Shown here one piece after another: positions 1 to 64,000 of a DNA stretch of 64,000 nt; the first letter of the stretch is position 1, and every line of letters begins with the position of its first letter. This DNA comes from Callipepla californica brunnescens (Eukaryota > Chordata > Aves > Galliformes > Odontophoridae). The DNA is taken from the NCBI GenBank assembly GCA_023055505.1, contig JALIRH010000062.1, forward strand, positions 1,801,115 through 1,865,114, read 5' to 3'. The notes beneath the pieces are model-generated. The model searched no databases. It was not told the DNA's origin and saw only the letters and a program-made list of their open reading frames with translations. The translations under genes and the position numbers were made by a program.

Positions 1-1004
1 GTTTACGTAAACATGCCTTCCTTGAACTAGCTGTTTATAGGATTCAAAAAACATACATGAATCTGAGTAATTTTCACATTATTGATCATTTACTGACATA
101 CTTTACTATGAAATGCAGATTTCCACTCAGATTTAAGAATGGAAATGATACTTTCATTATACATAAATGTGCACACTACCTATGTATTCACATTTCAACT
201 CTGCAATGCTTTCTATTGCTCTAGTGCTTCATTTTGTAAGCATTAATAACCGTCTCTCACAGCATTCCGAGTGGCAGGTAGAGTAAGTATTAATATCCCT
301 GGTGTTCAAGAGTTAGAGTCTTTTATCAAAACATGTCTGATAATGTAGTATTTCCTGAGAGGTAAAAGTGGAATTTAACATCTTATGACAGCAATCATTT
401 TAAATATAATTTTTTGCAAACATAAAAACCTACTGCACTTTTAGTTGTAGCTGTTTCATTCAAAAGGCAACCTAGAGAGTAAAAGTTTTCTTAGCTACCT
501 GAAAGTGTAATTCTTTGTTGAAGAATGAAAGTTTATGTTTCTGCTAACAAAATAAATTTATCTATGAATCTCAGAATTCTTATTATTGTGTAGTTGCTGA
601 AAATTAGATGTCCTCATTAGCAATTACGCTTTAGTAGGAACCAAAGCCAATTATAAAAAATGTTACAAGTGAATGAGATAACCAGAATTCTGATATTTAG
701 TCCTAATGTTTTCTATTTATAATTGCCTCTTTGTCTTGCAAATACACCCAGGCCCATTTAACTGCTGTTCTTCATTTCAGTTTTGTTTGAAAATTATTTT
801 CACTGTGCATCGAAATTCTTAAATGTGAGAGTATCTACCGCCCAGGGCAAAGTTACTCATAACATGCTACCTCATCTCTGAATTGCTAGACTCAGTAACT
901 AGACTGTTTACTTTCAAATGCAAACATGTTTTAGTCAACAAGAAAACTCATAGATTAACTTTTGTCACATATATGTGTATACACACACACACACACACAC
1001 AGTA
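1..1004. other. AT-rich unique DNA, no gene seen
   Basis: No long open frame, splice-bounded exon or recognisable repeat is visible here apart from the (AC)n tract near its right end. Stop codons are frequent in all frames. It looks like ordinary intergenic or intronic bird DNA. Confidence 0.6.
981..1001. repeat. (AC)n microsatellite
   Basis: About ten uninterrupted AC units, preceded by an ATATGTGTAT stretch. Likely length-variable. Confidence 0.95.
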
Positions 1005-1348
1005 GGGCAAATAACCCCCAAGAATAGCACCCAAAAGAAATGGTGCTAAAGATGGTATATTTTTGATGGGCTTAAGTAGATGGTATACAGATAGCTAATG
1101 GTATGCAGATAGTTAATAAGAAAAGAGTGGCTCGCCTTTGAAGATGGTCAAGGCTTGCCGATAACTCCACTCGGGAGGGATCTCTAACCAGAGATCCTTC
1201 CCAGGTGGTGGTCAGCCCTTAAGTGGGGTCTTGGGAGAGGTGAAGTCAAACTCCACCCCTTCCAATCACACTCAGTTGTGCCCCTGCAGCTGACTCAGTG
1301 CTCACCTCAGGTGATCAATCAGTGGTTCGGGCCGTGATTCAACAGTTC

Positions 1349-1350
<2 letters not shown>
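1005..1350 (+). mobile_element. probable LTR fragment (ERVL-like)
   Basis: This GC-richer island differs sharply from its AT-rich surroundings. It carries a near inverted repeat (gagggatctctaaccagagatcc, a hairpin commonly seen in bird LTRs) and phrases such as 'cagcccttaagtggggt' and 'ctccaccccttcc' that resemble the A/C-type LTRs at 3.5, 11.4 and 15.4 kb. It runs into an (AT)n tract on the right. No internal viral sequence is attached, so it would be a solo or truncated LTR. The assignment is by general character only; no target duplication was found. Confidence 0.4.

Positions 1351-1384
<34 letters not shown>
1351..1384. repeat. (AT)17 microsatellite
   Basis: Seventeen perfect AT dinucleotides immediately follow the LTR-like island. 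Confidence 0.97.
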
Positions 1385-1386
<2 letters not shown>

Positions 1387-3533
1387 CCATTATATAAAAG
1401 GATAGACTTGCAAGGTATCTTGGTAATGGAAGTTATTTTAAAGGAAATAAATAAAATTAAAAAATAAAATTATTCCTTCTTGGAATAGGTAAAATAAATA
1501 TGCAGAAACATAAAATTTCTCTCTTTTTTTTTCTTTTTACATGAAAGAAAGTTAACAAGCAAAAATATATAGTGAACCTCCCTCTTCTGATAACGAATAA
1601 CTTGCATTTTATTCTGCACTTTCTGACTTCACTTGACAAATCTAGGTAGAAAATACAGGCAGTGTATCTCAGATAACGTTGGTTATGTTCTGTTCCAAGC
1701 CCTCTGCATAGAAGAGCTTTGACTAAAAGAACAGGTAAACTGAAGTCCAATAATAAGACTCTGTTGCTGATTAAATATTCTTGCTCAAACAAATTAGTAT
1801 TTGCATATAAAATAATGTAGGTTGTGATACTGCAAATCATTTGCCTTTCCTTAGTAGATATACAATTGCATTTTTCCATGCAACTCCTCTTGGAGAAAAT
1901 AGCTGGTGATTTCCAGATAAAGTACAGCGTTATCAAAAATTGTTAATGTTCATTTAAACAGTATAGAACCCCTCTCAGAGCGGGCTAGATTTAGCTCTTG
2001 TAGAAGTATTTATGACTAAGCTTCACATGTTATATGAAGGTAAAAATGTTTAAAATTGAATCCATCTTTTGCAGTATGACTTCACGCTCTCATATGTATG
2101 CGGTCAGAAGGAGCAGGTAAGATCTTCAGCTTAAAAAATTATTGTTTGTTCTTCCAAAACACAAGATTTGTCATCCATTTATCATATTAGAAATTCCACA
2201 TTGTCCTGCTCCATGAATTTGGGCAAGATGATGAACATCAATGGGAAAGTGTTTGTTAGGGGTTTTTCCACTAAAGAAATCACTAGTGAAATTCTCAGAA
2301 TCCACATTTTATAGCACAAGCTAGCTGGAATCTGGCTTGGATGTACATATTCCTTTCTTAGCCTGTATTATTTATAGAAATAATACATACATAATGGGAT
2401 GAATTATAGTAGAATTTTACACATTACACTTTAATTCTTAGTAAGACTCAAATGGTATCTCTGCACTGTGGTGGTAATACTTGTAATACTGTTAAATCAC
2501 CTGAAGCAGCTAATTACACACATTTATTTATCTATATAAAATGCTCTACTCACTGTAATGTTAGTGTTTATATTATTACTATTATTATTGTTATTATTAT
2601 TGTTATTTATATGCTTAAAGATACACTAATATAATTAGCCTGCTAGAAGTGTTCAGATGTCTCTATGATTCCTATATGTAGCAGATATGTCTACATGCAA
2701 TAATGAGAGAATACTGAAAATTAGTTATATTCCATTTAATATGTGAGATAAGCAATAAAACCTGAGAAAAGAATGAAAAGAATGTTATTTTTCCTTTGAT
2801 TCCTTTGATAGACAAGAATGGAAAACAAACCCAAAGTGTGTGGCTTAGTACTGAAGAATACATCATTTGGTCCAGTGACCATGGATAAGGGTGAAAGAAA
2901 AACTAAGGTCCTGCATGCTTCCAATGATTTTTGCTTCAAGAAAGCTGTAGTTAGAATGCAACCTGCACAAGTACCTATCTTTCATGAATTAAAATGTTAC
3001 TAATTTTCATTGTCATTTATTTTATACAACGGAAAACCTAAAGGTTTGCACTCTGTGTTCTGAGATTATTACTGTACATTGCATAAATAATTACCTCCTC
3101 CCAAGTAATTTCTGTTGCACAGAACTTGGTACAAGTCCTTTCTGTAGGTAATCCTTGCTACGTTGCAATAGGTATACTTACTGGACTTAGGTTAAGCATA
3201 ATTTCTTATCTAATTCAGCATTTTTATGTTTGTTTGTTTTCCACAGTTAGTCAGTAACTCTGCTGTGAATTGTGGATGGATATGTAAACATCCACTTAAC
3301 TTTCTATCCTTTCTAACTGTGGCCTGCTCTAGTCTTAGATAGTCTTAGATAAATAAATTTCTGAATCAAAATATTTACTCCTAAGTCTGCTTAATAATAA
3401 TAATAATAATAATAATAATCACACTCAGATGTGATTTTAGAGTCTTAGGAAACATTTCCATTCTTAACTTCCCTGTAAAGAGCACGTAGAATACTCACTT
3501 TTTAAGTACGATATTTTCAGGGTTCAGTGGAAA
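1385..3533. other. AT-rich DNA without a recognisable gene
   Basis: The stretch holds an interrupted (ATT)n tract at about 2571-2607, a (TAA)n tract of about nine units at 3391-3418, and nothing else recognisable. A 61-codon open frame at 2818-3003 on the + strand has a protein-like composition but no family, no splice context and no homologue in the window. It is not called as a gene. Confidence 0.6.
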
Positions 3534-3847
3534 TGTTAAGTCACAGCTTGAAAAAGTGATTAAGCACCTGGTAGGAAGGCAGGGCCAATCCAGGGAAGCT
3601 CATACTTATTCAATGCACCTGAGTGACTGGAAGGGGTGGAGCCAGGATCCACCCCTCATTTAATGGTTGGTAGTGAGGGCAAGGTTATCTTGCTGGAGAT
3701 CTCTGTGGGCCTGAGATCTTTTGAAGGTAAGTAGTGATTTTCCCTTATTTCTGTGCATATTGCTGTTGTGTTTGAGTAAATCCTCACTTGCTGTAACCTG
3801 GGATCTTGCAGCTCTGTTGTCATTGCTGTGCTTTTCATCATGTTGCA
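3534..3847 (+). mobile_element. LTR of old ERV, type A/C (left copy)
   Basis: This stretch aligns well by eye with 15407-15735 and more loosely with 11401-11690. Shared landmarks are 'aagtcacagcttga', 'cacctggtaggaaggcag', 'gactggaagg', 'catttaa' followed by a GC-rich patch, and 'gggatcttgcagctctg'. It starts TG and ends CA near 3847. A TATA-like 'catttaatgg' and the 3' polypyrimidine-rich end fit LTR structure. Gag-like relics follow directly, so it is the 5' LTR of a + strand element. Its closest partner is the copy at 15.4 kb, which suggests one original element later split by other insertions. Confidence 0.7.
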
Positions 3848-4896
3848 CTTAGTGGGTATAACAGTAGTGTATGAATTTAGAGTTAATTATCTTAAGAAGA
3901 TAATGTATTGGCTGGTTACTGGGATTCCTAAGACCACAATGAAGAAGCTTGTGGGGGAAACCCTGGGATTCTTTGGTACTCCATGGCTGACTGTCATATG
4001 AATTACTGAAGAATGGGGACCTATAGGAGACAATGGTCCCATTATTAAACTGTCCTCCAAGATGGCTGAGTTCTTGGATATAATCGAACAAACTTTCCTA
4101 ATAACCAAGGGAAGAGCAGTAGCAGCATCTGCTATGGCGTGGCTGCTACTATTGAATACTAATGCATACCACTTCTCCAAGGAAGGATTGATAGATGAAA
4201 GTGACCTTTATAAGTCTCTAACAGGTGAATAGAAAATAAAATTACACTTGGTGAACTGCCTCATTGCTAATGGCATTTCCCCTCTAAAAATAAGAAGTGT
4301 ATCATTAGAAGGGGAAAAGGACTTAGATCAACAGGATCCTTGGATTCTGGCTGAATCTAAAAATAAACGGAAAATTGAGGAGACTGAAGTCCAACTAGAG
4401 GATGTGGGAACTTCTTATCCTCTAGAAATCAGACCAGTAATTACTCAAAAAAAAAAAAAAAAAAAAAAAAAAGAAATGTCGAGACAGGTCATTGGGGCTG
4501 CTACCCTAGGAATGGCCTCCTTCCCACCTTACATTACAACTGACAGTGTGCCTGTGCATGCTGAACTTACTGATTTAATACAATTACTTAAATATAAGCC
4601 GCAACAGAGCATAATAGCTTGGTTCTTAGGATTATGGGACCTGGGGGCCAATGTGTGGTTATAAATGAACCACTGACTTCTAAATTTGAATCAGACACCA
4701 CTCATCTGGCCCTCAGACAAAGACTATAAGACTGTAAAGCACAACGACAAAAATATTATCTCACTCAGTGGATAATGTCTGCATGTAGAATTATGTGGCC
4801 AAGTGTTCCCCAGTAAATACTTGTCTGTGGACTTTGGAGTGTCAGCTGTTTATGATCTGGTTTGGCCTGATTCTGGGGGAGGATCTATGGACCCAC
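3848..4896 (+). pseudogene. decayed gag region of ERV A
   Basis: The region after the A-type LTR is open in pieces. The longest piece, 4248-4664, contains a polylysine stretch from an A26 run at 4447-4472. It ends in a stretch with the pattern ELTDLIQLLKYKPQQS...WFLGLWDLGA, typical of retroviral Gag, where a Trp-rich 'W..RLWD.GA' segment is common in bird ERVs. Upstream (3900-4230) a second piece in another frame looks like the Gag N-terminus. Several frameshifts and stops break the gene, so no protein is made. It stops abruptly at 4896, where the LTR of element B begins. Confidence 0.6.
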
Positions 4897-5346
4897 TGTT
4901 GTAGTGTTGTGATTTTTGTTGCCAGTGTTCCACATCCCGACATCATGTTGGGAGTTAAGAGTTAATACTCTGGTGAGGAGTGGAAGAGGGGTGGATCTCC
5001 TGGCTGAACACCATCCGCTCTCAGAGATAAAACATGTGTGCTTCCCCTGCAGTTTTACTGATCTCCTATCTTGTTTACTCCCGTCTTTCTCATTTTTGTT
5101 CTATTTTGATGAATTTAGTAATTTACCGTTCCTCCTCAGATTGTTGCCACTGTTGTTTTTGTAGACCCACCTGTTATCTTCATACCCTCCTTCCTTTTCC
5201 CCCCTCCCAGAGCACACCCAGCTCTATTCAGACAGCTACATTGCCCGAAGGCAGGGCAGTTTTCTTATTTTCTTTCCCTCTATCTCTCTCCTTTATTTTT
5301 CTTGTGTCTTTGTCATGGTCTTAGACCTGAAGATAACAATGTGACA
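4897..5346 (+). mobile_element. 5' LTR of ERVL-like provirus B
   Basis: Starts TGTTGTAGTG and ends near ATGTGACA. It shares a series of landmarks with 10212-10749, 10750-11219 (reversed), 26524-27043 (reversed) and 29607-30175: 'gtgattttt' near the start, 'ttccacatc..acatcatg', 'agagttaa..ctc', 'agataaa' (TATA-like), 'cctcctcag', 'gacccacctgttatct' and a terminal 'gataacaatgtgaca'. It is about 90 bp shorter than its partner, mostly in the simple-repeat portions. Confidence 0.75.
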
Positions 5347-6517
5347 ATTATTGATGGAGAATACATGCAATTGAGAATCTCTGCTTCATTCTAAGACTAT
5401 TGCATAGAGGACTAAGGGCCATTGTGTTCCTTAGAACACACTGGTTTCTTTTTAAGCTCACTATGTTCACTGTGGGAGTTGTATCTGCATATGCCATCTT
5501 AAGGGCACAGTTGGAGATAACTTGCCTGCTGCAGGTTCCATCCTGGTGAATGTAACAGATGATACCATGTTTGGACGGGTTTCCAGGTTCTCTTCTCAGT
5601 TCCCAATGCTTGTTCAGGATGCCAGCTTAGGGACTGATATCAGCCTTCCTGAATGTAGTCTCTGCAATAGTATTTTACATCATGTGGAGGAAGCCTGTCT
5701 CAAAACCAGGGTGTTGAATGGCAGGGATTGTGGAGAGGTTTAGGAAAGATTCGAAATGCAGGAACACCTGTGGGATCCTGAGAAACTAAGTAGGTATTTG
5801 AATAAGGAATGGCGTGGCTCAGAAAGATCTGAGAAGGAATGGTTTATCTGGGGCTTGGGTGGTGCTTACTGAGCTATATTTAATACTATTCTGGAGACAG
5901 ACAGTTTCCAAACTGAGGTCTGAACCAATAGGGGAAGCCTTCAAGTGAAACCTGACTAACCACAGGAAACACCAGTATCAGTGTCAGTTGTCCCTGTGGA
6001 AGGACAGAAATGGAAACAGGTGTCCTCATGCCTAGAACAGAGGGAAGAAGAGGAAGATCCAGGAGAGAGGCCCTCATCATAACCATCATCACTGAGAAAG
6101 GCAACTAAGAAAAGTGAGAGACAGGGAGAGGAGAGTGATGAGGAAGTCACTGTTAACGCTATTTGTTGAGCCCTGGAAATAACTGAAATCCAAGGCTCAA
6201 GAAAGGAGTTTGTACAGCACTTGGATAAAACTATTATCACCTGCTTGCTTCAGTGTTGGAACAATGGGGCCAAAAGTGTGTCACTAGATGTTAATAAAAC
6301 TCACCAACTAGGAAACATTGCCCGAGGCCCAGCTGTCAACAGAGGAATTAGTAGATGTCTGGATGGATTCTCCACCCTCTGGGAACAAATGTTCTTAGCT
6401 GTAAAGGAAAGACATCCCTACAAAGACAATTTGGAGCTGAAGATGAGAATATGGGATACTGCTGAGAAAGCAATCCAATATTTGAGAGAAAAAGCTGTGG
6501 TGGGAATGAAGTATGGA
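5347..6517 (+). pseudogene. decayed gag of provirus B
   Basis: After the 5' LTR and leader, broken frames encode Gag-like pieces. The clearest is 6221-6517: a stretch with CLLQCWNNGAKS, then 'LGNIARG', then a segment ending near AVKERHPYK. This pattern is typical of the Gag of bird ERVL-type elements. A charged Glu/Arg-rich stretch lies at about 5990-6130. The frame at 6221 runs on into an inserted CR1 fragment and ends there. Confidence 0.6.
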
Positions 6518-6600
6518 TTCATAGATACATTAGGTTGGAAAGGACCTACAAGATCATCTAGTCCAACCATCCTCCTACCACCATCCATACCCACCAAAAT
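6518..6600 (-). mobile_element. short CR1 3'-end fragment
   Basis: The + strand text 'aggttggaaaggacctac' followed by 'aagatcatctagtccaacc' is the reverse complement of the conserved CR1 3' end, also seen at 56.3 and 21.3 kb here. Only about 80 bp is present. It lies inside the gag relic of provirus B and so inserted after it. Confidence 0.75.
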
Positions 6601-7309
6601 ATGATGTATGATGTATGTTGTATGATCCCAAGGATCCATGTGAGGACCATAATCATGAAAGAGTCAGGAGTACACCTGATATATGTTGGAAGTTCTCAAG
6701 AACAGCACTGGTGAGGTACACCAGTACACTAGTAACAATGTTCCATACATAAGAGGACCAAAACAGAAAGTCTTCTTGAACTTATTCCGACACTTCAAAA
6801 CTTTGAATAAAAATTGCCACCTTTGCACACTTCCATTTCAGCCATAACAAAGATAGCAAAAAGACTAGAAAAAATGGAGAAGAGACAGGAAGGCATACTG
6901 GAGGAGTTGTCCCTAGTGATTAATAAGGATGAACCCACAGCAGTTATCAGAAACACCCAGTGAAGACTAGGATGATCCAAAGAATCTGCTGAAAGAGCTG
7001 ATGAAACTGAAGTCTTAGCTTTCAAAGGCAAATGCCTCCCTGCTTGGGCAAATGACAGAAGTAACTCCGTGTTGTGTGCAGCCCTGTGGAGTTACTTACA
7101 TGCAAATAGAGGAGATGTGAATAAGTGGCATAAAAAACACACTCCTGCACTGTGGGCACAGGTCAGAGAATTACAATGCAGAAAACAATGTAATTGCTCC
7201 AGTCACTGCAGGAAACCAATAGAGGGGCACTGCCCCAAGCTGGTGGGGGGAGTGGGGATAGGGGTAATAGAGTGTATTGGACTGTGAGGATTTTATAGCC
7301 TGGCACATC
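6601..7309 (+). pseudogene. gag end / gag-pol junction relic of provirus B
   Basis: Fragmented frames continue between the CR1 piece and the protease. A CCHC-like nucleocapsid finger may be present around 7170-7230, where cysteine and histidine codons cluster (ELQCRKQCNCSSHCRKP), but spacing is irregular and the frame is short. No intact protein can be made. Confidence 0.4.
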
Positions 7310-7790
7310 AGAGCCACAAAATATGAGGTGCTGGTGGACACCGGTGCACAGTGCACTGTGATGCTCTGAAATTATAAATGGACAGAATTGATTTATATTT
7401 CTGGATTGACTGGAGGTTCTCACGAATTGTCAGCATTAGAGACAGAAATAAGTCTCAGAGGTAAAGACTGGGAAAAGCATCCTATAGTGACTGGACAGGG
7501 GGCTCCATGCGTACTTCTCATTGATTATCACAGAAGGGAGCATGTCAAGAATCTGAAGGAATACCAATGGGCTTTTGTAATAGCTGCTCTGGAAACAGAC
7601 CACATGAAGAAGCTGTCTGGTTTGACTGGCCTGTCAGAAGATCTTCCTGTTGCAGGGATACTAAAGGAAAAAAAGCAGCAGGTACCAATTGCTACAAAAA
7701 ACGTGCACAGACAGCAGTACCTCACTAAAAGGGATTCCCTGCTCTCATTCATAACTGGATTTGTCAGCTAGAGAGCCAGGGAGTGATCAG
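7310..7790 (+). pseudogene. retroviral protease relic of provirus B
   Basis: The active-site motif VLVDTGAQCTVM is readable at 7328-7363, the hallmark of an aspartic protease (D-T/S-G). The following frame at 7388-7771 stays open for 127 codons and fits the rest of the protease and the start of reverse transcriptase. A stop soon after the active site and later frameshifts disable it. Retroviral protease normally cleaves Gag and Gag-Pol; this copy cannot. Confidence 0.7.
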
Positions 7791-8620
7791 CAAAACTCAC
7801 TCACCTTTTAACAGCCCCATATGGCCGGTGCGTAAAGTCAGTGGAGAATGGAGGCTGATGGTAGATTACTGTGGCCTGAATTAAGTCACACCCCCACTGA
7901 GTGCTGCTGTGCCAGATACGTTAGAACTCCAGTATAAGCTGGAGTCAAAAGCTGCCAAGTGGTGTGCCACCACTGACATTGCTAATGCCTTCTTTTCAAT
8001 TCCTTTGGCCATGAAATGTAGGCCACAGTTTACTTTCACCTGGAGTGGTGTTCAGTACATCCAAGGGTGGAAACATAGCCCAACCATTTGCCAAACCACA
8101 CTGGAACAGGATGGTGCTCCCAAGCACTTACAATACATTGATAATATCATTGTGTGGGGCGATGCAGCAGAGGAAGTTTTTGAAAAAGGAGAGTAAATAA
8201 TCCAGATCCTCCTGCGAGCTGGTTTTGCAATTAAGTGAAACAAAGTGAAAAGACCTGACAAGAAATTCCTTTCCTAGGAGTAAAGTGGCAAGATGGGCGT
8301 TGTCACATCCCAGGAGATGTGGCCAACAAAATCACCAGTATGTCTCCACCCACTAGTAAGACAGAGACCCAAGCTTTTTTGCGTGTAGTGGGCTTTTGGA
8401 AGATGCAACATCCTCTACACTGGTGGTGGAAAAGGAGGTCCCACTTGGAGTCTGTGGCAGAGAGTGTCTGGAGAGATCCAAGGCCAGCCCCTTGGATTCT
8501 GGACTCAAGCATACAGGGAGTCAGAAGAGTGTTACATTCCAACTGAGAAGAAGATCTGAGACATGTATAAGGGGATTCAGGATGCTTTTGAAGTAATTGG
8601 TACTGAAACACGGCTCCTTC
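7791..8620 (+). pseudogene. reverse transcriptase relic of provirus B
   Basis: The palm and fingers motifs follow in order: a 'SPIWPVRKV' type segment near 7815 after frameshift, 'WRLMVDY' at about 7849-7869, 'TTDIANAFFSIPL' at about 7972-8008 with the first catalytic Asp, and 'QYIDNIIVWG' at about 8130-8160 where the usual Y-x-D-D box reads YIDN. The second Asp is replaced by Asn, which would abolish catalysis even without the frame breaks. The thumb/connection part continues to about 8620 in other frames. Confidence 0.8.
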
Positions 8621-9120
8621 TGGCACCTCGACTGCCAGTGTTAAACTGGATGCTTAAGGGAAACGTTCCCTCTACCCATCTTGCTGCTGATGCCACTTGG
8701 TATAAGTGGATTGTGCTGATTACACAGTGAGCTCAGCTGGGGAACCCTAGCTGCCCAGGAATCCTGGAGGTGATTATGGACTGGCCTGAAGGCAAGAAGT
8801 TTGGAACATAACCAGCAGACCAGGTATCACGTGCTAAAGAGGCCCCAACATACAGTGAACTACCAGAAAATGATGAGATGTGCCCTATTCACAGACGGAT
8901 TGTGTTGTATTGTATTAAAGCATCTCAGATGGAAGGCTGCTGTGTGGAGCCCCTCAAGATGAGTTGCAGAGGCCACTGAAGGAGAAACTGACTTGGTTTG
9001 CAGAGGTAAAGGCTGTCCAGCTGGCCTTTGATGTGGCTGAATGGGAGAGCTGGCCTTATCTTTATACTGACTCATGGATGGTGGCAAATGTTTTATGGGG
9101 TTGGTTAAAGAAGTGGGAAT
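8621..9120 (+). pseudogene. RNase H relic of provirus B
   Basis: Around 8880-9110 a broken frame reads a 'FTDGLCC'-like start and later 'LYTDSWMVANVLWGW', the TDS motif and following helix of retroviral RNase H. The upstream part carries 'APRLPVLNWMLKGNVPS', the connection domain of this clade. Multiple stops separate the pieces. Confidence 0.65.
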
Positions 9121-10211
9121 GAAATGACTGGCAACAGTGGAGTAAACCTATTTGGGCTACTGAATGGCACTGCTGCCCAAACAAACTATGTTTACAAAGG
9201 TGAGTCATGTTGTTGGGCATGTGCCCAACAGTCCAAGTAGAATTGGACTAGCAATGCTAGGGTGGATTATTTCTAGCTTGGTGTGCCCATGAGACCTCAG
9301 GAAATCAAGGAAGAAATGTGACATATAAGTAGGCTAGAAACTGAGGGGTGGACTTAACTGTGGGCTCTGTTGTACAGGTTATCCATGACTGTGACACGCC
9401 ACAATTAAACAAGCCAAGAGGGTGAAACCTCTGTGGGGGGAAGAGTGATGGCAGAAGTGTAAATCTGGGGAGATGTGTCAGCTTTTTTATATCACCTCGC
9501 CATGAAATTGTGATGGTAAGCATTATGTGCTTACCACGGTGGAGGCAACCAATGGGTGCCTTGAAACATGTACAGTATACCATGCTACTTCTCAAAGCAC
9601 CATGTTAAGTTTCAAGAAGTAAATCCTATGTTGGCATGCTTCCCCATAAAGAACTGAGTCTGATAATGGGACCCATTTCTAAAGTTCATTTGTGGATATT
9701 TGGGCCAAAGAACACAGCTTTGAATGAATTTATCACATCCAGTACCATGTTCCAGCTTCTGGTAAGATTGAATGCTACAATGTGAAAAGTAATGGTTGGT
9801 GGTATGTTTAAGCACTGGGATAAGCATTTGGCAGAAGCCACCTGGTTGGTTGATACTAGAGGATTGGTCAATTGAGTTGGTCCTTCACAGTCCTGTTCTC
9901 TACATGCTGTAGAGGGAATAAGGTTCCTGTGGTACACATAAAGAGAATGTTGGGAAAAATGGTGTGGGTCCTTCCAGTTTCTGGAAAGGGCAAACCTCTT
10001 CATGGAACTGTTTTTGCATAGGTACCTGGGTCCACTTGATCAGTGATGGAGAAAAATGGGGATGTCCAGTGTGTACCACAAGGGAATTTGATGCTGGGGG
10101 AGTGTGGTCAGCAACTCCATGTATATATCTGTATATAGATATGTTTGTATATAATTCATGTTAGTTACTGTTTTATAAGTTAATTACTGCATATAAGTAT
10201 GTTAAGCATGG
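9121..10211 (+). pseudogene. integrase relic and 3' internal end of provirus B
   Basis: Fragments consistent with integrase follow the RNase H relic: a His-rich piece near 9200-9230 and a core-like segment near 9655-9740 ('SDNGTHF' region). At 10020-10120 a 'VHLISDGEKWGCPVC'-type tail precedes the 3' LTR. Frames are too broken to define domain limits. No env-like membrane protein is recognised between here and the LTR. Confidence 0.5.
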
Positions 10212-10749
10212 TGTAGTGGTGTGGAATGTTGTGGTTCTGTGATTTTTTGCTGGTGGTATTCCACATCAGAACATCATGTTGCTAGATAAGAAGTTAATGC
10301 TCTGGTGGGGAGCAGATGAGGGGTGAAGCTCCTGGCTGGACACTGGGCACTTTGTAACACACTATCTCTCAGCTTGTTGCAGAGATAAAGCTTCCCCTGA
10401 AGTCTTACTAATGTAAGATCTCATATCTTGGTTACTCCTGTCTCTCTCAGTTTGGATTTAGTTTAGTTTAGATTCTTCAGTTGCTGGGTGTTTTGTTTTT
10501 GTTTGTTTGTTTGTTTGTTTGTTTTTGTGTAGACCCATCTGTTATCTCTGTAACCTTCTCCCTTCCCCTCCACACCTCCCCCCTCCCCCCCCCTCCCCCA
10601 GGTGCACAGCTCTATTCATGCGGCCTCAATGGCCTAAGTTGGGGCAGTTTTTTTCCTTTCTTTCCCTTTATCTCTCTCTCTTTTTTTTTTTTTTTTTTTT
10701 TTTCTTGTGTCCCTGTCACAGTCTTAAACCTAAAGATAACACCATGACA
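10212..10749 (+). mobile_element. 3' LTR of provirus B
   Basis: Begins TGTAGTGGTG and ends ACCATGACA. It has the shared LTR landmarks: 'gtgattttttgctggtggtattccacatcagaacatcatg', the TATA-like 'agataaag' at about 10382, and 'gacccatctgttatct'. It contains a (TTTG)n tract at about 10496-10527, a C-rich stretch at about 10577-10600 and a T-run at about 10680-10703, which explain its extra length over the 5' LTR. Confidence 0.75.
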
Positions 10750-11219
10750 CCCAAGCCCTGGGAAAGGGGGGAAGGGGAAAGGGTATGGAGATAGGCCTGA
10801 AAATGAAGCAATGGCAATGATCTGAGTAGGAAAGGTAATTTACTAAGTAAGATATTGAAATGCAAAATAACATAACTGGAATTTAAGCTAATAAATAAAA
10901 TGAGAGAGTTTCCAAGAAACAAAGGCCTTTAATGCTGAAGGGGAGATAGCTATGGAGCACACGCTGCAGATGAGACAAGCAGAAAGTGAAGAAAAGAGGG
11001 TGTCTCATGGCCTGCAGTTTTCTTTCCCTCTGAACAGAAAACAGACATGATGTAACACAGAATCCTCTGGGATATGTAGTTCTTCTTCTCTTCTGAGATA
11101 GGCATACCCAGAACTGTCTACAATCTGTTGATCTGGAGCATTAACTCTTTAACTCCCAAATGTACTACGTGATGTTATGATACAGTATACAGATAATAAA
11201 AAATCATAAAACCATGAAA
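10750..11219 (-). mobile_element. LTR of the same superfamily, reverse orientation
   Basis: The reverse complement reads from 'ggttttatgattttt' through 'gggagttaaagagttaatgctcc', 'ctcagaagagaagaagaac', 'cagcattaaaggcctttg', 'aatatcttacttagtaaatta' and 'cctactcagatcattgcc' to 'tttcccagggcttggg'. This matches the solo LTR at 29607-30175 closely in order. It lacks the last 60 bp or so of the LTR, being cut exactly at the 3' end of provirus B. It is therefore a separate, truncated insertion. Confidence 0.75.
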
Positions 11220-11400
11220 TGGAAGAATTTCAAATTTGTCTGTGAATTCAAGTTGAAGGAGGTGATTTATGATAATACTTTCAAGAATCTGAACCTGGTT
11301 AAGACCTCAGCATGGATGAGGGATGTTACCTCAAAACAGGTGTCTCCCCACCAGAATTGCAGACTTGTGTCCATACTAAGCACTTTGGTAGCCTCAGAGG
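11220..11400. other. short spacer between two LTRs
   Basis: About 180 bp with no recognisable feature. It may be the remnant of internal sequence from a neighbouring ERV or pre-insertion DNA. Confidence 0.4.
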
Positions 11401-11690
11401 CTGTATGGGGACTGCTAAGTCACAGCCTGAACCACTGATTCAACACCTGAGGGAAAGACCCAGTCAGCCCTGGGAGCAGAGGTGAAGGCTATTTACCTGC
11501 ATGACCAGTAGCCTCCACCCCTCTTAGACCTCATTTAAGGGCTGCCTGCCACTGAGGAATGATCACTTTCTGGAGATCTCTCCTTTTGGATTTCTTTCCC
11601 TGTGAGCCTAGATACACAGAGATGGCTGAGTATTCATTTTCCGTATTTTCATAACATTATCTTGTTTGAGCTGGTCTCTTTGCTTTTACA
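11401..11690 (+). mobile_element. LTR of old ERV, type A/C (middle copy)
   Basis: Shares 'ctaagtcacagcctgaacca', 'cctccacccctct', 'gacctcatttaagggctg' (TATA-like) and 'ttctggagatctct' with the copies at 3.5 and 15.4 kb, ending near 'gcttttaca'. It is more diverged from those two than they are from each other. Gag/pol-like relics follow, so it could be the 5' LTR of an element ending at 15735. Confidence 0.65.
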
Positions 11691-12744
11691 GAAGCTGTTG
11701 TCCAACAAGCCACTTAGTTGGTTGCAGATCTAGGAGAAACAGAGCACCTATGGACCAGGCATAATATCTGGACATTGGAAGGGGAAGGGGCAGAGGTTCT
11801 CCCTTAAAAAAAACGCAAAAAAAAAAAACCAAAAAAAACCACTAGGAGGCCGGCCATGTCGGCTTCTCAATTGGAACTCACATAGGCATCCTGAAAATGG
11901 ATATTAATTGACTTAATATGGGCTGGTGCTCAATCATTAAAAATTGATTGCCAGCCCAGTCATGTTCTCCACCAGCTGTGGAGGAAGCTACAGGAAAGTA
12001 AAGAATTTCAAAACACACCCAAAAATCAGGGGAAGAGTTTTTGAACCAGTACCAACAAGAACACGGAAGTTGGAAGATTTAAGTTCCTAACAGAAGAAAA
12101 TTCTGTTAGGCCTTCTCAAATGGCCAGGGCACTGGCCTACTGCATGCAGTGAGTAAGAATTGGCTATTGTGCAGTTACTTGTGTTACAGGGGACGTCAGA
12201 CCCCTGTACCTAGGGCCTCTAGGTAGGACTGGTGACTATATGTGGAATTAATTTTTTTTTTGGCTCTGGAGGAACATACAGTGAGTGATGGCATTAGACA
12301 TCATTACATATTTTACATATGTATACATTATACATACATACATTACATGACATACGTTAGTAGACACTGGCACTGAATCATCAATTATTTATGGTGATAC
12401 AACTAAATTCCTTGGAGATAGGGTGATAATTGGTGGGTCTGGGGGAAAGACCATCTCTTTAACCTCTCCTGATGTTGAGGATTGGGTGTCTCTCACTCTG
12501 GGAGTGTAAGGTGTCTATTGCCCTGGTCCCTGAATACTGGGCTCAGGCATACTATGGGGTCTGACTCTGTAGACAACAGTGGGAGAGTTCAGACTAAGGG
12601 AGAGATGTATTTATATCTGGACAGTGCTGGTGATATTAAGAGGCTGTGTGAAACATGAGCCTACTTGCCTGTCAGAGCTGTGTTGAATTACTAATACTAA
12701 ACAGTACAGACTCACAAGAGGGGTTGAGGAAATGTGAAAAAAAG
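11691..12744 (+). pseudogene. gag-protease relic of ERV C
   Basis: Mostly broken frames. At 12359-12460 one frame reads a retroviral protease active site (VDTGTESSIIYGD-like) followed by 'IIGGSGGKTISL', the flap-side pattern of an aspartic protease. Upstream, 11930-12260 is Gln/Glu/Pro-rich and may derive from gag. An A-rich low-complexity patch at about 11805-11842 and an A-run at 12750-12764 interrupt it. The CR1 at 12765 separates this part from its RT. Confidence 0.55.
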
Positions 12745-12764
12745 GAGGAAAAAAAAAAAAAAGA

Positions 12765-13222
12765 CAGAGATCTCCTGGGAAGAGTCTAGCAGAAGGCCAC
12801 AAAGATGATAAAGGGCCTGGAGTACCTCTCTTATGAGGAAAGGCTGAGAAACCTGGATGCCTTCAGCCTTGGAGAAAGAATACTCCGAGGGGATTTGATC
12901 CACATCTATAAATATCTAAGGATTGGGAGGCTAAGGGATGAGGCCACACTCTTTTCTGCACTGTGTGGTGATAGGACAAGGGGAAATGGTCACAAACTGA
13001 TGCATAGAATGTTCTGCACAAATGTGTGGGGGAATTTCTTCACAGTAATAATGATGGAGCACTGGATCAGGCTACCCAGAGAGGTCGTAGAATCTCCTTC
13101 TCTGGAGACGTTCAAGACCTACCTGTGCAACCTGGTCTAGGGAGGAGCCTGCTTTGGCAGGGGGGTTGGAATAGATGATCTCTAGAGGTCCTTTCAAACC
13201 CCTATAATTCTGTGATTCAAGA
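12765..13222 (+). mobile_element. CR1 LINE, 3' end, 5'-truncated
   Basis: A frame open at 12805-13140 encodes the conserved C-terminal tail of CR1 ORF2 (pattern 'GLEYLSYEERLRNLDAFSL ... RGDLIHIYKYL ... RTRGNGHKL ... WIRLPREVV'). The 3' UTR ends 'ggttggaatagatgatctctagaggtcc' and then the short ATTCTGTGATTC terminal motif typical of CR1. Severe 5' truncation is usual for this LINE. It is inserted between the protease and RT relics of ERV C. Confidence 0.92.
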
Positions 13223-15406
13223 ATAGTGCAAGAACTAGAAAAAGTAAGCATTGTAACACCTGCACGTAGCCTGTATAATTCCTCCATGTGGCCACTACAA
13301 AAGTCAGACAGCAGTAGAGCTAATAACCCAAACTGCTGAAGTTAAGATGACCTTGCCAACTCATGGGTGGATGAAAGATCTGACCCACTTTTCTGAGAGG
13401 GAGTGGTACAATCACAGTCAGTGGCACAGTCTCAGACAGAGGAGTAGTCTTTGTCAGCATTGAAATAAATGCTTCAGAACATCCTAGGCCTGGTGATGTA
13501 TCATAGTAATGCACCAGAAAACACAGCGGTCATTCTAGCAGAGTCCCATTCAGGAAGGGAAATATCCCATTCCTGAAGATGCTTGGTGTACAGATGGGTC
13601 CATCAACAGTAAACCAATAGCAGTGGCATACCATCCCTCCACTGAAAAGATCTATTTGAAGAGGGGGGATGATCAGAGTAGCCAGTTGACAGAACTGTGA
13701 GCCATGTGGATGGTTATAACCAAGGAACCTGGTGACAGTATGCTGAATATCTGCACAGATAGCTGGGCTGTGTACTGCTCACTCTTTGCATTGCACAGTG
13801 GGCCACCCAGGAATGGACTATTCACACCCAATGAAACTGGAGCAGGGATATATGATTAGACATGTAGAATGTGGTTAAACATAGGACCATACATGTATAC
13901 CACGTATCTGGCCACCAACTTCTACACTCACTGGAAAATGATGAAGCTGACAAACTGGCTTGAGTTTGATAGGTTGAACATTCACCATCTGAGAACATTG
14001 CTGGCTGGTTACATCAGAAGCTGTGGCATGCTGGCCAAAAGACAATGTGGGCAGCTGCTAAAGCATGGTGGTTACCCATACAACTGTCTGATACTGTCCA
14101 AGTATGCTGAGACTGCAGTGTCTGCTCCAAAACAGAGGCGATTGCCTGACACAATGTTGCTAGAGGACACAGTTCTCTCCAGGATGACAAGGGCAAGATA
14201 TGCCCTGTGTCAGCTCAGCAAGTTGGCTAAATCCAGGCCTATCCAGTGCTAAGAGCAAACCAAGAATATACCATCAAAATACTCACCAGGTTGATGGCCA
14301 CCCACAGTCATTCCACTTGTGTAATGTTATAACATTGGGCAGAAGAAAACAACATCGGCAAGTGGAATCATCACTCGTAAAATCTGATGGGGGCAGGCCT
14401 TATTGAATGTGATAGTGGTAGTTTTAAGGCTGCCCTGAAGACAGACTTCAGTCCCTGCAGGGGTGGACAAAGACTCTAAAAACCCTCTGGGCCTTGAATG
14501 AAAGACCTAGAGACAGTAGACACAGTGCCCTGAAGATGCTACAGACAACACAGCCGCCCCCACTTAGGATCCAAATTAAGGGCATAAATTAACAAGTAAG
14601 ACCCCAAATGAGCGATTAAAATAATCTTTTGGTCCCTGCTCCTAAGAACCTAAAACCAAGTGGCCATGAAATAGAATGGCTTTGGAAGGTGCAAGTAGGA
14701 CCAAAGTGGTGTGGCGTAATTGCACCTTGGGGGAGATTACTGGAGGCTGGGGCGATTGGGAGTACCCCTGTAACAGGTACATGGCCTCCAGACATTGTGG
14801 TCAGCATTCTGGTTTTCATGACTAAGGAGACCTTAATCGTGTCCCTGCAGTAAATTAGGACCCCGACCACCCAAACTTTGGTACCCAATGCAGTTACGCA
14901 GTCCTAGATATTGGGGCAAAAGGAATAGTACAGACACCTGGCACATTCTCCAGTGCAAGCTGAAGTGTTGACCCAGGACAGGAACATGGCCTGTAAGGTA
15001 GTATGGAGGGTGGATCTACCCCTTCTTGTACTTCTGAAACATCTACACTATATCCTGTGAGTCTCTTTGGATCGACAATATCACCAGGAGGAATAAAATG
15101 GCATCGGGATGCTCCAGTGTAACTGGGAGATCAGTGTGACACCTGATGGTGGACTATATGGGACTGATGGAACACAAACCAAAACTTCCTGGCAACTTTG
15201 TGCCTACAGGAGAACCATTGAGAACTGTCCCAGAAAGGAACATGGGCTTCAACCATAAATCAGTCATCAGTTATCTCATATTTTGTTGATCTACACCAGA
15301 ATGGGCAAATTGTATGAGCATCATGGTTCACTGGATCACCATAATGGAAAGGACTTGCCTTAATTAATGCAATCATTAATTCATGCTTTGGAGGAGTGGA
15401 TTGTAG
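13223..15406 (+). pseudogene. pol relic (RT, RNase H, integrase) of ERV C
   Basis: In order: an RT start fragment ('CSLYNSSMWPLQKSDSS' type) at about 13262-13318; an RNase H fragment with 'DAWCTDGSINSKPIAVAYH' at about 13587-13643 and 'CTDSWAVYCSLFAL' at about 13752-13793; and an integrase N-terminal zinc-finger-like piece at about 13995-14130 with His and Cys in the expected order after a frameshift. Integrase core fragments lie near 14270-14400. Most of the RT is missing. A Trp-rich frame at 14629-14853 may be the integrase C-terminus. From 14860 to the LTR nothing is recognised. Confidence 0.6.
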
Positions 15407-15735
15407 TGCAAATACTAAGTCATGGCTTGAAACAGTGATTGAGCACCTGGTAAGAAGGCAGAGGCAACCCAGGGAAGCTCATGTGTATGTAATGCACCTA
15501 AGCGACTGGAAGGATTGGAACCAGGATCCACTCCTTCTCAGACATCATTTAAGGGCTGACAGTGGGGGCAAGGTTATCTTGATGGAAATCCCTGCATGTC
15601 TGAGTTCTTTTGAAGGTAAGCAGCTTGTTTCCCTTATTTCTATGCCCACTGCATTTGCATTTGAGTGAATCCTCACTTGCTGCAACCTGGGATCTTGCTG
15701 CTCTGCTATTATTGCTGCACTTTCATCATATTACA
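15407..15735 (+). mobile_element. LTR of old ERV, type A/C (right copy)
   Basis: Closest to the copy at 3534-3847: 'gtcatggcttgaaacagtgattgagcacctggtaagaaggcag' has an almost identical partner there, as have 'gcgactggaagg', 'caaggttatcttgatgga', 'gagttcttttgaaggtaag' and the end 'gggatcttgctgctctg..ttcatcata'. It ends at about 15735 (ATTACA). It closes the nested retroviral block. Confidence 0.7.
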
Positions 15736-18566
15736 CAGGGAATGCATAGATGTATTGAAGGTATTATAAGTTAAAGAACTAAACACACTAGTATGCTTGA
15801 GGGTTACTTATATGTAAGATTCACTTCTAAAATATTAAGCTATGCCATTGAGCATAAAAGTAGACAATTTTGAAGAACAGAGTAAGTGCTACCATAATGG
15901 CATGTGCTAAGTAGTAGAGGCAAGGTTTACTATTTTATGTCTTGCAGCTTCTGTGGAAAGAGTTAAATACCAATTACCATTCAGTTCATTGGACAGGTCA
16001 CTCAAATATCCACAAATGAAGCTCAGACTCACTGTTTCTCTGGTCTGAACTAATTAGACCTGGAGACGGTAATGTTTATGAGAGTGTAAAGCTCTGAAAA
16101 AATAATGATCTGTGTTTTAGAAAATAAAATTTTATTTAGTCCGTATGTTACATTCAAACTGCGAATATCCACTTGGATAAGTTCACAAGGAAACTGCCAA
16201 TGGTAGTTCCCTCTTCCCTAACAGGAATCACCTTCAGAATTAATTGGGTCATCTGGCCTCATAAGCATATATCCAATTACATAGTCTAACAGGGGTCACA
16301 GTGACTAGTCTAAGGTAAAAGCCAAGAAATATACAATATACATTGTGGTGTTCATGTGAAACTTGTTTACTCACACTACCAATCTAGTTAGAAAGTAATT
16401 TTTAAATTTAGATATAAAAATGGAACAATTATACAGTATTATTTCTAGGGACAAACACAATTCAGCAAACATATAGCAAATGTTTTTAAATCTGGCAACT
16501 AGTCTACTCAGAGGGGGATCTCTCTTTAGTTGAGATTGTATCCCTAGGTGGTGAGTAAAAAGAGATGCTTGGCTTGCTATCATATCTCTAAACACATCAG
16601 ATAACTATGCCCACCAGCCTACTTGGACACAGCAGTGGGTTTGACCATCTGCTCTGCAATATGACTACAATTCTGCAATTCTTCATATTTGGCACTAGAA
16701 TTCATAGGAAAAAAGCAAGTGGTACTAAGAAATAGTGGGTTCAGACAGGTGCCTTGGAAATTTACCCTTAGTAACATGTGTTATTGTAACAGTGATATGC
16801 ATTCATTTCCATAGTGCTATGAAAATGTACGATTTGTTTTGGCATGGGACCACAGAACATTGTCACTTCTGGTTAGTATTGCTCTCTGTAGAAACTACTG
16901 TTCACACAAGGTGTACTGTAGGCCAAAAGGTAACAGAAAAACTCTACTTATCGCAAAATAAATATACCTCACTGCATGATATCACACATTGGGAGGGACT
17001 GTATACTAATAATATTTTCATTTCCTCCTAACTTCTAGGAAGGGGCTAGGAGGATACAAGAGAGAGCTACCACCTCTCCTCCATACATATGATTAAATAA
17101 AGAACTCCTTACAATAGACTTTGCAAAAAAAGTAGATAGGAGCCATTATTTACAGAGCAGACAAATTTATGGAGGAAACAAACAAACAAACAAACAACAT
17201 AATAGTCAAACGCTGATCTCTTTTCCTTCTTTCAAGAGCTATCCTTGAAAGTTCTTTTGTTATTTTGGCCTTCCAGGATTCAATCTCATGTCCTCTGAAC
17301 GAAGAGTGAAGGATTATTTTCAGATTAAGTAAACAAATTCTCAAGATGAGGAAAAACAATGTCCAGCTTACAAAGGAAACACCCAAGTCTTTCTAATGAA
17401 GGATAAAATGTAATTACTTAGAATGAGAATTGTTTTTTGCTGTTTCTCCCCTTTAATCCACTTGGCTTTACCTCTCAATGTCCCATGTTGTAATAATTTG
17501 GACTTAGATTTCCCAAATACAAAAAAACTTAAAACTCTAGAAACTTACCTTGCAGAGCTTAATCTCAGGAATGTATACATTAGGATCTTTCAAACTAGTC
17601 ACTTTATGTAGAAACAAAACTCTAGTCATTCTTAACAGTTTTTTTTACTGGTTGCTGCCACGATTAGGAACACTGTTCTTGGGGTTTAAGAATAATTACA
17701 AGTCCTTCTTTTGAGACAGGTGAAATGTATGTAAATATAGGATTTTCTTTTTATTTTTTTTTCCTGTTAGTCAAAATTCCCTTATTTTAAGACATTCAGA
17801 TTTCATCACCAGAAAGTGCCAGTAGTGTATTCTTACATCACAAATAAGTTTGAGAGTCAAAATCTTCAGAAAATGTCAAAAACACATTGAAAAGCATTGA
17901 ACAAGTCCAAAGGACAGAAAACTAGATAGCTGACCAGAAAACAGTAGTGCAAGAGGTAATTGTTTCCAATCCAAACGACTTTGTGACTGTCTTCTATAAC
18001 TGGAAATACGGAAAGGAAATTCAGTTAGCAAAACTGGGCTTCCCCAGCGTAAAATGTGTGGAAATTGAAAAAATTAAGGTAATGGAATACATAGAATGAA
18101 ATCAAGGTATCATACTAGCCCACTCCAAACATTTGCCTCTAGCATGTAGTACTGATAAAAGTGAAATTGGATGTGACAATCATGTGTGTAACAATTGTAT
18201 GTAACAAGAAGCACAAGAACCTCAGCAAACTGATTCTTTTTTTCTCCATATTATCAGCCCTATTTTGCATCTATTTTTATCTATTGTGGAAGTTTCCTGT
18301 GTTTGCTTTCTAAAGTTCATTTAAAGACTATAACTATCAACTTTTTTTTTTTTATTTGAATAAAATTTTTATTTTAAACAAAGAAAAATTTCATTCAGTT
18401 AATATACAAGCAAATATGAAAGAGCTAATCCAGATGACATGAAACAAAGAATAATACTTGCCCATCCCTATTGTAGTGTACATATTCTTTCTTCATTTTT
18501 TCTTATCTGACTTATATACAAACTCAATTCCTAGCCAAATATACTAGAAAAAAAAACAATATTCAG
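15736..18566. other. AT-rich DNA, no recognised gene or repeat
   Basis: No transposon signature or coding pattern was recognised. A 98-codon frame at 16735-17031 has no family and lies amid stops. Short T- and A-runs are the only low-complexity features. This part may be unique host DNA or very old unrecognisable repeat. Confidence 0.5.
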
Positions 18567-18814
18567 GAGAAGACCCATTCTGATGCGATCCTTGGCAATG
18601 ATTATCAGGACCTGGATGCTGACCTGAAAGCCTCACTTCATGAAACAGACTTGAATTTGTTTTTTGACTCTGGAGATGAAATGGGCTCCACAGGCAGTGT
18701 CACTAACCTCTCTGACTTTCCTTGGGCAGGTGCACCACAGCTTTGTCTCACCTGCCCCACCATTATCTGCAGTTCCTGTCTCAATTTCTTTTTCAAACGT
18801 GTTTCTGAACTTGC
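18567..18814 (+). other. possible host exon, family not recognised
   Basis: One + strand frame is open from upstream of 18540 to a stop at about 18816 and reads unusually protein-like, with an acidic, Ser-rich middle (for example DYQDLDADLKASLHETDLN and later DSGDEMGSTGS). An acceptor-like 'attcag' ends at 18566. Possible donors are the G|GTGCAC at about 18731 and the better G|GTAATG at about 18814. There is no start codon near the beginning, as expected for an internal exon. Against it, the acceptor lacks a good pyrimidine tract and no other exon was found. It could also be a pseudogene fragment. The family is not recognised. Confidence 0.3.
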
Positions 18815-20093
18815 TGGGTAATGATATAAACAAGACAACAACTGTCCAGGTACTATGATGTCTCTAGGTAGAAAGATTTAAAGGCAGATGATATTCTTGA
18901 AAGCAGAAAGATTTTGCTAGTGGTCATGAGAAAATTCACTGGGTGATTACACTATGCTACTCATCATGAAATCCAGGAAAGGATATTGAAGACTATGGAT
19001 ATCCATACAGTATATGGAAAGAACTGACAAAGTGTTGAGCAAAACAGAAGATAACACTGGAAGCTGTGAAAGTGAACATTATGATTGATACTGATGAAGA
19101 AATAAGGAACTCCAATGTGCAGAAATTCAGTCTATGCTCTCATTTTTCTGTGTGTGCAAGAAACAGTTGCAATAGAGGTTCTGGGAGAACCTAACTCTTT
19201 AAGTTCTAGAACACTGTTCAATTTTCCCTTTTAGGAAAATACAACAACAAGAAGATAGTACAGACCGTTAGAAAATGAATAAGGATCTAAAAGATAGTGT
19301 ACTCTGATTTCATGCTTCCATCTCTATTTATTAAAATAATACCTTTTATTTCATTTTATGACATATATTTCTTTTTTTTTTTTTCCTTTTAATCACCTTA
19401 TGACTTTGTAGTTTAACAAGTGGTTCCAGTCTGAGTAGATCATTTTACAAGCTTGTGTAGGTTATGTATTTATTACAGTGTTTTGAGGGAGAATATACAT
19501 TCCATTACTGTTCCCTAGAAGAATGATTCACTGTTTTGGCTAAGTTGCCTTGACGTAATGAATGAGCCACTTATTATCATGCTGGATCTCAAATTAAACA
19601 AAGAACAGGTTTTTTAAAAGAAAGCATTCTGCAATGTCTATCTAAGAAATCTAGAGCGGAGCTCCCTGTCCAGTCAGTGTGCTGCTCTGGAGACTGACCT
19701 TTCTTTGACCTTTCAGAGGAATATGATCTGTGGTCAGATCTCAGGATGCCCATATGCCATATTTTGCCAAGAAATAGGAAGCTATTTCTTCTGTTTCTTT
19801 TGCTAACAGATTATGAGGGCAAGGATTAAAATTATTCACTGAGGAGTAGACATCTGACATTCCCACACAGATTTCCCTTTTTGGAGTGGTGAATTCCTTC
19901 CTAAAACTTGTTTTCTGCCTTTGGCTAATTTATTTATTTTTCTCATTGTCATTGCTACTCTTTCTGAGTCCTCTGAAATTGAGATAGCTAATCACTGGAA
20001 CAAAATATTCATTTTTTCAAATGTATTTGTACTTAAAAACACCATTGTATGCTTATCCTCTAAAAATATGTACTATCTTCTATTTCATTTTCA
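18815..20093. other. AT-rich DNA, nothing recognised
   Basis: A T-run at about 19371-19384 and dispersed stops are all that is seen. No gene, LTR or CR1 signature was recognised. Confidence 0.5.
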
Positions 20094-21300
20094 AAGAGTC
20101 AGACAACCTTTTGAGTTGAAAGGGACAATTAATTCTAATTCCCCTGCAATGAACAAAGACATCTACAGGTAGTTAAGAGTTCATTTACCCTTGTCATATA
20201 GTGACAGACACTGTTAAAGAATCTGTCCCGTTCTTTCTTATAGCCTTCTGTAGACACTGAAATTCTGCTTCCAGGTCTCCCTAGGGCTTTCTCTCCTCCA
20301 GATTAATTAGGAGGGTAGTGAAGCCCCAGTTCTCTTAGCCTGTCCTCATACTGCAAGTCTTCCAACCTTTGGATCATTTCAGCATTCCTCCCCTGGAAAT
20401 GTTCCAATGCATCCATGTCTCCTCTCGTATGAGAACTCCACATCAAGTTCCTTATTTCAGGTGAATTTTCACCAGCTCAGAGTAGAGGAGCAAGATTACC
20501 ATTATTGACCTGCTGGTCATACTTCTTTTGATGCAGCCTGGGATATGGGTGGCTTTTTGGACTGCAGCAGCACATCGCTGTCTGTTTTCATCCACCAGTA
20601 TTCCATCCACTCAACCTCCAGCTTGTATTGATTGTGGGAGTTGCTTTGATTCAGCTGTAAGACTGAACTTGGCTTTGTTGAACCTCTCTGGATCAAGTCT
20701 GCCTAGGTCTCTCTGCATGGCATTCCATCCCTCAGGCATGTTGACCACACCTCACAGCTTGGTGTTATCTGCAAACTTACTAAGTGTGTACTCGATCCCA
20801 CTGTCAATGTCACTGATGAAGATATCAAAGAATATTAGTCCCAGTACTGATCCCTGAGAGACATCATTCATCACCAATCTTCATTTGTACATTAAGTGGT
20901 TGGCCAACACTTTCTGGATATGATTTCACAACCAATTCTTCATTCACTGAACTGGGAATCCTTCAAATTTGTATCTTTCCAATCTGGAGAGAAACACATT
21001 GTGGAGGACCACATTAAAAACTGTACTGAAGTCCAGATAGCTCATATCAACCACTTTTCCCTTGTCCACTGATGCACAGAAAGCAATTGAGCTGGTAAGG
21101 CGGGACTTGCCCTTTGTTGAAGACATGCTGGTTGTCTCAAAGCACCTCCCTGTGTTCAGTGTGCCGTAATTTATCTTCGAGGAGGCAGTTTCATATAGTT
21201 CAATGGTCTTCCCTGGAAGACTGATGAGGCTGACTGCTCAGTAATTCCATCCCATCAGAGGCTATTCTGAACTTCTGGAATCTGTGTTTAGTAAGGAATC
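20094..21300 (-). mobile_element. old CR1 LINE, ORF2 part
   Basis: Read on the minus strand, the sequence follows the CR1 ORF2 reverse transcriptase C-terminal half and 3' region. The + strand shows the familiar reversed phrases 'ggcattccatccctcaggcatgttgaccac', 'cttggtgttatctgcaaactta', 'ccagtactgatccctga' and 'cctgtcctcat'. Frames are broken throughout. A frame at 20944-21126 (-) keeps the palm-region pattern 'DKGKVVDMSYLDFSTVF'. The 3'-terminal repeat is degraded. It is clearly older than its right-hand neighbour. Confidence 0.88.
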
Positions 21301-21332
21301 ACATCCTGTAAACATGTGTATTTTCAAGACAT

Positions 21333-21980
21333 ACAGAATCATAGAATCATAGTGGTTGGAAGTGACCTCAAGAGATCATCGAGTCCAACCCCCCACCAAA
21401 GCAGGTACCCTACACCAGGTTGCACAGGTAGGCATCCAGGTGGGTCTTGAATAGCTCCTGAAAAGAAGATTCCACAACCCCCCTGGGCAGCCTGTGCCAG
21501 TACTCCATCACCCTCACTGTAAAGAGGTTGTTGCGCACATTCATGTGGAACCTCCTCCTGTGCTGCAGTTTCTGTCCATTTCCCCTTGTCCTGTCTCCAC
21601 ACACTGCTGAAAATAGTCTGGCCTTGACACTTTGTCCCCCACACCTCAGATATTTATAAATCTGGATCAGGTCCCCTCTCAGTCTTCTTTTCTCAGGGCT
21701 AAAGAGACCCACTTCATTTAGACTTTCTTCAAAGGGGTGATCCTCCAGGCCCTTCACCATCTTTGTGGCCCTGTGCTGGACTCTTTCCAAGAGATCCCTG
21801 TCTTTTTTATACTGGGGAGCCCAGAACTGGACACAGTACTCCAGATGAAGTCTCACCAGGCCAGAGTAGAGGGGAAGGATCACCTCCGTTGTCCTGCTGG
21901 CCATGCTCTTTTTAATGCATTTCAGAATGCCATTGGCCCTAAAGCTAAACAAGCTCAACATCCCTCTCTTCTTGCAGTAA
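21333..21980 (-). mobile_element. younger CR1 LINE 3' end with 183-codon ORF2 tail
   Basis: The + strand starts with 'agaatcatagaatcatagtgg', the reversed CR1 3' terminus. The minus-strand frame 21961-21410 is open for 183 codons and is the C-terminal part of CR1 ORF2: 'RTTEVILPLYSGLVR', 'YCVQFWAPQYKKD', 'RGDLIQIYKYLR', 'RTRGNGQKL' and 'WHRLPRGVVE'. The open frame and well kept terminus show it is younger than the adjoining CR1. It is 5'-truncated at about 21980 and cannot move by itself. Confidence 0.93.
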
Positions 21981-23342
21981 CGCCTTCAGTTAAGTGTTAG
22001 CTTTCAACAGTTTTCTTTGCTTTTTTTTTTTTTTTTTTTTGGTAGGAATTTGTGTGGCTAGAATGAGAGAGAGGCTTCACGTATATTTTCTTTTCTTGTA
22101 TTCCTGACTTCTGAACAGGGCTCAGTAAAAGTTAATCTAGAATCTACTAAAATATAGATGAATCCTGTTAAGAAATTTTCACAATGAAGGAAAAACGAAT
22201 AGAACAAAAAAATCCTTAAATTAAGTGCAAAATGTGTTTTGTGTCTCTGTTCAGTGCTGTTTTATCATGTTTATTTATCCTGGTAAGTTTGAGTATCAGA
22301 TTTTTATTATTATTTTTTTTTAACGTAGGTATCATCAACATCTGAGTCTGATATTTATTATTAGTCATGTTGTCGAAGAGCCTTTCTGCCAAGCAGTCAA
22401 AACACTTCCACGCACATTAACTGAAAACTTGTATTCTACTACTCTTGCACAGGATGTCTGCAACTGTACTATGTGCAATGTAAGGGAGAATCAGAACCCA
22501 GGATTTCTCATAAGCTATAAAAGACAGCCATGATTAAATGAACAAAAGCATGACATAATCAGAGCTTAAAATTCTGACACAATCCTGTTGGAATTAGAGT
22601 GGAAAGTATTTTTTTCTACTGTTCACAAGAATGTATTTTGTGAGTTTCATTGTCAAATAAGAATGGAAGGTAATCTGAAGTACTACGGCTATGAAACCTA
22701 TACTCAAGGAGTATTAACCTTGTTATGCTCTCCTAATGAAAATAAAAAAGTTATGCATTAAAGTTTCCTTAGTGGAAAAGATTCTAGTAAGAAAAACTCA
22801 GTGGAAGAAAGGTTTTTCTTTAATCTCTTAAAACTTTATCTTGCTATTTTCATACTCTCTTTCTCCCCATAGAAAGAATTCTATCTGAGGCCAACTTCTA
22901 GGTAACAAAGTGAAAACACTCTCCCTTCAAGATCTTTCAGTTTGCATTTTCCACTTTATCTGTCAGTTACAGTTATGGGTTTTTTTTTTGGCTCTCACAA
23001 CATCATGAAAGAATATCAACAGGCAAAATCTGAATTTCCCATGACACAAGACATTTTGCATAATGATCAGGAATAGAGGATTAAATATGTAAACATAAAC
23101 AGAGAAAGCATTTAGTGGATTACTGGTTTAACTTTTCAAGCCAGCTTAGGAACGTGAAATTTATGCTTTTCACAGCTAATGTTTCTATACCAATTTTGCT
23201 CACAACCATTGAGTTTTTATTTTATAATATTTTTTTCATTTTAATAAATTAGTTATATGTATGTCATATTACCAGAAAATTTTAGTCCTAATTTTTTGCT
23301 CCTTTCAGACAATAAACCAGTCTATTATTATAATTATTAATT

Positions 23343-23380
<38 letters not shown>

Positions 23381-23935
23381 AAATTAATCTGAAGGTACTG
23401 ACGGTTTGGTATGTGTTCCTTGTCCCATGTTGAGACAAGAAATTCCCAGCATGATTTTATTCTATCTTCTGTTGTAAATGTTTTAATGTTTTAAGAATTT
23501 GGCTTGACTTACCTGAGAGTAATGTGAACATAAAAACCTTCCTAGATTAATGTATTTAACAGTGTAACAACACTATTTGGTGTTGAATTGGAAAATGGTA
23601 TCAGTAATTTTGACTTAATTGTACTTACAGCCTTGAGAGGTAACATATCAGGTGAAATAATAAGAGGGATATGAATACTTCAGAGTTATCACTCTGTTTT
23701 TCTCTGTCTCTCCAACAAATGGAGAAGTTGGTTTGCATTTAAGCTAAGTCCAGATATAGTCATCTAGTACTAACTTAGTTGCATTTCCTTCCAGCATAAT
23801 TAGACAAAATTTCGGGTACTCATTTTTCAGCTCCTTTCAGTCTCAAAATGGTAATATCAAATACCTTTTTGTTTTGAAAACATAAGGGTGAACAACTCAT
23901 ACTTGGGAAAACAAAACATGCAAGCAATCTGTCGT
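21981..23935. other. AT-rich DNA with microsatellite
   Basis: No gene or transposon recognised. Contains T-runs at about 22021-22040 and 22980-22988 and the (ATC)n array listed separately. Confidence 0.55.
23342..23380. repeat. (ATC)n microsatellite
   Basis: About twelve to thirteen perfect ATC/TCA trinucleotides. Confidence 0.95.
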
Positions 23936-23992
23936 CGTTTTAGGATTTTTGCTATTGGTATTCCACATAATAACATCCTGTAAAGCACTGGA
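23936..23992 (+). mobile_element. LTR 5' fragment, B-type superfamily
   Basis: The text 'atttttgctattggtattcc' then 'acataataacatcctgtaaagca' matches the start of the LTRs at 10.2 and 29.6 kb. The remainder is lost beyond an A-rich stretch. Confidence 0.65.
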
Positions 23993-25876
23993 AGAACAAC
24001 AACAAAAAAAAACACCAGCTCTTTCAGGTCTACAGCTATAACTTAAATTCTTTATAGACATAGTTTTATATATATATATATGCACATATATATATAAATT
24101 GCAGCTCCCTTGAATATATTTTCTAAGATACCAGAGTATGGGAATTTATACACTGAAATAAACTGTATGCTGTGTAACTGACTGCCAGATTTAAGAAGAG
24201 TGGGTCAATGGTGTCCAGATGGTCTTTTGCATTTCCTATATTTCCAGTACAGGAGATTTATTTACTTAAGAGATAAAGAGCTACATATATGCAATAAATA
24301 TTCTTACATGAGGGAAGAGGCTTAGTAAAATTTACAAAATTCTCTATCCTGAGTCAGAACAAACCCTCAGGAGAATACTCTTTATTGACTCTCCTATTTG
24401 CCTTCAAACCCAAACTTAACATAGCTAACAGAGTGCTGATGTTTAATTTAAACTACATTAATCAGGGTGTGACTGTTCATGTTCTTGTATGGGAATAACA
24501 TTTTGTTATAATTTGATGAACCAAGGTAATTCACATAAAAAAAACATTCAAAAAAGAATCATACAGTCCATTGTTATGTATATAGATACACACATGCCAG
24601 ATTTAGGTAGTGTCATGCTTTAAATCTTCTGATTCTGGCAAGCAACCTCAACATTAAGATAATAATCTGACCCTGATGCCAAGGAGTCCTATACCCTTCT
24701 CTTGACATTTTTACGATCCTGAAATTAAAAGTTGTGATAATTCTACAATAAATATTTTATTTTTATCTTTTCCATGCTTTTTTGTCTCCATCTGTTTTGT
24801 TCTAAATACAAGCTATAATTACTTGTTTAATATTCAACAATAAAAAGTGGAAAATAAAAGAGATCAACTTTCACATGATGCTTTGAAATAATATATATAG
24901 CTGATATGACATAGGAAAGGTTCATAAGAATGTTACTCCATCTCTAATAGAATGAAATAAGGAATAAAGAAAAATGTTGTAGCTGATAATGATCCTACAG
25001 TTTAAACCTTCATCTTGTTTTCTGTGAAGCCCCATCTTCTACCCAGACCTGCTTTTTTCTTGTGGCCCATAATGACAACTGAAGTTTAGGTTCCTAGTGA
25101 CTACATTTCAACAAAGACAATATTGGTATTATTCTGCCTAGTACATGACTGACATGGATTTTATTTTATATGATCACCAGTAATGTTGTACTTGCTAGAG
25201 CACCGCCTAAGCTGTCCTTTCTTCATGAGTTTATTTTCTTTTGCTAACATGTTACTCTTACACAGCTTCTTCAGCCTATCTGCGTGTACCATTTGGACTT
25301 CTAGTTTCCCTGTTAAAGTACTATGTGGCTAATACCAGAAATGTACTGTACCTTACATGGGTTGATGCTGTTACATAATCAGACTTTCTGTAATACATAT
25401 GCAAAATAAAGATGCGAATACATGTATTTATATGAAGTACGGGTTCAGTTTTGCATGTGCTTAAAATCGCAAGGCTCCATGTAAAAATAACAGAACTCAC
25501 TTATATTAAAAGAGATTATAACCAAGAACTATAGTTTGTAGGATAGTAGTCTGAGTTGTACAGAAAGTAATCACAAATTCCACATATAGTATAATAAATA
25601 TTTATCATGAGGAAAATCCTGCAAAATGTGGAACACTTTAGTTCTAACTATACTTAATTAGATGCAGTAGACTCATGCTAGTAATTTTTTTCCACTATAG
25701 ATATAAACTAATAGAACATTAAAATCTTTAGATTTTCAAGTGTTATGTCACATTTAACTCACATCTCAGGCAACAATTTCAGACAGTGAGCTAGGAGATC
25801 AGTGGAAGAACATTTTGGGAGCTAACTTAGAGACATTGGTTTTTTAATTAAAAATCAAATACTGTTGAACATGTAC
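23993..25876. other. AT-rich DNA, nothing recognised
   Basis: A short TA/TATATG cluster at about 24068-24095 is the only simple repeat. No coding or transposon signal was seen. Confidence 0.55.
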
Positions 25877-26445
25877 AAGGGTTGCGCTGAAAATTAAGAA
25901 TCCTATTTCATGATGTATGCTCTGAAAGTAATATCCCCTATTTCGTTATGTTAATATTAGAGAAAGATGCTGGTGTATGGCAGCAGAAGGTGAACCTTCC
26001 CACCAATACTCCACAGCATTTTGTGCTTGTGCAATGGATGACAGCAGAGAGGTAGTCTGACAAAATGACATCTGACATGGAAATGTGTATGAAGCAAAAG
26101 TGTGGAAGTGAATTCTGCCATGCAGAAAAAATGGGACCCACTGACATTCATTAACACTTTGTGAAAATTTCTGGAGACCAAACTGAATGTGGGTACAGTG
26201 AGGTGATGAATGGTGTTTCAGCAGTGGCAGTGAGTCACATCAACTTCTGCAAAATTTTGTAAGTATAGTATGCAAACTCTGGTTCATCATTGGAAAAATG
26301 CATAGCTAATGGTGGTGAATGTGTTGAAAACTAGTGTTTCATAACTGAGGATTTGCTCTATTTATTGAGCTCTTTGTATCTGTTGTAGTTTCAGTGGAAA
26401 TAATAGCAGACATTACTGTTGGAGAAACCTATGCACGCTTGACAC
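25877..26445 (+). mobile_element. Galluhop-type mariner relic, internally deleted
   Basis: Both ends look like a bird mariner of the Galluhop (Mariner1_GG) kind: the left end 'gggttgcgctgaaaattaagaatcc' with an internal second copy 'gctctgaaagtaatatcccctattt', and the right end 'gtatctgttgtagtttcagtggaaataa...cattactgttggaga' as its inverted counterpart. Transposase remnants lie between (for example around 26060-26170, 'gaagcaaaagtgtgga..gaattctgccatgcagaaaaaatgg'). At about 570 bp it is roughly half the length of a full mariner (about 1.3 kb) and has no usable transposase frame. Confidence 0.8.
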
Positions 26446-26523
26446 ATTTGACTTTTGAAATAAACTTTCTCTTTCTGTTTTCCTTCTTCAGACCCTTTAT
26501 TACTTGTTACTTACTTCCTTAAG
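26446..26523. other. spacer between mariner relic and LTR
   Basis: Short AT/CT-rich stretch with no feature seen. Confidence 0.5.
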
Positions 26524-27043
26524 TGTCAGGGTGCAATCTGTGACAGGGATACAAGGGAAAAAAGAAGGGAGAGAGAGAGGGAACGAAAAACAAAAACGAC
26601 TGCACCATAGGTGGCAACACGGCCACCCGAGCAGATAGGTACACTCTGGGGTGGGAGGCTAGGGGGGGAGGAAGGAGGAAGAGTATGGAGACAACAGATG
26701 GGTCAAAAAGAAGAAAAAAAAAAAAACCAAAAACAACAAACAAACAAACAAACAAAAGCAACGGCAACGATTTGAGGAGGAATGGTAACTTTACTAAATC
26801 CAACAAAATGGAGCAATTGGGTGAGACGAAAGTTTCCAAAACAAATCTGAGAGCTTACGATAATAAAACTGCAGAGGAAGCAGAGGAAGCTTTATGCTCG
26901 CGGCAGCCGACAGAAAGCGCGCCAGAGAGAACGGCTGCCGTCCGGTCCAGAGCTCCACCCCTCTTTCGCTCCCCGACAGAGCATCAGCTCTTTAGCTCCC
27001 AGCGCGATGTTCTGATGTAGAATATCGGCATTAAAATCACACA
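26524..27043 (-). mobile_element. CpG-rich solo LTR, B-type superfamily, reverse orientation
   Basis: The reverse complement starts 'tgtgtgatttt' and continues 'tctacatcagaacatcgcgctgggagctaaagagctgatgctc', 'gagcataaagcttcctctg' (TATA-like), 'cattcctcctcaaatcgttgcc' and 'gacccatctgttgtctcc', ending 'ccctgtcacagattgcaccctgaca'. On the + strand it begins TG and ends CA. It keeps many CpG sites at 26900-27010 (gcgcgcc, gccgtccgg), unlike the other LTRs of this superfamily, pointing to a younger or less methylated copy. No convincing 5-bp duplication was found, and no internal sequence accompanies it. Confidence 0.8.
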
Positions 27044-27186
27044 GCGCTAAGTAAGTAATTTGCTTACTAATACGGGAAACGTGAATTGTGCTATCACTAT
27101 CTGCCTGTGCAAAAAGTTTGTTTTTCTCTCTCTCTCTCCCTTTCTCTCTCTCTCTCTTCTTTTTTTTTTTTTTCCCACTCCAGTGT
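27044..27186. other. spacer with CT-rich simple repeat
   Basis: A (TC)n-rich tract at about 27127-27160 and a T-run at about 27160-27175 lie just upstream of the CR1. Confidence 0.7.
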
Positions 27187-28466
27187 CTATGAAAGGTAGA
27201 AAGGAAGATACGGGAAACTACACAGTGGTGAGTCTCCTGTCTGTGCCTTGGAATATCATGGAGCAAGTGATCCTGGAAGCAATGTTAAGGTACATGCCAG
27301 ACAAGGAGATGATCTGTGACAGCCAGCATGACTTCACCAAGGGCAGATCATTCCTGACCAATCTGATGGCCTTCTATGATGGGGTGATAGCATCAATAGA
27401 CAAAGGAAGAACAACTGATGTCATCTACCTAGACTTCTGCAAAGACAGTGACATAGTTCTGTATCACATTCTTATCTTTAAACTGGAAAGATACGAACCT
27501 GAAGAATTGAATATTTAGTGGATAGGGAATTGGTTGGATGGTAACAGCCAGAGGGCTCTGGTCAGTGTTTCTGTGTTAAGGTAGAGTGTGGTGATGAGTT
27601 GTGTCTCACAGGGGTTTTTCTTGGGACTGATACTATGATTGAGTGTATCCTCAGAAAGATTACTGGTTAAACTAAGTTGACTTATGCAGCTGATACAACA
27701 GAAGAAAGGGATATCATCCTGGACAGGCTTGAAAAGTGGGGCTGTGAAAACATGAGATTCAGCAAGGCCAAGTGCAGGCTACAATTCCAGAAATATGTGC
27801 AGGCTGGGCAAACTCAGGGAAAGCAGCCCTGCAGAGAAGGACTTGGGAGTTTTGGCGGATGAAAATGCATGACATTAGCCAGCAGTGTACACTTGCAGCC
27901 CAGAAGGCCAACATTATCCTGGGATGCACCAAAAGAGGGGTGGTCAGCAGGGCAAGAGAGGTGTTTGTCCTACTCTATTCTGTCTTCATGAGGGCCCACA
28001 TGCAGTAAAGCATCCAGGTCTGGAGTCCCCAGCACAAGAAACACATGGAGCTGCTGGACCAGATCCAGAGGAGGCCATAAAGATTATCTGAAAGCTAAAG
28101 CACCACTCCTACAAAGAAAGGCTGAGGCACCTCAGCTTGTTCAGCCTGAAGAAGAGAAGATCTCATTATTGCCTTCCAGTACTTAAAAGGAGTATAAAAA
28201 GAAAAGGGAGAATTTCTGTATAAGTAATGGGACAAGAGGAAAGAGAGTAGTTTCAATTTATTTTTAAGAGGAAAGTTTTTATTCAGTGGATGATGAGGAA
28301 TTGGAACAGTTTGCTCATAAGCTGTGGATGTCCTATCCTTGGAGGTATTCAAAGCCTCTGTGAATGGGACCTTGGGCAGCCTGGCCTTTTGGGTGGAAAA
28401 CCGGCATGTCAGAGAGTTTGGAACTAGGAAACCTATATGGTCCTTTCCAAATCAAGTCATTCTATG
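27187..28466 (+). mobile_element. CR1 LINE, reverse transcriptase to 3' end
   Basis: The + strand encodes, with frameshifts, the CR1 RT domain: '[20 protein letters not shown]' (fingers), '[13 protein letters not shown]', '[10 protein letters not shown]' and '[14 protein letters not shown]' with the catalytic-site Asp, then later 'RLEKWGCENMRFSKAKC'. The C-terminal part (27885-28150) and the 3' UTR follow, ending near 'aagtcattctatgg'. The first frame (27060-27518) is open but the catalytic F-x-D-D box region lies after stops, so the copy is dead. Confidence 0.92.
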
Positions 28467-28857
28467 GCTCCACTGTTCTATTACTTTTATAAATTCCCTT
28501 TAAGTTGTTGCTTAGCAATAAATGTGCATTTTTTAAAGACTGTGATTTATCTTTATGTATTTCACACAGAAATTCTTTCTGTAGTACTTCAGAAAAAAAA
28601 TCCTACTAATAGGAATACAGACTACTAAAAGATAAATATGCCTCAGCAGGAAAAGTTACTTAATAAGCCATTTGGAGTACTAAACTTTATATAAACTCTA
28701 CGTAAATGTGTTTTCTCAGGTAATGTTAAATTATGGTGATTACCTAGTCCTGAAAAAGCAATATGTAGTTCTAAGCCTTATAAGAGTTTGTGGAGAGCCA
28801 GGATTTAATAAAATTATGGAGATTCTTTCTCACTATTACTAATGACATTAATTACAG
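28467..28857. other. AT-rich spacer between two CR1 copies
   Basis: Nothing recognised. Confidence 0.5.
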
Positions 28858-29606
28858 TCATAGAATCTTGTGTTGGAAGGGACCATTAAAGGTCATGTAG
28901 TCCAGCTGCACTGAGATGAACAGGGACATCTACAGCCAGATCAGGTTGCTCAGAGCCCCATTAAGGTAATTTTGAATGTCTTCAAGAATGAAACATCCAT
29001 CACTTCTCTGGGCAACCAGTTTCAGCACTTCATTGTAATTATCATAAAAAATCTTTTTTTTTTTTCTTATGTCTGATCTAAACCTTCCCTCTTTTAGTTT
29101 GAAACGATTTTCCCTTGTCCTGACACAAAAGATACAGCTAAAGACTCTGTCCTGTTGTTTCTTATAAACCCTCTTTAGACTCTGGAAAACTGCTTTCAAG
29201 TCTCCTTTCTCTTCTCCAGGAACAGCCACAACTCTTTCAGCCTGTCCTCATAGGAGAGGTCATTTTTTGTGGCCTTCCTCTGATCACATTCCAACAGATC
29301 AAAATCTCTCCTGTCTGAGGACTCCATAAATTGACACAGTACAACCAGTGAGGTCTTACCACTGCATGGTAGAGGAACAGGATAACCTCTATTGACCTGC
29401 TGGTTACACTACTTTTCTTGCAGCCTGGTATTTGGTTAGCTTTTTGGGCAGCTAGTGCAAATTGCTGGATCATGTCCAGCTTGCTATTCATCAGTAACCT
29501 TTTTGGGAGGACTGTACCTCATCATTTCATTCTCCAGCCTGTACTGGAGTTGCTGTGACCCAGTTGCAAGATCTTCCACTTGGCTTTCATGAAGCTCATG
29601 AGGTTC
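28858..29606 (-). mobile_element. old CR1 LINE, 3' portion (left of LTR insertion)
   Basis: The + strand begins 'tcatagaatcttgtgttggaagggacc', the reversed 3' end of CR1. Minus-strand frames at 29229-28930 and 29491-29237 carry ORF2 C-terminal patterns ('VILFLYHAVVRPHWLYCVNLW'). The same CR1 continues at 30176 after the inserted LTR. Confidence 0.9.
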
Positions 29607-30175
29607 TGCCATGATTTTATGATTTTTGGCATTGGTATTCCACATCATAACATCATGTAGGGCATTAAGAGTTAAAGAGTTAATACTCCAGCTCCATGGA
29701 TCATTGATAATTCCAGGTATACCTGTCTCAGAAGAGAAGAAGAACATTCCCCAGAGGACTTTGCAATGTTTTGCATTTTTACGTATTTCCACTCAGGGGG
29801 AAAAGATAAAAACTGTCTGCAGTCACGGGACACTCTCTTTCCTTTGGGATCGACTCAGCAGTGGGTGCTCGCTACCATCTCGCTTTCAGCATTAGCGTAA
29901 GGCCTTCGGTTTATCGGACACTCTCTTGCTCATTTTATTTGATTTATTAGCTTCAATTCCAATTATATTGTATTGTATTGTGTTATTTTGCTTTCCAATA
30001 TCTTGTTTAGTAAATTGCTTTCCTCCTCAGATCATTGCTGCTGTTTTGTTTCTAGGCCCATCTCCCTTTTCCCTTTTCCCTTTCCCCCTTCCCCTTTCCT
30101 GGGACGTGGGTCTGTGGGTTCCCCCAAACCAATTGTCACAGAACCGGGCCAAACCAGCCTGGTAAACCATTGACA
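29607..30175 (+). mobile_element. solo LTR with 5-bp target duplication
   Basis: The 569-bp LTR begins TGCCATGATT and ends CCATTGACA. It is flanked by perfect direct repeats ggttc at 29602-29606 and 30176-30180. The interrupted CR1 reads straight through when the LTR plus one repeat is removed. Landmarks match the B-type superfamily: 'gtattccacatcataacatcatg', 'taaagagttaatactcc', 'agaagagaagaagaac', 'ttcagcattagcgtaagg', 'ctcctcagatcattgctg'. No internal sequence remains, so the provirus was lost by LTR-LTR recombination. Confidence 0.92.
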
Positions 30176-30565
30176 GGTTCTCCTGGAACTCATTCTGGAT
30201 CAAGTCTGTCTAGGTCTCTCAGCATGGCATTCCACCCCTCAGGCATGTTGACCACTCCTCACAGCTTGGTGTCATCTGCAAACTTGATAAGGGTGTGCTC
30301 TATCCTGCTGTCAGTGTCACTGATGAAGATGTCAAAGAATATTAGTCCCAGTACTGATCTCTGAGAGACATCATTCATCACCAGTCTCCATTCAGACACT
30401 GAGTAGTTGACCACCACTTTCTGGATGTGATTTCACAACAAGTTCCTCATTCACTGAACTGGGCATCCTTCAAATATGTATCTTTCCAGCCTGGAGAGAA
30501 AGACATTGTGGGGGCCTTTCTGAAGTCCTCATAGACCACACCAATAGCTCTTCCCTAGATGCAGA
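30176..30565 (-). mobile_element. old CR1 LINE, continuation (right of LTR insertion)
   Basis: Continues the element at 28858-29606: 'ggatcaagtctgtctaggtctctcagcatggcattcc', 'cttggtgtcatctgcaaacttga' and 'cccagtactgatct' are reversed CR1 ORF2 phrases, parallel to 20690-20860. It fades at about 30565. Confidence 0.88.
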
Positions 30566-31221
30566 TCTGCTGTTATAGTAAGGCAACAGATTGAAGAATT
30601 TCCTACCTTTCTTGCAGGAAAGATCTCTTTTACCTCACTGATTTTTTTGAAAACAAGCAAACAAACAAAAAAAGACCACCACATCTTGGACCTCTAATTA
30701 ACAGAATGCACAAATAATTGCGTATTTATCATATACATATTATATATATATGTATATATATATGGGTCCTGTAATAATCCAGCTCTTGAGTTTGATGATC
30801 TTTTACTCCTATGATTTATGTTCAAGTAGACTTATAATTCACAGAACCATATGGATTTTCAATCATTTTGTCTCCCCTCTTTACTTTTTATAGAGTACAC
30901 CAATATAGACACAATAAATATTAGAAACCAGTGAGAAGGCCTTTTATTTATTTATTTAGCAAATGTATATTTATGTAACCAGTAAATTTAGAAATTAAAA
31001 ACAAAATTCACAGAATTTCAAAAACCTATGACTTCTGACCTCTTTTTAAACCCTTTCTTGTATGTTCAATAATCTTTCACGAATGTTGAAAATTTCTTCA
31101 AATGCATGTATGTAAAAATATAAATAAACTTTACTTATACCATGGTTGATGATGACAAATGCAATTCTGATAATGCTGCTGATAATGTAATTTTGATAAT
31201 GCAAATATAATTCTGATGATG
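30566..31221. other. AT-rich DNA, nothing recognised
   Basis: A TA-rich patch at 30740-30764 ('tatatatatatgtatatatatatg') is the only repeat. Confidence 0.55.
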
Positions 31222-31595
31222 TGACCTTGTATTCATAGATTTATAGAATGGTTTGAGTTTGAAGGAACATTTAAGATCATCAAGATTCTACCCCTCTGTT
31301 ATAGTCAGGGACATCTCTCACTAGACCAGACTACTCAAAGTCCCATCATCCTGGCTTGAAGGCTTCCCAGAAGCATCCATAGCCTCACTTGATAACCTGT
31401 TCCAGGCTCACCACCCTCAGGATAAATAGCGTCTTCCTGATATCTAGTCTAAATCCACCTTCTTCCATTTTAAAACAGTATCCCCTTGTCATGTTGCTAC
31501 ATGCCCTCATAAAAAATCCCTTACCAGCTTTGCTGTAGGCCCCCTTCAAGTACTGGAAGGCTGTTATAAGTTCTCCTCGGAGCCTTAATGATATG
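31222..31595 (-). mobile_element. CR1 LINE 3' fragment
   Basis: Starts with 'attcatagatttatagaatgg' (reversed 3' end). It includes 'cagggacatctctcactagacca', 'ggcttcccagaagcatcca' and 'tccccttgtcatgttgctac', typical of the CR1 3' region, and is truncated at about 31595. Confidence 0.88.
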
Positions 31596-31837
31596 ATGGA
31601 ATCTGCTTTTAACAGTGGAATATGCTGGAATATATAATAGAATATGCTTCTAAAACATTTGACTTGGACTTAGGGAGTTTTCATTTCAGCCTGTACAAGC
31701 ATCACTAGACAGACCTAACTCCAAAACACTTAAATTCAGATATTTTGCTATGGGTATGTTGCTTCTTCTACTACACGGGAATACCTCAATTCATTTCAAA
31801 ACATTCCCAAACAATTTTTTTTTTCTATTCTGATACG
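31596..31837. other. AT-rich spacer
   Basis: Nothing recognised. Confidence 0.5.
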
Positions 31838-33815
31838 GTTATTTAGCCAGAGACAGTGTACGACAAGATCAAATGAACAGCAAGATTTGTGCCTATTTTG
31901 GAGGGAGTAAGCCTTGGCAATTTCAAGGACTTCACAATGTCATGAAACCAACTTAAAATTATACTTATTAGTTAAACTATATGTGTATATATCATTTTAA
32001 GCTCTTTTATTTTGTCTTCTATGTTGCATAGATATATTCCATATGTAAGTGAATTCTATTATTACTTTTGTTTTTGGTGTTTTTGATGATATCCATTAAG
32101 ATACTACTTTAGTGAAAACAAAAATAAGCAAAAAAATCCCTTGCCAGAAGAAAACAAAACAAAACAACAATCCAAACACACCTTGTTCCCACATAACTTT
32201 GTGAATGTAGCATCTAGTTCATTTGGGAAAGAAACTCCTCATAGAGGAGCTAATCCTCACAAAGGTCTTTTCATCCCCATTGTGAGATCTCCTATTCTGG
32301 CAGTCTTACCGGACTATCTTATGTTCAAATGTAAATACTATTCTAGTGAAAAGAAAGTTTTGACAAATTTAGAAGTTTTTTGATATTGTGTGTGCCATGA
32401 AATGATGAGTTTAAATATTAACAAATGGCATTTTCATTATATATTACAATTCTATAAAAGCTCAAAAAATCAATCTGACTAATTGTTTATCACTCATAAG
32501 AAGATTTGTGTTTCACCAACATTTTTTTTGTCTTTGTGTTTTACTGTCTGGAAAAGGGGAATGTAAACCATAGAATAGCTCTGTTTAGAAAGGACCTTAA
32601 AAATCACTTCATTCCAAGCATCCTGTAGGAAACTGCCAGGGTTGCCACCCAGCGGATCAGGATGCCTAGGTTCCTGTCCAGCCTGGCCTTGAACACCTGC
32701 AGACCATTAACACAGATGTCAGTATGTCCAGGCAATGCACACTTAGTAGACAAGAAAAATTCAGATGAAAATTGGAAAATCTTTGATGCTGATAGAATGA
32801 CTAACATAACGGAAATGTAGAGATTTTTTGGTCTGTTTGAAATATAGTTATTACTGTGTCTGTTTTGCTAAAACATTAAAATACATTTAATTTTTGTAGT
32901 TGTAAAAAAATTCTGTATCCAAAATACATGTGCCAAGAATTATCTTTTCCTAGTTTCTGTTTGAATCTTCCTCATAGAAGTTGAAAAATATTTCTTCTTT
33001 TATAATATGTACCTGTAGGAATATGCACTTGTGGATGTTTTTATAAAGACATCACTTGTAGACTTAACATATATTAGTGTTTTGAACAATGTTAGATTTA
33101 TTCCTTGTGAAGCTGCCCTTAGAAATCAGGGCATGCATTATTAAAATATATAAATAAATACATAAATAAATAAAATATCACGGTTCATCTGTGTTCCAAT
33201 AATTCAGTAATTTCCAGTAACTCTTTTGGGTTGCAGATCACATATGCTTAATCACCATGAGCATCTGGAATATATTTTGATTTTTAATTTTTTTTGCTTA
33301 GATATTTTTCTCCTGTAGATTTATTTCATCTGAATCCTGCCATTTCAAATCAGTGAATGTAAGATTGCAAAAGATAAATGAACTTGCATAACAGCTCCAA
33401 ATTTGAGCCAAGACACTTGCGTTGCCTTTTCCTGAGCAATTATGTGAAAACAATTACCATGTATTTAACAGTCATTGTCAATTATTTTTCCCAGTTTGCT
33501 TATATTTGTTCATTTGTTGGACTGTTCTTGGTTTCTTGATTTGCTAAGATACATGGGAAGCATAAGAAGATACACACTATTAGTAATTTAGTACAACGCT
33601 TTATCTTTTCTGCTAGCATTCACTATAGTATGCATAGTGATAAATAGGTGAGATTTGATAATGTGTAGAAACAGAACTGAAAGAAGAACAGTGATAAAAT
33701 TATTTTAATAAAGAGAAGAGGAAAACATCTTTTTGTGCGCATGTAGACAATGTAAACAAGGTCTATCATTTAGCCAATAATATGGATTTTAGGAGTCTGT
33801 AATCTAGATGAGAAA
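31838..33815 (+). repeat. local duplication, copy 1 (uninterrupted)
   Basis: This roughly 2-kb block is repeated, same orientation, at 55529-56277 plus 58361-59665. Shared phrases include 'gggagtaagccttggcaatttcaagg', 'actcctcatagaggagctaatcc', the CR1 fragment 'aagcatcctgt..gaaactgccagggttgcc', and 'atattaaaatatataaataaatac'. The left third is clearly more diverged than the right two thirds (about 32571 onward), where differences are very few. The two copies are about 24 kb apart. Homology begins at 'ggttatt' and stops at 'tagatgagaaa'. No protein-coding content is recognised. Confidence 0.92.
32571..32735 (-). mobile_element. short CR1 fragment inside duplication copy 1
   Basis: 'catagaatagctctgtttagaaaggacc' is a reversed CR1 3' end, and 'gtcctgtccagcctggccttgaacacctgc' style text follows. 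The same fragment sits at 58361-58525 in copy 2, so it predates the duplication. Confidence 0.75.
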
Positions 33816-33984
33816 CAAAAGAAAACAAAACAAAAACTTAGCTACAGTAATGAATCAAGTCAAGTGTATCTTGGTAGGAATCAGCAGAGATGCAAATCAA
33901 ACAGATATATTTTCTGGAACATATACACACCATCCAGCCAGGATGAAAAAGCAGATAAAATACTCTATAAGCAGCAAGGGGAAG
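33816..33984. other. spacer between duplication and LINE relics
   Basis: Nothing recognised beyond A-rich DNA. Confidence 0.45.
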
Positions 33985-34735
33985 CATTATGATTGCCACT
34001 GCTTGTTCTCCTGGAAGATTTCAACTTCCCAGATGTCCACTGTAAGTAAAAAACAGCTGAAAGATACATAGGAGGAGATCCTTGGAATGTGTGAACTTTT
34101 TATTATCCCTGAAGTTCTCAAAGGTGATGTGATGGTTGGAAAATGTCTAGAGCACAGTGATAATATTCTTGATCCCTGGCAAAGTAAGGAAAGTGGTCAG
34201 CTGAACTTGTACTGTGGTCTCTGGAGACTTAATTTTGGGCTGCTTAGGGACCTAGCTGATAATGGGAAGCAATTATAAAGGGCAAAAGAGGCCAGCAATT
34301 CTGTCAGTCTTGAAGGTACAAGGCTGTCCCTATATGGCAAAAAAAAAAAAAAAAGCCAGTGGGGAAGTAGATCAATGTAGCTTTTCTCAGGAAAAACAAC
34401 AACAAAAAAGAAAAGACCTCATACCCTTTGGAAGACTTGTCAGGATAATTGTGAATGGGGATTCCTCATTCCAGGGTTCCAGGGGATCAGGCCTAACCAA
34501 CATGGGATCATGAAAGGTAGGTCATATTTCACCAGTCTAACACCCTTCTATGACCAGTTGGTCTGCCTATTACATATGTAAGTCTGTGGGTGTAGTCTAC
34601 GGTACTCTGGAGAAGCTGGCAGCCCATGACTTGGACCACTATACTCTCCACTGTGTAAACAACTTATTGGATGGCCAGGCCGAGAGAGTAGTGGTGAATT
34701 AAGTTAAATAGCTGTTTTAGAGGAACAGGGTGCTA
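33985..34735 (+). mobile_element. diverged CR1-like LINE relic
   Basis: At about 33996-34040 a frame reads an endonuclease-type motif (LEDFNFPDVHC, compare the LINE 'GDFN.PD..W' pattern). Near 34515-34560 another reads 'SYFTSLTPFYDQLVCLL', the RT helix before the palm. An A18 run at about 34339-34356 and a stop-rich middle separate them, so most of EN and RT is deleted or scrambled. It lies upstream of, and in the same direction as, the next CR1. Confidence 0.6.
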
Positions 34736-34779
34736 GCAGGGGCCCTTGAGAGGGGGCTGACGACACTGCAACACAAACA

Positions 34780-35795
34780 AAATCCTATGATGATGATACA
34801 GTGGCTACTGAAGCAATAGAAGGCAGAAATGGGGAAAATCAAGGGAAGTACTTAAAAGGAATTAGAGATTTAAGAAAGATACAAGACTGTCTGCATAGAT
34901 GAAGTACCTGTACACCAATGAACACAGCTTGGTACTGGAAGCCACCATACAACTGTCACAAAAACTGGTGGGATGATTCCCTTGACTGTAGTGTGGTTAT
35001 CAATGGCTGCAAGCGTTGATATAGGAAGAAAGAGAGAGTTTTGCTATCAGCATCAGGAAAGGAATAAAATGTGAAGAGCTGTCCCTTAAGAATAGGGATG
35101 AACAAGTTGAAAGTCTACAGACGACAGCGACTGAGGCAGCAAAGGGAGATTTGTAATTGTGTCTCTTACAGGCCACCTGATCAAGCGGAGCCTGTCGATG
35201 AGGCTTCCTACCTTCAGGTACAAGAGGAGTTGAGACTGCAAGACTTCAGCCATCCAGATTTCTGCTGGAAAAGTAACACGGTGAGCTGCAGGAAACCCAG
35301 GAGGCTACTGGAATGTACTGAAAATGAATTCCTGAGCCAGGTAATAGACAGCCCCACTGGGAGCGATGCAATACTGGACCTGTTGCTCACCAATGCAAAT
35401 GAACTGATTGGTGACATCAGGATTGGAAGCTGCCTGGGCTGTAGTGACTATGCTATCACTGAGTTCATGCTCTGCAGGAATACAAGACCGGCAATGAGTA
35501 AAATTAGGGAGATAAATTTTAGGAAAGCTAAATTCCAGGTCTTCAGGGTGTTAGTCAACAAAGCATCCTGGGAAACTATCCTCATGGGCAGTGGTGCAGA
35601 GCAGAACCATGAGATCTTCAGGGAAGAAAATGATGCATAGGCAATGGAAACAGGGACAGGTACTGTGGGAAGCTGCTACACTGTGTAGGAGTGAGGGCGG
35701 GAAAGCCAGTGCCCTGCTTGAACTAAACTCGGGAAGGGGTGACGAGAAGAAGAAAGGCTTCTTCTCTAAGGATTCTATGATTCTGTGTTTTTATA
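34780..35795 (+). mobile_element. CR1 LINE, endonuclease part joined to its 3' end
   Basis: The frame at 35071-35640 is open for 189 codons and spans the second half of the CR1 ORF2 AP-endonuclease: 'VSYRPPDQAEPVDEASY', 'QDFSHPDFCWKSNT', 'LLECTENEFLSQVIDSPTG', 'ILDLLLTNANELIGDIRIG', 'SCLGCSDYAITEF'. The SDH-type catalytic end reads SDY, so the last catalytic His is lost. The N-terminal half is recognisable in broken frames from about 34895. After 35640 the sequence jumps to a CR1-like 3' terminus ending 'ggattctatgattctgtg', so the whole RT is deleted. Confidence 0.88.
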
Positions 35796-35930
35796 AATTA
35801 TTGTAACTCTTGAACTCTTGACAAATAGATACAGATTTTCATAGGAGATTATTTTTCTCTACTACATTTCTAGTTAAAATATTTTAAAAATACCTTAAGA
35901 TGAAAATGTTTTAGAAACAATGTAGTATCC
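35796..35930. other. spacer left of pentanucleotide array
   Basis: AT-rich, nothing recognised. Confidence 0.5.
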
Positions 35931-36120
35931 TTCCCTTCCCTTCCCTTCCCTTCCCTTCCCTTCCCTTCCCTTCCCTTCCCTTCCCTTCCCTTCCCTTCCC
36001 TTCCCTTCCCTTCCCTTCCCTTCCCTTCCCTTCCCTTCCCTTCCCTTCCCTTCCCTTCCCTTCCCTTCCCTTCCCTTCCCTTCCCTTCCCTTCCCTTCCC
36101 TTCCCTTCCCTTCCCTTCCC
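35931..36120. repeat. perfect (TTCCC)38 microsatellite
   Basis: Exactly 190 bp of uninterrupted TTCCC units (GGGAA on the other strand). No imperfect unit is seen. A homopurine/homopyrimidine tract of this kind can form triplex DNA, and the GGG runs spaced by AA on the minus strand suit G-quadruplexes. Perfect length of this size suggests recent expansion and likely length polymorphism; assembled length may be unreliable. Confidence 0.98.
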
Positions 36121-36523
36121 GTTTGTTTTCTGAGAATCAGTTATAAACTATTTTTGTTAATTAAATTAATTTGGTTAACCTAACTCAGTTTTTGTAACTT
36201 ATTCTGTATGTTAAACTGTTGATCGGAGATGATTTTTGATAATAAGGCCTTCTTTGAACCAGGAAATAGAAGTGATCATTGTTAAATGAAACATTGTCAA
36301 TTTGAGAACACTTAAGATGGCAGAGAAATAATTCTCTTGCTCAATAGGAAAAGATAAAATTGGTAGATTAGAATGATGTGGTAGATATTTTTTTTCAATC
36401 TTTTAGGAGAGTAGCATAAGAAAATAAATAGGAATTAAAATCTTCACAAAATGCTTGAAAGCATCCATTTTAGGCAAGATACCATTAAAAGTTACATGAG
36501 ATAAACTGATACAATGAACATAG
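36121..36523. other. AT-rich spacer
   Basis: Nothing recognised. Confidence 0.5.
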
Positions 36524-37430
36524 AGTCAAAGGATCACTTCTACAGGAAAAGACCGAAAAGATTATCTTGTCCAACCTTCAGCCTATCACCACTATACACA
36601 CTAAACCACGCCCACATGTAATCTTTGTATTTAAAAATTCCAAGGACGATGACTCCAACACTTCTCTAGGTACCCTGTTACAATCCATTATCACCCTTTC
36701 GAGGTATAAATTTTTATAGATTTTCAGCCTGAAACTGCCCTAAGTACAACTCACGGTCATTATTTCATTTACTATTCCTAGTAACCTGGGAGAAAAGCCT
36801 GACCTCCACCTTGCTACAAGCACCTTTCAAGTAGTTGTGAAGAGCTGTAAGGTCTCCCCTGAGCCTCTGCTTTTCCAGACTTAACAATCCCTCCTCCCTC
36901 AGCTGCACCTCTTAACACTTGTGCTCCAGACCCTTCACCCACTTCACTGACCTTCTCTGGACATGATCTAGGATCTCAATGTCTTTCTTGTACTGAGGAG
37001 CTCAAAACAGTACTTGAGGTGTGACCTCACCAGAGATGAGTACAGAGAAGTGATCGCTTCTCAGCTCCTGCTGGCAAAACTATTTCTGATACAAACCAGG
37101 ATGCCATCAACCTTCATGGCCTGGGCATGGTTGGTTCATATTCTTCCAGTCACATAACATATTTAGGTCCTTTTTCTCTGTATAGTCTTCTAGCCACTCT
37201 GCCCCAAGCACGTACTGTTGCATGGGGTTGTTGTGACCAAATACCGGGACCTGGCATTTAATCTTATTAAAGGTCATATGGTTGGCCTCAGGCTGTTCAT
37301 CCAGTTTATCCAAATGCCCATATAGAGCATTCCTGTCCTTGGAAGATGGACACTTCTTCCCAACTTGGTGTCATCTGGAAACTTACTGAGAGTGCACTCA
37401 GTCTCTTGTCCAAGTCGTCATGTGTATTCC
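36524..37430 (-). mobile_element. CR1 LINE, 3' half, diverged
   Basis: From the reversed 3' end ('gtcaaaggatcacttctacagg') the + strand follows the same order as 56278-57190: 'cttctctaggtaccctg', 'cctgagcctctgcttttccagac', 'tgctccagacccttcaccca', 'gtacagagaagtgatcgcttctcagctcctgctgg' and 'cttggtgtcatctggaaacttactgagagtgcactca'. Minus-strand frames are short and broken. It belongs to the same CR1 subfamily as the 56.3-kb copy but is older. Confidence 0.9.
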
Positions 37431-40400
37431 CTGTGATTAATGTCTACATTTTGTTTTATCTGGGACACAGATAAATAAACTTAGAAATTATGATGGACAC
37501 TGTTTGTGTAACCTGTAGTCTTTTGATGTAGTAAACCCAGATCTTATCAAGGCAGGTAAGTCAGGTTAGCAATGCGTCTCTTTGTTCTAGTGATTAACTG
37601 TGTACTCAGAATTACTGTAATGTTGTATTAGAGACTATATTCTGAGTGTCACATCAGAACATTTCTAAATAAAGAGAATTAGCTAGAAAAAGCAAGACAG
37701 TCTGCTTTCCAGTCTCTGTAGGAATAAGCTAGTGAAAAGCTATTATAGAAATGAAACAAAAGAGCTTTTATGTCTTTAAACCTGTTTAAAATTCTCTAAA
37801 ATGCAGCCTGGATTTTGACTTGTTCACATATCCGCTGTTTCATGAGGTATTAAAATGTGTATATTGTGACTGACAGCATTACAGAGTTTTACAAAGCCTG
37901 GAAAGAGAAACAAAAGATACAGTACAACTCAAGTAGGAAAAATATAGTAGCAGTTTTTATTTGTTTTTATTTTGACAGCAATACATAATATGGCACCTAG
38001 TATGTAATCTGAGTACTGAGTTTGATGTGGGAATATCTTATAGCATGAATGTCAATTGTTGTGTGTAATATTTCAGGCTTGAAAAAAATATTTTCTTTTT
38101 TAAATGTGTGCAAAGAAAAATAGATTCTTCTTCTCCTTTTTCACATCCTTTGTGAAGCTGAGCAACATAACATTTCCTTTCTTGCATGTAAATGAAACAT
38201 TAGTATTAATCTCCTGGTGTTTTGATGCCTGGAGGCATATTTTCAGCTTTCACTACTTCATCTTGTGTTGTATGTTAAGAAATTTACTGCAGCAAGAAGT
38301 CAGTGTTCATGTTGCAGAAAGATACAATCGCACCACTGTTGCAAATTCTTTGCCTTTCATTCTTTTGTTGTTTAAAACAGCACAGTAATGAGAAATACTA
38401 TGGAGAAGTAGCTCTTTTTATTATAATAGCTACAGTTGGATAATTACATACAAGATGCCAAAACATCTACTAAAGATAACAGTGTTTTGAGTGAAATATT
38501 GGGCCAGGCTTATATCTTAATTAGTAACTTATTACTTCAAATTAATACAAATTTTACCTTTTTCTATATACATACCTTGAACAGGTATTACTATAGGAAC
38601 AGAAGTTTAGCTTCTCGCACAAAAAAATTCTAGGTATTGTTCAAAATTTTCTGAGCTAGGCTAGTTTGCAAAAACGTTACGTTTCATTTTAAGTCTGTTA
38701 TATGCTTATGCTTATGAAACTTTCACAAAATCAGATGACAATATTTTTAGAAATATGCCATTTGTAACTGGGCAAGAAGAACACAGATGAAGTAAAACCT
38801 TGATACGTTTTGTCAAAGAGGTAAATTTATCCTCAATAGTAATCTTAGAAAATCTATTCCAAAACAGTTTTACTAGATGATCTGTGTTTTCTTCCAGTAT
38901 TAATAATATCCTGATATTTTCTGTAAAATATGGGAATGTTTAGATAGCTCATTTTCTCAAAACAGAATATTATATTGTGGCATTTTAATGTGCATTTCTA
39001 GTCTGTCATTTGTGTCAGTCTTCTCTCTTGATCCACCTTCATCCCTCATTACAGGCTGGTATTTTCTGCAAATTTCACCATTGACTCTTTTGTACTGCAT
39101 GAAAATAGTTCAAGGTACTAAGCAGAGCTAATCACAGAACATAATCTTTATATTCTGTTTTTTGGTTTTTGTTTTTTTTTCAAGAACTGACTAATCATAC
39201 TGTTCACATCTATTGTCACTATTGTCTCGCCTTTGTGATCAGCGGAATGAACAGAATAATCTGCAAATTCACTTAAGTATGGAATTCTTAGAATTGTCCC
39301 CATTTCCCTCATGGAAAGAAGAAAATGATGACAAACTGTGACTACGTTAAAAGTAGTAATCTTGTGACATTATTATTTTTAAAATCAATAATTATTTGAG
39401 GGAAATCACAGAAAAGATCACTACAAAGACAATATGGATAAAATGACTGGAGAAGGGAATTACAGAGAAAATTTATATAATGATTATATTAAGCAAATGC
39501 TAGATATTTAGTGTCTTTAATGGGCTGAAGTAAAATGTGTGTGTAGAATCTATGTTGATTTTTTTTAATTGAAATTAACCTGATATCACAGATATCTTTG
39601 CCAGAAAAGCTTTTATACAACACTTAAAAAATTTGGTGGATATTTAAATACAAAGCTTTTTGTTTACGCCTTCCCCACTCCCATTCATTTACACTGCCAG
39701 GACACATTTTAAAGCAGCTTTTGGTCCAATGACTTCCCTTCTGTTGAAGCAATTTTTCACAATACAAGTGGTATTTGAAGGAAAGAACATAATGCATTAT
39801 GTAGAGAGCAAATATATCACCCTTCCTATGGGTTAATGAAACACTTCTGATGGAAGTTGAATTCAATACATTTTACTCTTATCCAAAGTCACAAATGTAA
39901 GAAAACAGTCCATTCATAAAGGCTAGCAATATATGACAACCTAAAGTAAACTGCAAGATTTTTTTCTCTCTTAGAGCGAGGTAGCTCTCTCAGGCATAGA
40001 CCAAAAATAGGTATACGTTGTTCTTCCACGCTTATTCTTACCTCTGCAATTTCTCTTCAAAAACACTGTCAGACATGACTTCCCTGCCTTTGCTGACAAA
40101 AATTAGCAGAAGAAAAAGTAAATTTAAAACCAAAAAACATATGAGTTAAATTTAAGTGACTAGATGTTGTGGCAGTTTTATGTTCCATTCTTTCTCCACT
40201 TGCAATTTTTCCTGATATTTCTACCAGGTCATACATGCAATAAGTTTGTTTCCTAATTTAATCTTCAATGAGCATCAGTCTGTATCACAAAACTAGAATT
40301 TATTTCTGCATGACTGATAATCTGTGTTCATGAGAGTCTTGAGACTGGAAAAGAGAAGGTTCACAGGTCAAAAATGAAATATACTTTATTTGAGTAAGAA

Positions 40401-40982
40401 AGCTTGTCTAGCATACATGGTGGTATTGTGCCTGCCGTTTCAGTTCTGCAATTATTTTAGAACTGAATGCAGATTATAGTATTACTTTCCACTCCACCTT
40501 CTCTATTCAGAAAATGGATATATATGTATATGCATTTATTTGTATTGTCTGTCTTCTAATACAAATTCTCTGTTAATGCCTTTTACTATGATTGTCATCC
40601 TAAGAGATTCTTCATAGTCTGGAAGAAACCTAACTTACTTCCTGGTGTAGCCACAAAATTGTCAAGAATGAATTTTAAAAATTTGTTCTATACATATATT
40701 GTCATCAGTAAATATTTATTGTGAGCATGTGACAAAATAAAATAGCTATAGAAAACATATATTTTAAAGTAGATATTACTAGTGAATGATGTATCATAAT
40801 TTGAAGGGTAATCTTAGGAATACTATTTATTATAATTTATTTACTTACTGTGGGTTTTTTTTTGGACATTACAAAAATAATAAGATTTTGCTTCATGATG
40901 TTTTCAGTGTATTTTTTGTATTAAATCTGTGCATATTTTGCCTTGAATTGCCACAGAACCCACAGAACTGTAGTATTATAAA
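37431..40982. other. AT-rich DNA, no gene recognised
   Basis: About 3.5 kb without a recognised transposon, LTR or coding exon. Frames of 60-94 codons occur but are composed of AT-rich codons and have no recognisable pattern. Probably unique host DNA. Confidence 0.55.
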
Positions 40983-41170
40983 ATTGTAGAATGGATTGGC
41001 TTGGAAGGAGTCTTAAAAATTCTTCAGTTCCCATCCCTCTGCAATGGATAGGGATGCCAAGAGCCTTATTCAACCTGGCCTTGAGTGTTTCCAGAAACAT
41101 TCTGACATTTTCTGATCAGCCCATTCCAGTGGCCAACCACACTCTGGAATTCAATGGAAAATTCTTGCAT
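40983..41170 (-). mobile_element. short CR1 3' fragment
   Basis: 'tagaatggattggcttggaagg' is a reversed CR1 3' end; 'gggatgccaagagccttattcaacctggccttgagtgtttcc' and 'cagcccattccagtggccaac' follow the CR1 3' region order. About 190 bp remains. Confidence 0.82.
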
Positions 41171-43292
41171 AATATTCTCTAGTTTTAAAAATATTCAAGA
41201 TGATATAAAAAGTTTTTGGTTTGTATTGCTTATGATATCCAGAGGGATCAATATAATTTGGAGTAATTTTTATATTCTATTTAATGACTATAAATGCTTT
41301 ATAATGCGGTTTACACTCACGTAATTTAGAGAAGCATTTTATATCCCTTGGCAATTGCTATGTCATGTGTGAAGACTGCCAATATGTTGCATAGGCATTG
41401 ATAATGTGGTCAGCTCTTCCATGAGAACTCTTGTATTTCATAATTCAATCCAAATTTCTGACAAATTAATTTAAAACCTCACTCTACTCATTATAATGAA
41501 ATTATAATGTGTCAGTATGAGAAACTGTTAAGCAAAGTGATAAGATGGAAAAGGGAACATTTTACTAAGACAATTTTATTTCTGTTGCTTCTAATGTATT
41601 ACAAAAACATAAGTTGATATGCAGTCTACAATGATTTACAAAGCATCTCACTTTGTAGAAGTGTAGAAATTGCACTGGGGTGTCTCAGAAAGATTTACAG
41701 CAATTTGTCACATTTTGAAACTGTTCCAAAATAGTCTGGTGACATATTCTAAAGAGCTTTAAATGAAATCTGAAATGGTTCGTTTGTTATGTCAACTGGA
41801 AAACATTAAGTGATATCTGAAACCCATTTTAAGATTTATTGAAGTGATTTATAATATCCCTTAACAATAATTTAACTCAAAATGACAATATTATTGAACA
41901 ACTTAAGAAAATTGTTCCATTGCATCTTAAAATTATTCATATCATTCCATGGTTGTAATAGCAATGCTAGTGAAATTTACCCATTCAGAAATACAATTGC
42001 AGTAGAGAGCATCTGTCAACGAGTGACTTGGTGATCAGTTGACGGAGAGGAACTTACACATTAATAATGATGAAAATTGATGCCTCAAAGCAAACAAAAT
42101 TTCAGAAATTGCAGCTAATGATCACTTCATAAAAACTATTTTAAAAAGAAGTGCATTGCTAATATAGCCAAGTATTTTTGATGGTGATGTTACTGATCCA
42201 TTATTAGTTTACAGAAAACTTTTTTGTCATCCAAAAACTTGCTCTCATTACTCAACCATCTGAAAGTTGAACAATACACTGCATCTTCTAATTTTTTTTC
42301 ATGGGTTTATATTTCATAAACTAATTTATAGAAATATTTTCATCTGATTAGGGATTTTTTTTTCCTAACAGGGCTTTGTGCTGCTTAAGCCAACAGTTTT
42401 TACTGATACATTCATGTATTAGATTATCCTTATGTTTTATGTGCTGCAAGAACATACAAGGAAACATGGATGTTCACACATACCTGTACACATACCAATA
42501 TTTGTTCTGCAGATCTGGTAGTATTATGATGTGTATGCTGTGTATCTGTGCCTTGTGATTCTAGTAATTGATAAACATAGTATGTTTGTAAAGTAATTTA
42601 GTGCAACAAGCTATACTTCCTTAAATAGTGAAAGAGGCAATATTGTTTCCAAAAGTACAAAAAAATGCTTTCAGCAAATGAAATCCCAAACTGAGTAAAT
42701 TTTGAAGTTGCCACTTGTGAAGTCAGAATTAGAGACCATTGATTATTTTAATAATTTTACCATAAAAATGATATTATTTAATTATTTCATTCAATAAATG
42801 TCTGTGTTAGTGAATGTCTCCATACAATAATTTTCCATAGTAAAATTCCACTTGTTTTTTTTGTTTTTTTTTTGTTTTTTCCAGATAAAATAATATAGAA
42901 ACATTAGTAGGGACTATAATTTTTAAGTTTGATGCTATCAATCAAGCACAAAAAATGTACTGAACAGTCTTTTCAGTAATGATGAAACAAAACAGTCAGA
43001 CAGTTTTTGTAGGAGAAAACTGTTACGTTGGCACAATAAGATTTTTTCTTAACTTTAAATATTATGAGAAGGTTAGAGGGCTTGATTGTGAAAGGTTTTC
43101 TTCTTTGTTAATATCTTGTTTGTTAATATCCCAAGAAACTAGCAATAGGTCCAATAAATAATATGGCATATTAAGTTTTTTTCACTAAGATATGGAATTA
43201 GAAACCTCTTTAAAGTGGAAGAGACTATTATAAAAACAACAGGATATTATTAAAATGGGATCCATACTAAATCAGCATATTATTTTTAGTGG
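41171..43292. other. AT-rich DNA, no gene recognised
   Basis: Nothing recognised apart from short T-runs near 42356 and 42855-42880. Confidence 0.55.
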
Positions 43293-44152
43293 TGTGTATT
43301 AGGCTTACATGGTAAGGTTTTCATAGCAGGAGGCTGAAAGAGTAGCCCCCTGTGAGAGGAGCCTAGAAGCAACCTTGTGTTAGGACCAGTTCCAGTCTTT
43401 GCTGGAAAATGGATCTTTGCAGGTCAAAGCTGAGCTAATGAGTGACCCACACTGCCCTGCTGTGAGAGCATACATATATAAAAGAAAGAATATGGTGCAG
43501 ATGCATCTGGGAGACAAAAGTGAGGAACAACCCTGAAGTCAGTGAACAGACATGAGAGGAAGAGGAGGTGCCCCGGGTGTCAAAACAGAATTTCTCCTGC
43601 GGCTTATGGAGATGCACCCACAGTGAGGTAGGAGGACTGAAGGAGCTGCACCTTTAGGGTCCCATGCTGGCGCAGTCTGCTCCTGAATGACTGCACTCAG
43701 AGTAAAAACCAAAGATGGAGTAGTTCTTGAAGAACTTCACATGGATTCTGTTCTTGAAGAACTGTTTGGACAGTTTGAGAATTATATCATCCTATACAAG
43801 GAACTCAATGCTGGGTCAAGGGAAGAGAATGAGGATGAAGGAGTGGCAGATATGAAGCTTTGTGGGCTGTCCATCTTTTCAGTTCCTCATTTCCCTTCCT
43901 GGGACAAGGAAATAGAAGAGAGGCAATGCAAGATTTTCAGTTTGCTTTTAGTCCTCTGCTCTATTCTGTTATTAATAGTTAATACATTGAATTTATTTCT
44001 GTATGATGAGTCTGTTTTTCCCATGACAGTAATTATTGAATCATCTCCCTGTTCTTGTCTCAGCCCATAAGCCTTTATCATTGCATTTGCTCCTCCTGAC
44101 CTTCTGAGTGGCATGGTTATGCTGAGCTGACCATCAATATTACACTATCACA
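43293..44152 (+). mobile_element. old LTR-like repeat of bird ERV type
   Basis: A GC-richer island inside AT-rich DNA. It starts near TGTGTATTAGG, has a TATA box-like 'catatataaaagaaag' at about 43473, short internal repeats ('gttcttgaagaact' twice at about 43727 and 43751; 'cccatgctgg' and 'cccacactg' type motifs) and ends 'cttgtctcagcccataagcctttatcatt' to about 'ctatcaca'. This 3' end and the overall order resemble a long non-coding ERV LTR common in birds. The 127-codon frame inside (43687-44070) is regarded as chance. No target duplication was found. Confidence 0.5.
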
Positions 44153-47100
44153 GTGTATGAAATAAATTGTCTCTTAACACAGAGAGCTCAATTCTGTACT
44201 TCATGGAATGTTTCTGAGCTATACAAAATTTTATCTCAAATTGCAATGGATTTGAGCAAAGGTCATTGTTGTCATGCTTTGCAATTTTGTTAAGCCCTAT
44301 GTGAATGTAAATATATTTGAGTTAACTTTTTCAGACTAAAATTTAGTTGATTAATTTTTGATAATAAGAAGCTGTTTTTATTTCAGAAGTATTCATTTCT
44401 GTATTGAAATACAGAACAGTTTTTCTACAGTCTCATATTCCTTGAATGTCAAAGATGAATGACATCTAAGTGTTGATTTCCCTTATATATCATTGTCTTT
44501 TTACATTTCCATATCAAATTGAAAATTTGTTTCCTACTATATATGGTTTAACATAAATAAAGTGAAGTACGTTAAACTGCACAAAAGTTAACTATGGATT
44601 CTTTATGTCAAAACATGGAAAATATCTTTTAGTAAGCTTTGAGAGTGCCTACATCCACTTAAGAGTACGCATGCATGCACATTTTATTTTGTATCTATAT
44701 AAGTACATAGAACACACAGAAAAAAATATATTTTTAGTGCAATTAAGCCTCTAGCAATTCATCAAACATGAATTTAACAAGAAATCAGCCAATTACTAGT
44801 GATGAAGACTGAGCATTTTGGCAATTGAAGAGTCATATTTGAGTACAAACTGTTGAACAGATTTTCTTTCATTTATTATATATTTCCTTCATAGCTGATG
44901 GGTTCTCTGGGATACAATATTTTTATATATATGTATGTATGTATGTATAAGTATATGTACATATATGTGTGTGTGTGTGTGTGAATAAGCAGGAGATTCA
45001 GCTATGAACAAACAAGAATTCAAATGACACTTGGGAATGCTGCATTGGGATTGCAGGGATTAGGGAATCATCAGGATTGACTCCTCACACATGTAGAGTT
45101 TATAACAGGCTGGGCATATAAAAACCTAAAATTAACATGATTTAGTCTTTCAAGAACTTTCTTTCAGAAAGTTTAATCTTTCTTTTCTTTCAGATCTTTC
45201 AAGAAACATCAGGGATTACTCTTTACTACACTCTTCTATAATTTTACAAAATTTCAGTAGTATCTTTGAAATGAAACTATTGTTAATATAGAAGAGGACT
45301 ATTTTTGATGAATGCATGACAGCTTATAATTATCTATATCAGAATATTTACCAGTATTACTTTGGATTAAAACATCATACAAATACGTGTTCAAGAATTC
45401 CAATGTATGCAAGATATCAAGATTGAAAATAATAAATCAATAATTTCGTAGACAATATTTCACTATATTTTCCTCTTTGTTTTTATTTTCTGAAAACAAA
45501 CAAACAAACAAATAAATTCAGGTCCATCTAGCTTCTTTCTTTCAAAACTACCAAATTGTGGTATAACTCTCATAATATTCTTCTTTCATATTTCTAGAAT
45601 TAAGTGACTCAAAGCAATAGTGAATGTAATAGCGTTGGTGCAGTCCTTTTTATCTCATACTCAGATAACAACAGAAAAAAGTTCTGATATATACTGGAAT
45701 ACCATCCCCCTAGCAAGATAGTTTTAAGTGCAGAAAATAGGAAAGAAACAATTACAAAGGAAATGATGGTATACAACCACAGGATATGATACCTGTTTTT
45801 GTTCCTTGTTTTCAGTTAATATTTCTCTCTTTTCATCTTCCACTCAAGTTATCTTCTCTACATTCCCCTTCCATATTTTTTTGTTTTTTAATGAGAAAAA
45901 TGTTAAATGTCTTTGAATTCTTTTCATTTTGTTGTATTTGCCTGCTTTTTTGCTTGCTTATTTTATCCCTGTTTAAACATTATAACTTATGAAAACAATT
46001 ATTCAAGTCCATGGTCAAAGTACAAATTAAATCATAAAGCAAGCTTATCCCAAATGGTCGGATCTTTACTCTGTTTATACGAAGGATGTCTGAATCAGAA
46101 AACAGTCCAGAGGAAATCTGTTTTGAAATTAAAATGTGTTCTTCTAGGGCTTGAGAAAAATGCATTGTTAAGACAGCACAAACTAGCAGCTATGGTTCTT
46201 TCTCTAGGAAAAGAGTCTGTGGCTTCTCAAACTTGTAATACAATGCAGAATCTGGTTTCATGAAAGTAACTCTATGTAAAATCTATTTTGCAGATTTCCC
46301 TTTCTTCACTACTTTGGTCGACATCTTCTGGCAGTGCCTCAATTTTTGCCACCAAGACTTCTTTTAAAATAAAAGTTCATATTTTCTAAACATAAAACAT
46401 ATTTTCTAACAGCATGAAAGGATAGTTAATTCCCTGTTCATTAACTACTTTAACAGTTTGATTTCTAAGTCAACATTCATTATACAAATACATTTAAGAA
46501 TAAAAAGGTAAGAAAAAAAATGAAGTTACGAATCAGAAAAGTAAATTTCTGAATAATACTTTATTGGCATGTTCATATATTTTCATAATATTCATGAAAA
46601 TTTAAATATTAAAAAGCAAACATTTGTAAGTGTAATATTTTCTTAGAAAAAATGTAATCATTCACCTTTATAGATATAACTTCAATATATGTTATTGATT
46701 TTCTTTACATGCATTACATTTTTTCTTGTAGTTACTTCTAATGTGATGTGCGTTTCTGAAATTCTCTTGATGTGCGTATAGGAGTGTAGTTTTGATTTTT
46801 CACTGCTAATGAGACAGAAGGCTTTTAAAAAGAAAAACTGTAGCAGAAAGCCAACAAAAAGTAGAATTAATTAGGAAGTTACCTAGTAGTCTCAGTTTAT
46901 ACTTCAGCAGTGGAAACCATCTGTTTCATTTTACTTTTCTTGTACTATTGAAAGAGTCAGAGAATGAGTGTCTAAGGACATCTGTAGTAACATCACGATT
47001 TATTTTACATTTCAAGTATTCTTCATATTTTTTGAAAAAGATGTTGCATTATATTAATGGATTTGTAAGAGATAATGTACTTTAATACCTCTTAATAAGG

Positions 47101-49426
47101 TATTAAAACTAGTGAGAGAATGATTTATTAGAAAATACGGTTGAAAATGTATACTTGAAAATATAAGTACTTGAGATAAGCATATGCAACAGCTGTTGGA
47201 CCAGCTGCAACATAGCCCTTTTATTTCCAAGCTCTTCACAGAAGCTTAACTATGCAGCCATAATTTCAACAAAACATATTCAGAAATATGTATACAGTAA
47301 AATCCCTGATTTGATGGAATTAGTCTCAGAACCCAACAGGAGCTAAGGACCGCTAGTGTAGTTTTAAAGCACATTTATATATTGAACGATCTCTTTGTAA
47401 TTGTGGCTTCATACTGTACAGAATTACATCCTGGAGTTTGTATTCTGAATTGGTTTTCATTTTTTTTAAAAAAAGGAACTTTGATGAAATCATTAGCACA
47501 GTTAAAAATGAGTGTTGGAATGAGTTGGAATCTATTCCTGCTTTTGTGTTGCCAACAGAATTGTTTATAAAATTCTAATCATAATGTCAGTTAGCACTGG
47601 TGTGTAACTCGTTCCTCTTTTCTCCCACAAAGAGGAAATGAGAGTTATCATCAGAGCTTATGCTGAAGGCAGAATTCTATCACTAATGGCACACATCTTG
47701 TAAATCCTTCTCTACATATGGCTAGAGTTCTAAGGAAAGAATCAGAAATATTTTAGAAAAAAAATAAATTACATATATATATATAACATATAATATCTAG
47801 TAAATCATTAAGTCATGGTGAGTGAAATACCACTTCTTTTATTTGATTCTTTGTTCTTTATTTAATATTTAATGGAGAATTGTACTAACAAGAAAATGCT
47901 TTGAAAACTGACTACATTTAATATGCAAATGTTAGGTCTTCTGGATGCCTGCCAATAATTATTGATAAAAGAAGAACTGTAGATGTTAACTTAAAACATT
48001 TATTTTAAGAATATTCATTTTAAATTAGACAGAATGCATGTTCCAAGTCAATCTATTTTTAATATTCATGTCTACAATTTATATAACTTGATTTTTAGAG
48101 TATAAATGAATAAAGCTTTTTCTGTAGTATACTTGTTTTCATTCATTTTTAAATTACCTGAGTTTAGAGGTCATAGTTTTATATTCTTCAGAGAGTCAAC
48201 AGGTTTTGGAAAAAAAAAAAGATATAAGACAATAAGCTGCTATAATAAGCTGAGCCAAAGGGTTTCCCTGCTCTGCTCTCTAGAATCGGAATCTGACTGA
48301 TGGCACTTAGTACAGTACTGGTAGAGCCTACTTTATTTTTTTTCTCTCAGTGTGTAGAGAGAAAAATGTTTCCACTTTGCTGGGATGACTGGCTTCACTA
48401 TTGCTGAAAAAATAAATGAAGCAGACTAAATATTAGACCTTCTGTGTTACTTGAAGCAATCCATTTTCCAATGAAAGATTTAGTCAGGTGTACCTAAGTG
48501 TATCCAGGGAACTGGTCAATGGTTGTCATACTAAATTGCAGGTTTTTGAACTCCAAAGTTTCTTTCTACTGGCAATAAGGTCTTTATTTTGCCTGCCTGA
48601 AGTAAACAATAAATTGAAAAATACCACACCTGTGGTATTTTTAACATACTGTTCTACCAACCAGTAACAGGGCAAATACAGCCTTTTATTACACCACCAC
48701 TTTCTCCTTGCCGAAATGAATCATCTGCTGCATTAAAATAGCACTAAAACATAAACCTTTAAACATTTTTTAGTAGGACTGTAAATCTCAACAATAAATC
48801 TGTTTGGGATATGTGACAGTACACAAGGTGTGTGGATGATATGTTTATGACTGTAGAATAAATCGCTGAGCCACTTCATCAATAAATTTTACTAAAATTA
48901 AGTAATGTTTTTTACTTTTATCAATTTACACAAGCTTATGCAAAATAATGACAGCTTCCATTAGTGGCCAAAAAGGTTAAATCGGTTGACCGAAGTTTAG
49001 CAAAAATTTGATTTGTTAGCTTTCTCATATTAGAAACTTAATAGCCTTAAACATGATACTTTTCTGACAAAGTTTTACAGGGTAAATTCATCTGAGCTCT
49101 ATCTCTATGCATCTGTGAAGGATAACACTGACTGTGACAGTATTTCTGGAATATATACTTGCATTGTGACTAAAATAAAGCAATATCAAGTAGTTATCTT
49201 ATGTAGAATGAACTTTCTATAAGGCTAGAATAAAAATCCAGCCTAGAAGATTACAGAAGTCTGGGGATGTAAACAACTCACTGGTTATCAACCAAGCGCA
49301 ACCATAGAAGCAAGGATATTTCTTAGTAAACAATGAAGACAATCAGAGACCAGTGAAGAACTAAAACATGTGTCTCGATGACAGGGAACAAAAGAAATAA
49401 TTTGTGTCAAAAATGAGTTAGGGTGA
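44153..49426. other. AT-rich DNA, no gene recognised
   Basis: Over 5 kb without recognised genes or transposons. It contains a TATG/GT-rich tract at about 44934-44983, a perfect 12-bp inverted repeat at 48617-48642, and the 38-bp segment at 48807-48844 that reappears at 59117. The part from about 48540 to 49150 is compositionally smooth and could be conserved non-coding DNA. Confidence 0.5.
48617..48642. repeat. perfect 12-bp inverted repeat, 2-base spacer
   Basis: AAAAATACCACA, then CC, then TGTGGTATTTTT. Each arm carries ACCACA/TGTGGT, the core bound by RUNX proteins, arranged back to back. Binding is only an inference. Confidence 0.9.
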
Positions 49427-49431
49427 CCCCC
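49427..49431. repeat. target-site duplication ccccc, left
   Basis: The same five bases lie directly after the 3' LTR at 55008-55012. Five base pairs is a normal staggered-cut size for several retroviral integrases. Confidence 0.85.
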
Positions 49432-49497
49432 TGTGAAAGACAGAAACTGTTTTCTTTTATTAATTGTCTCAAAGCTTGCTTCGTGAGGCCTTTCTGG

Positions 49498-49697
49498 TGA
49501 TAAGACTCTAAGTGAGAACTGCAGGTTATCTGGGTGGGTGTCACCGTGCCACAGTGCCTCTGCTTATTGTTGTAAAGATAAGCAGAAGTGGGGCCAAGCC
49601 TGTCTTTTTCGGGGTTCGGCTTGGAGAAGCTGATCACTGCAAAAGGCGATAATGCTTGTGCATGGCAATGAAGGTACCACTCCCTGCTGGCTTATCT
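49498..49697 (+). promoter_or_regulatory. cluster of four GATA-factor motifs in U3
   Basis: TGATAAG at 49498-49504, the reverse form TTATCT at 49526-49531, AGATAAG at 49577-49583 and the reverse form CTTATCT at 49691-49697. All sit upstream of the TATA-like box. GATA factors are reported regulators of ENS-1 LTRs; binding here is inferred. Confidence 0.5.
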
Positions 49698-49745
49698 GTT
49701 GGGCCAGGTATGTCACAACAGAGAAAAAAAAAGAAAAAATGGAGG

Positions 49746-49752
49746 ATAAAAG
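49746..49752 (+). promoter_or_regulatory. TATA-like box of the 5' LTR
   Basis: ATAAAAG within 'gaggataaaaggcc', the only good TATA-like element in U3. Transcription would start about 25-30 bp downstream. An A-rich stretch precedes it. Confidence 0.55.
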
Positions 49753-50052
49753 GCCTTCACTAAACTAGCAACTTTGGAGAAGAACTCCCAAGGAAAAAAT
49801 CTTTGACGGAGAACTCCCGAAGAGGAAACGGAGAATTCCCTGAGGGGGGAAACTCTGCAGACGGACCCTGAGGCCTGCTTGCTGTCATCTCCCATCCCCC
49901 GCGGTGACCAGACGAGTTCTCGAGACTACGAACTTCGCTGGATCCACGGTGGTGATTATATCTCTCTTGCTTTCTATCAAGACTCCTTGCTTTTTATCCC
50001 TTTTCTATCGCTCACCTTCCCTTCCCCATATCCCTAAGCAACTAGTAATTGT

Positions 50053-50058
50053 AATAAA
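50053..50058 (+). terminator. polyadenylation signal AATAAA in the LTR
   Basis: Canonical hexamer in the R/U5 part of the 5' LTR, repeated in the 3' LTR at 54902-54907, where it would be used, and again in the leader duplication at 50333. Confidence 0.75.
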
Positions 50059-50166
50059 CTGGTTGGGCTAACATTTGACCCGTTGTGTCTTAATCTCGCC
50101 ATCGGGTATACACATAATCAAAGAACCTCATCTCCCTCCTTTATATTGGAGCGTGACATTTCTTAA

Positions 50167-50184
50167 TGGCGTAGTCGGCAGGAT
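50167..50184 (+). other. primer-binding site 1, tRNA-Ser type
   Basis: TGGCGTAGTCGGCAGGAT is the exact complement of the 3' end of vertebrate tRNA-Ser (ending ..GCCGACTACG-CCA). It lies 8 bp after the 5' LTR, longer than the usual 0-3 bp gap. Confidence 0.85.
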
Positions 50185-50232
50185 AATCTCCATGACTTGC
50201 CTTTCTCCCTCCAGTAAAATTGACATTTTTAA

Positions 50233-50250
50233 TGGCGTAGTCGGCAGGAT
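50233..50250 (+). other. primer-binding site 2, identical copy
   Basis: Same 18 bases as site 1, preceded by TTGACATTTTTAA, which mimics an LTR end (GTGACA). It follows a 22-nt piece that also occurs in gag. Confidence 0.85.
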
Positions 50251-50332
50251 ACCCGACAGTGAGAGTGTTGCCCTTCCAGGTATAGTTGATGTGTGTACCT
50301 TCTGGAGTTGTCCGGAGTGATATTTATTTTTG

Positions 50333-50438
50333 AATAAACTGGTTGGGCTAACATTTGACCCGTTGTGTCTTAATCTCGCCATCGGGTATACACACAATCA
50401 AAGAACCTCGTCTCCCTCCTTTATATTGGAGCGTGACA
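50333..50438 (+). repeat. duplicated R-U5 segment in the leader
   Basis: The last 106 bp of the LTR (50053-50158, AATAAA to GTGACA) reappear here with two substitutions (cacat/cacac and ctcat/ctcgt). A third primer-binding site follows. The junction is at a short shared 'aataa' sequence. Confidence 0.92.
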
Positions 50439-50445
50439 TTTTTAA

Positions 50446-50463
50446 TGGCGTAGTCGGCAGGAT
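50446..50463 (+). other. primer-binding site 3, identical copy
   Basis: Same 18 bases as sites 1 and 2, 7 bp after the duplicated U5 end. The sequence following it (ACCCGACAGCGAGAGTG...) matches that after site 2 with one change, making a tandem duplication of about 210 bp. Confidence 0.85.
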
Positions 50464-50502
50464 ACCCGACAGCGAGAGTGTTGCCCTTCCAGGTATAGTT
50501 GA

Positions 50503-50890
50503 TGTGTGTACCTTCTGGAGTTGTCTGGAGTGATATTTATTTTTGATAATTTAGATGTGTGTGCCTCTCCAGAAAGATCACTCCACATATTGAACCTTAA
50601 TTTTGTGAAATTTGAATCTCTTTTCTTGTGTGTACCTCCTGGAGTTGTGAGGAGTGATAACTGTGATAATTTGGTCATTTAGACGTGTGTACCTCTCCAG
50701 GAAGAATCACTCCGCATACTGAAACTTAGCTGTGTTTGTGGGAACTTTAAGTGAAGTTGATCCTTTTCCTGTGTGCACCTCCTGGAGTTGCAGGGAGTGA
50801 TTATTTGGTAATTCTAACGTGAGCACCTCTCCAGGAAGATCACTCCACATATTGAAACTTAACTGTGTCTTTGGAACTGTTTATGTGTGT
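50503..50890 (+). repeat. three tandem leader repeats with pairing arms
   Basis: Three imperfect units start at about 50503, 50628 and 50770 (about 115-142 bp each). Each reads 'gtgtgtacct.ctggagtt', 'ggagtgat', then 'acctctccag', 'atcactcc' and 'catattgaaactta'. Arm 1 (TTCTGGAG or TCCTGGAG) can pair with CTCCAGAA or CTCCAGGA of the same unit, and arm 2 (GGAGTGAT) with ATCACTCC. The arm order a-b-a'-b' is interlocked. A half unit is also present at about 50290-50325. Confidence 0.8.
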
Positions 50891-51160
50891 GCCTCTCGGG
50901 AGCCTATTAAGTGATTTTGGGACCCGTGAAGATTATTGTGCATTTTCGAAACGTAAGGGTACCTCCTAGCTTAGTCGTGAGGTTTGAAGTTTTTTTTTTC
51001 TCTGTGTGGCTTCACAGAGAAGTGAGAAGTGGTTTACGTATTTGCATTTCCTTTGATCCTCTTTGTCTTTTGCAGGCTCCTCTCAGTAAACAGAGGAGTG
51101 GTCTGAGTATTTGCATTTGTTTGGCTCGAACTTTTTGGATACTTTACCCTCTCTCTTTCT

Positions 51161-51168
51161 CCGTGTAG
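51161..51168 (+). other. candidate splice acceptor just before gag
   Basis: A strong pyrimidine tract (ccctctctctttctccgtgtag) ends in AG at 51167-51168, about 20 bp before the ATG. Another acceptor (gtcttttgcag) ends at 51075. Donor-like CAG|GTATAG sites lie at 50279/50280 and 50492/50493, and AAAC|GTAAGG at 50952/50953. Confidence 0.5.
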
Positions 51169-51188
51169 ATTTTTCTGCATATTGAGAA

Positions 51189-53024
51189 ATGAGCGACAGT
51201 GTAACCACAATGAAAGGTGAAGATGTATTATTTGACCTCTTAGAAAGATATGGTGCCAGACCCTCCTTTACAGGGGTAGACTGGGCACGGCAAAACTGGC
51301 ATAACCTGCAGAGTATCTCAGACCGTATTAATGTCCTGCAGAAAAACGCCCGTACCCGAGCTGGAAAAGGAAAGGCATTTATTTGTGCAGTATTGGGTTC
51401 GGCTCTGGTTGCAGCCATAGAATTCCGTGACCAGCAGCTTAAAGCAGAAAGCCAAGCTTTACAAGCGCTGCAAGAATCAGTTAAAGTAAGTCAGGAATTG
51501 ATAAAAGCTCTGCAAAATCAAATTGTAAACCTAGAAGAGCAATTAGAAAGAGAAAAACATAATTCTGATTTGTTGCAAATGGTTTTAAGGGAAGTGTTAA
51601 TGGGTAAGGATGCTAGTGATAGTAGTGCATCTCAAGAGAAAACTTATCCAAGGGAGGAATTGCAAAGTTTGAAGGCAAATATTGACAAATTAGGAGCTCC
51701 TCCAGCTCAGTTGCGTCCTTTAATAAAAACTGAGTATTCATATGATAATGGCGAGGATTTAGATCCTCAAATGAACATTAAAGAAACCCCTTTCTCTGCT
51801 ACTGAGCTAGCAAAACTGAAAAGAGATTTTAGTCGTTCTCCAAAAGAATCAGAAACGGAGTATGTATGGAGAGTTAGTCTCAGTGGTGGAGACCAAATAT
51901 TGTTAACTGAAAAGGAAGCTGAAGGTTATTGGGGACCAGGAGTATTTTTAACTACTGGTAACAGTCGTGCTCCTTGGTCCCTCACACAGAGAGCTGCCTA
52001 TTGGGCAGGTGGTCTTAACCCTCTAGAAAGGGGAGACCCCCTTGCCATTACTGGGACAGTTGATCAATTAGTAGAAAGCGTTCAAAAGGCTGCTTGTCTG
52101 CAAATGATGTATGATAGAAAGCTGCAGCCACATCATGAATCACCTATGATGATTCCTGTTGATCCTGAGAGGATGACTCCTTTAATTAGGGGGCTTCCTG
52201 AATCACGAAAATCTATAGACATACAACTGCAAGGAAAAATACGGGCTATGCCTCAGGGAGAAAGAATTCAGGCAGCATTAGAAGGAGCTGCAACCCCTAA
52301 CCACTTGCAGTCAGGGTACAAAGCATGGACGTGGGGGGAGGTTGCCCAAGAATTAATCAACTATGGGAGAAAATATGGAGCGGTGATTTCTCCCTCCAGT
52401 AAAATTGAGACAAAGGGAGTAAGGCGTGCAGTGGCCAATTTGACCCCTCCCCTATCTAACCGGGAGAACAACAGATCTAAAAGGGTCTCATTTTCAGTGA
52501 AACCAAGTGGGAGAAATATAAATCATAAACGTAATAGTTTTTGGATGCTGGGCCGACAGAAGGGTATTCCACGAGAATTAATGGATGGATTATCTACTGA
52601 CAAGTTAGAGGAGTTAGTTAATGGATGGCCAAAACAAAAGCCTGAAAGAAGTGATACTCCACCTCCGAGTGCCCCCAACTTTGGAATCAGCACGGGCACT
52701 AGGACTGCAGGAAAACTGATTCCCTCGCCCCTCTCAAGTGAGTGGGGGGGAGGAGGGTGGATGTACATTAGAAAACTTACAACAAAAGGAAACGACCTGT
52801 TAAATACGCTTAGAAGGCTAAGGATGCCTTGGAAAAAGAATACAAAAGTACCACTCACTGGATTATTCCCTCATTTTAACCATATTAACAAGCCCCAAAA
52901 GGGCAAGCCAATGTCTCGTTTTGTCTTACAGAAGACCCCCGTTGGACCTCGACTGAATACAGCTGATTTTAACCATTTGTGTTTTGGGACAAATGTTAAA
53001 GATTTGATCATACTAGAACGCTGA
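51189..53024 (+). CDS. gag-like ENS-1/ERNI-type protein, intact ORF
   Basis: A 611-codon ORF, the only long intact frame in the window. Residues 10-60 form a basic N-terminal part; 64-77 is a short hydrophobic helix; 80-137 is a predicted coiled coil with L84, L91, V98, I105, I112 and L119 in strict heptad spacing. Residues about 180-400 resemble the capsid part of Gag in character. A segment near 450-485 (LGRQKGIPRELMDGLS, LEELVNGW) resembles the Gag tail of bird ERVs, but no CCHC zinc finger is present. The ATG has G at -3. ENS-1/ERNI proteins are about 490 residues; this frame is longer, and a donor-like AA|GTGAGT at 52738 (after residue 516) could end a shorter product by splicing. Function is inferred: ERNI acts in early neural induction through its coiled coil. 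Confidence 0.75.
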   Translation: MSDSVTTMKGEDVLFDLLERYGARPSFTGVDWARQNWHNLQSISDRINVLQKNARTRAGKGKAFICAVLGSALVAAIEFRDQQLKAESQALQALQESVKVSQELIKALQNQIVNLEEQLEREKHNSDLLQMVLREVLMGKDASDSSASQEKTYPREELQSLKANIDKLGAPPAQLRPLIKTEYSYDNGEDLDPQMNIKETPFSATELAKLKRDFSRSPKESETEYVWRVSLSGGDQILLTEKEAEGYWGPGVFLTTGNSRAPWSLTQRAAYWAGGLNPLERGDPLAITGTVDQLVESVQKAACLQMMYDRKLQPHHESPMMIPVDPERMTPLIRGLPESRKSIDIQLQGKIRAMPQGERIQAALEGAATPNHLQSGYKAWTWGEVAQELINYGRKYGAVISPSSKIETKGVRRAVANLTPPLSNRENNRSKRVSFSVKPSGRNINHKRNSFWMLGRQKGIPRELMDGLSTDKLEELVNGWPKQKPERSDTPPPSAPNFGISTGTRTAGKLIPSPLSSEWGGGGWMYIRKLTTKGNDLLNTLRRLRMPWKKNTKVPLTGLFPHFNHINKPQKGKPMSRFVLQKTPVGPRLNTADFNHLCFGTNVKDLIILER

Positions 53025-53918
53025 ATGCACTGTATTTTGGTTGCATAGTATCATGTTTCAGGTTGTTGTGGGTGTGGGTGTTGTCTTTAGGTCTGTTAAA
53101 CTTCACGCTTGGGTTTGAGTTTTCACAGGTTTTGCTGGCTTACTGGCTACTCCCTGCACAGTAACGCCATTCCTTTTGATCCCTTCTTCTACCCCTTTTT
53201 ATCACACTGGTTATGATTTGCATGTAACTCTGCTATGGTGTTTCCAACTTTGTAAAAAAAAATTTTTGGAAATTAACCAAGGGACCCATCTAATGTCTTT
53301 CAGATGTGGTCACAAAAGAAATCCACTGTTATTGATGCTTTTTAGTGTCAGAGAGATGTTTATTGTAACACCAGTCCAGGAGTTCCATCCAAAACATGGT
53401 TGTTGGAAAGTGTCTATGTTTTGTTAAGTGAAGTGTATGTTTCTGTGTATGTTTCTCTAATGTTTTATATTATGGGATATCCTAAACACACTATCCCATG
53501 GAAGTTGTATACACTATAACAATACTTGAACTTGCCAAACTAGTATATATCTCTCTCAGCATTTCAATTGCTTTTGAGATGCTTAAATGACAATTCTGTT
53601 CATACTTAACTATGAAGCAACATGCAGTGTTGCTGTGTGGTGAAGTTATGCCTTCGCTCAGCCTATTAGAAAACATTACATGGCAAATCCACGTATTGTT
53701 GAATTGTACTAGATTACATGCTTTCTGAGAATTAAAATCACAAATGCAACAAGTACTGATAATGGCATTGCAAAACCAGTTAGTGCTTGGTTAGTTGTTA
53801 ATGAATAGGTTGTTTGTGGCAAACTGAATGACTCTAATTGTTGTCTAAAGAGCGATGAACGGTAAAGTTGTTAAACAAATTGCCCAGGGTATCAAACTTG
53901 GAAAGGCCTAGACTCTGA
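53025..53918 (+). other. internal region, pol absent
   Basis: About 0.9 kb between the gag-like stop and the env tail. No protease, RT, RNase H or integrase motif is found in any frame. An 83-codon frame at 53176-53427 has several Cys and could be an env surface-unit remnant, but this is not supported by a recognised motif. The rest is non-coding. Confidence 0.6.
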
Positions 53919-54152
53919 TCTTTTCCCTGGTCTCCGGGTGGCCCATGGGTGAAACGTATTCTGTTTTATCTGTTGTGTGTTGTTGCAACTCTTTTGTTTA
54001 TTCCTTGCATGATTCCATGTTTTATTCAACTTATACAACGTGTTGTATCTTCTATGCACATTGTAACCACTTCAACTGATCATGGACAAGTCCAACAGAT
54101 CAGAGCAACAATTGTAACTAAGCCCAAGAAATCCTTTATAGCAATTGTATAA
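53919..54152 (+). pseudogene. env transmembrane tail relic
   Basis: A frame open from 53919 (after a stop) to 54152 begins with a Trp/Pro-rich stretch. It then encodes a strongly hydrophobic segment (LFYLLCVVATLLFIPCMIPC) followed by a polar tail (FIQLIQRVVSSM...). A membrane anchor with Cys-Cys close to its inner end and a short basic tail is typical of the C-terminus of retroviral Env TM subunits. The ectodomain, fusion peptide and surface unit are missing, so no functional envelope is encoded. A type I membrane peptide by translation from a GTG is unlikely. Confidence 0.55.
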
Positions 54153-54280
54153 CGTTTAACTCCCCCTTACTCCCCCACCCCCTTTTTCCCTACTGCTTCT
54201 TTTTTTTTCTTTCCTTCCCCTCACCACCATGGACGGATGTTTGCGCATCAGTTTCAAGCAATCTTTGAGCCACCGGGTGG

Positions 54281-55007
54281 TGTGAAAGACAGAAACTGTT
54301 TTCTTTTATTAATTGTCTCAAAGCTTGCTTCGTGAGGCCTTTCTGGTGATAAGACTCTAAGTGAGAACTGCAGGTTATCTGGGTGGGTGTCACCGTGCCA
54401 CAGTGCCTCTGCTTATTGTTGTAAAGATAAGCAGAAGTGGGGCCAAGCCTGTCTTTTTCGGGGTTCGGCTTGGAGAAGCTGATCACTGCAAAAGGCGATA
54501 ATGCTTGTGCATGGCAATGAAGGTACCACTCCCTGCTGGCTTATCTGTTGGGCCAGGTATGTCACAACAGAGAAAAAAAAAGAAAAAATGGAGGATAAAA
54601 GGCCTTCACTAAACTAGCAACTTTGGAGAAGAACTCCCAAGGAAAAAATCTTTGACGGAGAACTCCCGAAGAGGAAACGGAGAATTCCCTGAGGGGGGAA
54701 ACTCTGCAGACGGACCCTGAGGCCTGCTTGCTGTCATCTCCCATCCCCCGCGGTGACCAGACGAGTTCTCGAGACTACGAACTTCGCTGGATCCACGGTG
54801 GTGATTATATCTCTCTTGCTTTCTATCAAGACTCCTTGCTTTTTATCCCTTTTCTATCGCTCACCTTCCCTTCCCCATATCCCTAAGCAACTAGTAATTG
54901 TAATAAACTGGTTGGGCTAACATTTGACCCGTTGTGTCTTAATCTCGCCATCGGGTATACACATAATCAAAGAACCTCATCTCCCTCCTTTATATTGGAG
55001 CGTGACA
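54281..55007 (+). mobile_element. 3' LTR of ENS-1-like provirus
   Basis: Same 727 bp as the 5' LTR with no difference noticed. It ends GCGTGACA before the ccccc repeat. The 60 bp in front contain no purine-rich tract; instead a pyrimidine-rich run (54161-54228) and 'gagccaccgggtgg' precede it. Confidence 0.92.
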
Positions 55008-55012
55008 CCCCC
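55008..55012. repeat. target-site duplication ccccc, right
   Basis: Matches 49427-49431. Removing the provirus and one copy joins 'gttagggtgaccccc' to 'tagataggattt'. Confidence 0.85.
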
Positions 55013-55432
55013 TAGATAGGATTTCCCATCAGCCCAAGAGCAGTGCTGGGACTCACTGGTGAAAGTAATTGGTAAATCCAACCATGTTAGGGAAGTACTA
55101 TGCTACATTCATACACACATATACTGCAGTTTCCAAGGCTAAGCTATCAAAAAGAGCAAGAAAGAATGCAGGTAGAGAACTGAAATTCAGTGTGTGACTG
55201 TGATTTACGTGTGTATATATGTAAATATAAATACAGACATACATACGTAAACATATATACATACAGAAAGAGCACAGAGAAAGAGTGATACATTCAATAA
55301 TTTTGCTCAATCAATCAGTTTAGCTGTTCATCAAAACAACATCTGAAATGCATTTTGAATAACTAGTAAATTTTAGTTACAGCTTGTGCTTGGCTGGAAA
55401 TTTTCCTCTATTCTCCAGAACAGAGTAAATAG
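55013..55432. other. host DNA right of the provirus
   Basis: No feature recognised except a short TATA/CATA-rich patch at about 55210-55265. Confidence 0.55.
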
Positions 55433-55528
55433 TTGGGGGTCGGACTAGATGATTTCTAGAAGTCCCTTGCAACCCCTACAATTCCATGATTCTGTACGTC
55501 TATAAATATCTAAGGAGCAGGAGGCAAT
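55433..55528 (+). mobile_element. CR1 3'-end remnant
   Basis: 'gggggtcggactagatgatttctagaagtccc' then 'cctacaattccatgattctg' is the CR1 3' UTR and terminal repeat. A further 'tctataaatatctaaggagcagg' piece follows from the ORF2 tail of another copy. Confidence 0.8.
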
Positions 55529-56277
55529 GGTTATTCAGCCATAGACAATTTAGGACAAATTCAAATCAACAGGAAGATCTGTTCCTATTTTAGTGGGAGT
55601 AAGCCTTGGCAATTTCAAGGACTTCACAATGTCATGAAACCAACTTAAAATTGTACTTACTAGTCTTTAACTATGTATATATATAACATTTGAAACTCTT
55701 TTATTTTGTCTTCTATGTTGCATAGATATTTTCCATATATAAGTGAATTCCATTATTACTTTTTGTTTGTTTGTTTTTGATGACATCCATTAAGATAGTA
55801 CTTCAGAGAAAACAAAAATAAGCAAAAAAATCCCTTGCCAGAACAAAACATAACAAAAAGAATCCAAACACACCTTGTTCCCACATAACTGTGAATGTAG
55901 CATCTAGTTCATTTGGGAAAGAAACTCCTCATAGAGGAGCTAATCCTCACAAAGGATTTTCATCCCCATTGTAAGAGCTCTTACCCTAACAATCTTCCCA
56001 GACTATCATATTCAAATGTAAATACTATTCTAGTGAAAAGAAAGGTTTGACAAATTGATACAATCCAAATACATTAGAAGTTTTTTGATACTGTGTGTGC
56101 CATGAAAAGATGAGTTTAAATATTAACAAATGGCATTTTCATTATATATTGCAATTCTATAAAAGCTCAAAAAATCAATCTGAATAACTGTTAATCACTC
56201 ATAAGAAGATCTGTGTTTGAGCAACACTTGCTGTCTTTGTGTTTTATTGGCTGGAAAAGGGAAATGCAAATCACAGA
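55529..56277 (+). repeat. local duplication, copy 2, left part
   Basis: Matches 31838-32570 in the same orientation with clear divergence, especially in the first 75 bp, and several small indels ('tttgtttgtttgttttt' against 'ttttgtttttggtgtttt'). It is interrupted at 56278 by a CR1 and resumes at 58361. Confidence 0.9.
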
Positions 56278-58359
56278 AACATAGAACATAGGAACATAGA
56301 AACACTAGGTTGGAAAGGACCTACAAGATCATCTAGCCCAACCATACTCCTGTCACAATCCCTACCCACTAAGCTACTAAATCCTATCCCTTTGCACCTC
56401 ATCTGGACACTTCTTGAACAGCTCTAGGGACGGTGACTCCACCACTTCCCTAGGCAGGCCATTCCATCATCTGAACACTCTTTCAGAGAAAAAGTTTTTC
56501 ATCAGATCCAATCTAAATTTTAACTGATGCAACTTGTGGCCATTGCCTCTCGTCCTGTCATTAGTAATCTGGGAGAAGAGGCCAACCCCACCCTCATCAC
56601 AGCCTCCCTTGAGGAAGTTGTAGACTGTGATGAAGTCTCCCCTGAGCCCCTTCTCCAGGCTGAACATTTCCAGCTCTTTCAGCTGTTCCTCAAAGGACTT
56701 GTGCTCCAGATCCCTCACCAGTTTTGTTGTCCTTCTCTGAACATGATCCAGGGCCTCAGTGTCGTTCTTGTAGTGAAGGGCCCAAAAGTGAACACAGCAC
56801 TCGAGGTGAGGCCGCACCAGAGCTGAGTACAGGGGGATGATCACCTCCCTGCTCCTGCTGGCTACACTATTTCTAATACAGGCCAGGATGCCATTGGTCT
56901 TCTTGGCCACTTGGGCACACTGTTGGCTCATGTTCAGCCAAACATCAACCACGACCTCCAGGTCCTTTTCCTCTATACAGTCTTCAAGTCATTCTGCCCC
57001 AGGCCTGTAGCATTGCAGGGGGTTATTGTGGCCAAAGTGCTGGACCCGGCTCATGGCCTTATTGAACCTCATCCCATTGACCTCAGCCCAACTATCCAAT
57101 CTATCCAGATTCCTCTGAAGGGCCTCCTTACCCTCAGCAGATCAACACATCCTCCCAACTTCGTGTTATCTGCAAACTTACTGAGGGTGCACTCAATCCC
57201 CTTGTCTACGTGATCAATAAAGATATTAAACAAGATGGGCCCCAGTACCGACCCCTGGGGGACACCACTTGTAATGGGATGCCAGCTGGACTTAACTTCA
57301 TTAACCACTTCCCAATGGGCATGGCCCTCATGTCAGTTCCTTACCCAGAGGAGGGTGCACCTGTCCAGGCCATGGGCTGCCAGTTTCTCCAGGAGAATAC
57401 TGTGGGAGACCGTGTCAAATGCTTTGCTGAAGTCTAGGTAGACTACATCAGCAGCCTTTCTCTCATCTACCAGTCTGGTCACCCAGTCGTCGAAGAAAAT
57501 GAGGTTGGACAAGTACGACTTGCCTTACATGAACCCGTGCTAGCTGGGCCTGATCCCTTGCTTGCCATGCATGTGCTGTGTGATCTCCCTCAAGACCATC
57601 TTCTCCCTAACCTTCCCTGATAGCAAGGTCAGGCTGACAGGCCTGTAGTTCCCCAGATCTACCGTAAGGCCTTTCTTGCAGATGGGAGCCACATTGGCAA
57701 GCCTCCAATCTTCTGGGACCTCTCCAGGAACGTTGATGGTAGAAAGCAGTGTGGCAATCACATCTGCTAGCTCTCTCAGCATACTAGGGTGGATCCCATC
57801 TGGTCCCATGGACTTGTTGCAGGAGAAGCAGGTCTCTAACTGTGATCCATCTTCATGGATCACAGGGGGTGTGTTCTGAGCTCCATCCCAGGGCAAAAAA
57901 TACCTTGAGGGTAACTGATCTGTCTATTAAAGACAGATGTAAAGAAGGTGTTGAGAACATCAGGCTTTTCTTTATTGTCAGTGGTCTAATTCCCTGACGC
58001 ATCAAATAAAGGAGAGAAATTCTCTTTAGTTCTTCTCTTACTCTTAATGTATTTGTAAAAGGATTATCTGTTCTCTTTTACTGCAGTAGCCAGTCTCTAG
58101 TTCAAGCTAGGCCTTTGCATTTCTAACTTCCTGCCTGCATATCTTGGCAACTTCTCTGTAGTCTCCCCAAGTAGTTTGTCCCTTCTTCCAGAGGATGTAG
58201 ACTCTCTTTTTCTCCCAGACTCTCAACAGAAGTTCCTGGTTTATCCAGACTGGTCTTTTCCCCCTCCATCTTGCCTTACAGCACTCAGGGACAGCCTGCT
58301 CCTGTGCCTTTAAGATTTCTGTCTTGAGGAGTATCCAGGCTTCCTGGATCATCCCACCC
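56278..58359 (-). mobile_element. 2.1-kb CR1 LINE, RT to 3' end
   Basis: The longest CR1 here. Minus-strand frames: 58397-58107 (region before RT: 'LKAQEQAVPECC', 'RPVWINQELL'); 57896-57540 (RT fingers: 'KSMGPDGIHPSMLRELADV', 'PEDWRLANVAPICKKG', 'NYRPVSLT'); 57308-57069 (palm: '[18 protein letters not shown]', then the Y/F-A-D box as KFADN); and 56952-56467 (tail: '[19 protein letters not shown]', 'RTRGNGHKL'). The 3' end shows repeated 'aacatagaa' units. The box FADD reads FADN and frames are broken, so it is inactive. It inserted into duplication copy 2 and is absent from copy 1. Confidence 0.93.
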
Positions 58360-58360
58360 A

Positions 58361-59665
58361 TGGAATAGCTCTGTTTGGAAAGGACCTTAAAAATCACTTC
58401 ATTCCAAGCATCCTGTGGGAAACTGCCAGGGTTGCCACCCAGCGGATCAGGATGCCTAGGTTCCTGTCCAGCCTGGCCTTGAACACCTGCAGACCATTAA
58501 CACAGATGTCAGTATGTCCAGGCAATGCACACTTAGTAGACAAGAAAAATTCAGATGAAAATTGGAAAATCTTTGATGCTGATAGAATGACTAACATAAC
58601 GGAAATGTAGAGATTTTTTGGTCTGTTTGAAATATAGTTATTACTGTGTCTGTTTTGCTAAAACATTAAAATACATTTAATTTTTGTAGTTGTAAAAAAA
58701 TTCTGTATCTGAAATACATGTGCCAAGAATTATCTTTTCCTAGTTTCTGTTTGAATCTTCCTCATAGAAGTTGAAAAATATTTCTTCTTTTATAATATGT
58801 ACCTGTAGGAATATGCACTTGTGGATGTTTTTATAAAGACATCACTTGTAGACTTAACATATATTAGTGTTTTGAACAATGTTAGATTTATTCCTTGTGA
58901 AGCTGCCCTTAGAAATCAGGGCATGCATTATTAAAATATATAAATAAATACATAAATAAATAAAATATCACGGTTCATCTATATTCCAATAATTCAGTAA
59001 TTTCCAGTAACTCTTTTGGGTTGCAGATCACATATGCTTAATCACCATGAGCATCCGGAATATATTTTGATTTTTAATTTTTTTGCTTAGATATTTTTCT
59101 CCTGTAGATTTATAGTGGATATGTGACAGTACACAAGGTGTGTGGATGATATGTGATGATATGTGATGATATATGATATCTGAATCCTGCCATTTCAAAT
59201 CAGTGAATGTAAGATTGCAAAAGATAAATGAACTTGCATAACAGCTACAAATTTGGGCCAAGACACTTGCATTGCCTTTACCTGAGCAATTATGTGAAAA
59301 CAATTACCATGTATTTAACAGTCATTGTCAATGATTTTTCCCAGTTTGCTTATATTTGTTCATTTGTTGGACTGTTCTTGGTTTCTTGATTTGCTAAGAT
59401 ACATGGGAAGCATAAGAAGATACACACTATTAGTAATTTAGTACAACGCTTTATCTTTTCTGCTAGCATTCACTATAGTACACATAGTGATAAATAGGTG
59501 AGATTTGATAATGTGTAGAAACAGAACTGGAAGAAGAACAGTGATAAAATTATTTTAATAAAGAGAAGAGGAAAACATCTTTTTGTGTGCGTGTAAGCAG
59601 TGTAAATAAGGTCTACCATTTAGTCAATAATATGGATTTTAGGAATCCGTAATCTAGATGAGAAA
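58361..59665 (+). repeat. local duplication, copy 2, right part
   Basis: Matches 32573-33815 with very few substitutions. It begins inside the old CR1 fragment (58361-58525) and carries one extra segment at 59112-59175 that copy 1 lacks. Confidence 0.93.
59112..59175 (+). repeat. insertion copied from 48.8 kb
   Basis: Positions 59117-59154 are identical to 48807-48844 (38 bp). It is followed by two further 'gatgatatgt'-type units before copy 1 homology resumes at 'atctgaatcc'. Copy 1 at 33322-33330 has only 'ttc' here. Confidence 0.88.
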
Positions 59666-59749
59666 AAGACCCACCACCACTACCACCACCACCAACAACA
59701 AACCAACACACCAACAAACAGGCAAACAGAAAACACACAAAAGCAACAC
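59666..59749. repeat. CCA/CAA-rich simple sequence
   Basis: Irregular (CCA)n and (CAAA)n runs at the junction between duplication copy 2 and the next CR1. Confidence 0.85.
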
Positions 59750-60760
59750 TAAGATCATGGACCAGATCCTCCTGAAATTTATGCTAAGGCACATGGAAGA
59801 TAGGGAGTTGATCTAGGAGAATCAGCATGGCATCAACAAGGACAAATCGTGCTTGACCAACCTAGTGGCCTTCTATGATGGTCAAATTTCATCTTCATGG
59901 ACAAAGGAAGAGCCACTATTGTCATCTATCTCAACTTCAGTAAGGCCTTTTTTGTGGTATACTACAACATCCTTCTTTTCATGTTGGAAAGCTATGTATT
60001 TGATGGACAGCAGGATCAAATCCAGAGAGTGTTGGTCAATGGCTCTATGTTTGGATGCAGATCAGTGATGTATGATGTCCCCCAGTGGTTAGTTATAGGA
60101 CCAATAATCTTTAATATCTCTATCAGTGATATTGTCATTGGGGCCAATTGCAGGCTCAGCAAGTTAGCAGATGACGCCAAGCTGAAGGGTGAAGCTGACT
60201 TGCCTGATGAATGGGATACAATACACTGGGACCTAGACAGGCTTGATCAGCAGGCCCAGGTGAAACTCATGGGGTTCAACAAGTCAAAATGCAAGCTCTT
60301 TCACCTGACTTGAGACAATCTCCACTATCAGTACCAACTGGGGGATAAGATGATTGAGTGTAGCCCTGCTAAAAAAGACCTGGGGGTACTCTTGGATGGG
60401 AAGCTGTAATGTTACCTCACAGCCCAGATAGCCAGCCATATCGTGGGCTGCATCAAAATAAGCCTGGCCAGCAGGTTGAAGGAGGTGATCCTGCCCCTCT
60501 ACTCTGCATAGGTGAGGCCTGAAGTACTGCATCCAGATGTGGCACTCTTAGTACAGGACAGACACAGACCTGTTGGAGTGTGTCCAGAGGAGCACCACAA
60601 AAATGCTCCAAGGAATGGAACACCTCTCCTGAGAGGACAAGCTGAATATGCTGGGGCTGATCAGCATGGAGAAGAGAAGGCTCCACGGTGACCTGTGAGC
60701 AGCCTTTTGGTATCCAAAGGGGAGCTACAGGATAGAAGGGGACAGACTCTTCAACAGGAA
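59750..60760 (+). mobile_element. CR1 LINE, RT and ORF2 tail
   Basis: The frame at 59897-60313 encodes the RT palm: 'MDKGRATIVIYLNFSKAF' (catalytic Asp replaced by Asn), then 'VPQWLVIGPIIFNISI' (motif B) and 'CRLSKLADDAKL' with the intact A-D-D box, then 'LDRLDQQAQ'. Broken frames continue through 'KKDLGVLLDGKL' to the ORF2 tail at about 60745. The terminal 3' UTR is lost. Confidence 0.92.
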
Positions 60761-63700
60761 AAAAAATGAACCCTGTACTGTTCTTGAGCTAAATTGGAAC
60801 AATGAAATACCCACAAACATTCTCAAAATATTTAAGTCTTGATTAAGCACTAAAATCCTAAATGAATTTTAAAAACCCTGCAAGTAAATTAAAAGTTCCT
60901 TATAACACAAGGCTGCACTTTATTTAGTGTAAAGATGTTTTGAATTGGAAATATACTATAGAGCAAACATTTTGATTTCTATCGTGGGCAATTTATCTCT
61001 AAATATGCAGAGGTAGTATGGTGCAAATATCAAGTCTATTAAGTAACTATTCCTCAAACTCTGTAAGTGATTATGTTGTGAGCACTTTTTTCAGTTTTTC
61101 AAACGTATTAAGACTGAAGATAGAATCTTGAAAAAGCATGGATAGTGAAATGACAGAATCCTGCAGGATTGAGATGTGAGAGTTAAATTTTGGTCCAGCC
61201 TTGCCCTTGCTATACTTTCCTTAGGACAGTATTTAGCCTGCTGAAAAAATAACTGAAAACCTATAATTCTATAAAGCCTACTGAAAAAATAACCAAAAAC
61301 ATATAATTCTATAATAATTATCATGATAAAATAGGTATAATGTTTTTGGTGAGGAAATGTTGAATGCATGAGCTTGTACTTTAACAAAAAAAAAAAATTA
61401 CAACAAAAAGACAAGCAAATATGCAAGGAAAAGGAAATGCCATCTTGGTGCAGAATGAAGTTTTATACTTTGTTGTAAGACTGGCATTGGACTAGCTTCC
61501 TCCAAGCTGGTAGGCAGATTTGTGAAGAAGCTGGCTTCTAATCCATCGGATCCATCAGTTGGAAATTAATTTGTACTTTCAATACTCTGTATTTACATTA
61601 TCATTTAACACTGACATGTCCAAGTTAAAAAAAAATAATAATAAAAAAATAATAGAAAAAGACAAATCAGACTAGGAAGCTTTATCTGAGAAGAGAAAAT
61701 ATTTAAATGAATCTTTAGTTTGTCTGCTCTTGCTACCTCATTAATTCTGAATGGTGTCGGTCAGTAAGTCTAATAGCTATGAGTGCTAGGGCTGTGGTCA
61801 GTTCCAGATTATAGTATTGATTAATTGATTGTCTTCTTCTAGTTGTAAATTATATTAGTGCTAGATCAAACTGTCTGGCTGAAAGCCAAAACTTAATCTC
61901 TTGTGAAGACAACAAACAGCTCCACAGTTTCATTGCTGTGGTTAAGGGACTAAAATCAAACTTTTTGAATGATTATCTGATACAAATTCTATTCAAAATC
62001 TAGTTAATATGAGCCATGTGTCCATTTGCTCCCTTGTCATGGAATTAGGCTGAACAAGGCCAAACCATGATAACTGGATACCATCTGTAACAGCAGTCTT
62101 ACAGGTTATGATAGCCAAAGGTTTTGTTGCCTCATTGCTTTACAGTCTTTGTCCACAGTACTAGAGTATTGCATAAGGATTTTTTACTTCCTTCTGAGAA
62201 AACAGAAACAACCTTGATTGCAGTCTAACATGGTACTGAATTAAAAACCATTAGTAATGTCTAGAATTAGTGTGTTTGCATGCTCTGTACTTTTACGATT
62301 TCACCTGCTAAGGGAAGTGAGCAGCCAGATTAGGATTTCCAAAGCATTGCATCAACAACTGGGAAGATCCAGGCCTACTACTCAGGTACTGGGAAGATCC
62401 TTCCCAGGCCAACAAAACCATCATAGTTTCTCTCTGGAAGACAAATATGGGGGCAGAAGTGATCTGTTTTAACACATATGACTATTTTACAGTTTTACCT
62501 TCCAGATGACACTAAGAAGGGACATGATCTTGTATAGTCTTCACATATTAATCTGCAAGTTATACATGAATATTCAACTATTATATTGCACCTAGAAGGG
62601 CACTAGATACCTATGTTAGGAAAATGAAACCATCCTATACATACCTGAATCTTGCCAGATAGAAAGTAAGAGATAGGAAGTAACGCTACATCCTTAGAAT
62701 AGAAGGTTTAATTGCATTAGTTGTTGTGTGTATATAAATGGAAAGAGTAGAGAGAAAGAATGTGTAAGTAAGATCATACAAAAATTTGTTATTCAGGTCA
62801 GCATGCAAAGGTATGACTAATACATTATATAATTTAGTTCCTGTTGTTTAGCAGAATTTAAAATGCTTGCAAATACCTTTAATGTATGTACTGAATTCTT
62901 CTCTTGCTTTATTTCACTCATTAACAGCAGTGCTGTTGTTCAAAAAGCATCAAAATAAAGAATGTAGTTGAGACTACTGCCCACGGCTAATAAATGTAAT
63001 AAAAGCTGCAACCAAATTCAATCAACTTTGAGATCTATAAGCATCCGATGCTTTGCTGAAAGGCTTTAATTCTTTCTCACTGCTTTCAGTGTGCCTAAAT
63101 CTGTGATGTGTGCTCAACTCAGTTTTATCTCTATCTTTAATTTATTTTCAGTAACAAAATTGTTTATACCAGGAGAAACAAAATAAGTTCAAGTACTTTT
63201 ATTTGCTCTATGAAGAGTGAAGAACATTTCAAAGAATGAATTTTCCAAAAACAAGACAGATTGAGCAGGATGAAGGTTATGAAAGACAATCAGTAAAAGA
63301 CAATGATAAAAAAGGTTTAAAATATCACCTTTTCCCTAGACAAAGGCACACGCTAGAGAAATATATTCAGAGCCAGAAACTTCCTCCTCAGCTAATGTGC
63401 TTACATTGTGCTTCTGTGCACATCTTTTGTCTCATTCTTCCATTATGCAGCAGTTGATAATGCCTAGCTCCACAAAAGAGGAAAATGGCACAAACACTTT
63501 GTCAAGAAGTGGGTTTAACATAGTCCTCAGCTAAGAGAGATTAAATCCATACCTTCTAAGGCTTTTCTAAAACTTTACTGGCTGTCTATAGTTTAGTCGT
63601 ACTCAAAAGACAAATTCATGCAATTGCTAAAGGGTTATTTGAGGGAATTATTTGCACAAATGTATTTTTGATGATCTTACAAAAAGGAACATAAATCCTT

Positions 63701-64000
63701 ATGACTAGAGAGGTGTGATAATAAATTAATGGAAGGAAATGCACCTTGTCAAGGATTCCAATGACAAGAAACGGCCCACACCACTTGTGGGTAATGTAAT
63801 GAAATAAACAGGAAAAGAAAGTATTTGGTGGGATTGCTTATTGCATTTCATTATGTTCTGCCAAGAGCATAGATACTAATCTTGGTGTAGAGCTTGCCAA
63901 AGGAAAAAAAAAAAAAACAACTGCTTTTGTTCTTAAATCCATGTACAGATTAGGTAGTCATACATGTAACAGAGGAACTCTTTGTAAGATGTAACAATTT
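60761..64000. other. AT-rich DNA, no gene recognised
   Basis: No transposon or coding exon was recognised. Features seen: two near copies of 'gcctactgaaaaaataac' at 61238-61300 (a 50-bp tandem repeat), an A-run at about 61386-61397, an imperfect 'tactgggaagatcc' repeat at 62358-62401, and a smooth TAAT-rich stretch at 62930-63160 that might be conserved non-coding DNA. The window ends in this unique sequence. Confidence 0.55.

What the first reader, a model, noticed from the sequence alone, without database searches (positions are those of the whole stretch)
49432..55007. Very young ENS-1/ERNI-like provirus with intact gag-like ORF and no pol
The LTRs look identical over 727 bp, a perfect 5-bp duplication flanks the element, and a 611-codon ORF is intact while pol is absent. 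A non-autonomous element this fresh must have been copied with enzymes supplied by another element, and the kept ORF suggests selection or very recent origin. The protein character fits the chicken ENS-1/ERNI family.
Basis: partly seen in the sequence, partly recalled or inferred. Interest (0 to 1): 0.85.

Follow-up and report, generated by a model that had tools for sequence, protein, structure and literature searches.

The report
Young mosaic pol-less bird retrovirus copy
A recently inserted, enzyme-less retrovirus copy in a gamebird genome (apparently not the chicken) kept an open structural-protein gene and is a patchwork of at least two related lineages, while relatives with intact enzyme genes in the same genome could have supplied what it lacks.

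Summary
In detail: two 727-bp LTRs without a difference, a 5-bp target duplication, an open 611-codon gag-like ORF, no pol. Kinship to ENS-1/ERNI also holds (73% protein identity), but as a cousin: the genome looks like a non-chicken galliform, the HP1 box is absent (GLSTDKLE in 49 of 49 open copies), and the ORF runs about 115 codons past the usual gag end, through a pol stub into a new tail. The youth is ordinary: 11 of 13 LTR pairs examined are identical.

Beyond the finding: (1) the copy is a mosaic. Gag codons 1-190 match a pol-bearing element (4 of 570 sites differ); LTRs and 3' gag match a pol-less subfamily whose codons 48-215 differ by 23%. (2) Two relatives with 98%-identical LTRs encode uninterrupted 1039-aa pol. 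(3) A Montezuma quail protein has the same fusion ORF and tail, so this Gag-only lineage is probably older than the insertion. (4) Gag dN/dS is about 0.25-0.27.

Best reading: a Gag-encoding parasite of an ENS-3-like retrovirus, copied with enzymes supplied in trans and reshuffled by co-packaging. Trans supply and template switching are inferred, not shown.

The parts
49427..49431 (.). target-site duplication CCCCC, 5' copy
49432..50158 (+). 5' LTR, identical to 3' LTR; 10 deleted columns and 2 substitutions not seen in the 12 other 5' LTRs compared
50159..51188 (+). untranslated leader
50167..50184 (+). putative primer-binding site TGGCGTAGTCGGCAGGAT, first of three copies (tRNA-Ser assignment recalled, not tested)
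50233..50250 (+). second copy of the 18-mer
50333..50438 (+). internal copy of the last 106 bp of the LTR, 98% identical
50446..50463 (+). third copy of the 18-mer
51189..53024 (+). open 611-codon ORF: Gag + pol-start stub + novel tail
51189..51833 (+). foreign segment (B-type Gag N-terminus). 51331-51833: 132 of 132 A/B diagnostic columns are B (gap columns counted). 51189-51330 has no A/B diagnostic column; it is assigned by its match to the pol-bearing C90 element (1 of 141 sites differs)
51372..51605 (+). predicted long helix (coiled coil), codons 62-139
51795..52397 (+). capsid-like region, codons 203-403; weak structural match to foamy, Rous sarcoma, MLV, HML2 and HTLV-1 capsids
52587..52610 (+). 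GLSTDKLE, the place of the ENS-1 HP1 box GLPTVRLE (box absent)
52719..52808 (+). stub of about 30 codons of the pol start, in frame with gag
52801..52807 (+). pol deletion junction (about 2.95 kb missing relative to the pol-bearing C38 relative)
52812..53021 (+). tail, codons 542-611; its first part is homologous in DNA to the 3' end of pol but gives no protein match to it
53773..54149 (+). remnant of the 3' end of env; 53949-54152 still open
54281..55007 (+). 3' LTR
55008..55012 (.). target-site duplication CCCCC, 3' copy

Best explanation
This is a non-autonomous provirus of the ENS (ENS-1/ENS-3, Soprano-like) group in a galliform bird other than the chicken, probably a New World quail. An ENS-3-like retrovirus with gag, pol and env lost most of pol and env in an ancestor, and a frame change before the gag stop joined gag to a pol stub and a new tail. 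The resulting Gag-only RNA is packaged and reverse-transcribed by pol from intact relatives (inferred), and its Gag takes part in particle assembly (inferred). Co-packaging lets reverse transcriptase switch templates, so pol-less elements exchange segments with pol-bearing ones. The window's copy, or its recent source, got its first ~215 Gag codons that way and then inserted recently. Shown: identical LTRs, target duplication, open ORF, pol deletion, mosaic structure, pol-bearing relatives with near-identical LTRs, low dN/dS of gag. Inferred: trans supply, co-packaging, template switching rather than gene conversion.
For: LTRs 727/727 identical. Two 8.7-kb elements with 98%-identical LTRs each encode an uninterrupted 1039-aa pol with protease, RT, RNase H and integrase domains; their own LTR pairs differ by 0 and 1 substitutions. 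Mosaic: codons 48-215 differ from L018 and L013 at 1 of 504 sites each and from pol-less copy L034 at 111 of 477; codons 370-541 differ from L029 at 4 of 516 and from L018 at 33 of 516; Fisher p = 1.7e-32 for L018 against L034; 132 of 132 diagnostic columns, gap columns counted. Gag start against the pol-bearing C90 element: 1 of 141 and 3 of 429 differences. 65 of 69 other gag loci span the same pol-deletion junction. 49 of 70 gag copies examined are uninterrupted full length, the window included. dN/dS codons 1-494: 0.267 (bootstrap 0.20-0.37) in 32 A-type copies, 0.244 (0.18-0.33) in 17 B-type. Cyrtonyx P0001 has the same fusion, 615 aa; tail 62 of 70 identical.
Against: No expression, particle or mobilisation evidence. 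Gag dN/dS may partly reflect selection on pol-bearing lineages from which segments were imported; for the tail, which exists as this frame in the pol-less lineage, it is 0.54 (0.22-1.51) and 0.44 (0.21-1.22), not clearly below 1. 21 of 70 copies failed the full-length-open criterion (interrupted, shorter, or not alignable from the same ATG). The window LTR's deletion is not in the other 12 elements compared, so its direct source was not found. Gene conversion could also make the mosaic. Of the three tree-based tests two gave no support and were unusable.
Confidence: 0.8

Rival explanations
1. The mosaic arose after insertion by gene conversion from another genomic copy, not by template switching during reverse transcription.
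For: The main foreign stretch is one block of about 0.6-0.8 kb at the gag start, a size compatible with conversion tracts; many possible donor copies exist.
Against: The C80 copies L010-L012 share the combination of A-type LTR and B-type Gag start, so it moved as a unit or arose more than once; two of them are a tandem pair and all three lie on one contig, so they may be one event. A further segment, 53182-53431, is also non-A (98% to L013, 91-94% to A copies).
Confidence: 0.2
2. The ORF is open only because the insertion is recent and copies come from intact masters; Gag of pol-less elements has no role.
For: LTRs show no divergence; some copies carry interrupted or shorter ORFs; the tail's dN/dS is not clearly below 1.
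Against: dN/dS of gag about 0.25 among pol-less copies. The env remnant is stopped, split or not found in 17 of 29 other loci, and 14 of those 17 keep gag open (many share one history, so they are not independent). The fusion ORF is open in Cyrtonyx too.
Confidence: 0.2
3. The ORF is a host gene in the manner of chicken ERNI, kept for embryonic function.
For: Same protein family; chicken ERNI is reported to control Sox2 timing through HP1 gamma (passages of PMC3958431).
Against: HP1 box absent in 49 of 49 open copies; dozens of similar copies and a very young insertion; orthology was not examined.
Confidence: 0.05

Closest known systems
Chicken ENS-1/ERNI (non-autonomous ENS element)
   Same: Homologous Gag (73% to P0010), coiled-coil N-terminus, PLIKTEY at 177, no pol, young multi-copy family
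   Different: No HP1 box (GLSTDKLE), ESVKVSQ instead of ESVKVTQ, 611-codon ORF with pol stub and tail instead of 490 aa, mosaic N-terminus, apparently another species
ENS-3 / Soprano (pol-bearing ENS element of chicken, per PMC10996621)
   Same: Pol-bearing relatives in this genome share the LTR (98%) and gag and carry a full pol; they fit this role
   Different: The window's copy lacks pol and most of env; no chicken ENS-3 DNA was available for direct comparison
Cyrtonyx montezumae LOC136054465 (P0001, 615 aa)
   Same: 89% identical over the whole ORF, including pol stub and tail
   Different: Another species; DNA and flanking LTRs not seen
ONSEN recombinants in Arabidopsis (PMC5668417, abstract seen)
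   Same: Young LTR elements that are recombinants of family members
   Different: Plant retrotransposon; observed during transposition bursts

Membership tests
ENS-1/ERNI (chicken) | Homologous Gag protein | tested here: met
   73% to P0010 over 79% of the query; P0010 is unnamed in the database and taken as chicken ENS-1 from motif positions
ENS-1/ERNI (chicken) | SUMO site 1 PLIKTEY near residue 180 | tested here: met
   PLIKTEY at 177
ENS-1/ERNI (chicken) | SUMO site 2 ESVKVTQ at 96 | tested here: inconclusive
   ESVKVSQ at 96, one residue differs
ENS-1/ERNI (chicken) | HP1 box GLPTVRLE near 469 | tested here: not met
   GLSTDKLE at 467-474; same in 49 of 49 open copies
ENS-1/ERNI (chicken) | 490-aa ORF | tested here: not met
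   611 codons, with fused pol stub and tail; PMC3958431 also lists other lengths among chicken copies, up to 627 aa
ENS-1/ERNI (chicken) | Coiled coil at 92-126 | tested here: met
   predicted helix 62-139, block pLDDT up to 92, in a model of low overall confidence
ENS-1/ERNI (chicken) | LTR homologous to the chicken ENS-1 LTR and active in ES cells | not testable with these tools
   no chicken DNA and no expression data on hand
ENS group in the wider sense (ENS-1/ENS-3, Soprano) | ENS-type Gag with pol-bearing relatives sharing the LTR | tested here: met
Class III (ERV-L/spuma-like) retroviruses | Pol closest to that class | tested here: inconclusive
   pol of the C38 relative: best PDB rows are protease/RT/RNase H chains read as foamy virus by recall (184 bits), against 177 bits for 4mh8, read as XMRV/MLV type by recall; no tree was made; PMC10996621 places ENS-3 as sister to ERV-L
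Retroviral Gag | Capsid fold | tested here: inconclusive

The most novel reading that the evidence does not exclude
A Gag-only retroviral parasite lineage has persisted across the split of gamebird genera. It keeps a gag-tail fusion ORF under selection and repeatedly renews its Gag N-terminal coiled-coil module, which exists as sharply divergent types (about 23% DNA difference), by recombining with pol- and env-bearing helper viruses. The HP1 box that gave chicken ERNI its host role is absent here and appears to be a derived, phasianid feature.
Probability: 0.45. Interest if true: 0.6.

Novelty: new variant of a known kind. Interest (0 to 1): 0.45.

Why it matters
ENS-1/ERNI is cited as a retroviral Gag used by the chick embryo. 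These data show the same family recently active in another gamebird genome without the HP1 box. Among 51 listed relatives with a readable motif, valine at the PxVxL position occurs in 10; the 8 of these with a named organism are phasianids (family membership recalled). That makes the origin of the host function testable by comparing species. If the inferences hold, the family is also a vertebrate case of pol-less elements that keep gag and swap segments with pol-bearing relatives.

Tried and rejected
Chicken origin: judged unlikely, not formally excluded. In one search the lysozyme exon aligns over 53 residues; the three top rows (1hep, guinea fowl 1fbi and 1hhl) match it throughout except the first letter. 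1hep is labelled hen lysozyme and is an engineered mutant by recall; wild-type hen (132l) ranks lower (115.4 against 116.9 bits for 1fbi), its two differing residues being recalled. Against the quail reading: the bobwhite row scores 115.9, below guinea fowl, and its alignment was not shown. For it: the best Gag hit is Cyrtonyx (89%), with Numida at 73%. The species is not settled.

Tree-based clade tests: the quick tree was poorly searched. Two of three tests found the constrained tree better than the free one (p 0.79 and 0.51), which gives no support; the third gave p = 0.034 against all 17 B-type rows forming one clade in the 3' segment. I rely on site counts instead.

Whole-ORF model: mean pLDDT 56; its searches mostly matched the long helix. 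The capsid piece modelled alone gave pLDDT 71; Foldseek found nothing below E 1 and the second look only low Z.

tRNA-Ser as primer: recalled; the genome search to test it did not complete. Rfam on the window: 0 matches. Paper searches: (cENS; ENS-1 with guinea fowl; ERNI, HP1, Phasianidae, quail, retrovir; at least 4 of 5) returned none; (at least two of endogenous retrovirus, New World quail, Odontophoridae) found 33 papers, 10 listed, none about ENS by title. Pol deletion junction: the 6-mer ACATGC lies at both ends of the missing stretch in the pol-bearing relative (read), suggestive only.
Full report
Observation. The element spans 49432-55007. The two 727-bp LTRs do not differ at any position and are flanked by CCCCC. 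With the substitution rate printed in PMC2329609 (7.5e-4 per site per million years, passage), zero differences in 727 sites gives an upper 95% limit of about 2.75 million years (my arithmetic: 3/(2 x 727 x 7.5e-4)). "Very young" is right, but an age of thousands of years is not shown.

Family context. The genome (1.085 Gb, 321 contigs) holds at least 40 full-length close LTRs, the window's two included, and at least 72 gag places; the tool says such counts are lower bounds. Of 13 LTR pairs compared, the window's included and all taken from the 40 best LTR hits, so biased to young copies, 11 have no substitution and 2 have one; 13 of 13 show a 5-bp duplication. The window's youth is therefore ordinary. 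Its LTR carries 10 deleted columns and two substitutions not seen in the other 12 elements' 5' LTRs.

Species. A lysozyme exon, fetched as 211 bases, aligns over 53 residues and matches guinea fowl lysozyme apart from the first letter, probably a start-codon reading; an engineered hen mutant (1hep, recalled as such) ties with it, wild-type hen ranks lower, and so does bobwhite. The best Gag relative is a 615-aa Cyrtonyx montezumae protein at 89%; Coturnix is at 76%, Numida at 73% and the ENS-1-like P0010 at 73% (226 found, 120 listed). A New World quail is the likeliest host; this is inference.

Anatomy. The leader has three copies of TGGCGTAGTCGGCAGGAT and a 106-bp copy of the LTR end; in the 1.5 kb before gag of 30 loci, the window's own L009 included, exact 18-mers number 0 (2 loci), 1 (18), 2 (7) or 3 (3). 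The 611-codon ORF aligns to the gag of pol-bearing relatives, then runs in frame into about 30 codons of the pol start, and then, after a deletion of about 2.95 kb, into a tail. In the pol-bearing C38 relative the gag stop and the pol start overlap as TAATG. 65 of 69 other gag loci span the same junction; L072 and L079-L081 do not. Downstream is a remnant of env: 76 aligned residues of the 3' end are 97% identical to the env frame of a pol-bearing element, and a stretch before it is 39% identical.

Pol-bearing relatives. Two 8.7-kb elements (contigs C2 and C38) have LTRs 98% identical to the window's. Each encodes a 1039-aa pol with protease, RT, RNase H and integrase domains. The C2 element also has an env frame with a TLV_coat match, E = 2.1e-11; env was not looked for in C38. 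They are plausible enzyme donors. That they did serve is inference.

Mosaic. At 132 of 132 columns that separate the A from the B group in 51331-51833, gap columns counted, the window is B (7 A, 6 B and 6 C loci chosen by me from the 29 with long flanks). Downstream most informative columns are A; B columns lie at 52128-52282 (2), 52782-52808 (2) and 53266 (1), and at 53665 (29) and 53891 (6), these last two being insertion columns at one window position each. Upstream there are only 4 informative columns (1 B, 3 A at 51171-51178), so the 5' breakpoint is loosely placed. Distances agree: codons 48-215 differ from L018 and L013 at 1 of 504 sites and from A copies by about 23%; codons 370-541 differ from L029 at 4 of 516 and from L018 at 33 of 516. 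Fisher tests for L018 and L013 against L034 give p = 1.7e-32 and 3.6e-32. The Gag start differs from the pol-bearing C90 element at 1 of 141 and 3 of 429 sites; the LTRs of C90 were not examined. Among 25 open copies with long flanks (the window and 24 of L010-L038; five not open were skipped), four combine an A-type LTR with a B-type Gag start: the window and L010-L012 on C80. The 8 others with an A-type LTR have an A-type Gag start. The 13 others with a B-type Gag start have a diverged U3 (12) or none found (1).

Selection. 70 of the 72 gag places were examined, the window included; 49 are uninterrupted full length, and 21 fail that criterion (interrupted, shorter, or not alignable from the same ATG). 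Pairwise dN/dS for codons 1-494 is 0.267 (bootstrap 0.20-0.37) in 32 A-type copies and 0.244 (0.18-0.33) in 17 B-type. For the tail it is 0.54 and 0.44, with intervals that include 1. In 29 other loci the env remnant is open in 12, has a stop in 15, is split in 1 and was not found in 1; 14 of these 17 keep gag open. The broken states are partly shared by descent, so they are not independent. The tail is 62 of 70 identical in Cyrtonyx, against 250 of 279 for codons 216-494.

HP1 box. The paper on ENS-1 (PMC3958431, passages seen) gives GLPTVRLE as the HP1 box. The window has GLSTDKLE, as do 49 of 49 open copies. Of 120 listed relatives, 51 have a readable motif; 10 have V at that position: Excalfactoria 3, Tympanuchus 2, Lagopus 1, Centrocercus 1, Phasianus 1, and 2 without a named organism; 9 of the 10 also keep the P. 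The other 41 lack the V; they include Cyrtonyx 3, Numida 1, Coturnix 1, Tympanuchus 2 and Excalfactoria 2. So the box looks derived and polymorphic within phasianids; no tree was made to prove the direction.

Verdict. The better description is a mosaic, Gag-only member of the ENS group in a gamebird that is apparently not the chicken, most likely moved by enzymes of pol-bearing relatives in the same genome.

Noticed in passing
L003:2368-3627 (minus strand): The C2 pol-bearing relative has an open env frame of at least 419 aa with a TLV_coat match, while pol of its sister C38 scores highest with chains read as foamy virus by recall: a possible env exchange.
   Followed up: partly
L039:3480-3620 (minus strand): gag stop and pol start overlap as TAATG in the pol-bearing relative, which would suit stop-start reinitiation.
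   Followed up: no
50159-50546: Leader with three copies of the putative primer-binding site; exact copies vary from 0 to 3 among 30 loci.
   Followed up: partly
G000 C80:1030005-1036516, C3:1310245-1317082, C112:932866-941159: Gag copies 4.5-5.0 kb apart on one strand suggest tandem elements sharing LTRs.
   Followed up: no
window 35929-36120: Perfect (CCTTC) array, 38.4 copies.
   Followed up: no
window 59879-60313: Reverse transcriptase piece, LINE-like by recall (RVT_1, E = 1.2e-5, below Pfam's cut-off); nine other stretches sent had no Pfam hit.
   Followed up: no
one search hit list: Relatives of this Gag at about 45-60% identity occur in eagles, owls, cranes, emu and songbirds, although PMC3362752 calls the ENS family present only in Galliform species (passage).
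   Followed up: no
G000 C60:367647-380203: An ENS LTR pair with 0 differences spans 12.6 kb; part of its interior was only listed for ORFs.
   Followed up: no
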